Origin: an uncultured Oscillospiraceae bacterium
Lineage (GTDB): Bacteria > Bacillota > Clostridia > Oscillospirales > Ruminococcaceae
NCBI GenBank assembly: GCA_934481355.1
Contig: CAKSPH010000004.1
Coordinates: 44,815-108,814 of the forward strand
Length of the DNA stretch: 64,000 bases
Reading direction: 5' to 3'
Shown: one piece after another, positions 1 through 64,000 of the stretch
Position numbering within the stretch: position 1 is the first letter of the stretch
Layout of the letters: each line of letters starts with the position of its first letter
Program-made: the position numbers and the translations under genes
Notes under the pieces: model-generated
Database searches by the model: none
What the model saw: only the letters and a program-made list of their open reading frames with translations
Told to the model about the DNA's origin: nothing

Positions 1-841
1 GCAGCGGCGGATTCATGCGGTAGTCCGCGTCGCGGCTTCTCAGAAGTTCGTCCGTCAGCATGAAATAATGCGGAGCCGTCTCGCAGGTGACCATCGTGCC
101 GTAGCGCGCCGCAATGCGGATATTCTGCATACTCTGCGCGGTGGAAACGTGCGCGATGTGGATAGGCACCTCAAGGTCTGCCGCAAGCGTAATTTCGCGC
201 TGGGTGATTATATCCTCGCTGAGGCGGTGTATCCCCTTTACGCCCAGCTCCCTGGATACCTCTCCGGCGTTCATTATGCCGCCGTTTACTATGTCGAGGT
301 CCTCGCAGTGGGAGATGACTTTCATTCCCGCGTAGTGAGCCTTTACCATTGCCTCCGCCATTATTCTGGCGTTCTTTACGGGTCTGCCGTCGTCGGAGAC
401 CGCAACGCAGCCCGCGTCGTGAAGCTCCTTGAAGTCGCAGAGCTCAACGCCCTCAAGCCCCTTGGTTATGCTTCCGACAGGGTAAACGCGGGTCTTGGCG
501 TTTTTCGCCTTTTCGATGATGTAGCGGACGGTCTCCGCGCTGTCCACCGTCGGAATGGTGTTCGGCATACACGCAACTGCGGTAACTCCGCCGGCTGCCG
601 CCGCGTTTCCTCCGGTGATGATATCCTCCTTGTGGGTCTGTCCGGGGTCGCGGAAATGAACGTGCATATCGCATATTCCCGGTATCACCGTAAGCCCGGT
701 GCAGTCCACCGTCTGTGCCTCCGGCGCGGAGATATCCTCCCCCAGCTCCCGTATCTCTCCGTCGTGGATAAGTATGTCAGCCTTTCCCTCGAATCCGCTG
801 GCGCTGTCCACAACATAGCCGTTTTTCAGTAAAAGATCCAT
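1..841 (-). CDS. pyrC: Dihydroorotase (partial, runs off the window edge)
   Basis: Dihydroorotase interconverts carbamoyl-aspartate and dihydroorotate, the third step of UMP synthesis, in the cytoplasm. The protein begins MDLLLKNGYVVDSASGF and carries the zinc-binding amidohydrolase motif DMHVHFRDPGQTHKED near residue 60, followed by a Gly/Ala-rich segment and ACMPNT, as expected for class I dihydroorotases. The start is the ATG at 841, preceded by an AGGAGGG ribosome binding site. About 280 residues are visible and no stop codon lies inside the window, so the gene is cut by the window edge rather than broken. It follows pyrR on the same strand after about 50 bases and is presumably cotranscribed with it under PyrR attenuation. 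Confidence 0.95.
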   Translation of the reverse strand, partial: MDLLLKNGYVVDSASGFEGKADILIHDGEIRELGEDISAPEAQTVDCTGLTVIPGICDMHVHFRDPGQTHKEDIITGGNAAAAGGVTAVACMPNTIPTVDSAETVRYIIEKAKNAKTRVYPVGSITKGLEGVELCDFKELHDAGCVAVSDDGRPVKNARIMAEAMVKAHYAGMKVISHCEDLDIVNGGIMNAGEVSRELGVKGIHRLSEDIITQREITLAADLEVPIHIAHVSTAQSMQNIRIAARYGTMVTCETAPHYFMLTDELLRSRDADYRMNPPL

Positions 842-891
842 TCTGCCCTCCTGTCAGCATATATAAGCCATTCCCGGCATTTCGTACTTTA

Positions 892-1449
892 TTACTCCCC
901 GGGACATCGGGTGTAGATAACGACCTTATCGCAGCCGTCAAGCTCCTTCACGAGCACCTTGACCGTTTCCTCGTGAGAGGTCGGGAGGTTCTTTCCGATG
1001 TAATCCGCCCTTATCGGCAGCTCCCGGTGACCACGGTCCACCAGCGCCGCGAGCTGAATCAGCATGGGGCGTCCCCGGGACATTATCCCGTCTATTGCGG
1101 CTCTTGCGGTGCGCCCGGTGAAGATAACGTCGTCCACGATTATCACGCGCTTATCCGTGATGTCGAACGGTATCTCGCTGTTGTCCCCGGAGCTTCCGCG
1201 GGGCTTGTCGTCCCGGAAGGGCGTGATATCCAGAAGTCCTACCGGGATCTCCCTGCCCTCCAGTTCCGAAAGCTTCGCCGCTATGCGTTTTGCCAGCACC
1301 GCCCCGCGCGAAAAAAGCCCGATAAGACAAAGACCGTCAGTGCCCTTGTTCCGTTCGATTATCTCGAATGAAATACGGGTGACCGCCCTTGCTATCGAGC
1401 TTTCGTCCATTATTTCAGCCTTCAGCGTAAGACCCTTGACGGTACACAT
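892..1449 (-). CDS. pyrR: PyrR, pyrimidine operon attenuator / uracil phosphoribosyltransferase
   Basis: PyrR binds UMP and the leader RNA of pyrimidine operons and promotes premature termination. It also has uracil phosphoribosyltransferase activity. The 185-residue product has the PRPP-binding signature RVIIVDDVIFTGRTARAA near residues 100-117 and the family N-terminus MDESSIARAVTRISFEIIER. The reading frame stays open upstream of 1449, but the ATG at 1449 has an AAAGGG site about 9 bases ahead. The upstream extension would run through the terminator hairpin of the leader. The length is normal for PyrR. It is the first gene of a pyrR-pyrC operon and is preceded by a consensus promoter and a PyrR-type RNA element. 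Confidence 0.95.
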   Translation of the reverse strand: MCTVKGLTLKAEIMDESSIARAVTRISFEIIERNKGTDGLCLIGLFSRGAVLAKRIAAKLSELEGREIPVGLLDITPFRDDKPRGSSGDNSEIPFDITDKRVIIVDDVIFTGRTARAAIDGIMSRGRPMLIQLAALVDRGHRELPIRADYIGKNLPTSHEETVKVLVKELDGCDKVVIYTRCPGE

Positions 1450-1475
1450 CTCAATCACGCCCTTTCCGCAGAAAC

Positions 1476-1501
1476 AAAAAACCTGCCGCAGATACGGCAG
1501 G
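1476..1501 (-). terminator. Attenuator terminator of the pyrR-pyrC leader
   Basis: On the minus strand the hairpin CCTGCCGtatctgCGGCAGG is followed directly by TTTTTT, 27 bases before the pyrR start. A strong intrinsic terminator between promoter and gene is the expected arrangement for PyrR-mediated attenuation. Confidence 0.85.
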
Positions 1502-1570
1502 TGTAATGAAATCTGTGTACAACAAGCGCTGCCGCACAAAGGCGCAGCACTCCCGTTAAGAAAATCACAA

Positions 1571-1601
1571 CCTTGCCGGCATCACGGTGCCGCCTTAAAA
1601 G
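1571..1601 (-). promoter_or_regulatory. PyrR-binding RNA element (putative)
   Basis: The minus-strand RNA reads CUUUUAAGGCGGCA-CCGUGA-UGCCGGCAAGG. A stem (GGCGGCA with UGCCGGC) closes a loop containing ACCGUGA, one mismatch from the known PyrR loop core CCNGNGA. The flanking CUUUUAA and AAGG boxes match PyrR elements of Firmicutes. It lies between the promoter at 1629-1657 and the terminator at 1476-1501. Confidence 0.7.
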
Positions 1602-1628
1602 CCACTGATTTCTGCTGTTATTATAGTT

Positions 1629-1657
1629 ATTATATACTATTCCCGCCGGTTTGTCAA
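1629..1657 (-). promoter_or_regulatory. Sigma-A promoter for pyrR-pyrC
   Basis: Minus strand TTGACA (1652-1657) and TATAAT (1629-1634) are separated by exactly 17 bases, a perfect consensus housekeeping promoter. The transcript would carry a leader of about 170 bases. Confidence 0.9.
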
Positions 1658-1762
1658 TAGATTTTTCTGACTGCGCGAGTAAATTTGTTTCACCGCTGAT
1701 ATTGAAATATTGTGCAAAATGTGATATACTGTGAATCAAGAGCTATATCAAGGAGCAAATCA

Positions 1763-2383
1763 ATGGAAATGATTCTCATACACGGTCTGGGACAGACCGC
1801 CGATTCATGGAACGAAAGCATAAATATGCTTTCCGCTGAAACCGATACACTCTGCCCCCGGCTTTCCGATTTTTACGGCAAAGGCGGCTACGATGAGATG
1901 TACCGGGGATTCAGCGAATATCTTGACAATATCAGCCAGCCGCTATATCTCTGCGGGCTGTCGCTTGGGGCTGTGCTCGCGCTGAACTACGCGCTTGATC
2001 ATCCGAAGCGCGTCCGCGGGCTCGCTCTGGCGGCTCCGCAGTTCCGTATGCCAAAAACGCTGCTTCGCTTTCAGAATGCGGTTTTCCGGCTCATGCCACA
2101 AAAAGCCTTTAACGGCTCCGGGCTGACAAAGCAGCAGATGATATCCCTTACCGCGGACATGGCGCGTCTTGACTTCACACCGGAACTCGGCAGGATAGAT
2201 TGCCCTGTTTCTATTGCCTGCGGAGAGCATGACAGAGCCAACGTCAATGCCGCAAGGGAACTGGCGGCGCTCCTCCCGCGGTCGCGCCTGTCGGTCATCA
2301 GCGGAGCCGGTCATGAGATAAACACCGAGTCTCCGGCAGAAATGGCGCGTTTCATAACAGAGGCTTTCAATATCAGGAGGTAA
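1763..2383 (+). CDS. Alpha/beta hydrolase
   Basis: A 206-residue alpha/beta-hydrolase-fold protein of unknown substrate. Seen directly: an oxyanion-type LIHGLGQT near the N-terminus, the nucleophile elbow GLSLG (residues about 76-80), an acid in CGEHDRANV and a terminal histidine in GAGHEINTE. These are the order and spacing of a Ser-Asp-His triad. The frame is open from 1712, but the ATG at 1763 has AAGGAG seven bases upstream and starts directly with the first beta-strand. It is likely cotranscribed with the sirtuin gene that starts five bases after its stop. An esterase or peptidase role is possible; the substrate cannot be read from the sequence. Confidence 0.85.
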   Translation: MEMILIHGLGQTADSWNESINMLSAETDTLCPRLSDFYGKGGYDEMYRGFSEYLDNISQPLYLCGLSLGAVLALNYALDHPKRVRGLALAAPQFRMPKTLLRFQNAVFRLMPQKAFNGSGLTKQQMISLTADMARLDFTPELGRIDCPVSIACGEHDRANVNAARELAALLPRSRLSVISGAGHEINTESPAEMARFITEAFNIRR

Positions 2384-2387
2384 TCTC

Positions 2388-3095
2388 ATGGATTTACAGT
2401 CAGTTATCGACGAGGGCAGAAGAATAGTATTTTTCGGCGGAGCGGGAGTTTCCACCGAAAGCGGTATCCCGGATTTCCGCAGCGCGGACGGTCTGTACAA
2501 TCAGAAGTACAAGTTCCCGCCGGAGCGGATAATCTCGCACAGCTTTTTCATGAGCCAGCCGGAGGAATTCTACCGCTTTTACCGCGACCGAATGATATTC
2601 CCGGAGGCAAAGCCCAACGCCGCCCACTTAAAGCTCGCGGAGCTGGAGCGCGCCGGAAAGCTCTCCGCCGTGATAACGCAGAACATAGACGGACTTCACA
2701 CCGCAGCGGGAAGCAGGAACGTCATAGAGCTGCACGGCTCGGTGCACCGCAATCACTGCATGAAGTGCGGGAGAGCCTACGGGCTGGACTTCATCGCAGA
2801 CGGCGAGGGTATCCCCCGGTGCGAGTGCGGCGGCATAGTAAAGCCGGACGTGGTGCTCTATGAGGAAGGGCTAAACGAGAACGATATAAACCGCGCCATC
2901 AACGCCATCGCCGAAGCGGACGTGCTGATAATCGGAGGAACATCTCTGGTGGTTCAGCCGGCGGCGGGACTTATCCGGTTCTTTGGCGGCAGGCGGCTGG
3001 TGGTAATCAACAAGACGCCGACCTCCGCAGACGATGAAGCGGACATCGTGATAAAGGGCAGTATCGGAGAAACTCTTTCGCAGATAAACGTGTGA
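2388..3095 (+). CDS. Sir2-family NAD-dependent protein deacylase
   Basis: Sirtuins remove acyl groups from lysines using NAD+ and act in the cytoplasm. The 235-residue protein shows all family signatures in order: GAGVSTESGIPDFRS (NAD binding), TQNIDGLH, catalytic histidine in ELHGSVH, a four-cysteine zinc site (HCMKC and CECGG), then GGTSLVVQPAAG and VINKTPT. The length fits bacterial CobB/Sir2Tm-type enzymes. The ribosome site AGGAGG lies just ahead of the ATG. The gene follows the alpha/beta hydrolase with a five-base gap and ends before a 13-bp terminator stem shared with the convergent clostripain gene. Confidence 0.95.
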   Translation: MDLQSVIDEGRRIVFFGGAGVSTESGIPDFRSADGLYNQKYKFPPERIISHSFFMSQPEEFYRFYRDRMIFPEAKPNAAHLKLAELERAGKLSAVITQNIDGLHTAAGSRNVIELHGSVHRNHCMKCGRAYGLDFIADGEGIPRCECGGIVKPDVVLYEEGLNENDINRAINAIAEADVLIIGGTSLVVQPAAGLIRFFGGRRLVVINKTPTSADDEADIVIKGSIGETLSQINV

Positions 3096-3103
3096 TATAA
3101 ACT

Positions 3104-3135
3104 CATGAGCCCCGGGGCATAACCCGGGGCTCATG
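3104..3135. terminator. Bidirectional terminator hairpin
   Basis: A perfect 13-bp inverted repeat (CATGAGCCCCGGG with CCCGGGGCTCATG, 6-base loop) lies between two convergent genes. U-runs are weak on both sides, but the stem strength and position support shared termination. Confidence 0.75.
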
Positions 3136-3162
3136 ATCATTCTATGAGAAGAAAAAAACCTG

Positions 3163-5325
3163 TCAGCCGTTAAGCTCGCTGGAATCGAACCACACTTCTC
3201 CTTCGTCGTCAATGGTGAACGTTACGCTGGGAGTGTAGTAGTAGTTTCCGTACACGTCGTACAGCGTCATGGAATAGCTGTAATCGGAAGAGGGAAGCGC
3301 GTCATAGGTTATATCGATATCGCCGCTGACCGTGTATTCATCGCCATAAATGAACTGGCTCATATCGTCTGCGAAAACGAAGTATGCAGGCTGGATAACG
3401 TCGCCGTCCTTGAGCTTCACAGTTTCCCTGGAAGCCACGCCGGTCTCAGGGTCGATACCAGACCATGCGCCCATGACGTTCCATGTTCCGGCGTTGAAAT
3501 CGAACTCCATGCGGAGGTTGGTCTGCTTGCCGTTAAGCATGACGGGCGCCGTATAAACGCCTATGGAGCTTCCCTTGCTTACGGTGTTTATGGCAAGCGG
3601 CTGACCTCCGATGGCAGGCCACGTTCCGTCAAAGTCGTCATAAATCGCCATGGAATCATAATCCGTGAGCACCTCGTCGTCCTCGCCGAGGTAAATTGTA
3701 GCTCCGTCAAGCACTGCGAAAATGGTGCAGGTAGCGTAATTGAACGTGTTCATATCCGCGAGCTGAACCGTATATGTTCCCTCGTCATCGAAATAGATGT
3801 TCTCCACGCTGATGGTGCTGCTGTCGTCCACATAGCTGATGCCGTCGTTTGCACCGACATTCTCGTCAGGAGTGTAGTCGTTGTCCCACACATCGCCGGA
3901 ATCTGCAAAAAGCCCGCTGTTGTCGTAGTTGCTGACATCGTTTCCGGTGGTTCCATAAGCCGCCGCGTCAACGAATGCGAGATAATAGGTGCTGGTGCAG
4001 ATATCCGAAAAGAGCGAAAGCTCCTCAGTGCCCATGACGCACAGCGGATAATACAGGGAGAGCCCGCCCGCGCCCTCGTGCATGGGACCGTTCACGCTGT
4101 GTATAACCGCGTTATCCAGTTTTTTAAGCGTTTCGGCGGCACTCGGGGCGTAAGGCTTTATCATATTGAGCATTCCCGCAAGATCCACCATGTTGGTGTA
4201 TCCCTCGTTCCTGTTGTTGCCGCCGAAATTATCCGCGTTGTATACCGCCCTCGCGATGTCGCCCATGTTTTCGTATTCGTACATCTCCTGAGCTGTCTGG
4301 TTGAACGAAACAAGCAGGTCGTCAAGCTTCGAGAGGTCTGTTATGGCAAAGGTGGTGCCGTCCGGGTCGCCGTTGTCTATGCAGTGCTGATAGTAGCTCT
4401 GGCACTGCATTTCTCCGAGCTGTGCGCCGTCCGCTTCAGGGTTCTCCGAAAGGAACTCCATGATGTCGGCGTAGTTCCAGCCGCCGCCCGGCTCCGTTTC
4501 CTCGGAGGCGAACATATACCGCGCGTAGGGAGCGATGATGTTCGCGGTCTCAAGGGTGCTCATAAGGCACGCGTCAAAGCCGATGAACTCGAACTTATCC
4601 GTCATCTGGTCGTAAACGGAGTTCAGCGCGCCGTCTATCTCGCGCAGGGAAAGGCTGTCCATATCATTCAGCTCATCGAAGCACACTCCGTTTATGCTTC
4701 CGCTGCCGTGGTTCCAGAATACAAGACCCATGCGCTCCGCCGGGTAATTCTCAACGCCCCACGAAACGAAATCCGCCAGGGTGTCCGGATCGCCCATGCT
4801 GCAAAGCTCAAACTCATCGACGAGCTCCAGCTCGCCGTTGTTCGTAACATATCTCTGGGAAACGCCGTTCGATATGCCGTAGTACTCGTTCCACTCGTTG
4901 GTGCCGCCGGTCTGGTAGACTATGCGCACATCATCGCTGTAAGCGTTGGAGAGAGCCTCCTCAATGTCCAGCGAAGCCGCGGAGCAGTCGCTCTCAAGGT
5001 CGGTTCCGCAGAGGTACACAAGTATCGTCCAGCCGCTGTCGCCCATGGGCTTTGAATCCTCGCGGGTACGGCGGTTTATGCCGATCTTGCCGTTTTCCAT
5101 GGAGAGCTGGGTCGCACCGTCTGTGAAACGGCGTCCCTCGTTGTCGTATTGCTGTTCGGTATACCCGCTTTCCGCACCGTTGTTCATCGAATCTTCGGTG
5201 TATGATTCCGGGGCGTCTGTTCCGGCTTCCCCAGTGCCCCAGTTTTCATCGCTGTCAGAACACCCTGCAAGTGCAAGAAGCATTGCTCCCGCCGTCATCG
5301 CGGCGGTAATCTTTCTGAATCTCAT
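3163..5325 (-). CDS. Clostripain-family (C11) cysteine peptidase, lipoprotein
   Basis: A 720-residue exported lipoprotein: the signal peptide ends in the lipobox LALAGC, with a lipidated Cys near residue 22, followed by an acidic Ser/Asp-rich linker. The peptidase domain starts at WTILVYLCGTDLESD (about residue 100), with the catalytic His in FWNHGSGS and catalytic Cys in GFDACLMSTLE, the C11 dyad order. ASEETEPGGGWNY follows as in the family. The C-terminal 250 residues are beta-rich and have no recognised catalytic motif. C11 enzymes cleave after basic residues; an extracellular nutritional or surface-processing role is inferred. Start: ATG at 5325 with AAGGAG nearby. Its promoter is at 5378-5406. 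Confidence 0.9.
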   Translation of the reverse strand: MRFRKITAAMTAGAMLLALAGCSDSDENWGTGEAGTDAPESYTEDSMNNGAESGYTEQQYDNEGRRFTDGATQLSMENGKIGINRRTREDSKPMGDSGWTILVYLCGTDLESDCSAASLDIEEALSNAYSDDVRIVYQTGGTNEWNEYYGISNGVSQRYVTNNGELELVDEFELCSMGDPDTLADFVSWGVENYPAERMGLVFWNHGSGSINGVCFDELNDMDSLSLREIDGALNSVYDQMTDKFEFIGFDACLMSTLETANIIAPYARYMFASEETEPGGGWNYADIMEFLSENPEADGAQLGEMQCQSYYQHCIDNGDPDGTTFAITDLSKLDDLLVSFNQTAQEMYEYENMGDIARAVYNADNFGGNNRNEGYTNMVDLAGMLNMIKPYAPSAAETLKKLDNAVIHSVNGPMHEGAGGLSLYYPLCVMGTEELSLFSDICTSTYYLAFVDAAAYGTTGNDVSNYDNSGLFADSGDVWDNDYTPDENVGANDGISYVDDSSTISVENIYFDDEGTYTVQLADMNTFNYATCTIFAVLDGATIYLGEDDEVLTDYDSMAIYDDFDGTWPAIGGQPLAINTVSKGSSIGVYTAPVMLNGKQTNLRMEFDFNAGTWNVMGAWSGIDPETGVASRETVKLKDGDVIQPAYFVFADDMSQFIYGDEYTVSGDIDITYDALPSSDYSYSMTLYDVYGNYYYTPSVTFTIDDEGEVWFDSSELNG

Positions 5326-5695
5326 ATAATTACTCCTTATAAAATATAATGCGGCGGCTCACGCTGCGCATATACTGATTCTAACATTTTAATTGATTTT
5401 TGTCAACAATTTCTTATGGTCATGCCATAAAAAGACACATTCCTTAAATGAATTGTGGCGTAAGTCATAGCCGCAATGAAATAAACTGAACTTATCTCTT
5501 GTCAAGAAATTTGTAATTATGCACAAATATCCCGAACTAAAATTACAGGTATTTCACAAAATTTTGAAATATATAAAAAAAAGCTTTCAATTAGCGTGCT
5601 TTTGTGGTAGAATAGGATAGGAAAGTTATCAGTAGTATTCTGGCTGCATACAATCAGTACTATATGCAGAATTTATAGATCGAGAGGGGAATAAT
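5326..5695. other. Gene-free divergent spacer with two promoters and two short inverted repeats
   Basis: The 370-base AT-rich spacer separates the divergent clostripain and MinD-like genes. It holds the clostripain promoter (5378-5406), an inverted repeat TTATGGtcatgCCATAA (5413-5429), a second imperfect inverted repeat ATTGTGGC/GCCGCAAT (about 5452-5477), and an extended -10 box TGGTAGAAT near 5606-5614 that probably serves the MinD-like gene. No open frame with a ribosome site was seen. Confidence 0.6.
5378..5406 (-). promoter_or_regulatory. Promoter for the clostripain-family lipoprotein
   Basis: Minus strand TTGACA (5401-5406) and TAGAAT (5378-5383) with a 17-base spacer, about 50 bases ahead of the start codon. 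Confidence 0.8.
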
Positions 5696-6433
5696 ATGTC
5701 ACAGATCATTGCGGTTACAGCAGGAAAAGGCGGAACCGGAAAGTCCACCACATCTGCAAATGTTGCAACGGCGCTTGCTGCGCTCGGAAAGAAAACGCTT
5801 GTGGTCGAGCTGGACTTCGGTCTGAGATGCCTCGACATCATGCTTGGAATAAAGGATAAAGTCAAGCACGATATCGGCGAATACCTCGAAGGGAAAATAG
5901 ATATTCTCACAGCAACGACAAAGGTAGACCGTGTGGACAATCTGTATCTTGTCTGTGCGACAAGAAACCCGTTCATCGACATCAACCCCGAAAAAATCAT
6001 GGAAGTATGCGAGGAAATGCGCAAGCACTTCGATTACATAATCATGGACACCGCCGGCATCGGCAGTTCCGTGTTCAGCGTGATCAAGGCTGCGGAGCTT
6101 ATCCTGATGGTAACAACGCCGGATACCGTATGCGTACGCGACGGCGCTATACTGTCTGACTTCCTTTATGTGAAGAACTGCACCAACCAGCGCCTTGTTA
6201 TAAATAAGGTCAGCGACCGCTTCAAGGAAGAGGATATCCTGTACGACCTCGACGAGGTTATGGACAGCGTTGGTATCCCGCTAATCGGCGTAGTGCCTGA
6301 GGACTCAAACATCAAGATATGCGGCGCAAAGGGGCTGCCACTCCCGCCTAACTGCGGTGGCGCAAAGGCTTACGCTGCCATCGCAAGACGTATACTCGGC
6401 GAAGATGTTCCGCTCACGGTAAACATAAATTAA
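5696..6433 (+). CDS. MinD/ParA-like P-loop ATPase
   Basis: A deviant Walker A ATPase of the MinD/ParA class (245 residues). Visible are KGGTGKSTTSANVATALA (Walker A with signature lysine), VVELDFGLRCLDIMLG (switch I, the MinD-like GLRxLD), and IIMDTAGIGSSVFSV (Walker B region). MinD positions the division site with MinC. However, the C-terminus ends in ILGEDVPLTVNIN and lacks the basic amphipathic membrane-targeting helix of true MinD. No minC or minE is adjacent. The downstream gene is mgsA, which lies near rodA and min genes in some clostridia. A role in septum or cargo positioning is inferred. Start: ATG with GAGGGG upstream. Confidence 0.8.
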   Translation: MSQIIAVTAGKGGTGKSTTSANVATALAALGKKTLVVELDFGLRCLDIMLGIKDKVKHDIGEYLEGKIDILTATTKVDRVDNLYLVCATRNPFIDINPEKIMEVCEEMRKHFDYIIMDTAGIGSSVFSVIKAAELILMVTTPDTVCVRDGAILSDFLYVKNCTNQRLVINKVSDRFKEEDILYDLDEVMDSVGIPLIGVVPEDSNIKICGAKGLPLPPNCGGAKAYAAIARRILGEDVPLTVNIN

Positions 6434-6445
6434 GGAGGAAGCAGT

Positions 6446-6844
6446 ATGACAATCGCACTTATCGCGCATGATTCCAAAAAGGAGCTGATGGTTCAGTTCT
6501 GCATCGCATACTGCGGCATCCTCAGCAGACACGAAATACGCGCCACCGGAACCACCGGAAAGCTGGTCGCAGAGGCGACCGGACTCCATATCCAGAGGTA
6601 TCTCAGCGGCTCGCAGGGCGGCGATCAGCAGCTTGCTTCAAGCATTTCCTGCAACGAGGTGGACCTGCTGATATTCTTCCGCGACCCGCTCAATGCAAAA
6701 TCTCACGAGCCGAATGACATCAACCTTCTGAGGCTCTGCGACGTGCACAATATTCCTGTCGCGACCAACATAGCGACAGCCGAAGCGCTTATCCACGCGC
6801 TGGAGCGCGGCGACCTCGACTGGCGCGAATATATGCGCAGCTAA
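6446..6844 (+). CDS. mgsA: Methylglyoxal synthase
   Basis: Converts dihydroxyacetone phosphate to methylglyoxal and phosphate, a glycolytic overflow bypass in the cytoplasm. The 132-residue length is typical. Family motifs are seen in order: [21 protein letters not shown] (phosphate binding), [19 protein letters not shown] (catalytic Asp) and [13 protein letters not shown]. It starts 12 bases after the MinD-like gene with AAGGAGG upstream, so the two probably form one operon ending at the terminator at 6859-6887. Confidence 0.95.
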
Positions 6845-6858
6845 CAAGGTTTTACAGA

Positions 6859-6887
6859 CACCCTCCGGAGCGGAGGGTGCTTTTTGT
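6859..6887 (+). terminator. Intrinsic terminator after mgsA
   Basis: CACCCTCCG-gag-CGGAGGGTG followed by CTTTTTGTTTT. Confidence 0.9.
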
Positions 6888-6983
6888 TTTATTCCGCTGA
6901 TTTTTGTAATATTCGAACAGTATGCGCGCATACTACTTCCGGCGGAATCAATCCGCAAATCAAAACGAAAGGCGGAAACAATT

Positions 6984-7196
6984 ATGTGGATCGACAAGCT
7001 GGCGCTTACCCTGCTGATAATCGGCGGACTCAACTGGGGACTTGTGGGGATTTTCAGCTTTGACCTCGTTGCATGGATCTTCGGCGGTCAGGGTGCTGTT
7101 ATCAGCCGCATCGTCTATATTCTGGTGGCGCTGTCGGCAGCGTGGTGCATATCGCTCCTCTTCAGGGACAATTCGGCGCCGGAACACGCGGGCTGA
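6984..7196 (+). CDS. DUF378 family small membrane protein
   Basis: A 70-residue protein with two hydrophobic segments (about residues 5-25 and 38-60). It carries the DUF378 hallmark LIIGGLNWGLVGIFSFDLVA close to the N-terminus and ISRIVYILVALSA in the second helix. The family is widespread in Firmicutes and has no established function. A ribosome site AAAGGCGG lies ahead of the ATG. It follows the mgsA terminator and appears monocistronic. Confidence 0.85.
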   Translation: MWIDKLALTLLIIGGLNWGLVGIFSFDLVAWIFGGQGAVISRIVYILVALSAAWCISLLFRDNSAPEHAG

Positions 7197-7438
7197 AACC
7201 CGGGCGGCATATCGGAAAACCATAAAGCGGCTTCCTGACCGGCAGACACGCCGGAACCGGAGAGCCGCTTATTCTATGCGCTTTCATCGCGGCTTTTAAT
7301 ACATTTATTTACTTTTTAGTATATAAAGCACTATCTACTTATCAAAAGTCAGCCCGGGATTTTGTATGCATTGCACGAAAAAAATAAATCTTCAATAAAG
7401 TTATTGACAAATCCGATAAAACACGATATAATATAGAC
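7197..7438. other. Gene-free spacer after the DUF378 gene
   Basis: Contains a long imperfect hairpin (AAGCGGCT at 7225-7232 with AGCCGCTT at 7263-7270, with an inner CCGG pair) that has no clear U-run. The AT-rich region leading to the promoter at 7404-7432 follows. No convincing gene was seen. Confidence 0.5.
7404..7432 (+). promoter_or_regulatory. Consensus promoter for the candidate small RNA
   Basis: TTGACA (7404-7409), 17-base spacer, TATAAT (7427-7432). No open reading frame with a ribosome site follows before the terminator at 7547-7569. Confidence 0.85.
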
Positions 7439-7569
7439 AAATAAATGGTCAGAGTTCTTAATCTCCGTTCATTTGTTTTGTTTAGTTGTCTCCTTTCTTT
7501 TGTTCTACACATAATAATCATTTCACTTGGCAGCGCTGCTGCACCCGACCCGCGAGGGTCTTTTTTTTT
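7439..7569 (+). ncRNA. Candidate stand-alone small RNA, CU-rich
   Basis: About 131 bases bounded by a perfect promoter and a strong terminator, with no plausible coding frame. The 5' part can fold as AGACAAATAAATG against CATTTGTTTTGT and TTGTCT. A central single-stranded stretch contains TCTCCTTTCTTTTG, complementary to Shine-Dalgarno sequences. GGCAGCGCTGCTGC forms a small stem, and GACCC-gcga-GGGTC with nine T ends it. The next gene, metA, has its own promoter, so this is not a metA leader. Its length and architecture resemble trans-acting small RNAs. It does not match a riboswitch or 6S RNA that I recognise. Confidence 0.6.
7547..7569 (+). terminator. Terminator of the candidate small RNA
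   Basis: GACCC-gcga-GGGTC followed by nine T residues. Confidence 0.9.
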
Positions 7570-7589
7570 GCCCGCATAAAGTCCCGCGC

Positions 7590-7618
7590 TTGACATAACC
7601 AGGCGTTTAGGCTATAAT
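7590..7618 (+). promoter_or_regulatory. Promoter for metA
   Basis: TTGACA (7590-7595), 17-base spacer, TATAAT (7613-7618). It leaves a short leader of about 45 bases, too short for a SAM riboswitch or T-box. Confidence 0.9.
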
Positions 7619-7668
7619 AAATATATCTGTACTATAGAAGAAAATATAAAATGGGAAAGGAAAATAAA

Positions 7669-8586
7669 ATGCCAGTTAAAATAGCAGACGGGCTTCCCGC
7701 ACAAAGCATACTCGAAAACGAGCATATATTTATCATGACGGAGCACCGCGCGCTCCATCAGGATATAAGGCCGCTGAAGATCGGCATACTTAACCTCATG
7801 CCTACAAAGGTAGTCACCGAGACCCAGATACTCCGCTGCCTGTCGAATACCCCGCTCCAGATAGAGGTCACGCTCGTGCAGACTTCCACGCACACCAGCC
7901 GGAACACCTCCAGCGAGCACCTGCTGAACTTCTACAAGACCTTTGACGAGATACGCAATATGAACTTCGACGGTTTTATAATCACAGGAGCTCCGGTCGA
8001 GCAGATGGAATTCGAGGACGTGGACTACTGGCAGGAAATATGCGAGATAATGGACTGGACAAAGACGCACGTTCACTCAACTTTCCATATCTGCTGGGCG
8101 GCTCAGGCGGCGCTCTATCATCACTACGGGATAAAGAAGTACCCGCTTGAGGAAAAGATGTCAGGCGTTTTCCTGCACCATATGCTCACGCCGAAATCCC
8201 GCCTTTTCCGCGGATTTGACAGCGAGTTCTGGGCTCCGCACTCCCGCCACACCGAGGTAAGGCAGGCGGACATCGAAAAGGTTCCGCAGCTCAAGGTTAT
8301 GGCTGTTTCAGACGAGGCGGGAGTCTACGCGGTATGCAGCGAGGACAGCCGCCAGTTCTTCATAACCGGGCACTCCGAGTACGATGTGGATACCCTCGCA
8401 ATGGAGTACCAGCGCGATCTCGGAAAGGGTATGGATCCGAAAATCCCCGCGCACTACTTCCCTGAAGACGACCCGTCAAAGCAGCCCGTAATGAAGTGGA
8501 GGGCGCACTCTACGCTAATCTACACAAACTGGCTGAACTATTTCGTTTACCAGACCACTCCGTTTGATATTTCGGAAAATATCTGA
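7669..8586 (+). CDS. metA: Homoserine O-acyltransferase (probably O-acetyltransferase, MetA type)
   Basis: Activates homoserine at the start of methionine synthesis. The 305-residue product aligns end to end with Met[12 protein letters not shown] start, [18 protein letters not shown], the nucleophile Cys in [11 protein letters not shown], and the His-Glu pair in [10 protein letters not shown]. In the acyl-donor loop E. coli MetA has TGAPLG with Gly111. Here TGAPVE has Glu, the residue reported to switch B. cereus MetA to acetyl-CoA, so acetyl-CoA is the likely donor. An ATG at 7651 is in frame, but the ATG at 7669 has the better-placed GGGAAAGGA and the family N-terminus. Confidence 0.95.
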
Positions 8587-8594
8587 CAAAGTTA

Positions 8595-8623
8595 TTGCAA
8601 ATAACAAAAAAATATGGTATAAT
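8595..8623 (+). promoter_or_regulatory. Promoter for the zinc-ribbon membrane protein gene
   Basis: TTGCAA (8595-8600), 17-base spacer, TATAAT (8618-8623). Confidence 0.75.
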
Positions 8624-8678
8624 TTTTCTGACCGGGCTATTCCGGCAGCCAGACAAACTATGAAACGAGGTATGTGGT

Positions 8679-9506
8679 ATGTATGACATCTATTCTCTTC
8701 TGAGCGGTACTGCAATAGCAAGCTTCATCATTCTGCTGGTGGGACTTCTTCTCGCGGTCGCGGGCGGAATCCTTCTCCAGTGGAAGGTTTTCGGACCGAA
8801 GGCAAAGGACCCGAACGCCGGGAAGTTCGCTAAATACGCCAACGGACAGTATTTCCTGCCGCTGCCGATAATCAGGATAACCTATTACACGCTTGCGATT
8901 TTCCTTGTATTTGTGGGAATTTCCAAGTGCATAACCGAGCTCAGCGGATTCGTCAATATCCTTGCATATGCCGTTGTAGGAAACGTCGTTCTCCGCATAC
9001 TCTATGAAACTGTCCTTGCGGTAAGGAAGAACGCAGGTCTTGACGCTGACTGCAACACCGCCTCCGAGCCCAGGGAGGACCGCCCGATGTTCGAGCCGAA
9101 AATCCCTGCAGTCCCCTATCAGCAGCCGCAGCAGACCCAGCACCCTCAGTATGAGCCGAACCAGTACTCACAGCCCCAGCAGCAGTTCCCGCAGTATCAG
9201 GCGCCTGTTCAGCAGGCTCCGGCTGCGCAGCCTGTGCCCGAGCCTGTTGTGAACGCGGCTCCTCAGCCCGTTCCTGAACCTGTTGTAAACGCGGCTCCTC
9301 AGCCCGTTCCCGAGCCTGTTGTGAACGCGGCTCCTCAGCCAGTTCCTGAACCTGTTGTGAACACAGTTCCTCAGCCCGTTCCCAAGCCTGCGGCTCCTGC
9401 TCAGCCCGTTGAGCTGATAAAGGATACGGCATTCTGCCAGTTCTGCGGCAAGGAGATAAAGGCAAACGCAAAGTTCTGCCCCTACTGCGGAAAGCCCCGT
9501 ACATAA
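8679..9506 (+). CDS. Membrane protein with Pro/Gln-rich repeats and C-terminal zinc ribbon
   Basis: A 275-residue protein of unknown function. The N-terminal third has hydrophobic segments at about residues 10-37 and 63-110. A Pro/Gln/Tyr-rich linker then runs from about 140 to 250, including four copies of a 12-residue unit (PVPEPVVNAAPQ). It ends in a four-cysteine zinc ribbon, FCQFCGKEIKANAKFCPYCG. Such ribbons on membrane proteins are common in clostridia and often accompany regulatory or stress roles. The linker looks like a flexible cytoplasmic spacer. It has its own promoter and terminator, so it is monocistronic. Confidence 0.75.
   Translation: MYDIYSLLSGTAIASFIILLVGLLLAVAGGILLQWKVFGPKAKDPNAGKFAKYANGQYFLPLPIIRITYYTLAIFLVFVGISKCITELSGFVNILAYAVVGNVVLRILYETVLAVRKNAGLDADCNTASEPREDRPMFEPKIPAVPYQQPQQTQHPQYEPNQYSQPQQQFPQYQAPVQQAPAAQPVPEPVVNAAPQPVPEPVVNAAPQPVPEPVVNAAPQPVPEPVVNTVPQPVPKPAAPAQPVELIKDTAFCQFCGKEIKANAKFCPYCGKPRT
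9231..9374 (+). repeat. Four 36-bp tandem coding repeats
   Basis: Four in-frame units of 36 bases begin at 9231, 9267, 9303 and 9339, each encoding PVPEPVVNAAPQ or a close variant (the last has NTVPQ). A fifth, degenerate start follows. Confidence 0.9.
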
Positions 9507-9519
9507 TCGGACATATACA

Positions 9520-9548
9520 AAATGCGGTTCGTAAGAGCCGCATTTTTT
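9520..9548 (+). terminator. Terminator after the zinc-ribbon protein gene
   Basis: AAATGCGGTTC-gtaa-GAGCCGCATTT followed by a T run. Confidence 0.9.
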
Positions 9549-9666
9549 TGTTTCCGTGCATTACATCAGCCTAAAACATTAAGCCCCTCCTATAACCCGC
9601 AGGCGTTTTTCCGCATATATTATAGTGCAGGAGCAATGTCCTGCAATAACACAAGGAGATACGGCA

Positions 9667-9870
9667 ATGAATCATTTCATCATAAATACAGACTCCATGA
9701 CGCAGGCGGAAAAGGCGCGGGTCTTTCTGGCGCGGCATGGTATCCGCAGCAGGGTTGAGCGCACCGTCGGGCGGGGCGGGTGCAGCTTCTCACTGCGGAT
9801 CTTCGGCGAGAGGGAAAAGGTCTGCCCGCTTCTGGCGCAGATCGGCGTGAGCTGTGGTTTACCTCGATAA
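9667..9870 (+). CDS. DUF3343 putative Se/S carrier-like protein
   Basis: A 67-residue protein with the DUF3343 pattern: an N-terminal FIINTDSMTQAEKARVFLARHGI, central Arg residues, and a late Cys in VSCGLPR. The family is annotated as a putative sulfur/selenium carrier that works with YedF/TusA-like or cysteine desulfurase-like proteins. A frame opens at 9625, but the ATG at 9667 has AAGGAGATACGGCA ahead. Its 3' end overlaps the start of the aminotransferase gene by 17 bases, indicating translational coupling and a joint role in sulfur or selenium transfer (inference). Confidence 0.8.
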   Translation: MNHFIINTDSMTQAEKARVFLARHGIRSRVERTVGRGGCSFSLRIFGEREKVCPLLAQIGVSCGLPR

Positions 9871-10993
9871 CGCAGCCACAACGTTCCCGAAGCCCCGCAG
9901 CGTATACCAGACCCTATCCCGGGCGGTCTCCGCCTACGGAGCAAATCCAGGACGCTCCGGGCACAGTATGTCCATGAGCACCGCGCAGGCGGTGTATTCC
10001 AGCCGCAGCAGGTGCGCGGAATTCTTCGGTGCAGAGCCGGAAAACACGATGTTCACCCTGAACTGCACCCACGCGCTCAACATGGCTATAAAGGGACTTG
10101 CGCGCCCGGGAACTCACTTCGTCATCAGCGACATCGAGCACAACGCGGTCGTGCGCCCGGTGCACTCCCTGACGGAATACGGCATGGAGTACAGCATATT
10201 CAGGAGCTCCCCCCACCCCGGCGAAACGGTGAGGAACGCGGAAAACTCCATACGCCGGAACACCGCCGCGCTCATCTGCACCGCCGCCGGAAACGTCACC
10301 GGGGCGCGGCTTCCGCTGAAAGAGCTGGCGGAGCTCTGCCAGAGGAAAAAAATATGCTTCATAGTGGACGCGGCGCAGGGAGCCGGGCTGCTTCCGCTTT
10401 CACTGAAGGACGGAATAAACATCATCTGCACCGCAGGACACAAGGGGCTTTACGGTCCCATGGGAACAGGGCTCATGCTGACGGACGGGAAATACCCGCT
10501 CCGCACCATCATCGAGGGCGGCACCGGCAGCGCCAGTGAAAGCCTTGAACAGCCGCAGTTCCTGCCGGACAGATTCGAGAGCGGGACAATAAACACCCCC
10601 GGTGCAATAGCGCTGGGGGCCGGCGTTGATTTCGTCAGAGAAAGGACTCCTGAACGGATACTGAAGCACGAAACGGAGCTTTGCAGGAATTTCTGCGCCT
10701 CTGCCCGCAGGATACCCGGCATACGGCTCTACACCGACATCGACGAGCACCCGGAGCGCTATGCGCCGCTGGTTCCGTTCAATATCGAGGGAGTGCCCTC
10801 CGGGGAAGCCTCGATAAAGCTCAGCGACATGGGATTTTATATGCGCGGAGGGCTTCACTGTGCTCCGCTGGCGCACAAAAAGCTCGGGACGCTGGAAACC
10901 GGAGTGGTGCGTTTTGCACCGTCCGCTTTCAATACCCCGGAGGACGTTTCAAGGCTGATATGGACGCTCAGAAAGCGCAGATGGGACGCATAA
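9854..10993 (+). CDS. Class V aminotransferase, cysteine desulfurase-like
   Basis: A PLP enzyme of the fold-type I NifS/Csd group (379 residues). It begins MVYLDNAATTFPKP, has the PLP-contacting Asp and His regions (ISDIEHNAVV, FIVDAAQGAG), the PLP lysine in ICTAGHKGLYGPMGTG, and a substrate-loop region MRGGLHCAPLAHKKLG with a Cys at the place expected for the persulfide-forming residue. The reaction expected is removal of S or Se from cysteine or selenocysteine. It overlaps the DUF3343 gene, an association seen repeatedly in anaerobes. No selD or other selenium gene is visible in the window. Confidence 0.9.
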   Translation: MVYLDNAATTFPKPRSVYQTLSRAVSAYGANPGRSGHSMSMSTAQAVYSSRSRCAEFFGAEPENTMFTLNCTHALNMAIKGLARPGTHFVISDIEHNAVVRPVHSLTEYGMEYSIFRSSPHPGETVRNAENSIRRNTAALICTAAGNVTGARLPLKELAELCQRKKICFIVDAAQGAGLLPLSLKDGINIICTAGHKGLYGPMGTGLMLTDGKYPLRTIIEGGTGSASESLEQPQFLPDRFESGTINTPGAIALGAGVDFVRERTPERILKHETELCRNFCASARRIPGIRLYTDIDEHPERYAPLVPFNIEGVPSGEASIKLSDMGFYMRGGLHCAPLAHKKLGTLETGVVRFAPSAFNTPEDVSRLIWTLRKRRWDA

Positions 10994-11006
10994 CACCAAT
11001 GAAAAA

Positions 11007-11030
11007 CGGGGCTGAATATCAGCCCCGAAA
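11007..11030 (-). terminator. Terminator of the zapA-like/U32 operon
   Basis: Nine-bp stem CGGGGCTGA-ata-TCAGCCCCG. On the minus strand it is followed by TTTTTC. Confidence 0.85.
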
Positions 11031-11033
11031 AAT

Positions 11034-13082
11034 TTATTCAGCGCCCCTGAAATACAGCCCCCTTGTGAGGGAGCCTGACGGCTTGCCGTTATTCAGGTAC
11101 ATATCCAGCACAGGTTTCAGCTCATGCTCGTCCGTGAATTTAAGCACCGCAAAGTCGAACGGCTCCAGGGAGCTGCGGCGGTCGCTCATTATCAGCAGGT
11201 CGGGATTGAGTATCTCAACACTGTTTCCGCCGCACAGCACCGGCATCGGATTTCCGCGGCGGTCGGCTATGCATTTTCCGCATGGGGAGCCGCCGTCGTC
11301 GAACAGGTGAACCCTCCCGCAGGGAGCGCCCCCGCTCACCGGACAGCGCCGCATTATCATCAGCGGAAGCCTGCCATATGCGACTATTCCGCGCGGCACC
11401 GGGGAGCTTATCTCCGCAAGCTGAGCCGCGGTCCCCTCAAATGAAAGCGTGATGTCCTCGAAGCCGAGCTCACCGCACACTCCTGCGGAATAGCTGTTTA
11501 TGATATTCATGCGGTGCCCGCCGTGGAGCCTGTAACCCTCCCGCCGGAGTATCCGGGCGTGTCCCAGGGTCTGCGCCATTCCCCTGGTAAATCCGAGCCG
11601 TTTCAGCTCCCGGAGCCGGTTTTCAACCTTGTCCTCGCAGTCGGAGAGCACGAACGGCGGGATAACCGCTATCCTGTCCTTATCCGGAGTATCCGCGCCA
11701 AGAAGCCTCATCGGAGCGTAAATCAGCACGAACGGGAGCTCCAGAGCCTGCCGGAGCTGCTCCGCTGAATAAACCTCGCACCGCCACTGTAACCCGGAGC
11801 TTTCGCGCCGGGAAAATTCCGGAGCCGGAAGCGGCTGCACCGCATAGCACGGCGTGTTCTTTTCAAGCACTGCTTCGTCAAGCTTCGAAATAAGCTCCCG
11901 CCGCAGGAAATTCAGCGCGGAAGCCGGGAGATTCAGCCCGCTGTCAACGGCCGCGGAAATTTCCCCCGCATAGAACTGGGTCCCGCCAAGCTTTGCCATG
12001 CGCTCCCTTACGCTCTCAGCGGAAAGCGGAGCGTTCACCGCCGCCTGCGGGACATCGCCGTAAGCCTCCACGGAGCAGCCCTCGCAGACCGCCGCCGCAT
12101 GAACCGGTTCGCCTGCCCTTATTTCAGTGCTGATATCCGCCCGGAAGCGCGGCATTTCCGCCTTGTAGAGCGCCTTTATGCCGTTCAGCGCCTTCGCGGA
12201 ATTCTCCACGTCCTCGCGGCTGCGGGTGCCCTGCATATCGCGCATCGTGCCGGTAAAGTAGCTGTCCGTGAGCCCTCCCCGGGAGAAGATACCGGAAAGG
12301 CGGTCGTAGTCGTAGTCCATTCCGTGCAGGGATTTATAGCAAGCGTCCGTTGCGCAGGCAATGTACTCCGGGCGCTTCATTCTGCCCTCGATTTTCAGGG
12401 AAGCTATGCCGATATCGTCAAGCTCTTTCAAATGCGGCACAAGGGAGCTGTCCTTCAGCGAAATGACGCTGTGCCTGTCGCCGCAGGTGAAATCCAGACG
12501 GCAGGGCTGTGCGCACAGCCCGCGGCTGCCGCTCCTGCCGCCGAAAATGCTGCTCATGTAGCACTGCCCGCTTATACAGACGCACAGCGCACCGTGCACG
12601 AATACCTCCAGCTCAATGCCGGAGCTCTCCGCGATTTTCTTTATCTGTTCAAAGGATAACTCGCGTCCTATCACCGCCCGGCAGAATCCGAGCTCCTGAG
12701 CCGCCGCGACCCCGGCGGGGCTGTTGAGAGTCATCTGCGTGGAGGCGTGGCGCGGCAGCTCCGGACATACCCGGCGCACGATATCAGCCGCGCCGATATC
12801 CTGTATAATGAGCCCGTCCACGCCGCACTGCGCGGCGGTTTTCACGCATTCCGTGAACTTCTCGGTCTCGCTGTCGTAGATCAGCGTATTCAGCGCTGCG
12901 TAGACCTTTACGCCGCGCTTGTGGCACTCCCGGCAGACCGTTTCCAGCTCTGCGGCAGAAAAATTTTCGGCATTTTTGCGTGCCGAAAAATCAGATAATC
13001 CGAGGTAGACCGCCCCGGCGCCGGTATTCAGCGCCGCAGGCAGGTCTGCAATGCCCCCGAGGGGCGAAAGAATTTCACTCAT
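11034..13082 (-). CDS. U32 peptidase family protein (RlhA/YdcP-like, with C-terminal DUF3656-type region)
   Basis: A 682-residue U32 family protein. The N-terminal domain starts LSPLGGIADLPAALNTGAGA and contains KVYAALNTLIYD, the U32 signature EVFVHGALCVCISGQCYMSS and the cysteine motif SRGLCAQPCR. This is a TIM-barrel type fold with an iron-sulfur or zinc site made by conserved cysteines. The large C-terminal half corresponds to the long form of the family. U32 proteins are now linked to RNA hydroxylation (RlhA, TrhP) as well as proteolysis, so peptidase activity should not be assumed. The start codon overlaps the stop of the ZapA-like gene (ATGA), indicating tight coupling. Confidence 0.85.
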   Translation of the reverse strand: MSEILSPLGGIADLPAALNTGAGAVYLGLSDFSARKNAENFSAAELETVCRECHKRGVKVYAALNTLIYDSETEKFTECVKTAAQCGVDGLIIQDIGAADIVRRVCPELPRHASTQMTLNSPAGVAAAQELGFCRAVIGRELSFEQIKKIAESSGIELEVFVHGALCVCISGQCYMSSIFGGRSGSRGLCAQPCRLDFTCGDRHSVISLKDSSLVPHLKELDDIGIASLKIEGRMKRPEYIACATDACYKSLHGMDYDYDRLSGIFSRGGLTDSYFTGTMRDMQGTRSREDVENSAKALNGIKALYKAEMPRFRADISTEIRAGEPVHAAAVCEGCSVEAYGDVPQAAVNAPLSAESVRERMAKLGGTQFYAGEISAAVDSGLNLPASALNFLRRELISKLDEAVLEKNTPCYAVQPLPAPEFSRRESSGLQWRCEVYSAEQLRQALELPFVLIYAPMRLLGADTPDKDRIAVIPPFVLSDCEDKVENRLRELKRLGFTRGMAQTLGHARILRREGYRLHGGHRMNIINSYSAGVCGELGFEDITLSFEGTAAQLAEISSPVPRGIVAYGRLPLMIMRRCPVSGGAPCGRVHLFDDGGSPCGKCIADRRGNPMPVLCGGNSVEILNPDLLIMSDRRSSLEPFDFAVLKFTDEHELKPVLDMYLNNGKPSGSLTRGLYFRGAE

Positions 13083-14488
13083 AGGGTAAGCTGTCCGTCC
13101 TCCAGCATTTCGTTGAGCTGCTTGTTAAGAGATGTGTTGGTCTTTTTCAGCTCCTTGACCTCGGAAAGCGCAGCGGAAAGCTGCTTTTTGAGGTTCTCTA
13201 TCTCCTGGGTCTGCCCGGGATTCCCGGCGTTTTCAGCGCCTGCCGCCCGAAGCGCGGTATTCTCGCTCTCTATCTGGGAGAATCTCACCATAAGCTCCTC
13301 GTACTTGTCGGACTTCTGGCGAAGCTCGGATATTTCCTTTTCCATCTCGGAATTGTCGGTGAGCGCCTCGTCAGTTTCCCTGCGGGAGTCCGCAAGCTGC
13401 TGCTCCAGGTCAGCGCTGCGGCTCTTTTCATCTGCAAGGGACTTGCGGGCTTCCGCAAGCTCCACGGCGGATTTTTCAGCGGCGGAGAGCTTCTTTTCAA
13501 GGTCGGAGTTCCTGCCCTTTTCTGCGGCAAGGGACTGCTTCGCTTCTGCAAGCTCGGCGGCGGTCTTTTCGGCGGCGGAGAGCTTCTTTTCAAGGTCGGA
13601 GTTTCTGCCCTTTTCTGCGGCAAGGGACTGCTTCGCTTCCGCGAGTTCTGCGGCGGTCTTTTCAGCGGCGGAGAGCTTCTTTTCAAGGTCGGAAGTCCTG
13701 CCCTTCTGGGAATTCAGCTCCTTCTTCACCACGTCAAGCTCGGCTGCGGAGGCTTTCAGCTTCTCGCGGTCCTTTTCCAGCGTGTTCGCGCGCTCCTCGC
13801 AGCGGCGGAGGGCTTCCTCCGTGTCAGCAGCCTTTTCTAGCTTCGCGGTGAGCTGCTTCTTCTCCTCGGTGAGCTGCGCAAGCGTTTCCGTCTGCTTTCT
13901 GAGATCGGCGTTCTGCTTTGTCAGCCCGTCTATGTTCTTCTGGAGCTCCGTGCCCTTTTCGCCCGCAGATTTCAGCGTATCAGCAAGCTGGGCGTTCTTG
14001 TCCTCCAGCGACTTTATCCTGACCTCCGCCTTGTCGAGAGCAGCCTTTGCGTCTGCGTTGTCGGCGGCGCGGCTGTTCGCCTCGCTTAGGGTCCGGGCAA
14101 GCTGTGCGTTCTTTCCCTCCAGCTCGGAGAAGCACTTTTTCAGCGCCTCGAACTCCTCGCTTTCTTTCATAAGGGCAACATTTTCCGCGGAAAGGCGTTT
14201 GTTCTCGTCCAGCGCCGCAGCCGCCTTCTCCGCCGTGGAAGTAAGCGCGGTCACTTTCTTCAAAAGATCGTCGCGCTGTGTGGCGGTGCTGCCAAGCTCG
14301 TCCATCATGTCAAGAACGGAGAGCACGCAGGCGTCCTCCTTGACGTCCGGATTGTTCGGCATGAGCTTGCAGTATTCGCTTATCCTGCGATCCGCCTCGG
14401 CGGCGTGGCGCTTTATCGCTTCCGTATCATTCGTGCGGAGATTGTACGTTTTTCCGCAGATCGTTACTGTTACCTTTTCGTTGAGCAT
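13079..14488 (-). CDS. ZapA-domain protein with a long coiled-coil extension
   Basis: A 469-residue protein. Residues 1-90 resemble ZapA, the FtsZ-ring stabiliser: MLNEKVTVTICGKTYNLRTN, then AADRRISEYCKLMPN and DACVLSVLDMMDEL. Normal ZapA ends near residue 100, but here about 370 residues of Lys/Glu/Ala-rich heptad sequence follow. They include three near-identical 31-residue repeats and end with QLSAALSEVKELKKTNTS. The ATG at 14488 has AGGAGG nine bases ahead; the upstream frame lacks a site. It is the first gene of an operon with the U32 gene. A cytoplasmic divisome scaffold is inferred from the N-terminal domain. Confidence 0.8.
   Translation of the reverse strand: MLNEKVTVTICGKTYNLRTNDTEAIKRHAAEADRRISEYCKLMPNNPDVKEDACVLSVLDMMDELGSTATQRDDLLKKVTALTSTAEKAAAALDENKRLSAENVALMKESEEFEALKKCFSELEGKNAQLARTLSEANSRAADNADAKAALDKAEVRIKSLEDKNAQLADTLKSAGEKGTELQKNIDGLTKQNADLRKQTETLAQLTEEKKQLTAKLEKAADTEEALRRCEERANTLEKDREKLKASAAELDVVKKELNSQKGRTSDLEKKLSAAEKTAAELAEAKQSLAAEKGRNSDLEKKLSAAEKTAAELAEAKQSLAAEKGRNSDLEKKLSAAEKSAVELAEARKSLADEKSRSADLEQQLADSRRETDEALTDNSEMEKEISELRQKSDKYEELMVRFSQIESENTALRAAGAENAGNPGQTQEIENLKKQLSAALSEVKELKKTNTSLNKQLNEMLEDGQLTL
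13440..13710 (-). repeat. 93-bp tandem coding repeats in the coiled coil
   Basis: Near-identical units recur every 93 bases (identical phase points at 13481, 13574 and 13667), encoding a 31-residue block with AELAEAKQSLAAEKGRNSDL. The period is not a multiple of seven residues, so the heptad register shifts from copy to copy unless skips compensate. Confidence 0.85.
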
Positions 14489-14546
14489 TGCAGCAGTCCT
14501 CCTGAGTATATTTTCATGCCCCAAGGGCGTCGTATTGTCGATTTTT

Positions 14547-14599
14547 TATGGCAATACCGCACAAAATCCAATAAATGGTCTTGGTGCGGTGTTGCCATA
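14547..14599 (-). repeat. 16-bp inverted repeat in the zapA-like leader
   Basis: TATGGCAATACCGCAC (14547-14562) and GTGCGGTGTTGCCATA (14584-14599) pair with a single mismatch (or a G-U wobble) around a 21-base loop. No U-run follows on either strand, so it is not an ordinary terminator. It may be a protein-binding or RNA-regulatory element. Confidence 0.75.
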
Positions 14600-14796
14600 T
14601 TTCCAAACCAGTTTTGCGCATACTATATCCTGCTATATAATATTATAGCTTAATTCCTGAAGTATTGCAAGCGTTTTTTGAAAAATATGAGCCATTTTCA
14701 CCACAGAGAAACGGCTTTGGGAATATGCTCCCGTAACTTGACAAAAAATAGCCAAAAAAAAGCGCGGAAAATCTGAAATTTTAGGATAATAATATA

Positions 14797-14825
14797 TTGC
14801 ACACGGCGCACAATAATGGTATAAT
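14797..14825 (+). promoter_or_regulatory. Promoter for mreB
   Basis: TTGCAC (14797-14802), 17-base spacer, TATAAT (14820-14825), about 85 bases ahead of the ATG. Confidence 0.75.
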
Positions 14826-14911
14826 TATAATTGTACTATTATGTATAAGGGTATCTGGAAATACAGAATACTTGTAATATTTTACAAAAGAATGAACACG
14901 GAGGAAACAGA

Positions 14912-15931
14912 ATGTTTGGACTTACCAAGGATATCGGTATTGACTTAGGAACAGCGAACACGCTTGTATATATGCGCGGAAAGGGCATCATTATCCGCGA
15001 GCCGTCAGTAGTTGCAGTGGACAAGAAGCTCCAGTGCGTGCGCTACGTCGGTCAGGAGGCAAAGGACGTCATCGGACGTACACCTGGCTCCATCGTTGCA
15101 GTGCGCCCGCTCAAGGACGGCGTTATCGCCGACTTCGACATGACCTCAAGCATGCTGGAGCAGTTCATCAAGAAGGCGCTCAGGGGCAGAGGAAAGGCAA
15201 GGGTCATCATCTGCATTCCCTCCGGAGTTACCGAGGTCGAGCGCCGCGCCGTAAAGGAAGCCGCACAGAACGCCGGCGCAAAGCGCGTTTCCATCATTGA
15301 GGAGCCTATGGCTGCGGCTATCGGAGCTGGTCTGCCCGTTGCGGAGCCTGTCGGCAGCATGATCGTAGATATCGGCGGCGGCACCAGCGAGGTGGCTATA
15401 ATCTCCCTGGGCGGCATCGTAACTGCGCGCTCCGTAAGGGTTGCAGGCGACGAGTTCGACTCCGCGATAATCAACTACATCAAGAAGAAGTACAACCTGC
15501 TCATAGGCGAGCGCACAGCCGAGAACATCAAGATGGGCATAGGCTCCGCGTTCAAGACCAGCGACACAGAACCCGTAATGGATATCAAGGGAAGAAACCT
15601 CCTCAACGGTCTGCCGGAGAACATAACCGTTACCAGCGAGGAGATACGCGAGGCCATTTCCGAGCCGCTCTCCCACGTTATCGACGCCATCAAGACCACT
15701 CTTGAGAAAACTCCCCCTGAGCTTGCGGCGGATATCATCGAATCCGGAATCATGCTCGCAGGCGGCGGAGCCCTCCTCAGAGGCCTCGACCAGCTTATCC
15801 ACGAGGAGACCGGTATGCCCGTAAAGATCGCCGAGAGACCCCTCGACTGCGTTGCAGACGGCACCGGAAAGGTACTCGAAAACATCGACAAGCTTGAGGA
15901 CGTACTCAGCGAGGACGAGAACATCTACTGA
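14912..15931 (+). CDS. mreB: Rod shape-determining protein MreB
   Basis: Actin-like ATPase that forms membrane-associated filaments and directs lateral wall synthesis. The 339-residue product has the normal length and all signatures: [15 protein letters not shown] (phosphate 1), [51 protein letters not shown] (phosphate 2), and [14 protein letters not shown] (adenosine). GGAGG precedes the ATG. It heads a long plus-strand run that also contains pyrK, pyrD, mreC, mreD and a PBP gene, with gaps of 18 to about 85 bases and no clear terminator until 21973. Confidence 0.98.
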
Positions 15932-15949
15932 TTCCCGAAAGGACAATAA

Positions 15950-16588
15950 ATGAAAATCGGCAAATACCCCGTCAGGCATTCATATAAAGTCGCGCGCATA
16001 GTTTCAGATGTTTTCTCGCTGGGACTGGCGGTGTTCATATGCTCCGTGGAATATATGTTCATGTCGGTGTACAGCGACACGCTGACCTCCTACATCGGCG
16101 AGGAAAATCTCGCGAAATTCACGGAAACGGACCCATCGCTGCCATGGAAGCACTGGCTGACCCTGATATTCCCGGCGGCCGTGCTGGCAGTATTTGTGGT
16201 TTATGTGATACTGGTACTCACCAGCCACAGGCTGAGCGGGCTCAGCATAAATAAGCGCAATGCGCAGAAGGTCTACGATATGTATACGCTGTGCGTTTCG
16301 CTCTGCAAGATACCTGCGCTTATGTTCATCAATGAAATGATGATGATAACCCACAACAAAATGCTGCTGTCGGATGAGAGCTGGGTTTCTGTTCAGCTCG
16401 CGCTCGACCTTGTTATCATCGCGCTGCTGATATGCGTTTTCCGGCACCTGATGATAAAAGTGACAACTCCCGAACCGTCCGCGCCTAAAACCGGAGCAGT
16501 CCGCGTAAAGGCAGTCGCAAGGCCCGCAGGGCAGGAGAGCCCCGCTCCCGCCGGGGACGACAAAATCAACGATACCGAAAGGAACTGA
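15950..16588 (+). CDS. Membrane protein of unknown function
   Basis: A 212-residue protein not recognised by family. Four hydrophobic segments are visible, at about residues 19-40, 69-91, 110-131 and 145-168. A charged, Pro/Ala-rich cytoplasmic-type tail begins at about residue 170. The N-terminus MKIGKYPVRHSYKVARI is basic. It lies 18 bases after mreB and one base before pyrK, so it is certainly in the same transcription unit. That places it with shape or membrane processes, but no function can be read from the sequence. Confidence 0.7.
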   Translation: MKIGKYPVRHSYKVARIVSDVFSLGLAVFICSVEYMFMSVYSDTLTSYIGEENLAKFTETDPSLPWKHWLTLIFPAAVLAVFVVYVILVLTSHRLSGLSINKRNAQKVYDMYTLCVSLCKIPALMFINEMMMITHNKMLLSDESWVSVQLALDLVIIALLICVFRHLMIKVTTPEPSAPKTGAVRVKAVARPAGQESPAPAGDDKINDTERN

Positions 16589-16589
16589 C

Positions 16590-17366
16590 ATGAGCTACTA
16601 CTGCGACAAGTATCCCATCGTGGAGAAAAAAACGATCTCCAGGGATACATTCTCTATCACGATATACGCTCCGGAGGCTGCAAAGGCAGCCCACACCGGA
16701 CAGTTTGCAAACATATCTGCGCCGGGGTTCACCCTCAGGCGTCCGATATCCATATGCGAATTCAGCCGCTCAAAGGGAACTATACGCTTTGTATTCGAAG
16801 TCCGCGGCAAGGGCACGGAGGCTATTTCCCGGCTGAACCCCGGCGATAATCTGGACGTGCTGGGTCCCCTCGGCAACGGATTCTCCGTTCCGGACAGCGC
16901 AAGAAGAGTCGTGCTGGTCGGCGGCGGCATCGGAGTCCCCCCCATGCTGGGTCTTGCAAAGAAGCTCGGCAGCAGGAGCACGGCTATCCTTGGCTTCCGG
17001 GATTACAGCAGGATAATCCTCGCCGATGAATTTGAGAAGTACGGCGCAAGCACCGCCATCTGCACGGACGACGGCTCCGTCGGATACAACGGCACGGTTT
17101 CCACTCCCCTTGAGAGCACGCTAAAAAACGTCGGCGCCGACCTCGTGTGCGCGTGCGGTCCTATGCCCATGCTGAACGCTGTGGCTAAGGTCTGCGCGGA
17201 GTACAGCGTTCCCTGCAAGGTATCCATGGAACAGAGAATGGGCTGCGGCGTGGGCGCGTGCGTTGTATGCTCCTGCCTGACTGTAAGGAATGGTCAGGAA
17301 CACTATGCAAGGGTCTGCAAGGACGGTCCCGTATTCGACGCAAAGGAGGTAAAGTTCAATGGCTGA
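16590..17366 (+). CDS. pyrK: Dihydroorotate dehydrogenase B, electron transfer subunit PyrK
   Basis: PyrK carries FAD and a [2Fe-2S] cluster and passes electrons from dihydroorotate oxidation in PyrD to NAD+. The 258-residue protein has an FAD-binding barrel (FTLRRPISICEFS), the NAD-binding start VVLVGGGIGVPPMLGLAKKL, and the ferredoxin-reductase-type cysteine cluster GCGVGACVVCSCL with a fourth Cys in YARVCKDGPVF. It overlaps pyrD by eight bases (ATGGCTGA context), typical of the two subunits of the heterotetramer. Start: ATG at 16590, immediately after the preceding stop. Confidence 0.95.
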   Translation: MSYYCDKYPIVEKKTISRDTFSITIYAPEAAKAAHTGQFANISAPGFTLRRPISICEFSRSKGTIRFVFEVRGKGTEAISRLNPGDNLDVLGPLGNGFSVPDSARRVVLVGGGIGVPPMLGLAKKLGSRSTAILGFRDYSRIILADEFEKYGASTAICTDDGSVGYNGTVSTPLESTLKNVGADLVCACGPMPMLNAVAKVCAEYSVPCKVSMEQRMGCGVGACVVCSCLTVRNGQEHYARVCKDGPVFDAKEVKFNG

Positions 17367-18270
17367 TCTGAGCGTAAAAATCGCCGGCGTGGAGTTCCCG
17401 AATCCCGTTATCGCGGCTTCCGGCACCTACGGCAACGGCGAATGCTTCACCGACCTTTATCCCCTGTCCCGTCTCGGCGGCGTTTCCTGCAAGGGAATGA
17501 CCATCGAACCGAAAATGGGCAATATTCCCCCGAGAATTGCGGAAACTCCGTCCGGTATACTTAACTCCGTAGGACTCCAGAACATCGGCGTTCACGGCTT
17601 CATCGAGTACTACCTCCCGACCCTCAAGGAAGAGGGCAACGTTATCATCGCGAACGTTGCCGGCGCTGTCATCGACGACTACATCGCCGCCGCAGAGGCT
17701 CTCGACTGCACCAGCGTGGACATGATAGAGCTGAACATCTCCTGTCCGAACGTAAAGGCGGGCGGCGCGACATGGGGCGTGACCTGCGAGGGCGCAGCCT
17801 CCGTAACAAAGGCGGTGAGAGCCGCCACCAGCAAGCCGCTGATAGTTAAGCTCACCCCGAACGTCACCAACATCACCGAGATCGCAAAGGCGGTCGAAGC
17901 GGAGGGCGCGGACAGCATTTCCCTCATCAACACGCTTCTCGGCATGAGAATAGATATCAGGAACCATCGTCCTATACTACACAACAACGTGGGCGGACTT
18001 TCCGGCCCGGCGATATTCCCGGTTGCAGTACGCATGGTATGGCAGTGCTACAACGCCGTAAAGATCCCGATAATCGGCATGGGCGGTATTTCCACATGGG
18101 AGGACGCCGTTGAAATGATGCTCGCCGGTGCGACAGCTATCCAGATGGGCACCGCGATATTCACCGACCCGTGGTCCCCGATAAGGGTCATCGAGGGTCT
18201 GAACGACTATATGGACAAGAACGGCATCAGGGATCTTTCCGAGCTGACAGGTCAGGTAAAGCCCTGGTAA
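17359..18270 (+). CDS. pyrD: Dihydroorotate dehydrogenase B, catalytic subunit PyrD
   Basis: FMN enzyme oxidising dihydroorotate to orotate, the fourth step of UMP synthesis. It has 303 residues. Diagnostic pieces are NPVIAASGTYGNGECF, CKGMTIEPKMGN, IELNISCPNVKAGG (with the active-site region of class 1B), LIVKLTPNVTNI, GGLSGPAIFPVAVRM, and GMGGISTWEDAVEMMLAGA (FMN phosphate binding). It pairs with the overlapping pyrK gene. Its position between mreB and mreC is unusual. No PyrR element was found in front of pyrK-pyrD, so control may differ from that of pyrR-pyrC. Confidence 0.97.
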   Translation: MADLSVKIAGVEFPNPVIAASGTYGNGECFTDLYPLSRLGGVSCKGMTIEPKMGNIPPRIAETPSGILNSVGLQNIGVHGFIEYYLPTLKEEGNVIIANVAGAVIDDYIAAAEALDCTSVDMIELNISCPNVKAGGATWGVTCEGAASVTKAVRAATSKPLIVKLTPNVTNITEIAKAVEAEGADSISLINTLLGMRIDIRNHRPILHNNVGGLSGPAIFPVAVRMVWQCYNAVKIPIIGMGGISTWEDAVEMMLAGATAIQMGTAIFTDPWSPIRVIEGLNDYMDKNGIRDLSELTGQVKPW

Positions 18271-18298
18271 TTTCCGGTATCCTTAAAGCGGAGCATTT

Positions 18299-19165
18299 AT
18301 GAAAGAGTTTTTTCACAGCGTAAAATTCAAAATACTTATCTGCATAGCTGCTCTGCTTCTCGGGCTGATGGCTTACGTTGCAGTCGCGGCGGGAACGCAG
18401 ACGCTCCCGGAGCAGATGATCAACACCGTGACCTATCCGTTCGTTACGGCGGCGAACGCCATCTCCAACAGCGTGAACGGCTTCATCGACAAGCTGGTGA
18501 ACGCAGACACCTATAAGTCCCAGAACGACGAGCTGCGCGAGCTTGTCACCGAGATGTATGAACGCTCCGCAGACTATGAGGAGCTCCAGAAGGAAAACGA
18601 GCAGCTCCGGGAAATGCTTGGACTAAGTCAGAAGCACAAGGACTTCAAGTTCTCAGAGCCGTGCAGCATTATCGCCAGAAACGCAAACGACATCTACGGC
18701 GGATTCACGATAAATCAGGGCAGCAGCTCCGGAATATCGCTCAACGACCCGGTAATAACCTCGGTAGGTCTTATCGGCAGAGTCACTGAGATAGCCCCGA
18801 ATTACGCAAGGGTGTCCACGATACTTTCCCCGCAGGTGAACGTCGGAGTTTACACCATGCGCACCAAGACCACCGGCGTGCTTGAAAACGACATCATCAC
18901 CGCCGGAGACAAGCTGTGCCTTATGAGCAATATCCTGAAGGACGCTGATATCGAGCCGGGAGACGTTATCGTGACCTCCGGTCAGAGCGGTCTTTTCCCG
19001 GAGGGAATAATAGTCGGCACCGTAAAGGATGTCTACAACGACCCGAACGGACTTTCAAAGCACGCCATTATCGAGCCCGCCGAGGACAGCTTCAATATAA
19101 CCTCCGTATACGCCGTGACGGATTTCGACGGCAAGGGTCTTTCATTCGACGACATAGAATACTGA
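18299..19165 (+). CDS. mreC: Rod shape-determining protein MreC
   Basis: MreC is a bitopic protein that links MreB to wall synthases outside the membrane. The 288-residue product has one N-terminal membrane segment (about residues 11-32), a coiled coil (about 65-110, with ELVTEMYERSADYEELQKEN), and the beta-barrel core including SGISLNDPVITSVGLIGRVTEI and GDVIVTSGQSGLFPEGIIVG, which is the family signature. It lies 28 bases after pyrD in the same run. Confidence 0.95.
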   Translation: MKEFFHSVKFKILICIAALLLGLMAYVAVAAGTQTLPEQMINTVTYPFVTAANAISNSVNGFIDKLVNADTYKSQNDELRELVTEMYERSADYEELQKENEQLREMLGLSQKHKDFKFSEPCSIIARNANDIYGGFTINQGSSSGISLNDPVITSVGLIGRVTEIAPNYARVSTILSPQVNVGVYTMRTKTTGVLENDIITAGDKLCLMSNILKDADIEPGDVIVTSGQSGLFPEGIIVGTVKDVYNDPNGLSKHAIIEPAEDSFNITSVYAVTDFDGKGLSFDDIEY

Positions 19166-19249
19166 TAACGGTACGGCATTTGCTGTGCCGTTTATCAAAA
19201 GGCAACCTGGCGGGGCGGCTTCAGGGTTTCCCCGAATTTGAGGAACAAA

Positions 19250-19852
19250 ATGGTTAAAAGGATATCAAGAAAGCAGCGGAGCCGCCGGGCGATGTTCCGG
19301 TGCTTCATGCGGTGGTTCTGCTATTCGGCAGTGCTGCTCGTCTTTTATCTGTGGGAGGTCGCACCGCTGATACGCGGGTGGTGTCCTCTGCTGATAATCC
19401 CGCTGGCGACCTCCGCTGCAATGTTCGAGGGAGAGCTCGCAGCCGGCGTTTTCGGGGTATTCTGCGGGTTCATGCTTGATGTTGCAAGCGGAACGCTTCC
19501 CGGATTCTCCTCGCTGCTTCTGCTGATATGCTGTCCGATGATTTCCCTGCTGGGACAGTTTGTACTGCGCTCAAACTGGTTCAGCCATGCAGTGATGAAC
19601 CTTATCACCGTGGTGTTCATGGCGGGTATGGATTTCCTTATACTGCACTGGGTATGGGAACGCGAAAGCTCCGGCATATCATTCGTGAGGACGCTGCTCC
19701 CGGCATATTCATGGGCGATAGTGTTCTCGATACCGATATATTTCCTTGTGCGGTTCATCTCCGGAAAGTTCCGGCCCAAGGAAGAGCGCCGTCTTGAAGA
19801 GGCCGCAGCCGACAGCGCCACGGAAGAGGAAATCACAAAAGGCGAAAAGTGA
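19250..19852 (+). CDS. mreD: Rod shape-determining protein MreD
   Basis: A small polytopic partner of MreC (200 residues). After a very basic N-terminus (MVKRISRKQRSRRAMFRC) come about five hydrophobic helices, with the MreD-like EGELAAGVFGVFCGFMLDVA and SLLLLICCPMISLLGQFVL. A charged C-terminal tail follows. The ATG at 19250 has GAGGA five bases ahead; the frame can be extended only to a TTG at 19238. Gene order mreC-mreD-PBP supports the call, since MreD sequences are otherwise weakly conserved. Confidence 0.85.
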   Translation: MVKRISRKQRSRRAMFRCFMRWFCYSAVLLVFYLWEVAPLIRGWCPLLIIPLATSAAMFEGELAAGVFGVFCGFMLDVASGTLPGFSSLLLLICCPMISLLGQFVLRSNWFSHAVMNLITVVFMAGMDFLILHWVWERESSGISFVRTLLPAYSWAIVFSIPIYFLVRFISGKFRPKEERRLEEAAADSATEEEITKGEK

Positions 19853-19877
19853 CCTGGCAAATCAGATTGGTGATACA

Positions 19878-21968
19878 ATGTCAAAGTTTTCTAATGTAGT
19901 ACGCTCCGCAGTTCTTGCTGCGATAGTCATAATCGCCGCATTCCTGTGCGGTCTGAAGCTGCTTGAAATACAGATAGCTGACGGCGGGAAATACCTCGCC
20001 ATGACTAAAAGCACACATACAGTAACGCAGGATATCGAGGCCGCGCGCGGCAAAATAGCCGACAGCACGGGAAAAATCCTGAACACGAACGAACTGGATT
20101 GCAGCGTTGCCCTCCAGAAATCCTCGCTTGAAGCCGGCACGGAAAACCAGATCATCTACCGTATCCTGACCGTACTGCTGGAAAAGGGCGAGGAATGGAA
20201 CGAATCCCTGCCCATAACAAAGACCCAGCCATATCAGTTCGAAAAGGACCGGGAAAACGCGGTGGATTCGCTGAAGTCCCGAATGAACCTCGGCGTGTAC
20301 GCGACTGTGGACAACTGCATGAACGCCCTGTACGAAAACTACAAGATCTCCGACAAGTACAGCGAGCCCATGCGCCGCTATATCGCCGGAGTACGCTATG
20401 AAATGGAACTCAAGGGCTTCAACTACCAGAACAAATACGTTGTCGCCTCCGGAATTTCCAGCGATACCGTGCTTGAGCTCAAGGAGCTTTCCAACCTCAT
20501 GCCCGGAATGGAGATATCCGAGGGCTGGAACCGCGTCTACCTTGACGGCGCCACCGCTCCGCATATACGCGGTACAGTAGGCGCTATCTCCGCTGAGAAG
20601 TACGCCGAGCTGAAAAGCGCCGGCTACAAGGTGGACGACATAATCGGCACTTCCGGTATAGAGCTTGCATTTGAGGACGTGCTCCGGGGCGAGCGGGGCA
20701 CCCGCCAAATCACCCGTAACTCCGACGGTGTGAAGATCTCCGATGAGATAATTCAGGAGCCGCAGGCGGGAAACTCCGTAATGCTGACGATAGACTCCAA
20801 GTTCCAGAACATGGTGGAGCAGATAGTGCAGTACCACATGGACTTCCTGCACTCGCCGTACTACACCACGGCAATGGACGAAAAGCACCGCGGCACCGAG
20901 ACAGAGGTGGGCTCCGCGGTCGTGCTGGACGTCAGGGACGGCTCCGTGCTCGCAATGGTGACTCTGCCGAGCTACGACATAAACGACCTCGTTGAGAACT
21001 ACGGAAAGGTGCTCAACGCCAAGAACTCCCCGCTGCTCAACCGCGCGATAAACGGCGAATACCGCCCGGGGTCCACGTTCAAGACGATAACCGCCACAGC
21101 CGGACTTGCCGAGGGAGTCATCACCCCGACGTCCACCATCACCTGCAATCAGGTGTACACCTATTACGCGCCGAGCTTCACGCCGAAATGCACCGGCTTC
21201 CACGGCGCAATAACGGTGCAGTACGGTCTGAAGCACTCCTGCAATGTATTCTTCTATGAGACCGCGCGCCGCATGGGGATAGAAGCCCTCGCAGACTGGG
21301 CGGCGAAATTCGGCGTGGGGACCGACCTCGGCTTTGAGATACCCATGTCCACCGGCAGAATGACCTCGCCGGAGCTGTTCGACAGGCTCGGGCTTGAATG
21401 GAACGCCAGCGATACCATTCAGGCGGGAATCGGTCAGTCGGAAACGCTGCTCACGCCGCTCCATCTCGCAACGCAGGCAATGACTATCGCGAACAAGGGC
21501 GTACGCTACCGTCCGCACGTGGTAAAGGCGATATACAACTACGACTACACCAGGCTCATCAAGGAAACAAAGCCCGAGGTTGCCGAGGATTTCTCCGAAG
21601 GCATGGAGGATATCTTCAACGAGGTCAAGGAGGGTATGCGCAAGGTAAGCGAAAACGCGAACTTCCTGATGGAGGGCGGCTGGTACAACATCTACGACTT
21701 CAAGGGCATAGGCAAGGAGAACGTCTGCACCAAGACGGGCACCCCGGAGGTCATTGCGATGACGAAGTTCAACTCCACGATAGTGGGCTTCTACCCCGCC
21801 GACAACCCCGAGATCGCATTCGGCGTATGTATGGAGAACAGCGAGTTCAGCCGTCACATCGCCTGCAACATCATCTCGGCGTATATCACCGGAGAGTTCA
21901 ACCCCGTTTACGACGAGGACGGAAACGCAGTTTACCCACTCGGCGAAAAGCGAAAAACATCTGAATAA
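19878..21968 (+). CDS. Class B penicillin-binding protein (PBP2 type, elongasome transpeptidase)
   Basis: DD-transpeptidase cross-linking peptidoglycan during elongation. It has 696 residues: one N-terminal membrane anchor (about 10-30), a pedestal domain, then the transpeptidase domain with SxxK in PGSTFKTITA, SxN in LKHSCNVFFYE and KTG in CTKTGTPEV, the three catalytic motifs in correct order. The ATG at 19878 has no strong ribosome site, so coupling with mreD 25 bases upstream is likely. The position after mreCD fits mrdA/pbpA. The partner rodA is not in the window. A 16-bp terminator stem follows. Confidence 0.95.
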   Translation: MSKFSNVVRSAVLAAIVIIAAFLCGLKLLEIQIADGGKYLAMTKSTHTVTQDIEAARGKIADSTGKILNTNELDCSVALQKSSLEAGTENQIIYRILTVLLEKGEEWNESLPITKTQPYQFEKDRENAVDSLKSRMNLGVYATVDNCMNALYENYKISDKYSEPMRRYIAGVRYEMELKGFNYQNKYVVASGISSDTVLELKELSNLMPGMEISEGWNRVYLDGATAPHIRGTVGAISAEKYAELKSAGYKVDDIIGTSGIELAFEDVLRGERGTRQITRNSDGVKISDEIIQEPQAGNSVMLTIDSKFQNMVEQIVQYHMDFLHSPYYTTAMDEKHRGTETEVGSAVVLDVRDGSVLAMVTLPSYDINDLVENYGKVLNAKNSPLLNRAINGEYRPGSTFKTITATAGLAEGVITPTSTITCNQVYTYYAPSFTPKCTGFHGAITVQYGLKHSCNVFFYETARRMGIEALADWAAKFGVGTDLGFEIPMSTGRMTSPELFDRLGLEWNASDTIQAGIGQSETLLTPLHLATQAMTIANKGVRYRPHVVKAIYNYDYTRLIKETKPEVAEDFSEGMEDIFNEVKEGMRKVSENANFLMEGGWYNIYDFKGIGKENVCTKTGTPEVIAMTKFNSTIVGFYPADNPEIAFGVCMENSEFSRHIACNIISAYITGEFNPVYDEDGNAVYPLGEKRKTSE

Positions 21969-21972
21969 CCGC

Positions 21973-22008
21973 AAGAGCGCCGCATTTCCTGAGAAATGCG
22001 GCGCTCTT
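21973..22008. terminator. Strong terminator after the mre/pyr/PBP run
   Basis: Perfect 16-bp stem (AAGAGCGCCGCATTTC with GAAATGCGGCGCTCTT) with a short loop. It may serve both strands. Confidence 0.9.
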
Positions 22009-22043
22009 CTGTACAGCGGCTCCCGACAGCCGCAGCACAAGCT

Positions 22044-22187
22044 TCACAGCATACTGCCGTAGAAGCGGTTTATTGAGGAGGTCAATGCAAAGACATAAAG
22101 AGGTAATCCTGCTTCGCCGCGTCTGTCAGCGGCAAGTGCGTCCGGCGTCAGGGATTCTTCATCCCTGAATATCCGCTCGTCAGGCAT
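22044..22187 (-). CDS. Small hypothetical protein downstream of the DUF1540 gene
   Basis: A possible 47-residue protein, MPDERIFRDEESLTPDAL at the start and ITSSINRFYGSML-like at the end, with no recognised family. It begins one base after the stop of the DUF1540 gene, so translation could be coupled. It lacks a clear ribosome site of its own. The acidic, regular composition and codon use resemble neighbouring genes, and it ends just before the strong terminator at 21973-22008. A chance open frame cannot be excluded. Confidence 0.4.
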   Translation of the reverse strand: MPDERIFRDEESLTPDALAADRRGEAGLPLYVFALTSSINRFYGSML

Positions 22188-22188
22188 T

Positions 22189-22362
22189 TCAGCCCTGCTT
22201 CATCTTGAAAGAGAGGCAGTCTGTGCACTGACATACGGTGGGGTTAGCCTCGTGCGTGCCGACTTCGATCTTGTCGAGGGAGCAATAGTCCTCGCAGCAG
22301 CAGTGGTGCTCACAGTTCTTGATAGTACAGCCGATGTGCTTGTTTGCAAATTCAGTTCCCAT
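22189..22362 (-). CDS. DUF1540 small cysteine-rich protein
   Basis: A 57-residue protein: MGTEFANKHIGCTIKNC at the start, then HHCCCEDYCSLDKIEVG and TVCQCTDCLSF. The Cys-rich core and the late C-x-C-x2-C with TDCLSF fit DUF1540, small metal-binding-like proteins widespread in Clostridia and Bacilli with no established function. AAAGGAAG lies about nine bases before the ATG at 22362. It stands between convergent transcription from the PBP run and the AGCS symporter gene. Confidence 0.85.
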   Translation of the reverse strand: MGTEFANKHIGCTIKNCEHHCCCEDYCSLDKIEVGTHEANPTVCQCTDCLSFKMKQG

Positions 22363-22456
22363 TTTTATTCTTCCTTTCAGACATTACAAATAGTAGCTGC
22401 GGCGTTGATTTCTCTTTGCCGCAGATTTATTATGCTCGTTACCGCGCGGTATATTC

Positions 22457-24169
22457 CTATGGAATTTTTTGCATTTTTTTAAGGCTCCGCTCCTGCCTCT
22501 GCTGTATATCCGGATAGGCGGAGAGCTCCGGCTTTATATCGCGGTGCCGGAGATTCCGGGCGCAGTAGTTCCGCGTGAGCCGCATGACCGTTCCGGAAAG
22601 CGCCAGCAGCACCGGGAGATTGACCGCCGCCATTAATCCGTTGAACATATCCGCAAGCCCCCATGCCGCCGATATATCCACGAACGCCCCCAGAACGGAG
22701 CACAGAATGAACATCACCCTGAACGGCACAGCCGCACGGCTCCCGAAAAGATACACCGCCGCCTGAGCCCCGAAAATGCTCCGCCCGGTGATGGTGGAGA
22801 AAGCGAAAAGAGCCATCGCCGCCGATAGAACTTTCCCCGCCGCGCCGCCGAACACCGTGCCGAATGCAAGCGTCACAAGCTCCGTCCCGGTGACTTCCTC
22901 AAGGATAATGCCGCATATCAGCGGATTGCCGTGACTGTCGTAAAGCGGCGCTCCGGCATCATCGGCCGCCTGTATCCCGGTGAGCTTCATCACGTTGGAA
23001 CAGGTCAAGCCGCCGTTCCCTACCCGTGCCGTGAAACTCTGTCCGCAAGCCGTACGGAAGCTGCGCAGCTCCCCGTTTCCGGAAGTCAGCAGGTCGGTTC
23101 CGCCGCAGATAAGCCCGCTTTCCTCAGTCAGCCGGAAATACTGCGGCTGTAAGCTTACGTTGTTGAATACCTCCTGCATATCCGCCGCCCGGCAGGGACT
23201 TGAAAGAAGCGTCAGCGCGGTCATGGAGCACATCACAATGGTGTTGAATCCCACCTCCAGCATACTCCACATCCCGTGCACGCACGGCTCCGGGATATCC
23301 GCTCCGGCGTGCGCCGCCACAGAGGAGCCTAGCCCGGCTTCGTTCGAGAAAACTCCCCGCCGCACGCCCATGGAAACAGCCTGCTTCACAAGATATCCGC
23401 TGACCCCTCCGGCGGCGGCCTCCGGTGAGAACGCTCCGCGCATTATCACGCTGAAAAGCTCCGGCAGCCGCCGGACGTTAGCCGCGAGGATAAGCACGGA
23501 TCCCGCGATGTAAAGCCCGGACATCACCGGAACCACCCTTGACGTGAAGCTTCCAAGCCGCTTCACACCTCCGAAAATCACAGCTGAAGCCGCCCCGGCA
23601 AGCACTATTCCCGTGACTGCCTCCGGCACGCCGAACCCGGATCTCAGCGCTGAAGCCGCCGAATTCATCTGCACGAGGCTGCCCATTCCGAATGCCGAGA
23701 GCACGCACGCCCCCGCGTAGACCGCCGCAAGCGGCCTTGCAAGGAACGAACAGCGGGTTTTCTCCAGACCGCCGCGGATATAGTACATTGCTCCGCCGCG
23801 CCAGCCCTCCCGGGAGGATCGTCGGTAATACGCTCCGAGGGTGTTCTCCGCGAATCCTGTCATCATTCCGAGCAGCGCCGAGAGCCACATCCAGAACACC
23901 GCCCCTGCTCCGCCTATGGTCAGCGCCGTGGAAACTCCGGTTATGCTCCCGGTGCCGAGAGTACCGGCAAGCGCCGAAAACATCGCCTGTACCGGGGATA
24001 TCCCGTCGCCGCTCCCCTGCCGTGAAAAAATGGTTTTTTTCAGGCAGTGCCCCGCCCTGCGGAGCTGAAAGAAGCCGGTCCTCACTGAAAAATACGCGCC
24101 CGCCGCCAGCATAAGCGCCAGCATTGGGACGCCCCAGAGTATTCCGTTTATTCCTCCGACGATTCCCAT
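22457..24169 (-). CDS. AGCS family sodium:amino acid (alanine/glycine) symporter
   Basis: Polytopic inner-membrane transporter, 570 residues. Family motifs: FFQLRRAGHCLKKTIF, GDGISPVQAMFSALAGTLGTGSI split over a hinge, the AENTLGAYYR segment, MGVRRGVFSNEAGLGS (the AGCS signature) and LFAFSTITGRS. Members are usually 440-500 residues. The excess here comes mainly from about 80 extra residues between TALTLLSS and EEVTGTELV, predicted to lie in a loop and rich in Cys, Gly and Thr. The substrate is probably alanine or glycine with Na+. No neighbour suggests a specific role. Confidence 0.9.
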   Translation of the reverse strand: MGIVGGINGILWGVPMLALMLAAGAYFSVRTGFFQLRRAGHCLKKTIFSRQGSGDGISPVQAMFSALAGTLGTGSITGVSTALTIGGAGAVFWMWLSALLGMMTGFAENTLGAYYRRSSREGWRGGAMYYIRGGLEKTRCSFLARPLAAVYAGACVLSAFGMGSLVQMNSAASALRSGFGVPEAVTGIVLAGAASAVIFGGVKRLGSFTSRVVPVMSGLYIAGSVLILAANVRRLPELFSVIMRGAFSPEAAAGGVSGYLVKQAVSMGVRRGVFSNEAGLGSSVAAHAGADIPEPCVHGMWSMLEVGFNTIVMCSMTALTLLSSPCRAADMQEVFNNVSLQPQYFRLTEESGLICGGTDLLTSGNGELRSFRTACGQSFTARVGNGGLTCSNVMKLTGIQAADDAGAPLYDSHGNPLICGIILEEVTGTELVTLAFGTVFGGAAGKVLSAAMALFAFSTITGRSIFGAQAAVYLFGSRAAVPFRVMFILCSVLGAFVDISAAWGLADMFNGLMAAVNLPVLLALSGTVMRLTRNYCARNLRHRDIKPELSAYPDIQQRQERSLKKMQKIP

Positions 24170-24311
24170 TTGTACCCCTCAAAAACAACAATTTTCCACC
24201 ACAGCGGGTTTCTTAACAAGTTTTTTACGCTTGCGTATTCCATTTTTTCTTAAAAAGTGGTAAAATATAAATGATAATATCTTTAACTGAGCAAGACCCC
24301 GGAGGTAATTT

Positions 24312-25016
24312 ATGGAGTTTCACTACAAAATACTAGTTGTAGAAGACGACGACAGCTTGCGCTGCTTTATAAACGGAATGCTGGAAAAAAACGGCTACGA
24401 TGTGATAAACGCCGAAACAGGCAGCGACGCCGAGATACTCGCAAGCTCCCACTGCCCCGATCTGATTTTGCTCGATCTGGGACTTCCTGACAAGGACGGC
24501 ATGGAGGTGCTCAGCAATATCCGCAAATGGTCGGCGTCTCCAATAATCGTAGTGTCCTCACGCCAGAGTGAAGGAAGCAAGGTAGCCGCCCTTGAGGACG
24601 GAGCGGACGACTACATAGAAAAACCGTTCGGTCAGAATGAACTGATGGCAAGGGTGCGGGTAGCCCTCCGGCACGTCCGCAGCAGCGGAACGAACCGTTC
24701 GATAGCATTCAACGGCAGGTACACCGTCGGAAATCTTGTGATAGACTACGACAAGTTCAAGGTCTATATAAACGGAAAAGACGCCGAGCTCACCCAGAAC
24801 GAATACAAACTTGTGGCACTGCTCGGGCAGTACGCCGGGCGGGTTCTCCCCTACGACTTCATAATCCAGAAGATGTGGGGACCGAACGTCAGGGGCGATA
24901 ACCAGATACTCCGCGTGAACATGACGAATATACGCCGTAAAATAGAAAAGGACCCATCCCATCCGCGGTACATATTCACAGAAACGGGAATAGGCTACCG
25001 CATGGCGGAAAAATAA
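24312..25016 (+). CDS. OmpR/PhoB-family response regulator (KdpE-like), orphan
   Basis: A 234-residue DNA-binding response regulator. The receiver domain (about 6-118) has the acidic pair VVEDDD, phospho-acceptor Asp in LILLDLGLPDKDG, Thr/Ser switch in IIVVSSRQ and Lys in DDYIEKPFG. The C-terminal winged helix (about 135-232) has LTQNEYKLVALLGQYAGRV and HPRYIFTETGIGYRM. It resembles KdpE most closely, but no histidine kinase and no kdp genes are nearby. Start: ATG with GGAGGTAATTT upstream. It is convergent with yqfD, only one base separating the two genes. Confidence 0.92.
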   Translation: MEFHYKILVVEDDDSLRCFINGMLEKNGYDVINAETGSDAEILASSHCPDLILLDLGLPDKDGMEVLSNIRKWSASPIIVVSSRQSEGSKVAALEDGADDYIEKPFGQNELMARVRVALRHVRSSGTNRSIAFNGRYTVGNLVIDYDKFKVYINGKDAELTQNEYKLVALLGQYAGRVLPYDFIIQKMWGPNVRGDNQILRVNMTNIRRKIEKDPSHPRYIFTETGIGYRMAEK

Positions 25017-25017
25017 C

Positions 25018-26202
25018 TCAGCCGGTCTCGATAACGCGCTCCTCCGCTATGTTTCCGCGCAGGGTGTACACAGCCGTGAGCCGTATCCCGTACTGCTCAG
25101 GTACGGCGGTTTCATCGCAGGAATATATCTCGTACTCCCCGTAGAAATTCTGCTCGAAATCGCTCTGGAGCCGCTCCAGCTCTGCAAGGCAGTCGTCCGC
25201 GCTGCGCGTGACGTCATGCTGCCTCAGCTTCGTGAAAACGCCCCGGCGGAGCTTAAGCGGAATTTCATGCCCGAACAGGGAAAGCACCTCGGTCTCCTCA
25301 TGATAGACGGAATCCGGAACGGCGGCTTCTCCCCAGAACAGCGGGATCTCATCGCCGCCCGCCAGAATCCAGCGGAATTCCGTCTGCCCGCCGTCGGCGG
25401 TGCTCACCGTTTCATTGTACGGTACAAAGAACTCGCGGCTCTCGGTGAATTCCCCGATTATGTCCGCAGAAGCGTGTTTCAGCGTGACATTCCCGGCGCT
25501 GTCGGTAACTACTCCGCTGACCAGAAGTCCTCCCGCAGGAACTCCGCTTCCGGTCTCCGCCACAAGAGTTCCGTCACGGACAGTGTGCCCTATCACCTTC
25601 GCGCCCCTTGACGCGACCAGATTGCAGGGCGCGTCCAGCTCCAGCATATCCGGCTTCGGAGTTGCAAGCTCCAGCGTTGCCTTTACCCGGAATCCCACGC
25701 ACGATACGTCTGTCCACGCCGCCTCGGGTATCTCAAGCATCATGCGGCGCTCGGCGGTGGCTATGTTCAGCCCCCGTGCGGGAACCCCGCGCTTTATGCC
25801 GCACTCCTCCAGTATCGTCATCACCCTGGAGCGCTGGGACGGCGTTATCCCGCCGGAGCCCTCTACCACGATATCCTGAATGTGGCTGCTGCCCATTGAT
25901 ATTATTGTAAGGAATGTCAGGAACCCCACATACAGCCCGGCACGGCGGCTGTACCTCATAACAGAAAAATACAGACCGCGGCGCTTGCCGGATCTTATCC
26001 GCACGCCGCATTTCTGCGCGGTTTTTGCCGTCAGCCAGTAGTCCATCGGGGACACCGCGCCGGATATAGTGCCGTCACCGAAGCGCACACGGCGGAGCTG
26101 CACTCCCTGCCGGAGGAGCTCGCTCGCCATCTTCTCCGGGAAGCCGCCAAACCCGCTGAATTCCACGCTGCCGTAAGGCAGACCCCTTTTCTTATGTGGC
26201 AT
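25018..26202 (-). CDS. yqfD: Sporulation protein YqfD
   Basis: YqfD is a membrane-anchored protein of the mother-cell sporulation programme. The 394-residue protein has a basic, soluble N-terminal region, one membrane segment (about residues 85-105, with FLTFLTIISMGSSHI), and a long extracytoplasmic beta-rich domain beginning IVVEGSGGITPSQRSRV. IPEAAWTDVSCVGFRVKATLE is a family landmark. The frame opens at 26223, but the ATG at 26202 has AGGAGG five bases ahead. It follows yqfC by ten bases, the conserved order. The usual downstream phoH and ybeY genes are absent. Confidence 0.88.
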   Translation of the reverse strand: MPHKKRGLPYGSVEFSGFGGFPEKMASELLRQGVQLRRVRFGDGTISGAVSPMDYWLTAKTAQKCGVRIRSGKRRGLYFSVMRYSRRAGLYVGFLTFLTIISMGSSHIQDIVVEGSGGITPSQRSRVMTILEECGIKRGVPARGLNIATAERRMMLEIPEAAWTDVSCVGFRVKATLELATPKPDMLELDAPCNLVASRGAKVIGHTVRDGTLVAETGSGVPAGGLLVSGVVTDSAGNVTLKHASADIIGEFTESREFFVPYNETVSTADGGQTEFRWILAGGDEIPLFWGEAAVPDSVYHEETEVLSLFGHEIPLKLRRGVFTKLRQHDVTRSADDCLAELERLQSDFEQNFYGEYEIYSCDETAVPEQYGIRLTAVYTLRGNIAEERVIETG

Positions 26203-26212
26203 TTGTTCCTCC

Positions 26213-26482
26213 TCAGAGCTCAATAAAAGTCACGGAGCTTATCCTGCCGCAGATAAAAACGCCGTCGCCGCCCATGCTCTCCAGCGTGAGCCCATCGCCG
26301 CAGACCCTCACCAGCCTGCCGTTTCTCAGGCGGAGCACTATCTCCCCTGTCTTTTCACGGCTGTCCGTACATCCCACCACGGCGGCGCAGTTCTCAGCAG
26401 AAAGGCTGCCGTCGCGGATAATTATGTTCATTCCGCTGTATGGCAGGTCGCCCAGCTCCATCAGTCTGCTTTTTATTCCCAT
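26213..26482 (-). CDS. yqfC: Sporulation protein YqfC (YabP/YqfC family)
   Basis: An 89-residue member of the YabP/YqfC family, which acts at the forespore outer membrane in assembly of the spore envelope in B. subtilis. It shows the family layout of a short beta-rich protein, with MNIIIRDGSLSAENCAAVVG and VLRLRNGRLVRVCGDGLTLE. A GTG at 26491 is in frame, but the ATG at 26482 has GGAGGT seven bases ahead. It is the first gene of a yqfC-yqfD pair, supporting that the organism is, or descends from, a spore former. Confidence 0.82.
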   Translation of the reverse strand: MGIKSRLMELGDLPYSGMNIIIRDGSLSAENCAAVVGCTDSREKTGEIVLRLRNGRLVRVCGDGLTLESMGGDGVFICGRISSVTFIEL

Positions 26483-26644
26483 GAACACCACCTCCGTACT
26501 ACCTGTCCTTTCCAGAATATATGCCAGAATCCCATTTTATAGAACAACACCAGCTTTAAACATTATAATCGCACTTTTATTTCACATAATTTAAGATTTA
26601 TGTGAATTATATCAAATATTATATGTTTCATGTGTAAATTTCAG

Positions 26645-26673
26645 TTGACATTCCTGCATAAATTTTGTATAAT
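26645..26673 (+). promoter_or_regulatory. Promoter for the chemoreceptor gene
   Basis: TTGACA (26645-26650), 17-base spacer, TATAAT (26668-26673). It rules out the in-frame ATG at 26665, which lies upstream of the -10 box, as the start codon. Confidence 0.9.
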
Positions 26674-26727
26674 GTATACAAGCAGGGTCGCCTGCGTAAT
26701 TGCGAAAAGAAAGGACAGGGTGCAGCT

Positions 26728-28830
26728 GTGAAAACGAATACATTAAAGAAGGACAAAAAGCTGGCGCTGATGTCGCGTGTCCCCAAGGACAAGAAGAACA
26801 AACCTCCAAAGGAGAAAACACCCAAGCCCGTCAAGGAGAAAAAGCCAAAGGAAAACAAGAATCCCGCAAAGCCCGCTCTGAAAAAGCCGCTGTTTGCGAA
26901 ATTTAATAAAGGAAACAAAACCGCCGGAAAAAAGGCGCTCGGAATAGGCACAAAGCTCACGCTGATGTCATGCATATCTGCGGCAGTAACTGCGCTGCTC
27001 CTCGGAACAGTAGTCATCGTGGTGTTCATGAACTTCATTATATCACTCCAGATGGACGAATCCAAGACCGGAGTCCATGTGCTTGAAGCCGAAATAAACA
27101 ACGAGATAACCGAGGTCTCCGACCTCGCAAAGCTTATCTCCGCTGGCGGAAACATGAACCCCGCCGTGCTCGACATAACATGGCAGACAAACTCCAAATC
27201 CGCAGAACAGCAGGCGGCTTACATAACCACGGTCGGCGGCGAGCAGTGGAAGAGCAGCTCCAAGTTTGACCTTGATGATTCCGTGATACAGCAGGCGCTG
27301 AACGACACCATCTCCGGACTTATTATCCAGAACGGAAAGCTATGCATGGTGGCAAGCACAAAGGTCGGCAAAGTTGGAACTCTTATAGTATACCGCGACC
27401 TCTCCAGCTCTGAATATGTTGACGCAGTAAAGGACAAGACAGGCGCTGACCTCACCCTGTTCAACGGAAACATCCGCTACTGCACCACCCTCATCAACAG
27501 CGAGGGCAACCGAAATGTCGGCACAGAGATGGATCCCGGCATCTGGGCAGTGCTCCAGAAAGGCGAATCTTACTCCAACAAGGTTTATATCGGCGGAGTT
27601 TCCTACTATGTAAACTACGACCCGATGACCGATATCAACGGAAACTATATCGGCGCGTACTTCGCAGGCTATACGACCGCCGAGGCTGACCAGAAGCTTG
27701 CTGCGGCGATCATTATCGCCATTGCTGTCCTCGCAGTCATTATCGGAATATCCAGCGGCATGCTCTTCATTGTGATGAAGAAGATGGTAAAGCAGCCGGT
27801 ATCCGAAGTCGTAAAGATATGCGACCAGCTCGCAGGAGGCTCGCTTGATTCCCCGGATTCCTCGTTCAGGTTCAGCGGAGATGAAATGGGCGAGATAGCT
27901 AAGGAACTCACTCAGGCCAAGCACACCCTCAATTCCTACGTCAAGGATATCTCCGAAGTACTCTCGCACATGGCAGTTGGTGATTTCACCGCGCAGCCCG
28001 GTCTTGAATACATCGGAAACTTCAAGGAGATAAACAGCTCCTTCCGCAATATCAAGGAGACCCTCAGCGGAATCATCGAGAACATCAACTCCTCCGCAAA
28101 CGATGTAACGGCTGGCGCCCAGCAGATGGCGGACGGCTCGCAGCTCCTCGCAGAGGGAACCACAAAGCAGGCTACAGCCGTTGACGAGCTTTCCTCCACT
28201 GTAAACGAGATCTCCGTGAATGTAGCGCGCACCGCCGATAACGCGGCAAAGGCAAGCGAATTCTCAAACACCTGCGCCGACCAGATCATCAGGCAGAGCG
28301 AGGAAATGCAGAATATGCTCGGCGCTATGCAGCAGATAGAACAGCAGTCCGAGGCTATCTCCGATGTCATCAAGACTATTGAGGACATAGCTTTCCAGAC
28401 AAATATACTCGCACTCAACGCGGCTATAGAAGCAGCAAGGGCTGGCGAAGCCGGAAAGGGCTTTGCAGTCGTTGCCGACGAGGTAAGGAACCTTGCCTCC
28501 AAGTCTGCGCAGTCCGCAAACAGCACAAGAGCGCTTATCTCCAGCACGATAGAGGCCGTGAACAACGGCTCGGACATCGCCAACAAGACAGCCGACACCA
28601 TGAAGAAGGTAACGGAGCTTTCCCAGCAGAGCGCACAGCTCGTTGCGGATATCTCCTCCGCCGCAGAGAGTCAGGCTGACGCCGTTAAGCAGGTCACTGT
28701 CGGCATAGACCAGATCTCTCAGGTAATTGCGACAAACTCCGCGACTGCTGAGGAATCCGCGGCCTCCTGCGAGGAGCTTTCGGCTCAGGCAAGGGTGCTC
28801 AAGGAACAGATCGACAAGCTCAGGGTATAA
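26728..28830 (+). CDS. Methyl-accepting chemotaxis protein
   Basis: A 700-residue transmembrane chemoreceptor. From the GTG at 26728 there is first an unusual cytoplasmic extension of about 70 residues very rich in Lys and Pro ([19 protein letters not shown]). A first membrane helix (about 85-110) and a Cache-like sensor domain (about 115-320) follow, then a second helix (about 330-355), HAMP (about 360-410) and the signalling hairpin with [20 protein letters not shown] and [13 protein letters not shown]. It senses an unknown extracellular ligand and would signal to CheA/CheW, which are not in the window. Gene ends before a terminator at 28855. Confidence 0.93.
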
Positions 28831-28854
28831 GATACTGCATTCTGATAATACCAG

Positions 28855-28884
28855 GCGGGAGAGCAAACGTTCTCCCGCTTTACT
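28855..28884 (+). terminator. Terminator after the chemoreceptor gene
   Basis: GCGGGAGA...TCTCCCGC followed by TTTACTTT. Confidence 0.8.
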
Positions 28885-28951
28885 TTCTGAGCCGGATATG
28901 CTATAATAGGATTCAGGCAATGCATCAAAAAAACACAGAAAGGAACACTTA

Positions 28952-29542
28952 ATGAAAAAGCTATTGTGCCTTATTCTGGCGGCGCTCATGGCGTTCACGC
29001 TGACAGGCTGCGGAAACAGCGACCGCCTGATATCCGATGTGATATCGGCAGTGGAAGAGTCTGGCGCGTCCGGCGAATCTCCGGAAAACGGCATAGCCGC
29101 CTCACTGCCAGAGCAGCAGGAGACCACGGAAACCGCCACGCAGAAAACCACCGAAGAGCCTGCGGATACTCAGCAGTCCACCGTGGAATCGCTCATTGAC
29201 GAGAACGGAAGCTACACCACCCGCGATGATGTTGCGCTGTATATCCACACCTACGGAAAGCTCCCGCAGAACTTCATCACCAAAAAGGAAGCCCAGTCAC
29301 TCGGCTGGAGCGGAGGTTCGCTTGAACCCTACGCGCCCGGAAAATGCATCGGTGGAACGCACTTCGGCAACTACGAGGGAAAGCTCCCCGAAAAGGAAGG
29401 GCGCAGCTACACGGAATGCGACATAGACACACTCGGGCAAAGCAGCCGCGGAGCGAAACGCGTCGTGTTCTCAAACGACGGGCTGATATACTACACGGAG
29501 GATCATTACTCCAGCTTCACATTACTTTACGGAGAGGAATAA
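28952..29542 (+). CDS. Barnase-family ribonuclease, lipoprotein form
   Basis: A 196-residue protein: signal peptide with lipobox FTLTGC, a Glu/Ser/Thr-rich linker of about 65 residues, then a barnase-type RNase domain from about residue 90. Alignment with B. amyloliquefaciens barnase is clear (YGKLPQNFITKKEAQSLGW, PGKCIGG, GRSYTECDID, EDHYSSFTLLY). The catalytic Glu73, Arg83, Arg87 and His102 equivalents are all present, with one residue inserted between Glu and the first Arg. It should be an active, surface-tethered endoribonuclease. The barstar gene starts four bases after its stop. Confidence 0.92.
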   Translation: MKKLLCLILAALMAFTLTGCGNSDRLISDVISAVEESGASGESPENGIAASLPEQQETTETATQKTTEEPADTQQSTVESLIDENGSYTTRDDVALYIHTYGKLPQNFITKKEAQSLGWSGGSLEPYAPGKCIGGTHFGNYEGKLPEKEGRSYTECDIDTLGQSSRGAKRVVFSNDGLIYYTEDHYSSFTLLYGEE

Positions 29543-29546
29543 CACC

Positions 29547-29825
29547 ATGAAAACACTTATTATCAACGCCGCTGCCATTGACAGCATGGATCAGATCCAC
29601 GACAGATTCTACGCCGCATTCGATTTCCCGGAGTGTTACGGAGAGAACCTAGACGCACTCTACGATTATCTCTGCGAGATAGTAAAGGAGGACGCCGAAA
29701 TAAAGATTTGCAACAGTTCCGTCCTGGAGCAGAACATCGGCGAAAAGGAAGCCAGCGGCCTCCGCAGGGTGCTCGCCGACGCCGAAAGGGAGAATCCGCA
29801 CATTACCGTGGTTTTTGAGGACTGA
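29547..29825 (+). CDS. Barstar-family ribonuclease inhibitor
   Basis: A 92-residue cytoplasmic inhibitor that would protect the producing cell from barnase before export. The interface helix YGENLDALYDYL matches barstar YGENLDALWDCL, keeping the Asp35 and Asp39 equivalents. Tyr29 is replaced by Cys and Trp38 by Tyr, and the Glu76 position is Asp. Its ribosome site GGAGAGGAA overlaps the end of the barnase gene, so the two are co-translated. A terminator follows at 29837. Confidence 0.92.
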   Translation: MKTLIINAAAIDSMDQIHDRFYAAFDFPECYGENLDALYDYLCEIVKEDAEIKICNSSVLEQNIGEKEASGLRRVLADAERENPHITVVFED

Positions 29826-29836
29826 CACTATAACTG

Positions 29837-29867
29837 AAATGCGCCCCTGCGGGCGCATTTTTATTTT
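29837..29867 (+). terminator. Terminator after barstar
   Basis: AAATGCGCCC-ctgc-GGGCGCATTT followed by TTATTTT. Confidence 0.9.
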
Positions 29868-29901
29868 CGGAAAAGTGTATCAGTTTTGAAGCATATTTCT
29901 A

Positions 29902-29930
29902 TTGCAATTTTGACGGTGGTATGTTACAAT
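29902..29930 (+). promoter_or_regulatory. Promoter for the WYL regulator gene
   Basis: TTGCAA (29902-29907), 17-base spacer, TACAAT (29925-29930), with a TG just ahead of the -10 box. Confidence 0.7.
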
Positions 29931-29970
29931 ATGAGTATAAAACAGGACAGTTTACTGGAAAGGAAATCAG

Positions 29971-30975
29971 ATGGCGAACATAGAAAAGGAAGCCAAGGAG
30001 CCGCTGCTCCAGCGGGCAAGACTTCTGTTTCTCCGCAATATTCTCCTTGAATACACCAGCCCGGAAAACCCCATATCCCGTGACAAGATAGAAGAAAAGC
30101 TTTCTTCATACGGAATCTTCGAAAGCAGAAAGGCGTTCGCCGAGGATATAAAGGCGCTCAGGCTTGCCGGAATGGATATCCAGTCGCAGAACGGCAGAAA
30201 GGCCGGATACTGGGTAGAAAGCCGCGATTTTGAACTCGCAGAGCTGGAGCTTCTGGCGGACGCCGTAAGCGCTTCAAAGTTCCTGACCGAAAAGCAGACC
30301 AAGGATATCATAGGAAAGCTGGGAACTCTGTGCTCAAAGGACGAAGCAAAGCTGCTTCACAGAAACATTCAGGTCTACGGCAGAAACAGACAGCTCCTTT
30401 ACAATGTTGACGAAATAAACCGCGCCCTCAACGAAAAGAAAAAGAAGTACAAGATAAAGTTCAAGTACTTCTCATATGATGTAAACAAAAACAAGGAGTA
30501 CCACGGGGACTACCGCGTCTGCACCCCGTATGCGCTGGTATGGGACAAGGACAGATACTACCTTGTCGCATGGAACGACCACCGCCAGTGCTACTCAAAC
30601 TACCGCGTAGACCGCATGGAGTACATTGAGCCTATCAATGAACCTGCGCGTCCGCTCGACAAGGGATTCAACATGATGGAGTACATTTCGGCTCACTTCT
30701 CCATGTTCAGCGGAATTGCGGCAGAGGTCAGGATGAGGTGCAGCAATTCCATTGCTTCTTCGATTTTCGACAGGTTCGGAATGGATATACGGCTGACCGA
30801 CAGAAATGATACCTCGTTCTGCATAACTACCACAGTGGTGCCCTCGGGACCGTTCTATGCGTGGGTGTTCCAGTTCAATGGGAATATAGAGATACTGGGG
30901 CCGTCAAAGGTCAGGGACGAATATATCTCGTGGCTGAAAAAGACGCTGGAAGCACATGGCGTCACTTCGTTATGA
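29971..30975 (+). CDS. WYL-domain transcriptional regulator
   Basis: A 334-residue protein with an N-terminal winged helix (about 15-75: LFLRNILLEYTSPENPISRD, then AFAEDIKALRLAGMDI) and a WYL sensor domain (about 140-230: KIKFKYFSYDVNKNKEY, TPYALVWDKDRYYLVAWND, NYRVDRMEYIE). A C-terminal WCX-type region follows (about 245-330). WYL proteins bind nucleic-acid or nucleotide ligands and regulate varied operons, including defence and DNA-damage genes. No obvious target lies beside it other than the barnase-barstar pair upstream and the ABC transporter converging on it. Start: ATG preceded by GGAAAGGAAATC. Confidence 0.92.
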   Translation: MANIEKEAKEPLLQRARLLFLRNILLEYTSPENPISRDKIEEKLSSYGIFESRKAFAEDIKALRLAGMDIQSQNGRKAGYWVESRDFELAELELLADAVSASKFLTEKQTKDIIGKLGTLCSKDEAKLLHRNIQVYGRNRQLLYNVDEINRALNEKKKKYKIKFKYFSYDVNKNKEYHGDYRVCTPYALVWDKDRYYLVAWNDHRQCYSNYRVDRMEYIEPINEPARPLDKGFNMMEYISAHFSMFSGIAAEVRMRCSNSIASSIFDRFGMDIRLTDRNDTSFCITTTVVPSGPFYAWVFQFNGNIEILGPSKVRDEYISWLKKTLEAHGVTSL

Positions 30976-30980
30976 TATAA

Positions 30981-31008
30981 AAACAGGAGAACTCGCGCTC
31001 TCCTGTTT
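30981..31008. terminator. Bidirectional terminator between WYL gene and ABC transporter
   Basis: Ten-bp stem AAACAGGAGA with TCTCCTGTTT lies between two convergent genes. The arms themselves supply T-rich 3' ends on both strands. Confidence 0.85.
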
Positions 31009-31014
31009 CTGTTA

Positions 31015-31740
31015 TTAAAGCACTCTCGCAAGGAAATCTCTCAGGCGGGGGTTCTTCGGTGCGGCGAATATCTCCTCGGGAGTTCCCTCCTCCTGCACCT
31101 TTCCATCGCACATGAACATAACGCGGCTTGCAACTTCCCTTGCGAAGCCCATCTCGTGAGTTACCACGATCATCGTCATGCCGCCGTCCGCAAGGCGCTT
31201 CATCAGCTCCAGAACCTCGCCGACCATCTCAGGGTCAAGCGCAGAAGTAGGCTCGTCGAACAGGATAACGTCCGGATTCATCGCAAGCGTGCGGGCTATG
31301 GCGATTCTCTGCTTCTGACCGCCGGAAAGCTGAGAAGGATACGCGTCAGCCTTGTCGGAGAGTCCTACCATCGCGAGGAGCTCGTCTGCACGCTTGTCCG
31401 CCTCCGCCTGAGTCATCAGCTTGTGCTTCACCGGAGCGACCGTGATGTTGCGGCGGATAGTCAGGTGCGGGAACAGATTGAAGTGCTGGAACACCATGCC
31501 CATCTTCATGCGCACAGCGTTAAGCTCCTTGCCCCTGGCATGGGTAATGTCTCTGCCCTCGAACTCTATCGTGCCGCCGGTGGGCTGCTCAAGCAGGTTC
31601 AGGCAGCGCAGGAACGTACTCTTACCAGAGCCGGAGGGGCCGATAACTACCACCTTTTCGCCCTTTTCTATGTTTGCGGTTATCCCGTCCAGAACGACAA
31701 GATCACCGAAGCTCTTTTTAAGATCACTTACGCTTATCAT
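31015..31740 (-). CDS. Polar amino acid ABC transporter, ATP-binding protein
   Basis: The 241-residue ATPase of a GlnQ/HisP-type importer. It has Walker [22 protein letters not shown]-loop [15 protein letters not shown] signature [17 protein letters not shown], Walker [16 protein letters not shown] and the switch His in VVTHEMGFA. The start is the ATG at 31740 with AAGGAGATT ahead, 17 bases inside the 3' end of the fused binding-protein/permease gene, so the two are translationally coupled. It completes a self-contained transporter. Adjacency to cysK suggests cystine or another sulfur amino acid as substrate, which is inference only. Confidence 0.95.
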
Positions 31741-33895
31741 TAGATAATCTCCTTTCCAGACGGTTAACAAGCGAGGACAGACCGACTACCATTATCAGGT
31801 AGATCAACGCTACCGCGATGAGCGGCAGGAATGCCTCATAGGTCTGAGAGCGGATAGTATCGCCGCCCTTTGTAAGGTCGTTCAGCGCGATATAGCCGGA
31901 AACCGATGTCTCCTTCAGGAGAACGATAGCCTCGTTGCCCAGCGCCGGGAGGATATTCCTGAGCGCCTGCGGGAGAATTATCGTAACCATTGTGCGGGTG
32001 TATCCGAATCCCAGCGAATAGCCAGCCTCAAACTGACCCTCGTCAATGGACATGATACCGGAGCGGACTATCTCAGCAACGTAAGCCGCGGAGTTAAGAC
32101 CGAACGCGATGACTGCAACCAGTATCTTGCTTATGTTAACGGAGCTGAACACAACGAAGTAGATGATAAGGAGCTGTACTACCATAGGAGTACCGCGCAC
32201 TACAGTCAGATAAAGACGGCAGATGAGATTCGGGATTTTGAGTCTGCCTGTGCGCTGGTTCGTGGAGCGGATAACAGCAATAACGAATCCGAGCACGATA
32301 CCGATAACTACCGCAAGAACGGTGATAAGCAGAGTGTTTCCAAGACCCTGGAGCAGATACATCCAGCGTTCCTTTTCAAGGAATGTGCTCTTCAGCTTCT
32401 CGGCAAAATTCTGGGAAGCCGCAGTGCCGCTCTTGTAGATGATGACCTGATTTGCCTCAGTGTAGCTGTCGGAGAAGTTGACGTTCTTCAGCCTGTCCTC
32501 AGTGACAGTCATTCCGGCAACGCCGATATCCGCCTTGCCGGAATCGACAGCGGCAATGATTGAATCAAACGCCATATCGTCGATAACCAGCTCCTTGCCG
32601 AGAATATCGCAGACAGCGCGCATCATATCAACGTCAAAGCCGACTATATCGCCCTCTTCCTTGAACTCATAGGGAGCAAATTCCGCGTTGGTCGCCATAA
32701 CCAGCTTCCCGTTATAGGTTATTCCCTCGGGGCTTGTGTAGGGGTGCTTGCCGTACTCGTCGTCTACAAGCCAGTTCTGCTCGATAGATGTGAGCGTTCC
32801 GTTTTCCCGGAGCTGTGCCAGTGCGTCGTTTACCTGCCGGGTCAGCTCGTCGTTGCCCTTCTTGATGGCGCAGGCGTATTTCTCGACTGCAAAGGGCTTC
32901 GGAGCTATGGAGAGGTCAGGATTCTTGCTTACAAAATACTTCGCGGGGGAGGAATCTATAAGCACGAAATCAACCTTACCCTGCTTGAGAGCCTCGATAG
33001 CGTCAGCACCCTTGTTGTACTTCTCAACTTTCGCGCCCTCTACGCTTTCTGCGTAGGTCATGCCGGTGGTGCCCATCTGTACGCCGATGGTCTTTCCGGT
33101 GAGGTCGGTGGATACTCCGCGGACGATGATGACCTGGCTTGCCTGAGTGTAGCTTTCGGTGAAGTTTACGTTCTTTAATCTGTCCTCGGTGACGGTCATT
33201 CCGGCAACGCCAACGTCAGCCTTTCCGGAATCGACAGCGGCAATGATGGAATCAAACGCCATGTCGTCTATGACAAGCTCCTTGCCGAGAATGTCGCAGA
33301 CAGCCTGCATCATGTCGACGTCAAAGCCTACTATCTCGCCCTCTTCCTTGAACTCGTAGGGAGCGAACTCTGCGTTGGTCGCCATGACCAGCTTTCCGTC
33401 GCGCGTTACCTCAGACGGGCTTTCGTATGGGTGCTTGCCGTACTCGGCGTCTACCAGCCAGTTCTGCTCGATGAGCTCCAGAGTGCCGTTCTCGCGGAGC
33501 TCTGCAAGAGCGGAATTTATCTGCTGTGTGAGTTCATCGTTGCCCTTCTTTACCGCGCAGGCGTATTCCTCGACTGCGAACGGGTCGTCAAGAACCACGA
33601 TATCGGAATTCTTGCTGGCAAAATACTTTGCCGGAGATGCGTCTATCAGCACCGCGTCGATTTTTCCCTGCTTCAGCGCTTCAACGGCGTCAGCGCCCTT
33701 GTTGTATTTTTCAACGGTGGCGTCCTTGATTCCCTCGGCATAGGTCATGCCTGTGGTGCCGATCTGTACGCCTATTTTCTTTCCGACGAGGTCGTCGGCG
33801 CCGAAAACGGTGTTCTCAGCTTTTTCCGCAGCGCAGCCGGTCAGCATACACATCAACAGTACGAGAGCCGAAACCGCCGCAATAAATTTCTTCAT
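31724..33895 (-). CDS. Amino acid ABC transporter: duplicated substrate-binding region fused to permease
   Basis: A 723-residue lipoprotein (lipobox MCMLTGC) in which binding domains and the membrane permease are one chain. After the signal come a lobe-2-type half ([18 protein letters not shown] ... LIEQNWLVD), a lobe-1 half ([16 protein letters not shown] ... [15 protein letters not shown]), then the same pair again. A HisM-type permease (about 520-720, with [16 protein letters not shown] and [11 protein letters not shown]) closes the chain. The two 229-codon units are very similar. A standard binding protein runs lobe 1 then lobe 2, so only one standard unit is present, flanked by an unpaired lobe 2 and lobe 1. 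Start: ATG at 33895 with AAGGAG. Confidence 0.9.
32433..33806 (-). repeat. 687-bp tandem duplication inside the ABC transporter gene
   Basis: Two in-frame copies of 229 codons with matching landmarks exactly 687 bases apart (for example ATCTGTACGCC at 33075 and 33762; GCGTTGGTCGCCAT at 32685 and 33372). Boundaries are approximate. The copies differ by scattered substitutions, so the duplication is not brand new. Confidence 0.9.
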
Positions 33896-33929
33896 GGTGG
33901 GAATTCTCCTTTTTTCAAACATTGTTTTT

Positions 33930-33958
33930 ATTATACATCATAAATTCTATAAATGCAA
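33930..33958 (-). promoter_or_regulatory. Promoter for the ABC transporter operon
   Basis: Minus strand TTGCAT (33953-33958), 17-base spacer, TATAAT (33930-33935); leader of only about 30 bases. Confidence 0.75.
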
Positions 33959-34024
33959 GCAAAAAATCAATAAAACTGCATAAAAGGGACTGATTAATTC
34001 CGTCACTAGTTACAAAAGAACAAT

Positions 34025-34049
34025 CCCGCAGCATTCAGTATGCCGCGGG
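34025..34049 (-). terminator. Terminator after cysK
   Basis: Minus strand CCCGCGGCAT-actg-ATGCTGCGGG (one mismatch) followed by ATTGTTCTTTT. Confidence 0.8.
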
Positions 34050-34088
34050 ACGGAAGAATATGAAGAGGTTACCAAGATTTAGTTGGAA

Positions 34089-35018
34089 TTACTCAGCAAA
34101 CATAGCGGTAGAGAGATATCTCTCGCCGGTATCAGGGAGAAGCACAACGATATTCTTGCCCTTGTTCTCGGGACGCTTAGCGAGCTGGATAGCAGCCCAC
34201 ATAGCCGCGCCGGAGGAAATTCCGACCAGAACGCCCTGGGTTCTTGCGATACGTCTGCCGGTAGCGAAAGCGTCCTCGTTCTCAACGGGGATTATTTCGT
34301 CGTAGATCTTTGTGTCGAGAGTCTCAGGAACGAAGCCTGCGCCGATTCCCTGGATCTTGTGGGGACCAGCCTTGCCCTCGGAAAGAACCGGAGAGGTCTT
34401 GGGCTCAACTGCGACTACCTTTACAGCGGGGTTCCTGGACTTCAGGTATCTGCCTACGCCGCTTACGGTTCCGCCGGTGCCTACTCCTGCAACGAAGATA
34501 TCGACCTTGCCGTCGGTGTCGTCCCAGATCTCAACGCCGGTGGTAGCCTCGTGGACCGCCGGGTTTGCGGGGTTGGTGAACTGTGACGGGATAAAGCTGT
34601 TCGGGATCTCCTTTGCAAGCTCCTCAGCCTTTGCAATGGCGCCCTTCATACCCTTTGCGCCGTCTGTGAGGACAAGCTCCGCACCGTAAGCCTTCATCAG
34701 GTTGCGGCGCTCTACGCTCATGGTCTCGGGCATTACGATGATTATGCGGTAGTTTCTCGCCGCTGCAACAGAAGCAAGTCCGATACCGGTGTTGCCGCTG
34801 GTCGGCTCGATGATAACGCTGTCCGGCTTAAGCGCGCCGCGCTTCTCAGCGTCGTTTATCATGTTTACTGCAACTCTGTCCTTTACGCTGCCTGCCGGAT
34901 TGAAAAGCTCCAGCTTTGCAAAAATCTTTGCGCCGGTCTGCTCCTCAGCCTCAAGCTTTGTTACTTCGAGCAGGGGGGTGCGTCCTACGAGGTCGGTGAT
35001 AGTCTGATAAACTTTCAT
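34089..35018 (-). CDS. cysK: Cysteine synthase A (O-acetylserine sulfhydrylase)
   Basis: PLP enzyme making cysteine from O-acetylserine and sulfide. It has 309 residues, the usual length. PLP lysine in [16 protein letters not shown], phosphate loop and substrate loop [18 protein letters not shown] glycine loop [16 protein letters not shown] and the late [10 protein letters not shown] serine motif are all present. The start is the ATG at 35018 with AAAAGGAGAACC ahead; the longer frame has no site. It has its own promoter with a palindrome at the expected transcription start and its own terminator, so it is separate from the downstream ABC transporter operon. Confidence 0.97.
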
Positions 35019-35089
35019 GATGGTTCTCCTTTTCTCTGAATCGTACATAGTTAATTTCCGGTAGGCGTCAGTTCAATACCGACATCGCC

Positions 35090-35102
35090 TATCAACTTGA
35101 TA
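35090..35102 (-). promoter_or_regulatory. 13-bp palindrome at the cysK transcription start (putative operator)
   Basis: TATCAA-C-TTGATA, a perfect palindrome placed just after the -10 box of the cysK promoter. The position suits a repressor operator. The cognate regulator is unknown. Confidence 0.5.
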
Positions 35103-35104
35103 TG

Positions 35105-35133
35105 ATTTTAGCACATTATTTTGGATTTGTCAA
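35105..35133 (-). promoter_or_regulatory. Promoter for cysK
   Basis: Minus strand TTGACA (35128-35133), 17-base spacer, TAAAAT (35105-35110). Confidence 0.8.
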
Positions 35134-35204
35134 GGGGTTTACAAAAAATAATTCGTATTTTTTTGAGATTTTGTGGCAGAATTCTTGGGATAGACTTTTT
35201 CAGC

Positions 35205-35233
35205 TTGAAAAACACAGAATAATATGCTAAAAT
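35205..35233 (+). promoter_or_regulatory. Promoter for the lipase gene
   Basis: TTGAAA (35205-35210), 17-base spacer, TAAAAT (35228-35233). The transcript would begin almost at the first base of repeat copy C. Confidence 0.65.
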
Positions 35234-35245
35234 CAATATAAAAAT

Positions 35246-35302
35246 GGAACCTCTAAAAACCGGGACACGAGCAGATTTCGTACATGAATTTTAGAGGTCG
35301 CC
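35246..35302 (+). repeat. Repeat family copy C (short, internally deleted)
   Basis: A 57-base derivative of the element at 52936-53105. It keeps GGAACCTCTAAAAACCGGG and ACACGAGCAGATTTCGTA almost identically, then jumps to TTTTAGAGGTCGCC. ACCTCTAAAA and TTTTAGAGGT form a 10-bp stem. It sits in the 5' untranslated region of the lipase gene. Confidence 0.85.
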
Positions 35303-35324
35303 AAAAGTGAAAGGAACACTCACC

Positions 35325-36245
35325 ATGGAAAAGATAACAGGAACCTTCCCCAGCACTTCCGGACTCTGCCGGTGCAGATGGTATATGTACCTGCCGGAGA
35401 ATCCCCGAGCCGCGCTGATGCTCTCCCACGGAATGTGCGAATATATCCGCAGGTACGAGGGCTTCGCGGAATTTCTCTGCGAAAACGGGATAGCCCTATG
35501 CGGAAACGACCACATCGGGCACGGAAGCTCCGTCACCGACCCGGATATGCTGGGCTACTTCGGGGAAAGCGGCGGATTCGTCAACATGGCAAAGGATCTC
35601 CACCGCATGAAGGTCATCATGGAAAAGAAGCTGCCCGGGATCCCGCATTTCCTGATGGGTCACAGCATGGGAAGCTTCATAGCGCGCATTTACCTTTCCA
35701 GATACCGCGACCGCTGGGACGGCGCGATAATCATGGGCACCGCCGGCGGAGTCACCGGCTCCGCGCCGCTTAGAAAGCTGCTTGAGATACTCTGCCATGC
35801 AAAGGACAGCCGTTTCCGCCCGGAATTCAGCAGCGACCTGGCTTTCGGAGTGTTCAACATACGCACACGCCCGCACCGCACGAAAAACGACTGGCTATCC
35901 AGGGACGCCGATAATGTTGACCGCTTCACCGCCGACCCGCTGTGCAATTTCACGTTCACCGTGGCGGGATTCAAGGATCTGCTGAACGCGCTGATGTGCG
36001 CTAACTCACGCTGCGTTATTGAGAATACGCCAACAGACCTGCCCATGCTGTTCCTGTCCGGGGCTATGGACCCTGTCGGGGACTACGGCGCAGGAGTTCG
36101 CTCCGCCTGCATGAAGTATCTTGAACACGGCTGCCGCGTGAATATCCGGATTTACCCCGGCGCACGGCACGAGCTGCTTTTCGAGCTCAACCGTGAAGAA
36201 GTCATGGAGGATATACTGAAATTCCTTGATTCGCACATAAAGTGA
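35325..36245 (+). CDS. Alpha/beta hydrolase, monoacylglycerol lipase-like
   Basis: A 306-residue serine hydrolase of the lysophospholipase/monoglyceride lipase group. LMLSHGMCEYIRRYEGFAEF is the family opening, with GHGSS after CGNDHI, the nucleophile elbow LMGHSMGSFIAR, an acid in FLSGAMDPVGDYG and the terminal His in GARHELLFE. The GTG at 35307 is in frame, but the ATG at 35325 is correctly spaced behind AAAGGA. It is probably cytoplasmic, since no signal peptide is seen. The mRNA starts with the folded repeat copy C, which might influence expression. Confidence 0.9.
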   Translation: MEKITGTFPSTSGLCRCRWYMYLPENPRAALMLSHGMCEYIRRYEGFAEFLCENGIALCGNDHIGHGSSVTDPDMLGYFGESGGFVNMAKDLHRMKVIMEKKLPGIPHFLMGHSMGSFIARIYLSRYRDRWDGAIIMGTAGGVTGSAPLRKLLEILCHAKDSRFRPEFSSDLAFGVFNIRTRPHRTKNDWLSRDADNVDRFTADPLCNFTFTVAGFKDLLNALMCANSRCVIENTPTDLPMLFLSGAMDPVGDYGAGVRSACMKYLEHGCRVNIRIYPGARHELLFELNREEVMEDILKFLDSHIK

Positions 36246-36264
36246 TTCCAGAAAGCCCCAATAC

Positions 36265-36302
36265 TCCGGCTGCTGACAGGCTTATTTCCTTTCAGCAGCC
36301 TT
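36265..36302 (+). terminator. Probable terminator after the lipase gene
   Basis: GGCTGCTGA ... TCAGCAGCC, nine-bp stem with a long loop, followed by TTGTGTCATT. The U-run is weak. Confidence 0.5.
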
Positions 36303-36382
36303 GTGTCATTGTGCAGATTGTGCAAATCTCACAACAACTTTTGTCGAAGCCTACAAATAACCGCTCTGGAAGCAAAATTATA

Positions 36383-36412
36383 TTGCAATAGTCCGCACTA
36401 ACATGGTATAAT
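36383..36412 (+). promoter_or_regulatory. Promoter for nfnAB
   Basis: TTGCAA (36383-36388), 18-base spacer, TATAAT (36407-36412). Confidence 0.7.
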
Positions 36413-36479
36413 ATTTATTATAGACGGGAATGTCCAGTTCCGGACAACGCCGTCAATCAATACAGGAGGACACAGGAGA

Positions 36480-37322
36480 ATGTACAAAATTCTTACCAAG
36501 AAAATCCTCAACCCCACAGTTACTCTCATGGAAGTTGACGCTCCGATGATCGCCAAGAAGGCAGAGCCGGGTCAGTTCATTATTCTCAGAGTTGACGCAG
36601 AGGGCGAGAGAATTCCGCTCACTATCGCGGATTTTGACCGTGAAAAGGGTACAATCACAATAATTTTCCAGATCGTAGGCGCTACCACCGAAAAGCTCAA
36701 TCACCTTGAGCAGGGCGAGTATATCCACGATTTCGTAGGACCTCTCGGCGTTCCCAGCCACACAGAGGGTCTCAAGAAGGTCGCTGTCGTAGGCGGCGGC
36801 GTTGGCTGCGCTATCGCATACCCCATCGCAAAGAAGCTCCACCACCTCGGCGCTGAGGTCCACAGCATTGTCGGCTTCAGAAACAAGGATCTCGTTATCC
36901 TTGAGGACGAGTTCAGGGCAGCGTCCGATATCATGAAGCTCATGACGGACGACGGCAGCTACGGCGAGAAGGGTCTTGTAACAAACGCCCTTGAAGAGCT
37001 CATCAAGGCTGGCAATCAGTACGACGAGGTAATCGCTATCGGTCCGCTGGTAATGATGAAGTTCGTATGTAAGCTCACCAAGGAGTACGGCATTAAGACT
37101 GTCGTTTCCATGAACCCGATCATGATCGACGGCACCGGAATGTGCGGAGGATGTCGTCTGACAGTAGGCGGCGAGACCAAGTTCGCCTGCGTTGACGGTC
37201 CCGACTTCGACGGTCATCTTGTTGACTTCGACGAGGCTATGGAGCGCGGTACGATGTACAGGGAATTCGAGACCGCAAAGCGCGAAGAAGTCTGCAATCT
37301 CTTCAAGAAGGAGGTAAAGTGA
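36480..37322 (+). CDS. nfnA: NfnA: FAD/[2Fe-2S] subunit of NADH-dependent ferredoxin:NADP+ oxidoreductase
   Basis: NfnAB is the electron-bifurcating transhydrogenase of anaerobes that couples NADPH, NAD+ and ferredoxin. The 280-residue NfnA has an FAD-binding barrel (IPLTIADFDREKGTI), an NAD(H)-binding motif VAVVGGGVGCAIAYPIAKKL and the cysteine cluster MCGGCRLTVGG with a later Cys in FACVDGPDFDGH, the class hallmark. The same family includes PyrK and sulfide dehydrogenase SudB, but the DGPDFDGHLVDF ending and the following NfnB gene decide. GGAGG precedes the ATG. Confidence 0.93.
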   Translation: MYKILTKKILNPTVTLMEVDAPMIAKKAEPGQFIILRVDAEGERIPLTIADFDREKGTITIIFQIVGATTEKLNHLEQGEYIHDFVGPLGVPSHTEGLKKVAVVGGGVGCAIAYPIAKKLHHLGAEVHSIVGFRNKDLVILEDEFRAASDIMKLMTDDGSYGEKGLVTNALEELIKAGNQYDEVIAIGPLVMMKFVCKLTKEYGIKTVVSMNPIMIDGTGMCGGCRLTVGGETKFACVDGPDFDGHLVDFDEAMERGTMYREFETAKREEVCNLFKKEVK

Positions 37323-37323
37323 A

Positions 37324-38712
37324 ATGCCTAACATGAGTCTTAAGAAGAACGAAATGCCTGTTCAGGACCCGAACGTCCGCAACAAGAACTTCAAGGAAGT
37401 TGCCCTCGGCTACACTGAGGAGCAGGCTGTGGACGAGGCCAACCGCTGCCTCCACTGCCCCAAGAAGCCCTGCCAGAGCGGCTGCCCGGTTTCTATCAAC
37501 ATTCCGGAGTTCATCGCAAAGATCAAGGAGCGCGATTTTGAGGGCGCTTATCAGATAATCCACCAGTCCAGCTCACTGCCCGCTGTCTGCGGCCGTGTAT
37601 GTCCTCAGGAAACACAGTGCGAGAGCAAGTGCGTTCGCGGAATCAAGGGCGAGCCGGTCGCTATCGGCAGACTTGAGAGATTTGTTGCCGACTGGCACAA
37701 TGCGCATTCCACTGAAACTCCCGCCGTTCCCGCTCCCAACGGACACAAGGTTGCCATCATCGGTGCGGGTCCCTCCGGCCTTACCTGCGCAGGCGACCTC
37801 GCTAAGATGGGCTACGATGTTACAGTATTTGAGGCGCTTCATCTTGCAGGCGGCGTTCTCGTTTACGGTATCCCTGAGTTCAGACTTCCGAAGTCCATCG
37901 TTCAGCACGAGGTAGACAACCTCATCGCTATGGGCGTTAAGGTGAACACCAACGTTGTAGTCGGACGCACCATCGAGGTAGACGAGCTCTTCGAACAGGG
38001 CTTTGAGGCTGTCTTTATCGGTTCCGGCGCTGGTCTGCCGAGATTCATGAATATCCCCGGCGAGAACTTCAAGGGCGTATATTCCGCTAACGAGTTCCTC
38101 ACCAGAGTTAACCTTATGAAGGCTTACAAGCCCGAAAGCGATACTCCTATCAAGAAGAACACCAACGTAGCAGTTGTCGGCGGCGGTAACGTTGCAATGG
38201 ACGCTGCACGCTGCGCAAAGCGCCTTGGCGCCGAGAACGTATACATAGTATACCGCCGCGGACTTGAAGAAATGCCTGCCCGTAAGGAAGAAGTAGAGCA
38301 CGCAATGGAAGAGGGCATCATCTTCAAGACCCTCAACAATCCTGTCGAGATCCTCGGAAACGAGCATAAGTTCGTTACCGGCATGAAGTGCGTTGAGATG
38401 GAGCTCGGCGAGCCCGACGCTTCCGGACGCCGCAGACCTGTTGAGAAGCCGGACAGCGAGTTTGTTCTCGATGTTGACTGCGTGGTTATGTCCATCGGTA
38501 CTTCCCCGAACCCGCTCATCAGAAACACCACCAAGGGACTGGATACCAACAAGCATGGCTGCTTCATCGCAGACGAGAACGGTCAGACCTCCCGCGAGGG
38601 CGTATTCGCAGGCGGCGACGCAGTTACCGGCGCAGCTACAGTTATCCTCGCAATGGGCGCAGGAAAAACCGCTGCAAAGGCAATGGACGAGTACATCAAG
38701 AGCAAGAACTGA
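37324..38712 (+). CDS. nfnB: NfnB: bifurcating FAD/NADP(H) subunit (glutamate synthase small-chain-like)
   Basis: A 462-residue flavoprotein with an N-terminal double [4Fe-4S] domain: CLHCPKKPCQSGCPV and CGRVCPQETQCESKCVRG. An FAD motif KVAIIGAGPSGLTCAGDLA and an NADP motif VAVVGGGNVAMDAARCAKRL follow, then GVFAGGDAVTGAATVILAMGAGK. It is homologous to the glutamate synthase small chain, but the tight pairing with nfnA (one base between them) and absence of a large glutamate synthase subunit identify NfnB. It starts behind GGAGGTAAAG that lies inside the end of nfnA. Confidence 0.93.
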   Translation: MPNMSLKKNEMPVQDPNVRNKNFKEVALGYTEEQAVDEANRCLHCPKKPCQSGCPVSINIPEFIAKIKERDFEGAYQIIHQSSSLPAVCGRVCPQETQCESKCVRGIKGEPVAIGRLERFVADWHNAHSTETPAVPAPNGHKVAIIGAGPSGLTCAGDLAKMGYDVTVFEALHLAGGVLVYGIPEFRLPKSIVQHEVDNLIAMGVKVNTNVVVGRTIEVDELFEQGFEAVFIGSGAGLPRFMNIPGENFKGVYSANEFLTRVNLMKAYKPESDTPIKKNTNVAVVGGGNVAMDAARCAKRLGAENVYIVYRRGLEEMPARKEEVEHAMEEGIIFKTLNNPVEILGNEHKFVTGMKCVEMELGEPDASGRRRPVEKPDSEFVLDVDCVVMSIGTSPNPLIRNTTKGLDTNKHGCFIADENGQTSREGVFAGGDAVTGAATVILAMGAGKTAAKAMDEYIKSKN

Positions 38713-38717
38713 TCTAA

Positions 38718-38756
38718 AAAAACAGGCGCTTCGTAAGGGGCGCCTGTTTTTTATTT
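38718..38756 (+). terminator. Terminator after nfnAB
   Basis: AAACAGGCGC ... GCGCCTGTTT followed by TTTATTT. Confidence 0.9.
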
Positions 38757-38801
38757 GGAATTATCGGGCGCACTTCGCACGATAATCACAAATGAATCCA
38801 A

Positions 38802-38840
38802 AAAGGCAAAGCAGATAATGAACTGCTTTGCCTTTTTTGT
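38802..38840 (-). terminator. Terminator of the CE2-type esterase gene
   Basis: AAAGGCAAAGCAG with CTGCTTTGCCTTT (13 bp). The minus strand continues CCTTTTTGG after the stem, and the plus strand has TTTTTTG, so it could act in both directions. Confidence 0.85.
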
Positions 38841-38860
38841 TGAATCAGTTATTCCGGATT

Positions 38861-40066
38861 TTACATGAGCGACTTGATGTACTTTGTAAGATCAGCCGCC
38901 GCGATGTCGTGGGTCTTTGCGGTGGGGTGCCAGTCGGCTGCGTAGCCGTTGGTGTTGCCGTCCTGTACCTTGAACTGGAATGTGGAAATGTTTTTATCTC
39001 CGGTCTCTTCGGTGTACTTCTCAGCCGCCTTCTTTACGCCCACCATCAGGTCTGTTCCCATTACGCCGAGGGAGCATATAATATGTGCGTTCGGATTGTT
39101 TTCGCGTACCACCTTGAGGAACTCAGCATAGGCGTCAACGTACTCCAGCACCTTTGTCTTGTCGCCCTTGGTGTAGCTTGCGTCATTGGTTCCGAGGTTT
39201 ATCACCACGAAATCCGGCTGGAACTTGCTGAAATCCCAGTCAAGCTCGGAAACGTTGAATGTGCCGTTGTAGTTGCCCCAGCTCTTTGCAAACTTGGTGT
39301 ATACAGACGGAACCTGCTGCGCTGTCACTTTATTGCCATCGTTGGTGTAGCCGGAAATGATTCCGTTGCCGCTGTAAGAAACAAGGCTGTAATCAGCGTC
39401 AAGAGCCTGCGCGGTCTTGTACGCATACGCCTTGGTAGCGTCCTCGGTGGAGCACTTGAAATGATGGTCGCGATTCTCATCGTCAACTCCATAGCCACAG
39501 GTTATGGAGTCGCCAATGAACTCTATCCTGAGCTTCTTTTCGGCGGTGGGGGTGAGTCCTCCAACGGAAGTAACGGCTATGTTCTTGATTCCCATAGTGG
39601 ATTCCTGAGCCTCGGAGAGCTTCAGGAGCTTTACTGTTGTTTCTGCAGGTTCATCCGCTGTGAATACTGTAATGGTCTTTTCAGCAGCGTCCATGAGCTC
39701 GTCCATGGTCTGCTCGCCGTTTATGTAAACTGCGTATCTCGGCTGTTTCTCGGCATTTGTGGTCATGCTATCGCCGACCAGCGTAAACGCTGCGCTTGTT
39801 CCGGTGAAGGTGAACTCCACGCCGCTTGCGGAAAGCGCCAGCCAGCGGATACCCTCCGCTTCGCCGGTTCTGCCGATGAGCTTGACATTCTGCTCATCCG
39901 CGGGGAAATTCTTCTCTGTGAGCTCCATGATGTTGTCCTCCGATGTGTTGGTGGTTTCAGAATTCCCTGGGGCGGGCGCGTCAGGCTTCTGAACATTTGA
40001 GCAGCCAGAAAACGCCATCACAATGGCTGTGAACAGGCTGACTAATGGCTTAGATAAATTCATCAT
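38861..40066 (-). CDS. CE2-type carbohydrate esterase (SGNH hydrolase), lipoprotein
   Basis: A 401-residue exported lipoprotein (MAFSGC lipobox). After a linker comes a jelly-roll domain (about residues 45-160, with WLALSASGVEFTFTGTSAAF) and then a SGNH domain from about 170. Its catalytic Ser is in FIGDSITCGYGVDDEN, GTND in VINLGTNDASYT, and the catalytic His in YAADWHPTAKTHD. The two-domain order and GDSITCGYGVD are characteristic of CE2 acetyl esterases, which deacetylate xylan or mannan oligosaccharides. The ATG at 40066 and a second ATG three bases on are both compatible with AGGAGA. Confidence 0.88.
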   Translation of the reverse strand: MMNLSKPLVSLFTAIVMAFSGCSNVQKPDAPAPGNSETTNTSEDNIMELTEKNFPADEQNVKLIGRTGEAEGIRWLALSASGVEFTFTGTSAAFTLVGDSMTTNAEKQPRYAVYINGEQTMDELMDAAEKTITVFTADEPAETTVKLLKLSEAQESTMGIKNIAVTSVGGLTPTAEKKLRIEFIGDSITCGYGVDDENRDHHFKCSTEDATKAYAYKTAQALDADYSLVSYSGNGIISGYTNDGNKVTAQQVPSVYTKFAKSWGNYNGTFNVSELDWDFSKFQPDFVVINLGTNDASYTKGDKTKVLEYVDAYAEFLKVVRENNPNAHIICSLGVMGTDLMVGVKKAAEKYTEETGDKNISTFQFKVQDGNTNGYAADWHPTAKTHDIAAADLTKYIKSLM

Positions 40067-40086
40067 TGATTTCTCCTGATAGACGA

Positions 40087-40127
40087 AAGACCGTCCGGCG
40101 CGGCGCTGTGCCGAGGGGACGGTCTTG
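40087..40127 (-). terminator. Terminator of the rpmG-secE-nusG-rplK-rplA operon
   Basis: Ten-bp outer stem AAGACCGTCC with GGACGGTCTT enclosing a GC-rich inner hairpin, followed on the minus strand by TTTCGTCT. Confidence 0.8.
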
Positions 40128-40147
40128 ATTGTCTGCTAAGCGGTCAA

Positions 40148-40840
40148 TTAAACACCGAACTTGATGGTGCTTACCTTAACGCCAGGGCCCATTGTGGAAG
40201 AAACTGTGCAGCTCTTGATATACTGACCCTTTGCAGCAGCCGGCTTAGCCTTAGCAACTGCGTCCATGAGCGCGTTGAAGTTCTGCTCGAGCTTCTCTGC
40301 GCCGAAGGAAGCCTTACCGATAGGGCAGTGGATTATGTTTGCCTTGTCGAGACGATACTCGATCTTACCAGCCTTAGCGTCCTGAACAGCCTTTGCTACG
40401 TCAGGAGTAACTGTGCCAGCCTTGGGGTTAGGCATAAGGCCTCTCGGACCGAGAACCTTACCGAGTCTACCAACAACGCCCATCATGTCAGGTGTTGCGA
40501 TAACGACCTCGAAGTCCATCCAGCCGCCGTTGATCTTGGCAACGGTGTCGTTGTCTGCAATGTAATCTGCGCCAGCGTCCTTGGCAGCCTGCTCCTTGTC
40601 AGCCTTGCAGAATACGAGAGTTCTTACCTTCTTACCGGTACCGTTCGGGAGAACTACGGCGCCTCTGACCTGCTGGTCAGCGTGACGGGAGTCAACGCCC
40701 AGACGAACGTGAAGCTCAACAGTCTCATCGAACTTAGCCTTAGCGGTCTTGCATACTAAATCGAAAGCCTCAGCAGACTCGTAAACCTTAGCGGACTCAA
40801 CGAGCTTTGTGCTTTCTACATACTTCTTTCCGTGTTTCAT
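40148..40840 (-). CDS. rplA: 50S ribosomal protein L1
   Basis: A 230-residue L1 protein binding 23S rRNA at the exit (E) site stalk and able to repress its own operon. Landmarks are [55 protein letters not shown] and [11 protein letters not shown]. The start at 40840 follows CAAGGAGG. It is the last gene of the operon. In most bacteria rplJ and rplL come next, but here a terminator and an esterase gene follow instead. Confidence 0.98.
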
Positions 40841-40918
40841 TAAAAAATCCTCCTTGTGGTCAAGCGGAATTGATCCTCCCACTGAACTGAATTGTTGATT
40901 AGTAGTGTGACGGGGTTA

Positions 40919-41344
40919 TCAGTCAACGACCTCAACGCCCATGGAACGTGCAGTACCAGCGATCATAGACATAGCTGTGTCGATGTTTGCCGCATTCAGG
41001 TCAGGCATCTTGGTCTCAGCGATCTCCTTGACCTGAGCCTTGGTGATCTTTGCAACCTTGGTCTTGTTAGGAACGCCGGAACCGCTCTCAATCTTGCAAG
41101 CCTTCTTGATGAGTACGCTTGCGGGAGGGGTCTTTGTAATGAATGTGAAGCTCTTATCAGCGTAAACTGTGATAACAACCGGGATTATAAGACCAGCCTT
41201 ATCCTTTGTACGCTCGTTGAACTCCTTGGTGAATGCCATGATATTAACGCCGTGCTGACCCAGAGCAGGACCAACAGGGGGCGCAGGTGTAGCCTTGCCG
41301 GCCGGGATCTGTAACTTAATAAATCCTGTTACCTTCTGTGCCAT
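40919..41344 (-). CDS. rplK: 50S ribosomal protein L11
   Basis: A 141-residue L11, part of the GTPase-associated centre. It starts [20 protein letters not shown] and has [41 protein letters not shown] and the C-terminal [14 protein letters not shown]. Normal length and order between nusG and rplA. Confidence 0.98.
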
Positions 41345-41394
41345 GATTTTTATTCCTCCATAAAAAACTTGAAGTGTGTTCTGCGCTTGATGCG

Positions 41395-41919
41395 TCAGAT
41401 CTTGACGATAGCTGAAAGCTCAAGTGTAGCGGGAGTGGATCTTCCGAACATGGAAACATCGACGTCTGCTGTCATGTGCTCAACGTCAACGCTCTTGACC
41501 ACGCCCTCAAAGCCCTCGAGAGGACCGGACTTGATGCTGACCCTGTCGCCGGGATCGAAGGAAACCGTGGTCTCCTTCGTGGTGATTCCGAGGTTCTTTA
41601 CCTCGTCTTCGCTCAGTGGAGTAGGCTGGGATCCGGGACCTACGAAACCGGTAACGCCTCTTGTGTTGCGGCAGATGTACCATGACTCGTTAGTAACGAT
41701 CATCTTAACAAACACATAGCCCGGGAACAGCTTTTCATCTACCAGCTCAGTCTCGCCGTTTTCCTTTGTCCTTGTCTGCTTTTCAACGGGGACGAAAACG
41801 TCTTCAATGAGGTTCTGGAAATTTCTGTTCTCAACGACCTTCTTTATGTCGTTAGCGACCTTGTTCTCGTAACCTGAATATGTGTGGAGAATGTACCACT
41901 TTGCCTCTGTGTCAGCCAT
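41395..41919 (-). CDS. nusG: Transcription termination/antitermination factor NusG
   Basis: A 174-residue NusG. The N-terminal NGN domain has [19 protein letters not shown] and [35 protein letters not shown] follows. The C-terminal KOW domain has [21 protein letters not shown]. It modulates RNA polymerase pausing and couples transcription to translation. It lies 19 bases after secE in the operon. Confidence 0.98.
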
Positions 41920-41938
41920 ATTTACCCCCTTGAACCTG

Positions 41939-42250
41939 TCAGCCCAGTATCAGCCTGTTAATGAACGCGAAGAGAGAATCAATGCCGAATACGAACAGAC
42001 CAGCCGCCAGACACACAACGATAACAACGATGGTGTTGTTTGTCGTGCTCTTGGGGGTGGGCCATACGACCTTCTTGAACTCGGACTTTGCGTCCTTGAA
42101 AAACTTGACGAACTTATTGGGCTTCTTAGCGGACGCAGCCTTTTTGGACTTGTCCTTATCCTTTGACTTTCTGGAGTCTGCGCTTTCTTTCACATCGGAA
42201 ATATCGGGAGTTTCTTTGCCAACGCTCTTCTTTTCGATATCGTTTGCCAT
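41939..42250 (-). CDS. secE: Preprotein translocase subunit SecE
   Basis: A 103-residue protein: about 45 charged residues rich in Lys, Ser and Asp, then the SecE core KFVKFFKDAKSEFKKVVWPT followed by a single membrane helix (about 75-98). The extended charged N-terminus is longer than in the roughly 60-residue SecE of Bacillus. Position between rpmG and nusG supports the call. Confidence 0.95.
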   Translation of the reverse strand: MANDIEKKSVGKETPDISDVKESADSRKSKDKDKSKKAASAKKPNKFVKFFKDAKSEFKKVVWPTPKSTTNNTIVVIVVCLAAGLFVFGIDSLFAFINRLILG

Positions 42251-42264
42251 GTTACTCCTCCTGA

Positions 42265-42414
42265 TTACTTGGTTTCCTTGTGAAGAGTATGCTTTTTGCA
42301 GAAGCGGCAGTACTTGTTCATCTCAAGTCTGTCAGGATCATTCTTCTTGTTCTTCATGGTGTTGTAGTTGCGCTGCTTGCATTCTGTACACGCCAGTGTA
42401 ATTTTAACTCTCAC
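42265..42414 (-). CDS. rpmG: 50S ribosomal protein L33
   Basis: A 49-residue L33 starting at a GTG with AGGAGGTGCC ahead: V(M)[17 protein letters not shown], then [19 protein letters not shown]. The four cysteines (C-x2-C and C-x2-C) make this the zinc-binding C+ form. It is the first gene of the rpmG-secE-nusG-rplK-rplA operon and is read from the promoter at 42555-42583. Confidence 0.96.
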
Positions 42415-42554
42415 TTTCGGCACCTCCTATTTTCTTGCCCTTTCAGGCATTATTGCCTCCCTCGGCCGCGGAATTGCGGTTTTAAACGTGGGAACATTCT
42501 TTCGTGCTGTTTAAAAACGGGCACAAAAAAATAGACCCCATTCGAGGTAACAAT

Positions 42555-42583
42555 ATTATATCACAAATGAATCGGCTTGTCAA
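42555..42583 (-). promoter_or_regulatory. Promoter for rpmG-secE-nusG-rplK-rplA
   Basis: Minus strand TTGACA (42578-42583), 17-base spacer, TATAAT (42555-42560). The leader is about 135 bases and starts with a small hairpin ACCTC-gaat-GGGGT followed by a T run. Confidence 0.9.
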
Positions 42584-42609
42584 GCATTATTTTATAATTT
42601 TCCGCTGTG

Positions 42610-42638
42610 TTGACAAAAAAACTCTTTTGTAGTACAAT
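42610..42638 (+). promoter_or_regulatory. Promoter for ispF
   Basis: TTGACA (42610-42615), 17-base spacer, TACAAT (42633-42638). Arranged back to back with the rpmG promoter. Confidence 0.85.
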
Positions 42639-42670
42639 ATATTCTATAACATACTAATGAGGTATACTTT

Positions 42671-43144
42671 ATGATAAGAACAGGCACAGGCTATGACGTT
42701 CACCGTCTGGTCCCGGAAAGAAAACTGATTCTATGCGGAGTTGAGGTTCCCTCGGAGCTCGGGCTTCTTGGGCATTCCGACGCGGACGTTGCAGTCCATG
42801 CGCTGATGGACGCGATACTCGGGGCGCTGGCGCTCGGAGATATAGGAAAGCTCTTCCCGGACAGCGACCCACAGTACAAGGGCGCCGACAGCATGAAACT
42901 GCTGGCTCACGTCATCTTCCTGATGGAAGAGCGCAAATTCGCCCTCGGGAACCTCGACATCACGATAATCGCGGAGCGACCGAAACTCGCAAAGCATATC
43001 CCCGCCATGCGCGAAAGCCTTGCGTCGGCATTCAGCTGCGATATTTCGCAGGTCAGCGTAAAGGCCACCACCGAGGAGGGACTCGGGCTCGCGGGAAACG
43101 GAATAGGCGCTCAGGCGGCTGTGCTGCTGGTTTCCGCAGAATGA
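42671..43144 (+). CDS. ispF: 2-C-methyl-D-erythritol 2,4-cyclodiphosphate synthase
   Basis: Cyclises CDP-methylerythritol 2-phosphate in the non-mevalonate isoprenoid pathway. The 157-residue product has the metal ligands in GTGYDVHRL and [29 protein letters not shown], and the late [19 protein letters not shown]. Length is normal. It begins a two-gene unit with an RluA-type synthase starting 18 bases after its stop. Confidence 0.97.
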
Positions 43145-43162
43145 TTCACGAAAGGCAGACAA

Positions 43163-44140
43163 ATGACCGAGATAACCGTATCTAAAAATGACGCCGGACA
43201 GCGCGCCGACCGATTCCTTACAAAAGCGTACCCGAACCTGTCGCTCCCGCTGATATGCAAGCTCATGAGGAAAAAGCGCATAAAGCTTAACGGAGCCCGC
43301 ACCGAGCCGAACGCGAAGCTCTGCGAGGGGGACGTGTTCCGGTTCTACCTCAGCGACGAACTTCTCGACACCGGCGGCAGGACAAAGGCGGCGGATTTCC
43401 GCAGCGTACCGCCGGAGCTCAGCATTATATATGAGGACGAAAACATCCTGCTGTGCGACAAGCCGGTAGGAATGGTCGTCCACGAGGATAACGACAACAC
43501 CTCCGACACGCTGATAAACCGAATCAAATGCTACCTCTGGAATAACGGAGAGTACGACCCGGAAAACGAGCAGAGCTTCGTACCGGCGCTGTGCAACCGC
43601 ATCGACCGCAACACCGGTGGGATCGTCATCGCCGCCAAAAACGCGGAATCCCTGCGGGTGCTCAACCAGAAGATACGCGACCGCGAGCTTGTGAAGCTGT
43701 ACCTCTGCCTTGTTCAGGGCGCTCTGCCGAAAAAGCAGGACACCATGACGGCTTATCTTGAGAAGCTCCCGGATGAAAACCGCGTTATCGTCTCCGACCG
43801 GAAAACCCCGTCAAACCGCACCATAATGACGAAATACCGCGTTCTGGAGGAATCCTGCGGGCAGACCCTTTTAGAAGTAGACCTTCTCACCGGGCGCACC
43901 CATCAGATTCGCGCGCATTTCGCGCACATAGGTCACCCGCTGCTCGGGGACGGAAAATACGGGAACAATAAAATCAATAAGGAAGCCGGATTCGACGGGC
44001 AGGCGCTGTATTCCTACAAGCTGACCTTTGAATTCACGACCCCGTCGGGCTGCCTGGAGTACCTCAACCACCGGGATTTTTCGGTGAGATCGCCGGAAAA
44101 TATATGGTTCGTGAAGAAATTTCATGAGCATTTAAAATAG
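43163..44140 (+). CDS. RluA-family pseudouridine synthase with S4 domain
   Basis: A 325-residue enzyme converting uridine to pseudouridine in rRNA. An S4 RNA-binding domain (about 1-65: GQRADRFLTKAYPNLSLPL, MRKKRIKLNGAR) precedes the catalytic domain with IIYEDENILLCDKPVGMVVH. The catalytic Asp is in LCNRIDRNTGGIVIAA (the family consensus is HRLDxxTSG), and LLTGRTHQIRAHFAHIGHPL follows. The motif variant NRIDRNTGG is typical of clostridial RluC/D paralogues. The exact target position cannot be assigned. Confidence 0.93.
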   Translation: MTEITVSKNDAGQRADRFLTKAYPNLSLPLICKLMRKKRIKLNGARTEPNAKLCEGDVFRFYLSDELLDTGGRTKAADFRSVPPELSIIYEDENILLCDKPVGMVVHEDNDNTSDTLINRIKCYLWNNGEYDPENEQSFVPALCNRIDRNTGGIVIAAKNAESLRVLNQKIRDRELVKLYLCLVQGALPKKQDTMTAYLEKLPDENRVIVSDRKTPSNRTIMTKYRVLEESCGQTLLEVDLLTGRTHQIRAHFAHIGHPLLGDGKYGNNKINKEAGFDGQALYSYKLTFEFTTPSGCLEYLNHRDFSVRSPENIWFVKKFHEHLK

Positions 44141-44214
44141 TTTAGTTAGGCAAAATGCACAAAAAAGCTTCGCGAATTTTTAAAAAATCCTGTCATTAAT
44201 TTTCCGCAAACATC

Positions 44215-44243
44215 TTGATAAAATCCTGGATTTTTTGTATAAT
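44215..44243 (+). promoter_or_regulatory. Promoter for gap
   Basis: TTGATA (44215-44220), 17-base spacer, TATAAT (44238-44243), about 80 bases ahead of the start. Confidence 0.8.
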
Positions 44244-44325
44244 GAATATGTAATGATATGCACTTGTGGTGTATCATAGATGCTTCGGTCACGGAGCAAA
44301 TAAAATTCTCAGGAGGAATATTCCA

Positions 44326-45366
44326 ATGGCAGATGTTAAAGTTGCAATTAACGGCTTCGGCCGTATCGGACGCCTTGCGTTCAGACAGATGTTCGGTGCT
44401 AAGGGCTACGATGTAGTAGCTATCAACGACCTGACCAAGCCCTCTATGCTTGCTCAGCTCCTCAAGTACGATACCGCTCAGGGCGGCTACTGCGGCAAGA
44501 TCGGTGAGAATCTTCACACCGTTACCGCTGACGATGAGAAGGGCACCATCACTGTTGACGGCAAGACCCTGACCATCTACGCTGAGAAGGACGCTAAGGA
44601 TCTTCCTTGGGGCAAGATCGGCGTTGACGTTGTTCTCGAGTGCACTGGTTTCTACTGCTCCAAGGAGAAGTCCCAGGCTCACATCGACGCAGGCGCTAAG
44701 AAGGTTGTTATCTCTGCTCCCGCAGGCAGCGACCTCAAGACCATCGTTTACTCCGTAAACGAGAAGACCCTGACTGCTGACGATGCTATCATCTCTGCTG
44801 CATCCTGCACAACAAACTGCCTCGCTCCTATGGCTAAGGCTCTTAACGATTATGCTCCTATCCAGTCCGGTATCATGAGCACTATCCACGCTTACACCGG
44901 CGACCAGATGATCCTCGATGGTCCTCACAGAAAGGGCGACCTGAGAAGAGCAAGAGCTGGCGCAGCTAACATCGTTCCGAACTCCACAGGTGCTGCTAAG
45001 GCTATCGGCCTTGTTATCCCTGAGCTGAACGGCAAGCTGATCGGTTCTGCACAGCGTGTTCCTGTTCCCACAGGTTCCACCACTATCCTCACCGCAGTTG
45101 TTAAGAAGGCTGACGTTACCAAGGAAGGCATCAACGCTGCTATGAAGGCTGCTGCTTCCGAGTCCTTCGGCTACAACGAGGATCAGATCGTTTCTTCCGA
45201 TGTTATCGGCATGAGATTCGGTTCTCTCTTCGACGCTACACAGACAATGGTAGCTAAGATCGCTGACGACCTCTATGAGGTACAGGTTGTTTCCTGGTAC
45301 GACAACGAGAACTCCTACACATCTCAGATGGTAAGAACGATCAAGTACTTCGCAGAGCTCAAGTAA
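44326..45366 (+). CDS. gap: Glyceraldehyde-3-phosphate dehydrogenase, type I
   Basis: Glycolytic NAD-dependent enzyme with 346 residues. NAD motif [17 protein letters not shown], catalytic Cys in [17 protein letters not shown], catalytic His in [30 protein letters not shown] and the terminal [15 protein letters not shown] are present. The frame extends upstream to 44266, but the ATG at 44326 has CAGGAGGAATATT ahead and the standard N-terminus. Codon use is visibly restricted, as expected for a highly expressed gene. Confidence 0.98.
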
Positions 45367-45387
45367 TTGTAACTCACAAAGTACAGA

Positions 45388-45414
45388 ATGCCCCCGGTTT
45401 TCGGGGGCATTTTT
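45388..45414 (+). terminator. Terminator after gap
   Basis: ATGCCCCCG-gttt-t-CGGGGGCAT followed by TTTTATAT. Confidence 0.9.
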
Positions 45415-45436
45415 ATATATGAAAGAAAGAGATACT

Positions 45437-45694
45437 ATGTGCAATAGCTGCAAGCAGCTCCACTTCTATGACAGATTCCGGTCGGCGCTGCAATATTCCC
45501 ATGAGATAAGCAAGATACGCGGTCTGGTGAGCCTTGGAGACATGACGGTGCTTTCCGCCACCGCTCCGCTGGAGCAGATGACCGGCGAGCCGCGCGGGTA
45601 CTACCGTCATGAGGTTCAGTGCGCCCTCTGCGGTCAGAGATTCGTGATATGGATAGACACATCAGACGGCAGCGGAGGGCTGAAAGCGCTGTGA
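45437..45694 (+). CDS. Small putative zinc-binding protein of unknown function
   Basis: An 85-residue protein not assigned to a family. It has CNSC at residues 2-5 and CALC near residue 65, a spacing compatible with a single zinc site, and ends in an acidic/Gly tail. The frame also has an ATG at 45419, but the one at 45437 is preceded by AAAGAAAGAGA. It lies between the gap terminator and the AraC regulator gene, which starts 43 bases later, so the two may be cotranscribed. Confidence 0.6.
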   Translation: MCNSCKQLHFYDRFRSALQYSHEISKIRGLVSLGDMTVLSATAPLEQMTGEPRGYYRHEVQCALCGQRFVIWIDTSDGSGGLKAL

Positions 45695-45737
45695 AGCTTC
45701 AGCAGCCTACCCGCAAAATCCGAAAACTGGAGGTACT

Positions 45738-46553
45738 ATGATATTCTGTTCTGAACAGCTCCCGCGGCTGAGATTCTACAACGGCGGGAACCTCACAAGC
45801 TGCGGGGGATTCGTCCACCAGCGCCGCACGATGGAGTGCTGTGTGCTGATATATGTGCTCTCCGGCTGTCTGAATATCTCCGTTGGATGCAGTGAGCACA
45901 CCGTGCAGGGCGGCGAATGGCTACTGATGAGACCCGGCGTGGAGCACTCCGGGACCACTCCGTCTGACGGCGAGCTTTCCTACCTGTGGGCGCATTTTTC
46001 GGCTGACTCTCCCCTTGCAGAAGCGGAAGAGCCTCCTGAGGACTTCGCGCTGATTTTGCAGGAGCACGGCACCGCCGCCTCCCAGCGGGTCAGCCTGCTT
46101 TTCCGGCAGCTTGTGGACTGCTCCCGCCGGGAGATGTACACTCCCCGCATGGCGGAGTGCGCGCTTGAAATGCTGCTCACCGAAATGACGCAGGAATACC
46201 TCGACGCTCAGCGTGGACACAGTTCCCTGCCGCCGCTCATCGCCGACATAAACGAGTGGATACTCGTGAACTGCCACCGTCAGCTCTCGGTGAAAATTAT
46301 AGCCGAGGAATTCCACTACAACCCGGAATACCTTTCCGCGCTGTACAAAAAAGAAACCGGGCAGACGCTCACGGCAAGCGTGAACAGAGCCCGGATCGAT
46401 ATTTCGAAAAAACTGCTGTCAGACAGCAGCGTGAGCATAAAGGAAGCCGCATTCTCCTGCGGTTTCACGGACGAAAAGTACTATATGCGCATTTTCCGCC
46501 GCACAGAGGGAATGACCCCCATGCAGTACCGCGCCGCGCTGGGGGTCAGATAA
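45738..46553 (+). CDS. AraC-family transcriptional regulator
   Basis: A 271-residue regulator. The N-terminal cupin-like sensor (about 1-120) includes LIYVLSGCLNISVG and GEWLLMRPGVEHSG. The C-terminal DNA-binding domain has two helix-turn-helices (about 175-268: LSVKIIAEEFHYNPEYLSALYKKE split over the turn, and SIKEAAFSCGFTDEKYYMRIF). AraC proteins of this layout control sugar-utilisation genes. The convergent GH127-GH3 operon next door, whose last stop codon is one base away, is the natural candidate target. Start: ATG with TGGAGGTACT. Confidence 0.92.
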   Translation: MIFCSEQLPRLRFYNGGNLTSCGGFVHQRRTMECCVLIYVLSGCLNISVGCSEHTVQGGEWLLMRPGVEHSGTTPSDGELSYLWAHFSADSPLAEAEEPPEDFALILQEHGTAASQRVSLLFRQLVDCSRREMYTPRMAECALEMLLTEMTQEYLDAQRGHSSLPPLIADINEWILVNCHRQLSVKIIAEEFHYNPEYLSALYKKETGQTLTASVNRARIDISKKLLSDSSVSIKEAAFSCGFTDEKYYMRIFRRTEGMTPMQYRAALGVR

Positions 46554-46554
46554 A

Positions 46555-48360
46555 TCACTTCTTGGTAAAGTATACAGTATATTCCTCGTCAGTTATCTCA
46601 TAAAGCGGGCGGAACATCACGGACTGCGGCTGATTGCGGGTGCGCCAGCTGTTCTGTCTCCACGGGAATGTGCCGTAGGTGTGCTCAAGCTGCGGCATGA
46701 ACTGCTCCTCCAGCTTGTCTGCGCCAGTGATCCCGCAGTCGCTGCCGGTAAGACCAGCCAGCACGATGGGGCCGTCAACAATGGACATCAGCTCAGGCAT
46801 ATCCGGGAGAGTTTCCGCCCGGAGCTTCGACGGGAAGAATATCTGAACCGTGCTGTCGCTCCAGTCCGCTGTGATATCTATGTAGCCGTCCTTTACAGGG
46901 GCGGTTATTTTTTCGCCGTTGACCTCGACCTCGGGAGCTCCGTTCGTCCATGCGGGTACGCGGAAGGAGAGCGTGAATCCGGCGGGCTTATCGCACTTAA
47001 CGCTGAATTTCAGCAGCCAGCGGGACATCTGACCGTCGTCCTTTTCATCAAAGAACGCCTGGTCGTTGTAGTACTTCATTCCTGTGGCCTGCTCGATTAC
47101 GACGTCTGCGCCGCCCATCTCCGTGCGGAAGCCGGAGGGGATATACTGGGAAATAACCACGCGGTTCTCTCCGGTGTAGTAGATGAGCTCCGGGTATAGT
47201 GTCTGCGCCTGAACCATCGTTCCGTGGCAGCACCAGAAATCGCGGCGCTTGGTTCCCCACTTCTTGCGGCTTCCGGCAGCCAGCGGCAGGAAGTATGTGG
47301 GCATTCCGGTCTGGGAGTTCTGCTGTGCAAGGAATCCGTTGTAGAGACAGCGCTCGATGTAGTCCGCATACTGCGCCTCGCCGGTGTACTTGAACAGGTA
47401 GGAAGCGGTGCGCACCATGTTGTATACCGTGCAGAATTCCTGATCGTTGCTGCCAAGGAAATGCCCCTGTAAATGCGGAGGTATCCAGAACTCGCCGGCA
47501 TTCTGACCGCCGGTGCTGAACATTCCGCGCTCGGTGACCGCGCACTTCCAGAACAGCTTGATCACCTCCAGCCAGTCCTTGTCGCCGGTGACTTCGTACA
47601 TCTTTGCAGCGCCATGGGTGAACGGGATGCTTGCATTCGCGTGGCAGTTGGTCAGGCTGTCCTTTCCCTCGCGCAGCTTGCGGAACAGCCCTGCGTCAGC
47701 GTAGCGCTTCGCAAGGGTGAGGTACTTCTCGTCCCCGGTGAGCTGATAGAGTTCAGCCCAGACCTCCAGCATTCCGGCTTCCTCGCCGCTGTAAACCGCG
47801 TGGGGGTTAAGCTCCGCAGCCTTTTCAGTCCAGCGGATATACCAGTCGGAGAGGTGCGCGAGGATATCCAGCGCCTGAGTGTTTCCGGCGTACACATATG
47901 CGTCGGTAAGTCCCATGATGGTCTTGTGCATAACATACTGCGGAGACCAGATATACTGGTTCTTGATGAGCCTTGTGAAGTACTTCTCCGGGATGGAGCC
48001 TGCCCACTCGCCGCCGTTGAGTTCCTGACAGCGTGCAAGCTCGCTGATTATCTTGTCCAGCTTCACTTTCAGCTCCGCGTCGTTTTCTGCCGCGACGAGC
48101 TTCGCAGCCGCGCTCAGCCAGTGCCCGAGGAAGTGCCCGCGGAGCTGGCAGGTAGGAGCTTCCCAGCCCCAGTGGAGATTAGCGGTCTCGGGGTTATCCA
48201 CCACCTGAAGCCCCAGGAGGATAATTCCCGCCTCAAGGCAGAAATTCTGGAGCAGGCAGGAGCTGTCAAGCTCCATCAGGTAGCTGCGGTTTACGTCCAT
48301 TCTCTCACGGAATACGCCGGGGAGTATTTTTACAGAGCCTGTTTCAGCGGGTTTAAACAT
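46555..48360 (-). CDS. GH127-family glycoside hydrolase (beta-L-arabinofuranosidase type)
   Basis: A 601-residue (alpha/alpha)6-barrel enzyme of the former DUF1680 group, releasing beta-L-arabinofuranose. The zinc and nucleophile set of the characterised HypBA1 is recognisable: Glu and Cys in EFCTVYNM, and the adjacent cysteines in RRDFWCCHGTMVQ, the second pair providing the nucleophile Cys. Other landmarks are WGWEAPTCQLRGHFLGHWL and HANASIPFTHGAAKMYEVT. There is no signal peptide, so it acts on imported oligosaccharides. It follows the GH3 gene by 14 bases in one operon. Confidence 0.9.
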   Translation of the reverse strand: MFKPAETGSVKILPGVFRERMDVNRSYLMELDSSCLLQNFCLEAGIILLGLQVVDNPETANLHWGWEAPTCQLRGHFLGHWLSAAAKLVAAENDAELKVKLDKIISELARCQELNGGEWAGSIPEKYFTRLIKNQYIWSPQYVMHKTIMGLTDAYVYAGNTQALDILAHLSDWYIRWTEKAAELNPHAVYSGEEAGMLEVWAELYQLTGDEKYLTLAKRYADAGLFRKLREGKDSLTNCHANASIPFTHGAAKMYEVTGDKDWLEVIKLFWKCAVTERGMFSTGGQNAGEFWIPPHLQGHFLGSNDQEFCTVYNMVRTASYLFKYTGEAQYADYIERCLYNGFLAQQNSQTGMPTYFLPLAAGSRKKWGTKRRDFWCCHGTMVQAQTLYPELIYYTGENRVVISQYIPSGFRTEMGGADVVIEQATGMKYYNDQAFFDEKDDGQMSRWLLKFSVKCDKPAGFTLSFRVPAWTNGAPEVEVNGEKITAPVKDGYIDITADWSDSTVQIFFPSKLRAETLPDMPELMSIVDGPIVLAGLTGSDCGITGADKLEEQFMPQLEHTYGTFPWRQNSWRTRNQPQSVMFRPLYEITDEEYTVYFTKK

Positions 48361-48374
48361 AGTATTTTCTCCTG

Positions 48375-50420
48375 TCAGATCATAATTTCACGGCGAAGCT
48401 CTGCGCCTGCGCCGTCAGATATTCTTATTCCGAATCTGGCGCCGCATACCTTTCGCGTGCCGTCCGCGAGGACGGTCTCAAACGCGGAGCGCGGCAGCGG
48501 GATCTCCACGCGCTTTTCCTCGCGCGGCCGGAGGCTTACCCGGGCGAAGCCGCACAGCGAGCCGTTCGGAACGTCCTCTTCAGAGAAGCCGCGCACATAG
48601 ACCTGAATAACGTCCTCGGCGGGGATATCGCTGAGATTCGCTATCGTGACCTCCGCCCTTTCAGCGGTAACGTCAGCCTGAGTAAATCTGAATCGTGCGT
48701 AGCTCAGCCCTCTGCCAAAGGGATAGAGCACGTTTTCCGGGGCGCAGTAGCGGTAGGTCCTGCCTTTCATGCTGTAATCCCGGATATCCGGAAGCAGGTC
48801 TGCGGTCATGTAGAATGTGACCGGGAGCTTTCCGCTGGGGGAAACGTCCCCGAAAAGCAGCTTCGCAAGCGCCCTGCCGCCAAGCTGACCCGGGTACCAC
48901 ATATCCAGAAGCGCGCTGCACTTCACCTCAGCGTTGACCGAGCTTCCAGCCGCAAGCACGATCACAAGCGGCTTCCCGAGGGCGGAGAGCTTCTCCAGAA
49001 GAATGCGCTGGCTTTCCGGCAGGCGGAGGTCGGGCTTGTCGCCTGAGCTGAACTCGTTTCCGGTGTCGCCCTCTTCACCCTCCAGGGTCGCGTCAAGTCC
49101 CACGCAGGCGATGACCACATCGGCTGCCTCCGCCATCGCGACAGCCTCGGAATACAGGTCGCCGGGCTGCGCCAGCCCCTGACATCTGTCCTTGTAGAGA
49201 TGACAGCCCTGGGAATATAATACACGCCCGCCGAAGCGCCCGCGTATTCCCTCAAGGAACGTAACATACTCGTCTGCGGTGCCGTTGTAGTTCCCCGTGA
49301 GAGCCTCGCGGCTGTCCGCGTTCGGCCCTATGACCGCGATAGTGCCGGTCTTGTCCGAAAGCGGGAGTGTCCCGTCGTTCTCAAGCAAAACCGCAGAGCG
49401 CAGAGCGCACTCCAGCGATACTGCCTTGTTTTCCTCAGTGGAAACGCGTGTTATGGGAATATCGTCATATTCCGTCCGGTCAAGCTGACCAAGCCTTATC
49501 CTTGTGCGGAGCACATGGACGCAGGCGCGGCGGATATCCTCCCCTGTTATCAGCCCCTTTTCAAGAGCCGCCAGAATGTGGAGGTATGTGTTTCCGCAAT
49601 TCATGTCGCATCCGGCTTTCAGCGCCATTGCCGCAGATTCCGGGGCGGTGGCGGTTATGCAGTGGGTCGTGTGGAAATCCCGGATAGCCCAGCAATCCGA
49701 GGTGAAATACCCGTCGAATCCCCACTCCCGGAGCTTTCCCATGAGGAAAGGGCTTGCGCAGGCAGGTTCTCCATTCACGAGGTTATAGGCTCCCATCACG
49801 CTTTCAACGTGTGCTTCCTCCACCAGCGCGCGGAATGCCGGGAGGTAGGTCTCCTCCAGATCCTTCGGGCTGACCTTTGCGTCAAAGGAATGGCGCTCAG
49901 CCTCCGGGCCGCTGTGCACGGCGAAATGCTTCGCGCAGGCGGCGGTTTTCAGGTAATTCCCCCCGCCCTGAAGCCCCCGGACGTACTCCTTGCCAAGCTC
50001 TGAGGTGAGGTACGGGTCCTCGCCGTAGGTTTCGTGTCCCCTGCCCCAGCGCGGGTCGCGGAATATGTTCACGTTCGGCGCCCACAGCGTGAGCCCCTTG
50101 TAGATGTCGTAGTCTCCGTGGGCGGAAGCCGCGTTGTACTTTGCCCGGGCTTCGTCGGCGGTTATCTCACCGCAGCGGCGGAGGAGTCCCCGGTCGAACA
50201 TCGCCGCAAGCCCTATCGCCTGCGGGAACATTGTTGCGGTGCCGGCGCGTGCGACTCCGTGGAGCCCCTCGTTCCACCAGTTGTATGCCGGCAGACCTGC
50301 CTTGGGTATGGCTGGTGCGTCGTATTTGAGCTGCTCCGCCTGCTCCCTCACAGAGAGGGAATCCGCAAGAGCCTCGGCGCGTTCCTGCGGAGAAAGCTCG
50401 GTATTGTTCCATTCATTCAT
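48375..50420 (-). CDS. GH3-family glycoside hydrolase (beta-xylosidase/beta-glucosidase type)
   Basis: A 681-residue cytoplasmic enzyme (no signal peptide). The TIM barrel has AYNWWNEGLHGVARAG, NVNIFRDPRWGRGHETYGED, KHFAVHSG and the nucleophile Asp in GYFTSDCWAIRDF. The second domain carries the likely acid/base region LDATLEGEEGDTGNEFS, and an FnIII-like end (about 580-680) includes EDVIQVYVRGF. The WNEGLHGVAR opening is characteristic of xylosidase/arabinofuranosidase members of GH3. It is transcribed with GH127 from the promoter at 50549-50577. With the CE2-type esterase this points to breakdown of decorated xylan or arabinan fragments. Confidence 0.92.
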   Translation of the reverse strand: MNEWNNTELSPQERAEALADSLSVREQAEQLKYDAPAIPKAGLPAYNWWNEGLHGVARAGTATMFPQAIGLAAMFDRGLLRRCGEITADEARAKYNAASAHGDYDIYKGLTLWAPNVNIFRDPRWGRGHETYGEDPYLTSELGKEYVRGLQGGGNYLKTAACAKHFAVHSGPEAERHSFDAKVSPKDLEETYLPAFRALVEEAHVESVMGAYNLVNGEPACASPFLMGKLREWGFDGYFTSDCWAIRDFHTTHCITATAPESAAMALKAGCDMNCGNTYLHILAALEKGLITGEDIRRACVHVLRTRIRLGQLDRTEYDDIPITRVSTEENKAVSLECALRSAVLLENDGTLPLSDKTGTIAVIGPNADSREALTGNYNGTADEYVTFLEGIRGRFGGRVLYSQGCHLYKDRCQGLAQPGDLYSEAVAMAEAADVVIACVGLDATLEGEEGDTGNEFSSGDKPDLRLPESQRILLEKLSALGKPLVIVLAAGSSVNAEVKCSALLDMWYPGQLGGRALAKLLFGDVSPSGKLPVTFYMTADLLPDIRDYSMKGRTYRYCAPENVLYPFGRGLSYARFRFTQADVTAERAEVTIANLSDIPAEDVIQVYVRGFSEEDVPNGSLCGFARVSLRPREEKRVEIPLPRSAFETVLADGTRKVCGARFGIRISDGAGAELRREIMI

Positions 50421-50548
50421 AATGACCTCCTGATGTCAAGTGGATATAATTGCAGATTGCGATTCCATGGAAAGAGGTGTCAGTACAGCGGGGAATGAAG
50501 CCTGTAAGCCAGAGCACACGGCGCTGTGCCTGAATCCCTGATGAGTAT

Positions 50549-50577
50549 ATTGTAGCACATATTCCGCGGTTTGTCAG
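50549..50577 (-). promoter_or_regulatory. Promoter for the GH3-GH127 operon
   Basis: Minus strand CTGACA (50572-50577), 17-base spacer, TACAAT (50549-50554). Confidence 0.7.
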
Positions 50578-50748
50578 TGGACAAAACCACATAATTCATC
50601 CCAAAAAAGCAGAACCGGAATGACCGCTGCATATCACCGGACACCTCCGGGAATAACATTTGGTTCCAATATCAAAAAATCATGATTTTTGCTTGCGTTT
50701 TTTAGATAAATGGTATAAGTTATTTTATGTCAAAGCGTGTGAGTTATA

Positions 50749-50777
50749 TTGACATAACCGTAGCAATATGATATAAT
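50749..50777 (+). promoter_or_regulatory. Promoter for the GGDEF/HD-GYP gene
   Basis: TTGACA (50749-50754), 17-base spacer, TATAAT (50772-50777). The mRNA leader would be about 230 bases long. Confidence 0.85.
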
Positions 50778-50828
50778 TATTATAGGTTAATGCTTTGCAT
50801 ACCAATATTCTGAGGAAATTGTCATTCG

Positions 50829-50868
50829 GTCTGAAACACCAAACGCGTGTTACAGACTTTTGTTTTAT
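50829..50868 (+). terminator. Terminator-like hairpin in the c-di-GMP enzyme leader (possible attenuator)
   Basis: GTCTGaaACAC ... GTGTtaCAGAC followed by TTTTGTTTTA. It lies between the promoter and the gene, about 150 bases before the start codon, so it may attenuate transcription or end a short transcript. Confidence 0.6.
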
Positions 50869-51014
50869 ACGGTAATTCCGCCTTATTATGGATAAGGTGG
50901 GTGAAAACTGGACATAAAGGTCGTAAAATCACAGATATCCGCAGCACGGGAAGTGCTGACACGGCGGCGCAAAAAAGGCGCAGTCTGATCCCAAAACAGA
51001 AGGAGCGACAATAA

Positions 51015-52910
51015 ATGAATCCAGATGAAAAATTAACGATGAAGCAGGCGCTGGAAGAGGTCGAAACGCTCAGGCGGATATTTCCGTCAGTAAGGCTTCT
51101 GAGCGGGGAGCAGCTTAAAGAAGGCTCCACCAGCCCCGCCGGGGATATTTCCATTGACGGGATAAAGGCAGACTGCGGAAGCCGTATAGCAGTCAGCGCG
51201 CTGAATGAAAAAAAGCAGATCACAAAGCTGGAACTTTCCGGATCGGATATGCTTCAGATCATCGCGCAGTATGTTGAGATAGACGGGATCCCTCATGTCA
51301 TTGAGATGGCGAAAAAGCTCTCCGGGGACTCGCTGATGTATCCCGGCGACAAGCAGGATCTGGCAGCAAAGCTCACCGGCAGCAACCAGGAATTATACAT
51401 CGACTCCCTCACCGGCGCCTACAACCGCCGCTATTTTGAGGAGTTCCTGAAAAATACGCCTACCTCCGCGGGCGTTGTGATGATCGACCTTGACGACTTC
51501 AAGCTGTATAACGATTCCTGCGGTCACGAATCCGGGGATACCGTCCTGCATTCCACGGTGGATACCATCAGGAAGTGTATCCGCGCGACAGATACGCTGG
51601 TGCGCTACGGCGGTGATGAGTTCCTGATCATAATGCCGGGTATCACCGACGACCGTTTCACTCAGCAGCTGCGGTACATAAAACGGCGTATCCACAAGAC
51701 GGATATCCCCGGATATTCCGGGCAGCTCTCTGTCAGCATAGGCGGCGTGCTTGCCGTGAACGAGCCGCTCATCAGCGCAGTTGCGCGTGCCGACGAGAAT
51801 ATGTACCTTGCAAAGAACCGCAAGAACACTGTCGTTACAGACGACAGCAAGCTTTCCGGAAACAACGCGGACAAGCTCAGCATCATGATCGTTGACGACT
51901 CCGAGCTCAACCGCGAGATCCTTTCCTCCATGCTAAGCAGCGAGTTCAACATTCTGGAAGCCGCCAACGGCGAGACCTGCCTTTCAATGCTGGAGAAATA
52001 CGGCACCGATATTTCCATCGTCCTGCTGGACATCGTTATGCCCGGAATGAGCGGCTTCGATGTTCTCAGGGTGATGAACGCCGATCACCTTATAGAGGAT
52101 ATTCCGGTCATTATGATATCCAGCGACAATTCAGACTCTTCCGTGCGGGAAGCCTACGAAATGGGCGTTTCCGACTACATCAGCAGACCCTTTGACGCAA
52201 AGGTGGTATATCACCGCGTATTCAACACGATAAAGCTGTACTCCAAGCAGCGCCGCCTCGTGAAGCTTGTCACCGACCAGATAAACGAAAAGGAAAAGAA
52301 CAACAGCATGATGATAGGAATTCTCAGCCAGATCGTAGAATTCCGCAACGGCGAAAGCGGACTTCATGTTGTGCATATACACACCCTCACGGAAATGCTG
52401 CTGGAACAGCTTGTGAAAAAGACCGACAAATACAAGCTCAGCAGCACTGACAAGATGCTAATTCCAACAGCCTCGGCGCTGCATGATATCGGAAAGATAG
52501 GCATTGACGACAAGATACTAAACAAGCCCGGCAGGCTTACCAGGGAAGAATTTGAGATAATGAAGACTCACACGGTCATCGGCGCCCAAATGATAGAGAG
52601 CCTTGAACAGTACCAGAACGAGGAACTCATAAAGATAGCGCATGAAATATGCCGCTGGCACCATGAACGCTGGGACGGAAAAGGCTATCCCGACGGACTT
52701 AAGGGCGATGAAATACCGATCTCCGCGCAGATAGTATCCCTCGCGGACGTTTATGACGCGCTGATAAGCAAACGCGTTTACAAGAAGGCGCTCCCGCATG
52801 AAACTGCAATAAAGATGATACTCGACGGCGAATGCGGTCAGTTCAATCCTATCCTGCTCAACTGCCTGATCGACATAAATCAGGAAATAAAGAAAAAATT
52901 CAACACATGA
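51015..52910 (+). CDS. GGDEF - receiver - HD-GYP protein (c-di-GMP synthesis and breakdown)
   Basis: A 631-residue cytoplasmic protein with three output or input modules. After about 125 N-terminal residues of unknown fold comes a GGDEF domain (about 128-285) with the intact active site YGGDEF and an RATD inhibitory site five residues ahead. A receiver domain (about 290-410) follows, with acidic MIVDDSE and phospho-acceptor LLDIVMPGMSG. An HD-GYP phosphodiesterase (about 430-620) with LHDIGKIGIDD and HHERWDGKGYPDGLKGDEI ends the protein. Both enzyme sites look complete, so phosphorylation of the receiver may set the balance between making and degrading c-di-GMP. Start: ATG with AAGGAG. Confidence 0.93.
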   Translation: MNPDEKLTMKQALEEVETLRRIFPSVRLLSGEQLKEGSTSPAGDISIDGIKADCGSRIAVSALNEKKQITKLELSGSDMLQIIAQYVEIDGIPHVIEMAKKLSGDSLMYPGDKQDLAAKLTGSNQELYIDSLTGAYNRRYFEEFLKNTPTSAGVVMIDLDDFKLYNDSCGHESGDTVLHSTVDTIRKCIRATDTLVRYGGDEFLIIMPGITDDRFTQQLRYIKRRIHKTDIPGYSGQLSVSIGGVLAVNEPLISAVARADENMYLAKNRKNTVVTDDSKLSGNNADKLSIMIVDDSELNREILSSMLSSEFNILEAANGETCLSMLEKYGTDISIVLLDIVMPGMSGFDVLRVMNADHLIEDIPVIMISSDNSDSSVREAYEMGVSDYISRPFDAKVVYHRVFNTIKLYSKQRRLVKLVTDQINEKEKNNSMMIGILSQIVEFRNGESGLHVVHIHTLTEMLLEQLVKKTDKYKLSSTDKMLIPTASALHDIGKIGIDDKILNKPGRLTREEFEIMKTHTVIGAQMIESLEQYQNEELIKIAHEICRWHHERWDGKGYPDGLKGDEIPISAQIVSLADVYDALISKRVYKKALPHETAIKMILDGECGQFNPILLNCLIDINQEIKKKFNT

Positions 52911-52935
52911 TACAGTATAACAGTTCCGCATTCAA

Positions 52936-53105
52936 TTAAGGTAACCTCTAAAAACCGGGACACGAGCAGATTTCGTATATGACTTATATCAGATGCTAGG
53001 CGTCAAACCGCAGTAATACTGTATGTATTTCAAGGTTTGACAACGAAGCAGATGATATAAGTCATAGAAATCTGCCGTGAAGGAGGTTTTTAGAGGTTAC
53101 CTTAA
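52936..53105. repeat. Repeat family copy A (complete, MITE-like folded element)
   Basis: A 170-base non-coding element between two convergent genes. The outermost 21 bases are perfect inverted repeats (TTAAGGTAACCTCTAAAAAC at the left end and its complement at the right). Inside, GCAGATTTC pairs with GAAATCTGC, then ATGACTTATATCA with TGATATAAGTCAT, then TGC with GCA across a GA/GA mismatch. GTCAAACC pairs with GGTTTGAC, and AATAC with GTATT around the loop TGTAT. Nearly the whole element folds into one long arm. No open frame is present. The ends recur at 35246-35302 and 63852. Confidence 0.9.
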
Positions 53106-53118
53106 ATGTTACCCAAAG

Positions 53119-54882
53119 TTATACGACCTGCCCGCCGTTTACATAAAGGTGATATCCGTTGGAAACTATCTGGGACACATCGCCGTCAAACTCAGTTATG
53201 TAGCTGTCGGCTGTAAGCTCCCACTCGGAATCCTTGTCGAGAGTAACCCTGACGGTTCCGCCATCGCCGTCTGGATTTACCGCGCCCTTTAAAGTAGACC
53301 CCGTAAGGGTCATGTCAAGGCTGGATATGCTGTCCACAAGGATATTGCCTTCGATGTTCTGGGTCTCAGCGTTCAGGATAACGTCGCCGCCGTTTGACCC
53401 GTGGGTGCCCCAGCCGCGCGAACTGGAATTGCCCTCCACCCGCAGGAATGTATCGTCCGCCAGCGTGAACTCAACGTTCTTCAGGGAAATCGTGCAGTCT
53501 GTATTCGTGACGTAGAACATATCCCCGGAGAGCCCGGTTATGCTGCCGCCCTCGGCAGTGAAGCAGGCCTCGCCGATATCCGCGTCGCCGGACATACTCT
53601 GATATATCATTATGGTGTGGATATTCTCGTCCGGGTCGCCATTGTAGGTTTCGGACATATTGCCGGAAAGGGTGCAGTTGGTCAGCTTTACGCTGTTCTT
53701 TCCCTCGACGACTACGCCCTCGCTGGCATTAGCCGTGAGCTCCGCATTGTTGACCGTTACATCAGCAGTGGAGTACACCGCCGGGCTTCCGGTGCCGTTG
53801 GTGACGTACTTTCCGCCGTTTACCGTGACTGTTCCGCCGCCGCGGTCGGTCCTTACCGCCGCTGAGGAATTACCCTGCGTTTCAACGTCAAGGTTGTTCG
53901 CGGTCATCGTTCCTCCGCCGGTGGTCTGGATTCCTCCGGAGTTGCGCTCCGTGGTGCGGATAACGCTGTCGGATATCATAACGGAGGTTCCCTCGCCATA
54001 GCTGAACACGGCGTTTCCGTTTACCGCGCCTGTGTTGAATGTGGAATCGCTGATTATAACCTTTGCGCCGTTCGCTGCGAGAAGTCCGGCGTTCATGCCG
54101 TAGAAATCGCCGTTCTCCGTATTTGAGGAGCTGCCGCCGTTCTTGTTTACGGTTATGTTGGTGAGCACGGCCTCGGCGCTGTCTATGCGCAGGGCGTTCT
54201 CGTCATCGCCGATGGAGGTGTATTCCGTGTCGCTCTCCTCGGCGCTTTCCGTTATCGTGTTCGCGGAGGTTCCGTTCGATACCCCGCTGCTGCCGCCGAA
54301 TCCGCCTCCTGCCGCCATATTCTTCACCAGAACGGAAGCCGCAGTTCCGTCATCGTTGAGCGTAACCGCCAGCACGCTGCCAACTGTTATATCGTCAACG
54401 GAGCCGGCGCTGCTTCCCTGAAGGAATTCTAACGAGATCTCGGTGTCGTCTGTCACCGTGAATTCAACGCTGCTTCCGTTGGATTCAAAAGCGCTGCCGC
54501 TTTCACCGGGTCTTGCGGGAGGTTCTCCGTCAGGCGCAGAGCCGTTGTCCGAGGGCATTTCAGGGGGCGTACCGTCAGATATGGAGCCGTTATCGCTGTC
54601 TGCGGGCTTGTCAGGAGCCGCTCCGTCAGGCGCAGGGTTCATTGAAGCCGCTGTTATCTCGCCCTCATCAGCGGTTATCTTATTTCCGTCCACAGACGTT
54701 ACCTTTACGGTCTTGTGGCTCTGGGACTGCACTGCCTCTGCTGAATCAGAGGTCTGTGTTTCGAGCGTGGCGTGAGAATCCATCGAGGACGCCGCCTGGC
54801 TCTCCGTACTGCCGGAGCAGCCGGTAGCAGAAGCGGCAACTATCGCCGCGCATACTAAAGCAAAATATCTTGGTGTATTCAT
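53119..54882 (-). CDS. Parallel beta-helix lipoprotein
   Basis: A 587-residue exported lipoprotein (ASATGC lipobox). Residues about 25-150 form a low-complexity Asp/Pro/Gly/Ser-rich linker with PDGAAPDKPADSDNGS-like repeats. A domain including VEFTVTDDTEISLEFLQG follows. From about 230 to 560 the sequence has repeated short beta-strand units with regularly spaced Asn, Gly, Ser and Val (for example GAKVIISDSTFNTGAVNGNA), the pattern of a right-handed beta-helix. No catalytic motif was recognised. A surface carbohydrate-binding or adhesive role is possible. Confidence 0.8.
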   Translation of the reverse strand: MNTPRYFALVCAAIVAASATGCSGSTESQAASSMDSHATLETQTSDSAEAVQSQSHKTVKVTSVDGNKITADEGEITAASMNPAPDGAAPDKPADSDNGSISDGTPPEMPSDNGSAPDGEPPARPGESGSAFESNGSSVEFTVTDDTEISLEFLQGSSAGSVDDITVGSVLAVTLNDDGTAASVLVKNMAAGGGFGGSSGVSNGTSANTITESAEESDTEYTSIGDDENALRIDSAEAVLTNITVNKNGGSSSNTENGDFYGMNAGLLAANGAKVIISDSTFNTGAVNGNAVFSYGEGTSVMISDSVIRTTERNSGGIQTTGGGTMTANNLDVETQGNSSAAVRTDRGGGTVTVNGGKYVTNGTGSPAVYSTADVTVNNAELTANASEGVVVEGKNSVKLTNCTLSGNMSETYNGDPDENIHTIMIYQSMSGDADIGEACFTAEGGSITGLSGDMFYVTNTDCTISLKNVEFTLADDTFLRVEGNSSSRGWGTHGSNGGDVILNAETQNIEGNILVDSISSLDMTLTGSTLKGAVNPDGDGGTVRVTLDKDSEWELTADSYITEFDGDVSQIVSNGYHLYVNGGQVV

Positions 54883-55018
54883 AGTATCACTGCCTTTCTT
54901 TGCAGGAAGTGCCGTTTTTGTTTACAACCAGATTATAGCCCACTAACGTGATATTTTTGTGACATGACTGGTAACAATAACTGAATACACCGGGAAAAAT
55001 ACAGCAGATAAATGTGAA

Positions 55019-55044
55019 AAGCGCCGCAGGTAAATGCGGCGCTT
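55019..55044 (-). terminator. Terminator of the sensor-GGDEF gene
   Basis: AAGCGCCGCA with TGCGGCGCTT (10 bp). The minus strand continues TTTTCACATT. Confidence 0.85.
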
Positions 55045-55049
55045 ATAAT

Positions 55050-56927
55050 TCAATCCATGCGTACTGCTTTTCTCTGCCGCTTGTCCTCGTACATACGGGA
55101 ATCGGCAATCCTTATCATCTCGTCTATATCCACGGGAGCGCCTGTCATGGAGCTCTCCCAGCCAACGCTTATCCCGACCGGATAAGGTTTCCCTGAGCGG
55201 CCGTTGTATTCGTCAAGATAACCGCGCGCCTGCGCTATATACTCCTCCGGGTCAAAATCGCTCCCGGAGGCTATTACGGCAAACTCATCCCCGCCGAAAC
55301 GCGAGCAGGCGATGTTTCCGCCGTTATACACCAGGGAAGCCGCGACCGTCTTTATCGCGCAGTCGCCCTCCGTGTGGCCGAAGTTGTCGTTGATGTATTT
55401 CAGCCTGTCCATGTCTATGGAGAACACATACATCTTTTCCCCGGTGTTGCGCTTCTCAAATTCCTTGTAGAATCCACGGCGGTTGAGCAGACCTGTCAGC
55501 GGGTCGTGAATATGCATTTCGGCAAGCTCGCTGTTCGCACGCTCCAGCTTTACGCAGTTGGTAAGGTTTTCGAGGAGCTGTGAAATATTGCCGATGTAGC
55601 GCCTCCGGTTGGAATAGACGAAATCATCTGCAAAGGCGATATCAGCGCAGGCGTAGCCGATTATCTTCTCCATGAAGTGAAGCGGCGAGAAGTACAGCAC
55701 ATCGTGATTTTCCAGCACGCCCTCCATATCCGGCAGAAGCTCGCACGCAGGGAAAATAATGCTGTCCGTGAAGATATCATCGCGGTTTCGGTGCATGAAG
55801 CAGTTCACGTTTTCAGTAAAGAGCTCGTTATATCGCAGGGAGCCCGGCTCGTTCTCAAAAATATCGGTATTCACGCAGAACCACTCGACATAGTCCCCAT
55901 GATTTCCCATGGTCCTGGCAAGCTCCTGAAGATTCCCGCATTTGGTAGCCTTGCGCAGGAAGCTGAACATAAAGTCCTCATGCCACGCGGAATTTCCGAC
56001 GCGTTCATAAAGCTGGAGTATCTTCTCACATGGTTCGTGAGCCAAAAGCTCCACGCACCCGCAGGACTGACCAAGCCGCATCTGATACTGGACAAACTCC
56101 GTAACCGGATCGCGGTGCTCTCCGGAGATAAGCGCCATAGCGCGTTCTCCTGCCGATGAGTGATCCACGCAGCCGGTAGTAAGCCGCGGCTGGTAGTATT
56201 TTTCAAGCGCAATTCCGTCGAATCCGGTGACGATCACATCTTCAGGAACCCTTATACCTCTCTTGAACAGATACTGACAAACGGCTATCGCCATGGAATC
56301 ATTGAAGCAGACTATCGCCTGCGGCAATGGAAGCCCGGTCTCCATGAACTTGTCCATTGCCTGCTCAGTCGGGACGTTCCAGAAATCTCCATATCCGATT
56401 CGCCGCTCGTCCAGTTCAAGCCCATACTCCCTGAATATGCTGCGGCAGCATGAAAGGCGCTCCTCAGAAAATGCATTGCCCCTGAATCCCGCCATGAGGT
56501 TTATGGTACGACAGCCATGAACCTCTATAACATGGCGAAGTATCTTCTCAAATGTGGTAACATAGTCAAAGCGAATGCAGGAGGCTCCCGCAAATTCCCT
56601 GTCCAGCGTGACTACCGGAATACCCGCGTTTACGCCCGCTTCTACAAGCTTCCCGCTGACCTCATCGTTCATTATCGACTCCGGCAGGATAACCAGCGCG
56701 TCCAGCAGGTCGATGTTCACCAGACGGTATATCCCTGCCTCTCCCGCGATGTCTCCGGCACTTTCTCCATTGTTCGCGTAAAGGTCGCAGAACGACGAGA
56801 ATATCATTACCTTCCAGCCGGACCTTACCGCGCTGGAACAGATAGAATCCACTATTCCCTTGACGTCCTCGTTAGTTATCTTAGAGCAGCAAATCCCGAG
56901 TATTTTGTATTTTTTCACATTCAGCAT
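55050..56927 (-). CDS. Diguanylate cyclase with LacI-type periplasmic-binding-like sensor
   Basis: A 625-residue protein without signal peptide or membrane helix. Residues about 5-295 resemble the effector domain of LacI/GalR regulators (ILGICCSKITNEDVKGIVDS, ALVILPESI, PVVTLDREFAGASCI, IVCFNDSMAIAVCQYLFKRG, DVIVTGFDGIALEKYYQPRL), but there is no DNA-binding helix-turn-helix. A helical linker (about 300-460) leads to a GGDEF domain (about 465-620) with HDPLTGLLNRRGFYKEF and the active site RFGGDEFAV. It is probably a cytoplasmic sugar- or metabolite-sensing c-di-GMP synthase. Start: ATG at 56927 behind AAGGGACGTG. Confidence 0.9.
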   Translation of the reverse strand: MLNVKKYKILGICCSKITNEDVKGIVDSICSSAVRSGWKVMIFSSFCDLYANNGESAGDIAGEAGIYRLVNIDLLDALVILPESIMNDEVSGKLVEAGVNAGIPVVTLDREFAGASCIRFDYVTTFEKILRHVIEVHGCRTINLMAGFRGNAFSEERLSCCRSIFREYGLELDERRIGYGDFWNVPTEQAMDKFMETGLPLPQAIVCFNDSMAIAVCQYLFKRGIRVPEDVIVTGFDGIALEKYYQPRLTTGCVDHSSAGERAMALISGEHRDPVTEFVQYQMRLGQSCGCVELLAHEPCEKILQLYERVGNSAWHEDFMFSFLRKATKCGNLQELARTMGNHGDYVEWFCVNTDIFENEPGSLRYNELFTENVNCFMHRNRDDIFTDSIIFPACELLPDMEGVLENHDVLYFSPLHFMEKIIGYACADIAFADDFVYSNRRRYIGNISQLLENLTNCVKLERANSELAEMHIHDPLTGLLNRRGFYKEFEKRNTGEKMYVFSIDMDRLKYINDNFGHTEGDCAIKTVAASLVYNGGNIACSRFGGDEFAVIASGSDFDPEEYIAQARGYLDEYNGRSGKPYPVGISVGWESSMTGAPVDIDEMIRIADSRMYEDKRQRKAVRMD

Positions 56928-56965
56928 GGTATCACGTCCCTTAACATGGAGTATATAATATATTT

Positions 56966-56994
56966 ATAATACCACACGCGTGCTTATTTGTCAA
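56966..56994 (-). promoter_or_regulatory. Promoter for the sensor-GGDEF gene
   Basis: Minus strand TTGACA (56989-56994), 17-base spacer, TATTAT (56966-56971). Confidence 0.8.
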
Positions 56995-57046
56995 TTATTC
57001 TTGCCGGACTTTTTGCTGATAGAGCTTATATTCACGCTGCATTGCC

Positions 57047-57075
57047 TTGACAAAATAACATAGTTCGTGTATAAT
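57047..57075 (+). promoter_or_regulatory. Promoter for the repeat-containing lipoprotein gene
   Basis: TTGACA (57047-57052), 17-base spacer, TATAAT (57070-57075). Confidence 0.88.
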
Positions 57076-57117
57076 CTTGATTACAGAGCTGATTCTGATT
57101 ATTGGTAAGGAGTTTAT

Positions 57118-57804
57118 ATGAAAAAGATATTCGCGGTGCTTGCCGCCGCATTCCTGATGACCGGCTGCGCAGGAAAGACATCGTCACAGCCCGATGGCCT
57201 CACTCCCGAAACTAAAAACACCTCGTCACAGCCAGAAAGCGCCGCCGTGACCGAACAGACCGGGAGCACCTCTGCGCCCGAACAGACCGAGAGCACCGCT
57301 GCGACCGAACAGACCGGGAGCACCTCTGCGACCGAACAGACCGGGAGCACCTCTGCGACCGAACAGACCGGGAGCACCGCTGCGACGGAAGAACCGGCGG
57401 AATCCCATACGGAGGAAGCCGCTGACTCCGGCAGCCCGATAACCGTAAACTACGCCGGGGACGTAATTATTCCTGAAAGCGCGAAGGTGTTCGAATTTTC
57501 CGCCGCCGGAGCCCTGCAGCCTGTCCAGACTGTATTCACCGCCAGCCGCACGGTCGCTGACCTGAAAGTGCTTGCGCTGACCTACGAGGATATAGACGAG
57601 GACGGAAACATCACGTTTTCCGTTGAAGAGCTCATGACTATCCCGGAGTTCACCGCGGACTCCGTGCTGAATGCAAGCCTTGAATATATAGGCACGATAC
57701 CGAACAACGGAATATCCTACACCGACCCTGACGCCGGAAAAACGCGCCGCTTCGCGGTCAACATGAGCGGAAAGGACGGCTCGCTGTTCCTCTGGGAGTT
57801 CTGA
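57118..57804 (+). CDS. Lipoprotein with Thr/Glu/Ser tandem repeats
   Basis: A 228-residue exported lipoprotein (FLMTGC lipobox). Residues about 45-89 are five copies of a nine-residue unit (TEQTGSTSA and variants) forming a flexible stalk. The remaining 120 residues are a compact domain with PITVNYAGDVIIPESAKVFE and VLALTYEDIDEDGNITFSVE, which I do not recognise. The calcium-loop-like DIDEDGNITF might bind a metal. Own promoter and a ribosome site AAGGAG. It is convergent with mazF. Confidence 0.75.
   Translation: MKKIFAVLAAAFLMTGCAGKTSSQPDGLTPETKNTSSQPESAAVTEQTGSTSAPEQTESTAATEQTGSTSATEQTGSTSATEQTGSTAATEEPAESHTEEAADSGSPITVNYAGDVIIPESAKVFEFSAAGALQPVQTVFTASRTVADLKVLALTYEDIDEDGNITFSVEELMTIPEFTADSVLNASLEYIGTIPNNGISYTDPDAGKTRRFAVNMSGKDGSLFLWEF
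57250..57384 (+). repeat. Five 27-bp tandem coding repeats
   Basis: Units of 27 bases begin at 57250, 57277, 57304, 57331 and 57358. Units 3 and 4 look identical, suggesting recent expansion or conversion. Confidence 0.9.
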
Positions 57805-57817
57805 CGGCACGAAAAAA

Positions 57818-57838
57818 GGGGCTGAATATCCCAGCCCC
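57818..57838 (-). terminator. Terminator of mazF
   Basis: GGGGCTG ... CAGCCCC with the minus strand continuing CCTTTTTTC. Confidence 0.8.
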
Positions 57839-57848
57839 GCAAGAAATA

Positions 57849-58190
57849 TCACAGACCGAAGCTCACTGAAAGAGCATTGTTCACCTGCGACATGGCGTCG
57901 TTGTCAAGCTCGCCCATGCGCTCTTTAAGCCGCCTTTTATCCAATGTACGCACCTGCTCCAGAAGCACTATGGAGTCCTTCGCAAGTCCGCAGGAAGCGG
58001 CATTCAGCGAAATATGTGTCGGAAGCTTCGATTTGTCCTTCTGGCTAGTTATTGCAGCGGCTATCACGGTGGGGCTGTGCTTGTTCCCGATATCGTTCTG
58101 GACTATCAGCACCGGACGTATTCCGCCCTGCTCTGAGCCTACCACCGGGCTTAGGTCCGCATAATAGATCTCTCCGCGTTTCACCAGCAT
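57849..58190 (-). CDS. MazF/PemK-type endoribonuclease toxin
   Basis: A 113-residue EndoA/MazF-like mRNA interferase. It has the family N-terminus VKRGEIYYADLSPVVGSEQG, the catalytic Arg in GGIRPVLIVQND, the conserved ITSQ after AAA, and LLEQVRTLDKRRLKERMG. It is cytoplasmic. The ATG at 58190 has AAAGGA about ten bases ahead. Normally an antitoxin gene lies directly upstream, but here only about 170 bases separate it from the divergent dGTPase gene and no MazE- or RHH-like frame was found. Confidence 0.9.
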   Translation of the reverse strand: MLVKRGEIYYADLSPVVGSEQGGIRPVLIVQNDIGNKHSPTVIAAAITSQKDKSKLPTHISLNAASCGLAKDSIVLLEQVRTLDKRRLKERMGELDNDAMSQVNNALSVSFGL

Positions 58191-58361
58191 TTAAAATCAT
58201 TCCTTTCATATTGATCCTTTACGTCTGTTCCGGGTTTCCGGTTCAACGTTATTATTGCCTGCACCCTGAAAGTTATACAGGCTGTTTTCATAAAACGGAG
58301 ATCCCCGGCACTATATTTTATTCCTTTATGACTAATTAAGTTACTGGAACAGGAGTACAAA

Positions 58362-59777
58362 ATGCCTGAACTCACATGGGACAGAATACTTTCACCGAAC
58401 AGGAGCAGACCAAACGCCGGGGCGCGTCCCGGGGACGTCCGCTCGGAATTTGCCCGGGACTACCACCGCATAATCAGCAGCGCCAGCTTCAGGCGGCTTC
58501 AGGATAAAACGCAGGTTTTTCCGCTTGACCGCGGTGATTTCGTCAGGACGCGACTTACGCACTCGCTGGAGGTGTCCTCGTTCGCGGGTTCCATCGGTGA
58601 CACGGCGCTCGCCCGTCTGATGGGCTCACGCCCGGAGATAACCCCGCAGATACGGCAGGACTGCGCCGAGATACTCCGCTGCGCCGGGCTTATCCACGAT
58701 ATAGGGAACCCGCCGTTTGGTCATTTCGGGGAGTTCACCATACGCGAGTGGTTCTCCGAAAAGCTCCCGGAGCTGGAATTCTGCGGGCAGAAAGTCACCG
58801 GTCTCCTGACGGAGCAGCAGTGCGCCGACCTCACGAATTTCGAGGGCAACGCGCAAGTCCTGAGGGTTCTGACAAAGCTCCATTATTTCATCGACGAGCA
58901 CGGAATGAATCTCACCCACGCCCTGCTCAACACCATAATAAAATATCCGGTGCCGTCCACCGGTATAGACCGCCGGAGCGGGGATATCCGCACCAAGAAG
59001 ATGGGCTATTTCGCTTCCGAGCAGAAGCTGTACGAAAACATCATAGCCTCCACGGGGGCGGCAGACTGCCGCTATCCCCTCACATGGCTTCTTGAAGCCG
59101 CGGACGATATCGCGTACAAGACCGCCGATATCGAAGACGCACAGCGCAAGGGGCTGATCTCCTACAACGCCCTGCTGGCGGAGCTCACCTCCCAGAAATT
59201 CGCCGGGCAGTGCCGCACCGAGGCTGAGCGTAATACCCTCGCCGCTGCGGCGGATAAACTCCGGCACTATCTCGCAAAGGCTCTGGACAACGGTATGCCC
59301 TCGCCGGAGGAAAACGCCGTACAGAACTGCATGGTGCGCATTCAGTCGCTGCTGATAAACTCCGCCGCTGACGCGTTCGTGGAACACTACGACGAGATAA
59401 TGAACGGCGAACTCCGCACGGAGCTTCTCAGCCTTTCACCCGCACGGGTGCTTGCGGACGCCCTCGGCGATATCGCGCTGAGATACGCGTTCCGCTCAAA
59501 GGAGATACTTCGCATAGAGCTCGCCGTGTCCCAGATGATGAACTTCCTGCTGGAGCGGCTGACCGGCGCGGCACTCCGGTTTGAGACCCCTCAGGAAAAG
59601 ATAACCGACAGCAAGCTGATAAGCGTGATTTCGGAGAACTACGTCAAGATATGCCGGCTGGGCTGGCACGATGAAAACTCCGAGCTGTACAGCCGCCTGC
59701 TGCTCGTCACCGACTACATCTGCGGAATGACGGACGGCTACGCCCGCCAGCTCTACCTTGAGCTGAACGGAAGATAA
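58362..59777 (+). CDS. dgt: dGTPase-like HD-domain triphosphohydrolase
   Basis: A 471-residue HD-superfamily enzyme that hydrolyses dGTP (or other dNTPs) to nucleoside and triphosphate. Visible features are FARDYHRIISSASFRRLQDK, the metal ligands in RTRLTHSLEVSSF and CAGLIHDIGNPPFGHFGE, DLTNFEGNAQVLRVL and DIAYKTADIEDAQRKGLI. Start: ATG behind ACAGGAGTAC. It is followed by a rhomboid gene after 19 bases, probably in the same transcript. Confidence 0.93.
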   Translation: MPELTWDRILSPNRSRPNAGARPGDVRSEFARDYHRIISSASFRRLQDKTQVFPLDRGDFVRTRLTHSLEVSSFAGSIGDTALARLMGSRPEITPQIRQDCAEILRCAGLIHDIGNPPFGHFGEFTIREWFSEKLPELEFCGQKVTGLLTEQQCADLTNFEGNAQVLRVLTKLHYFIDEHGMNLTHALLNTIIKYPVPSTGIDRRSGDIRTKKMGYFASEQKLYENIIASTGAADCRYPLTWLLEAADDIAYKTADIEDAQRKGLISYNALLAELTSQKFAGQCRTEAERNTLAAAADKLRHYLAKALDNGMPSPEENAVQNCMVRIQSLLINSAADAFVEHYDEIMNGELRTELLSLSPARVLADALGDIALRYAFRSKEILRIELAVSQMMNFLLERLTGAALRFETPQEKITDSKLISVISENYVKICRLGWHDENSELYSRLLLVTDYICGMTDGYARQLYLELNGR

Positions 59778-59796
59778 CGTACCCACGGAGGAAACA

Positions 59797-60390
59797 ATGC
59801 CTGCTAAGCACAAATTCAAATACAAGCTGTCCTACAACTGCCCGGTCGTGCTGACATACGCGGCGGTATGCCTCGTTATGCTCGGCGTGAACTGGATAAC
59901 CGGCGGCTGGTGGAACCAGAACGTCATGGTCTGCTGGGGGCATCCGTCGTTCCTTGACCCGATGACCTACGTCAGGTGCCTGACCTATTTCTTCGGGCAC
60001 TCCGGCTGGGAACACTATGCCAGCAATATGCTTCTGATGCTCCTCGTGGGTCCCGTGGTGGAAGAAAAGTACGGCAGCGGAAACCTGATATTCATGATTC
60101 TGGTGACCGGGGTCGCCTCCGGACTGATACACTGCATTTTCTTCACCGGAGGGATCATAGGCGCCAGCGGTATCGTGTTCATGATGATAATTCTAAGTGC
60201 TTTCACGAACATGAAAAAGGGCGAGATACCGCTGACCCTGATACTCGTTGCCGCCATATATCTCGGCCGCGAGATCGTCAACGCGTTCACTCCGGACGCT
60301 GTTTCCCAGTTCGGACATATCATCGGCGGAATTTTCGGGCTGTTCTGGGGAATATATTTCTTTACCACGAAATTCCGCAGCCAGTATTGA
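59797..60390 (+). CDS. Rhomboid family intramembrane serine protease
   Basis: A 197-residue polytopic protein with about six hydrophobic segments. The catalytic Ser is in GGIIGASGIVFMMI, the catalytic His in AVSQFGHIIGGIFGLFWG and the oxyanion-type His/Asn in HSGWEHYASNMLLMLLVG. It cleaves within or near membrane helices; the substrate is unknown. Cell-surface proteins encoded just downstream might be considered as substrates, but nothing in the sequence shows it. GGAGG precedes the ATG. Confidence 0.93.
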   Translation: MPAKHKFKYKLSYNCPVVLTYAAVCLVMLGVNWITGGWWNQNVMVCWGHPSFLDPMTYVRCLTYFFGHSGWEHYASNMLLMLLVGPVVEEKYGSGNLIFMILVTGVASGLIHCIFFTGGIIGASGIVFMMIILSAFTNMKKGEIPLTLILVAAIYLGREIVNAFTPDAVSQFGHIIGGIFGLFWGIYFFTTKFRSQY

Positions 60391-60491
60391 TGATTTCAAA
60401 AATTAACCATTAATAAAGCCGCCCATGGTGCAGATAATAACGCCGTGCAGATATCGCTGCACAGTCTTTTGAAAAAAGGAGAATCTGAACC

Positions 60492-60950
60492 ATGAAGAAG
60501 CTTCTTAGTCTTGCGGCAGCGCTTTCTGCGGCTGCCGTCATAAGCTGTGCCGCCTCCGCGAACGGCGGAGTAGTCGGCGGCGTTGTAGGCGCGGGCGAGG
60601 ATATAGTAAACGGCGTGGTAAACGCAGGCGAGGACATCGTAAACGGCGTTACCGGCAGAAATACCACCACCGGCGCCGGAACCACGATCAGCGGCACGAC
60701 AAACGGAACTGATTCCGGCACCACCGGCGGTATGACAAATGGAACCACCAGCGGAACTACCAATGGAGCTGCTAACGGTACTGTCGGCGGCACAAACGGC
60801 ACTTCAACCGGAACCACCAGCGGCACAGCCAACGGAACGAACACCACAACTCCCAACCCGAACACCGGCGTTCCGTTCAGCCTTGCTGCGGTAGGAGCGG
60901 CTGCCCTCGGTATCACAGGTATCGTTGCTGCCTCCAGGCGCGGCGAATGA
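60492..60950 (+). CDS. Secreted Gly/Thr/Asn-rich protein with NPxTG-type sorting signal
   Basis: A 152-residue exported protein. A signal peptide ends near residue 23 (VISCAASANG). A low-complexity body made of GTTNGT and GTTSGT units follows, plus two copies of AGEDIVNGV. The C-terminus is a sorting-signal-like region: NPNTG, a hydrophobic stretch (VPFSLAAVGAAALGITGIVA) and RRGE. This is the layout of a sortase substrate with NPxTG in place of LPxTG, so attachment to the wall is inferred. AAAAGGAG lies ahead of the ATG. The terminator is at 60975. Confidence 0.8.
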   Translation: MKKLLSLAAALSAAAVISCAASANGGVVGGVVGAGEDIVNGVVNAGEDIVNGVTGRNTTTGAGTTISGTTNGTDSGTTGGMTNGTTSGTTNGAANGTVGGTNGTSTGTTSGTANGTNTTTPNPNTGVPFSLAAVGAAALGITGIVAASRRGE

Positions 60951-60974
60951 TTTAAGCAAATAACCTAATTAAAC

Positions 60975-61009
60975 TGCGCTTTCGTTAACACGGGAGCGCA
61001 TTGTTATTT
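60975..61009 (+). terminator. Terminator after the first NPxTG protein gene
   Basis: TGCGCTTTCG-ttaaca-CGGGAGCGCA followed by TTGTTATTT. Confidence 0.85.
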
Positions 61010-61070
61010 CAGGTCAGAAAAATTATATGTTTTCACTAAATTTTTTTGTAAATAATGTTTAAAATGACAG

Positions 61071-61099
61071 TTGCATTTTTCCGTGCTTTATTGTAAAAT
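61071..61099 (+). promoter_or_regulatory. Promoter for the second NPxTG protein gene
   Basis: TTGCAT (61071-61076), 17-base spacer, TAAAAT (61094-61099). Confidence 0.7.
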
Positions 61100-61158
61100 A
61101 GTATATGAGGATTTAGTGTTTGCTATCCGCACAAAAATTTTAGGAGGATTTTATTCTT

Positions 61159-62040
61159 ATGAAGTTAAGAAGAGTTATCTCTGCTGCCGCTGCTCTCGCA
61201 GTTGTTGCAGCAACTACAGTTTCTTCATTTGCAACTTCCGTTGCAAAGGGCTCAGACCCTAACTCTGGTATGTTCGCCTGCCTGCTTTCTGATGATTCCA
61301 AAGTTCCGCTGTTCACAGACAGCAGCCTCGTTTCTACCATCACAAAGGTAAGCGTTACCCTTAAGTCCAAGGACAAGGATTTTGAGAAGGCTGTTAAGGC
61401 TGGCGATACTTGGTACGGCGGCGGCTTCGGCGTTAACTCCAACTCCACTGGCTGGTCCCAGCATGAGTGGTCCATTCAGGAAGGTACTAAGGAGCTGACA
61501 ATGGTTCCTACCGATACAAGATATGTTTACAAGATCACATTCGACAACAAGGCTCCTATCTTCTCCGCAAGCGATACATACGCTCAGGTTTGGTGGCAGG
61601 ATTGGTCCAGCTCCTATGAGTTCGAGTACATTAGCTGCGAGCTCCTGAACGCTGACGGTGTTGATATCAGAGACATCAAGTCTGACGCTCCTGCTGATAC
61701 TACTGCTCCTGCTGAAACCACTGCTCCCGCTGAGGAGACCACTGCTCCTGCTGAGGATGAGACTCCTGCAACTGCTGACGAGACAGCAGAGGCTACTGCT
61801 GAGGACACCGCTGAAGCTTACACAGAAGAGGTTGATACAACTGTTGAGACCACTGTTGAGGCTCTTACTGTTGAGTCCACTGCTGACGCTGCAACCGCTG
61901 ACGCAGAAGCTCCCGCTGATGACACCAATACTGACGCTGGCAAGGGCAACCCTGACACCGGCGTTGCTGGCGTAGCTGTTGCTGCTGGCGTTGTAGCTCT
62001 GGCTGGCGCTGCTGTTGTAGTTTCCCGCAAGAGAAAGTAA
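61159..62040 (+). CDS. Cell-surface protein with NPxTG-type sorting signal
   Basis: A 293-residue exported protein. A signal peptide (about 1-25, ending SSFATS) is followed by a compact beta-rich domain (about 30-170, with WYGGGFGVNSNSTGWSQHEW and VWWQDWSSSYEFEYI) whose Trp-rich strands suggest a carbohydrate-binding module. A Thr/Glu/Ala/Pro stalk (about 175-260) follows, then NPDTG, a hydrophobic helix and the basic tail SRKRK. Codon choice resembles the highly expressed gap gene. AGGAGG is well placed. No sortase gene is in the window. Confidence 0.82.
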   Translation: MKLRRVISAAAALAVVAATTVSSFATSVAKGSDPNSGMFACLLSDDSKVPLFTDSSLVSTITKVSVTLKSKDKDFEKAVKAGDTWYGGGFGVNSNSTGWSQHEWSIQEGTKELTMVPTDTRYVYKITFDNKAPIFSASDTYAQVWWQDWSSSYEFEYISCELLNADGVDIRDIKSDAPADTTAPAETTAPAEETTAPAEDETPATADETAEATAEDTAEAYTEEVDTTVETTVEALTVESTADAATADAEAPADDTNTDAGKGNPDTGVAGVAVAAGVVALAGAAVVVSRKRK

Positions 62041-62079
62041 TCAATAAGTAAGTGATCAGATAGCTCAAACACTAACCGC

Positions 62080-62112
62080 ACCCCCGGAGAGATCCGGGGG
62101 TGTTCTTTTTTT
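62080..62112 (+). terminator. Terminator after the second NPxTG protein gene
   Basis: ACCCCCGGA ... TCCGGGGGT followed by GTTCTTTTTTT. Confidence 0.92.
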
Positions 62113-62215
62113 ACTTTAACAGTGGTTTTACGCGTTTCTTTTCGGTGATAATCAGCCATACAGGAGCATATAATATCCTTGTGGCAGAATATTACAGTTG
62201 AAAGGAAGCGCAGAC

Positions 62216-62347
62216 ATGAATTACAAGGTCACAAGCACCACGCCGGAGTCTCCCAGAAAAGAGCAGAAGAAAATGGACGCCGCCAAGCGGGTCTACGAGG
62301 AGCTCATCAAGTACATAAACCGCAAAGAAGCCGAAAGATCCGCATAA
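62216..62347 (+). CDS. Small basic protein upstream of the serine recombinase
   Basis: A 43-residue protein, MNYKVTSTTPESPRKEQKK at the start, then a helical stretch ending EELIKYINRKEAERSA. It is rich in Lys, Arg and Glu and predicted helical from about residue 14. GAAAGGAAG precedes the ATG, and the recombinase gene starts 21 bases after its stop, so they form an operon. No family was recognised. It may be a recombination directionality factor or other accessory protein, which is inference from size, charge and position. Confidence 0.65.
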   Translation: MNYKVTSTTPESPRKEQKKMDAAKRVYEELIKYINRKEAERSA

Positions 62348-62368
62348 AATCCGTGAGGAAGTGAAAGC

Positions 62369-63850
62369 ATGACCGCAGTGTATGTCCGGCAGAGTATCGA
62401 CAAAAAGGACAGTATCTCAATAGAAACGCAGGTCGAATGCTGCCGGAAGTGCTGCACCGGGGAATTCCGGGTGTACTCCGACAAGGGCTGGAGCGGCAAG
62501 AATCTCGACCGCCCGGAATTCCAGCGGCTGCTTGCGGACATAAAGCGCGGCGAAATAGACAAGATAGTCGTCTACCGTCTGGACAGAATCAGCCGCTCGC
62601 TGAACGACTTCTCAAACCTGATGGAGGTTTTCAAGAAGTACGGCGTGGAATTCGCCTCCACAGTGGAGACCTTCGACACCTCCACGGCGATAGGCAGGGC
62701 TATGCTCGGTATAATAATGGTATTCGCAGAGCTGGAACGCGAGAACATTCTCCAACGTGTAAGGGACAACTACTATGCCCGCGGCGAAAAGGGACTGTAT
62801 CTGGGCGGAGTGCCCGTCTACGGCTTCGACAAGATACCTGCAAAGCTAGACGGGATAAAGACATCGGTGCTTATCCCGAACGCGGATATGAGCACGGTAG
62901 AGTACATTTTCAGCGCCTACCGTGAAAGCGGCTGCTCCCTCGGGGATATCGTCAGAACGCTTAATGCTCAGGGAGTCCCCTCCCCGGCCGGGGCGCTCTG
63001 GGACAGCAGCAAGGTCAGCCGGCTGCTCAGAAGTCCCATCTACGTCTGCGCCGACATGGAGGTCTACCGCTATTTCAAGGCAAAGGGCGCGAAAATCTCC
63101 GGCTCCGCCGGGGATTTTACCGGGCAGCACGGCTGTTTCCTCTATGGCAAGCGGGAATCCAACGAGCGTAAGTACACCGACGTCCACGACCATGTGCTCT
63201 CCATAGGCCTGCACGACGGGGTGATATCCTCAGAGCTCTGGCTGGAGGTGCAGCGCAAGCTTGACGGAAACACTCAGCTCCGCAAGGGAAAAAGCGGCAC
63301 TCATTCGTGGCTCACCGGGCTGATAAAATGCGGGAAATGCGGCTACGCAATGCGGGTGATGTCCGGGAGCTGGTTTTACTGCTCCGGCAAGGCTAACCTG
63401 CACCTCTGCGAGGGAATCTCCGGAAAGCCTGAGATTTTTGCAGCCGAGCAGGCTGTTTACTCCGAGCTGAAAAAGAAGTTCGCTGAAATCAGGGAGCTCC
63501 GCCCGAACGGAAGCGCCCCTGTCTCCCCGAAAGCGAACAAGCTTAAAATGCAGCTTGAAACGCTGAACTCCCAGATAGACAACCTTGTGAACAAGATAAC
63601 CGAAACCTCCGCCGTAATCGGGAAGGTGCTTGAAGCGAAGCTGGAGCAGCTTATTTCCGAGCGCGACAGGGCGCAGCAGGAGCTGGACAGGCTTGGCGGA
63701 GACACCCCGCGTCAGTCATACGAAAAGGTCATACCGCTTCTGGACGAATTCCCCGAAATGCCCATCAACGTGAAGCGCCAGATAGCCTCGGAATTCATCT
63801 CAAAAATCCTCATCTGGGAGGACAGAATAGAGATACAGTGGAAATTCTGA
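62369..63850 (+). CDS. Large serine recombinase
   Basis: A 493-residue site-specific recombinase. The catalytic domain (about 1-140) has the nucleophile Ser in VYVRQSIDKKDSISIETQ and the active-site arginines in VVYRLDRISRSLND, then EIDKIVVYRL and ENILQRVRDNYYARG. A Recombinase DNA-binding domain (about 165-270), a zinc ribbon (CGKCGYAM ... YCSGKANLHLC, about 318-350) and a coiled coil (about 380-440, KLKMQLETLNSQIDNLVNKI) follow. It catalyses integration, excision or inversion between att sites. No phage or conjugation genes are in view, but the window ends 150 bases later. GAGGAAGTGAAAGC precedes the ATG. Confidence 0.93.
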   Translation: MTAVYVRQSIDKKDSISIETQVECCRKCCTGEFRVYSDKGWSGKNLDRPEFQRLLADIKRGEIDKIVVYRLDRISRSLNDFSNLMEVFKKYGVEFASTVETFDTSTAIGRAMLGIIMVFAELERENILQRVRDNYYARGEKGLYLGGVPVYGFDKIPAKLDGIKTSVLIPNADMSTVEYIFSAYRESGCSLGDIVRTLNAQGVPSPAGALWDSSKVSRLLRSPIYVCADMEVYRYFKAKGAKISGSAGDFTGQHGCFLYGKRESNERKYTDVHDHVLSIGLHDGVISSELWLEVQRKLDGNTQLRKGKSGTHSWLTGLIKCGKCGYAMRVMSGSWFYCSGKANLHLCEGISGKPEIFAAEQAVYSELKKKFAEIRELRPNGSAPVSPKANKLKMQLETLNSQIDNLVNKITETSAVIGKVLEAKLEQLISERDRAQQELDRLGGDTPRQSYEKVIPLLDEFPEMPINVKRQIASEFISKILIWEDRIEIQWKF

Positions 63851-63851
63851 T

Positions 63852-64000
63852 GGTCACCTCTAAAAACCGGTTTGAAAAGTGAAAATGGGTAGAGTGCACC
63901 GAATGCGATGAAAGCCGACGAAATAAGGCTGTATGCCTTACGAGGAGGTTTTCTGAAGCAGTCGGTGTGCTATACACATTTTCACTCAAACAAGGTTTTT
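63852..64000. repeat. Repeat family copy B (cut by window end), adjacent to the recombinase
   Basis: Begins two bases after the recombinase stop with GGTCACCTCTAAAAACCGG, the same end as copies A and C. The window ends at GGTTTTT, where the complementary right end would continue. The arms differ entirely from copy A (AGTGAAAATG with CATTTTCACT; CACCGA with TCGGTG) but pair in the same places. TGC/GCA, GAAAGCC/GGTTTTC and AAGGC/GCCTT around the loop TGTAT repeat the internal layout. Confidence 0.85.

Follow-up and report, generated by a model that had tools for sequence, protein, structure and literature searches.

Repeats A and B, found in a 64-kb window of an uncultured Oscillospiraceae genome (the window being the whole stretch of 64,000 nucleotides that was analyzed), are, as judged by their sequence, non-autonomous MITEs of a large family carrying the ends of an IS5-family IS. 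What is new in them is the folded module that they carry, the MITE itself being a nameable kind of element. The explanation we favor, and hold to be reasonably probable, is that A and B are IS5-type MITEs whose tip module is selected for its fold on one strand and works as RNA.

Copies in the Window

Copy A is a complete element of 162 bp (positions 52940-53101, plus strand, which is also the folding strand), recognized by its ends, its fold, and its A-type relatives in other genomes. Its sequence displays a left terminal inverted repeat, GGTAACCTCTAAAAACC (52940-52956, plus strand), and a right one (53085-53101, minus strand), framed by the target-site duplication TTAA (52936-52939 on the left and 53102-53105 on the right). 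The conserved core of 65 nt (52990-53054, plus strand) reaches 79.0 bits with R2, the broader of the two covariance models described below. In the ORF check of the window, no ORF of at least 80 aa overlaps copy A. Copy B (63852-64000, plus and folding strand), identified by sequence and fold, is clipped by the window end. It starts with the left terminal inverted repeat GGTCACCTCTAAAAACC (63852-63868, plus strand) and harbors its 65-nt core at 63900-63964 (plus strand, 61.9 bits with R2). The preceding TGAT (63848-63851) is presumed to be its left target-site duplication, the right side lying beyond the window. A large serine recombinase gene (62369-63850) ends precisely where copy B is placed: its TGA stop codon is overlapped by the presumed duplication and left intact. 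Elsewhere in the window, an ORF at 57118-57804 contains degenerate tandem repeats around ATEQTGST.

The initial annotation, made from the letters alone, had taken A and B for a mobile-looking repeat family. Both copies are real, and a third one was overlooked: copy C (35246-35302, plus strand) is an A-like, internally deleted form of 57 bp, recognized by its ends, without the core and without an R2 match, and its 4-bp flanks, AAAT and AAAA, are non-identical. The fold claimed for A and B is borne out, with z-scores of -17.15 for A and -8.16 for B, none of 200 shuffles being as good in either case. Their arms were rightly described as unrelated, A and B representing two subfamilies with common ends and a common core, both present in other genomes. 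The two cores align gap-free (26+5+26 nt, 65 alignment columns). Both display the internal TGC...GAAGCA and mismatches at corresponding places, and the full compensatory change in the 5-bp stem under the identical loop TGTAT (AATAC/GTATT in A, AAGGC/GCCTT in B) is confirmed as well. The tip loops TGTAT and TTGAT alternate within both subfamilies, with TTTAT occurring also in B, a pattern suggestive of repeated origin or exchange of these variants.

Ends, Target Duplications, and Transposase

The pattern GGTNACCTCTAAAAACCGG was scanned against a set of 84,980 species, each represented by a single genome. Six loci were retrieved, five of which, all from Clostridia assemblies, contain the element; at L007 (Alteromonadaceae), the end pattern matched, but the palindrome is a different one. 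The 17-nt end, with at most two mismatches, occurs 33, 36, 8, 14, and 41 times in five Clostridia genomes, versus 0 to 2 times per genome for the reversed control pattern. From 75 fetched regions of these genomes, 54 two-ended copies were obtained (at most two mismatches per end, 40-600 bp). Identical 4-mers are found at the junctions in 34 of the 54; the shifted control gives 0/54 and random pairing 8.1%, and 5-mers match in none. The commonest element lengths are 159, 164, and 172 bp, and three identical copies occupy three sites in genome G004. Among the matches listed, none spans both flanks of copy A as an empty site. The initial annotation had made its proposal depend on further copies in the genome and its relatives, and many were found.

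An intact IS with A/B ends (one and zero mismatches) and a TATA duplication lies at positions 517-1757 of locus L148, in another genome of the family. Its transposase, a 343-aa protein, scores 272.4 bits against the IS5 model (cut-off 140). A broken relative is present in genome G002, and a tblastn search with the L148 transposase against the loci fetched by then retrieved only L068, L117, and L149 besides itself. The core was sought in the autonomous IS loci and not found in them (best score 10.7 bits): the IS and the MITEs share their ends, not the core. A and B display the hallmarks of MITEs, namely IS-shared ends, a 4-bp target duplication, many copies, and no transposase gene of their own. 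Of all the end types encountered, the A/B type alone is linked to a transposase.

The Conserved Core

The interior of the element is predicted to fold as a rod hairpin of ~160 nt, the ~65-nt tip of which is the core. The core pattern consists of a helix, a loop (nA/Gnn), a G-C, a second loop (GA/GA or GC/AA), 5-8 bp, a third loop (mostly C-GCA-G/C-AA-G), 5-7 bp, and a small loop at the tip. A further GA/GA loop is often located ~18 nt outside the core. Extra nested hairpins are observed within the rod of L043, L063-L065, L072, L102, L104, and L108, and also of L061, L078, L085, L092-L094, and L103; one of them, GCGACGGCAYGGACGCCGTCGC with its close variants, was encountered repeatedly in copies of the B type and of the related CCGTTGTGAA type. 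Loci L042, L047, L051, L056, and L060 form a subfamily with the same ends and a different core that retains the CGCAG...CAAG loop.

The covariance model R1 was built from 23 cores of both subfamilies. In these, 94.6% of the cells pair, and both-sided changes affect 10 of the 20 pairs (matched by 8 of 500 shuffles). The covariation score is 0.351 versus 0.124 in shuffled alignments, much of this signal being the difference between A and B, and the number of pair types is not above the control (reached by 383 of 500 shuffles). With larger sets, the alignments of which were fitted to the covariance model and lean towards it, the score amounts to 0.656 for 32 diverse cores (0.181 shuffled, at most 0.145 when slid) and to 0.690 for 105 cores, 101 of them distinct (0.183 shuffled, reached in 0/500; at most 0.116 when slid). 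Both-sided changes are found in 18 of the 20 pairs among the 101 distinct cores (shuffled mean 15.7; 3 of 500 shuffles reach 18). The internal stems are thus preserved in other copies through compensatory change. This covariation, together with the strand asymmetry described below, supports the original suggestion that a folded RNA or single-stranded DNA, and not just the transposon ends, is under selection.

The constant parts of the core are mostly unpaired: AGG[AC]...[GA]AC[GA] occurs in 92 of the 101 cores, the 3x2 loop in 93, and its strict form CGCAG...CAAG in 56, in a set found by the model and hence selected for likeness of such parts. The GA/GA loop 17-19 nt outside the core is present in 16 of 33 representative rows and in 39 of 104 overall, versus a shuffled mean of 0.58 (maximum 3) and 0/33 on the other strand. 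Searching the window with Rfam 15 at the gathering threshold gave no match. At relaxed E, 12 and 20 loci gave three matches, every one under its gathering score: COG2908 in L094 (18.8 of 58.7 bits), Thr_leader in L146 (35.2 of 55 bits, away from the element), and MIR2646 in L129, which covers the element (40 of 245 bits, E 3.7e-5) and was taken as a likeness to a long hairpin.

Strand Asymmetry

Mismatches were counted in the inner arms of the 54 of 105 elements in which both arms measure 40-60 nt. Among the cores left out, 14 had no end repeat found, copy B was excluded, and the remaining ones have arms outside 40-60 nt, often since the script picked a farther repeat. The 54 elements display 139 G.U versus 20 A.C mismatches, and 32 representatives (less than 75% identity) 84 versus 12. 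G.U prevails in 25 of these representatives and A.C in three, with four ties (p 2.7e-5), while base composition predicts a G.T to A.C ratio of ~1.15 to 1. In the same representatives, G.A/A.G mismatches number 121 versus 5 for C.T/T.C, along with 18 G.G, 13 A.A, and 6 T.T. A set of 17 unique copies, which were retrieved by DNA pattern with no use of the fold and are mutually close relatives, gives 43 G.U versus 5 A.C, and the core pairs give 74 versus 14 (105 cores). The plus strand folds better in 97 of the 105 elements, with a median of 16.8 kcal/mol (RNA energies). The asymmetry is weak in six Pseudomonadota elements, with 10 G.U versus 4 A.C and a stabler plus strand in three of the six.

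Selection on double-stranded DNA or on a cruciform would not distinguish between G.T and A.C. The strand-specific fold agrees with selection on RNA or on a single DNA strand, and not with selection on a double-stranded palindrome. The asymmetry of tolerated mismatches and of fold energy adds to the initial annotation the point that selection acts on one defined strand. Among 15 B-type copies, substitutions occurring once comprise 8 G.U and 5 A.C, and those shared between copies comprise 13 and 0 (Fisher p 0.04), a hint, given the small numbers, of selection over time.

These data bear on the idea of a functionless fold, in which the subfamilies began as perfect palindromes and quasi-palindrome correction keeps the arms matched. 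Long palindromes undergo templated repair between their arms and are corrected in this way, and some copies do contain long unbroken helices, such as the 24 pairs, counting G.U, of L083. Such correction is strand-neutral, however, and would wipe out mismatches, whereas loops are retained at corresponding places across unrelated arms, and G.U and G.A, not A.C or C.T, are tolerated on one strand. Moreover, the singleton and shared substitutions of the B-type copies make it seem, within their small numbers, that age and not mutation alone creates the asymmetry. A fold maintained by repair alone is thus very improbable. The helix of L083 also led us to drop the idea that regular interruptions serve RNase III avoidance.

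The other candidate is single-stranded DNA, one strand of which would fold at the replication fork or during conjugation or transformation and be bound by a protein. Folded single strands bound by protein are found at integron attC sites and IS200/IS605 ends, and G.T is better tolerated than A.C in DNA too. Against this, inverted repeats with 4-bp duplications typify a DDE transposase, not a single-strand one, and both the G.U share of ~10% of arm pairs (84/828) and the many G.A pairs seem RNA-like. The module is more likely to be RNA than single-stranded DNA, the latter being possible though rather unlikely in our estimate.

Position Relative to Genes

The neighborhood of 121 cores was surveyed with a crude ORF caller, which places 20 of them inside an ORF. 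The left neighbor lies on the same strand as the core in 55 of 106 cases. For the right neighbor this holds in 44 of 112, so that opposite-strand genes are slightly overrepresented on this side (p 0.03). Neighbor pairs (n=98) are co-oriented with the core in 28 cases, opposed in 36, convergent in 23, and divergent in 11. Such placement would be expected of elements that insert mainly downstream of genes and largely irrespective of strand. A fixed-orientation 3'-UTR role was not observed in this survey. The near-random gene orientation speaks against a fixed cis role in one mRNA. Many copies would yield the other strand, which counts against the favored RNA reading; single-stranded DNA as the selected object would demand no transcription and gains from it.

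As proposed for other bacterial repeats, the hairpin could be a cis-acting transcription terminator or a stabilizer of mRNA 3'-ends. The copies lie near genes (median distances of 64.5 and 81 bp), are seldom located between divergent ones, and, in the A/B type, have ends whose sequence puts five consecutive T behind the inner hairpin on either strand, all of which would suit such a role. The orientation preference is nevertheless not clear, the T run is missing from other end types (for example, L129), and the conserved internal loops would be unnecessary for a terminator, which leaves this role unlikely.

Distribution and Diversity of the Ends

In a covariance-model search of relatives, as the initial annotation had proposed, 148 genomes from the same family were examined with R1, and matches (E ≤ 0.01) occur in 32 of them, including G005, the query's own. 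R2 matches (E ≤ 0.001) number 91, 15, 12, 17, and 53 in five Clostridia genomes. At the phylum level, R2 matches 23 of 398 genomes of Bacillota, G005 (the Oscillospiraceae assembly) included, and 22 of 200 genomes of Pseudomonadota, the phylum of G549 (Alteromonadaceae), with up to 14 per genome; the E-values of both models are rough, and some phylum-level matches (L163, L167, L170, and L175) look unlike the element, in part because their place in contig-edge loci was guessed. One R2 match in G549 is absent from a stricter search. A viral origin was considered and set aside: five viral contigs have the 15-nt pattern, none showing the element on reading of its fold, and copy A has no match in phage records. 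Among plasmids, the Pseudomonadota element L263 as a query gave partial matches in four records, none covering 80%.

Those R1 matches in the family that were inspected each cap a long hairpin, in many cases one with other ends. Besides the A/B type, the core is surrounded by GAACCTGTCTTCAC, GAACCTGTATTCATAG, GAGCCTGTTCAATATC, AGGGTGTTTGCAAAC, GGGTTGTTTGAAAA, and more, making one core within more than 10 different end sequences, some of them mutually similar. Several of these elements appear, by eye, to be flanked by 3-bp or 4-bp repeats such as TTA, TAA, and CTAG. From sequence comparison, the strand-specific structured module is common to IS5-type MITEs and to MITEs of other end types.

In all 12 Pseudomonadota loci fetched, the core sits at a hairpin tip when inspected by eye. 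Of nine that were folded with more context, five (L262, L263, L269, L270, and L273) display, again by eye, an end, the core hairpin, a linker, a second hairpin whose opposite strand bears a core-like pattern, and an end; R2 recognizes this second core only in L270 (39.4 bits). Among the other folded loci, L264 has a second hairpin without the core pattern, L265 and L271 have one hairpin, and L268 is cut. The canonical core on each strand of L270, with four more such cases by eye, counts in favor of single-stranded DNA as the selected object.

Genome G040 holds end-only copies of 47 bp beside copies of ~161 bp. The end GAACCTGTCTTCAC occurs there 159 times, and the places examined are the first 100 of 159. 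The 12 fetched 47-bp copies (L282-L293) all share one common interior, in either orientation and with few substitutions, at different sites, and six of the 12 have identical 3-bp flanks. L277 and L301, which are full copies, agree with the short ones in their variant letters, which makes repeated in-place deletion at a short repeat possible. The ends alone are probably, not certainly, sufficient to spread. If they are, the core would pay otherwise, through persistence, host tolerance, or help to the whole family. No transposase partner of the GAACCTGTCTTCAC type was recognized in G040 among eight regions, in which ORF starts were judged by eye.

Comparison with Known Elements

The initial annotation could name no class for the repeats. 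The elements are indeed unlike REP/BIME and match no Rfam family at its own threshold; they can be named as MITEs with IS5-family ends. IS200/IS605 PATEs and REP/BIME also feature hairpins in repeats, and they involve Y1-type transposases without target duplication, in contrast to the inverted repeats, 4-bp duplications, and DDE transposase of the present element. REP/BIME was rejected, the element being ~160 bp long with a target duplication and the palindromes of REP/BIME being given as 20-40 bp in the description available. Integron attC sites, which are cassette recombination sites without terminal inverted repeats and target duplication, share with the element a conserved fold of variable sequence and differ from it in lacking these two features. 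ERIC, whose target is TA, was also rejected given the lengths of 159, 164, and 172 bp and the 4-bp duplications found here.

In the account available, ERIC is a 127-bp sequence family, and ERIC/RU-1 and Correia/NEMIS are sequence-defined repeats of enterobacteria and Neisseria, with an orientation-dependent mRNA effect for ERIC and a proposed RNase III cleavage for NEMIS (PMC2229807). They are small mobile elements acting at the RNA level, as the present element would be; unlike them, it keeps its fold and loops, not its sequence, with many end types in two phyla. RUP of pneumococcus, described as a short intergenic MITE with IS630 ends and a TA target, is likewise non-autonomous and carries the ends of a resident IS; it belongs to another IS family, and in that description its structure and function signature is found only in the ends (PMC2229807). 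CIR of Caulobacter, compared here by its description and not its sequence, has two hairpin arms and a linker, as do some Pseudomonadota elements, and is marked by a GANTC site (PMC2229807). A description of the element was not found in the titles and abstract openings of the papers listed by literature searches, a coverage outside which most subscription journals and preprints fall, so that its unpublished status is unproven. Within Rfam and the literature covered, the element looks undescribed.

Proposed Function and Implications

In the explanation favored here, the ~17-bp terminal inverted repeats would be cut and joined in trans by an IS5-family DDE transposase, a reaction that would leave the 4-bp target duplications. 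The ~65-nt tip of the rod hairpin would be a structured module kept by one-strand fold selection. It may work as RNA through read-through transcription of sense-lying copies and be bound by a host or transposon factor, and the lineages retaining the fold would persist longest. Catalysis of transposition probably does not depend on the fold. A broader proposal, advanced only tentatively, is that the core represents an undescribed class of mobile structured RNA. This would be a rod module residing in MITEs of several IS groups, swapping or outliving its ends, spread over at least two phyla, and acting in trans or in cis through a bound factor, like eukaryotic structured SINE RNAs but carried by DNA transposons.

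Bacterial MITEs are usually viewed as ends plus filler. Here, the filler appears to be a fold that, on one strand only, outlives both its own sequence and that of the ends. This opens to direct testing the question of whether non-autonomous elements of bacteria encode functional RNA, with 12 to 91 matches per genome in the five genomes studied first and, as ready-made controls, the natural copies that lack the core.
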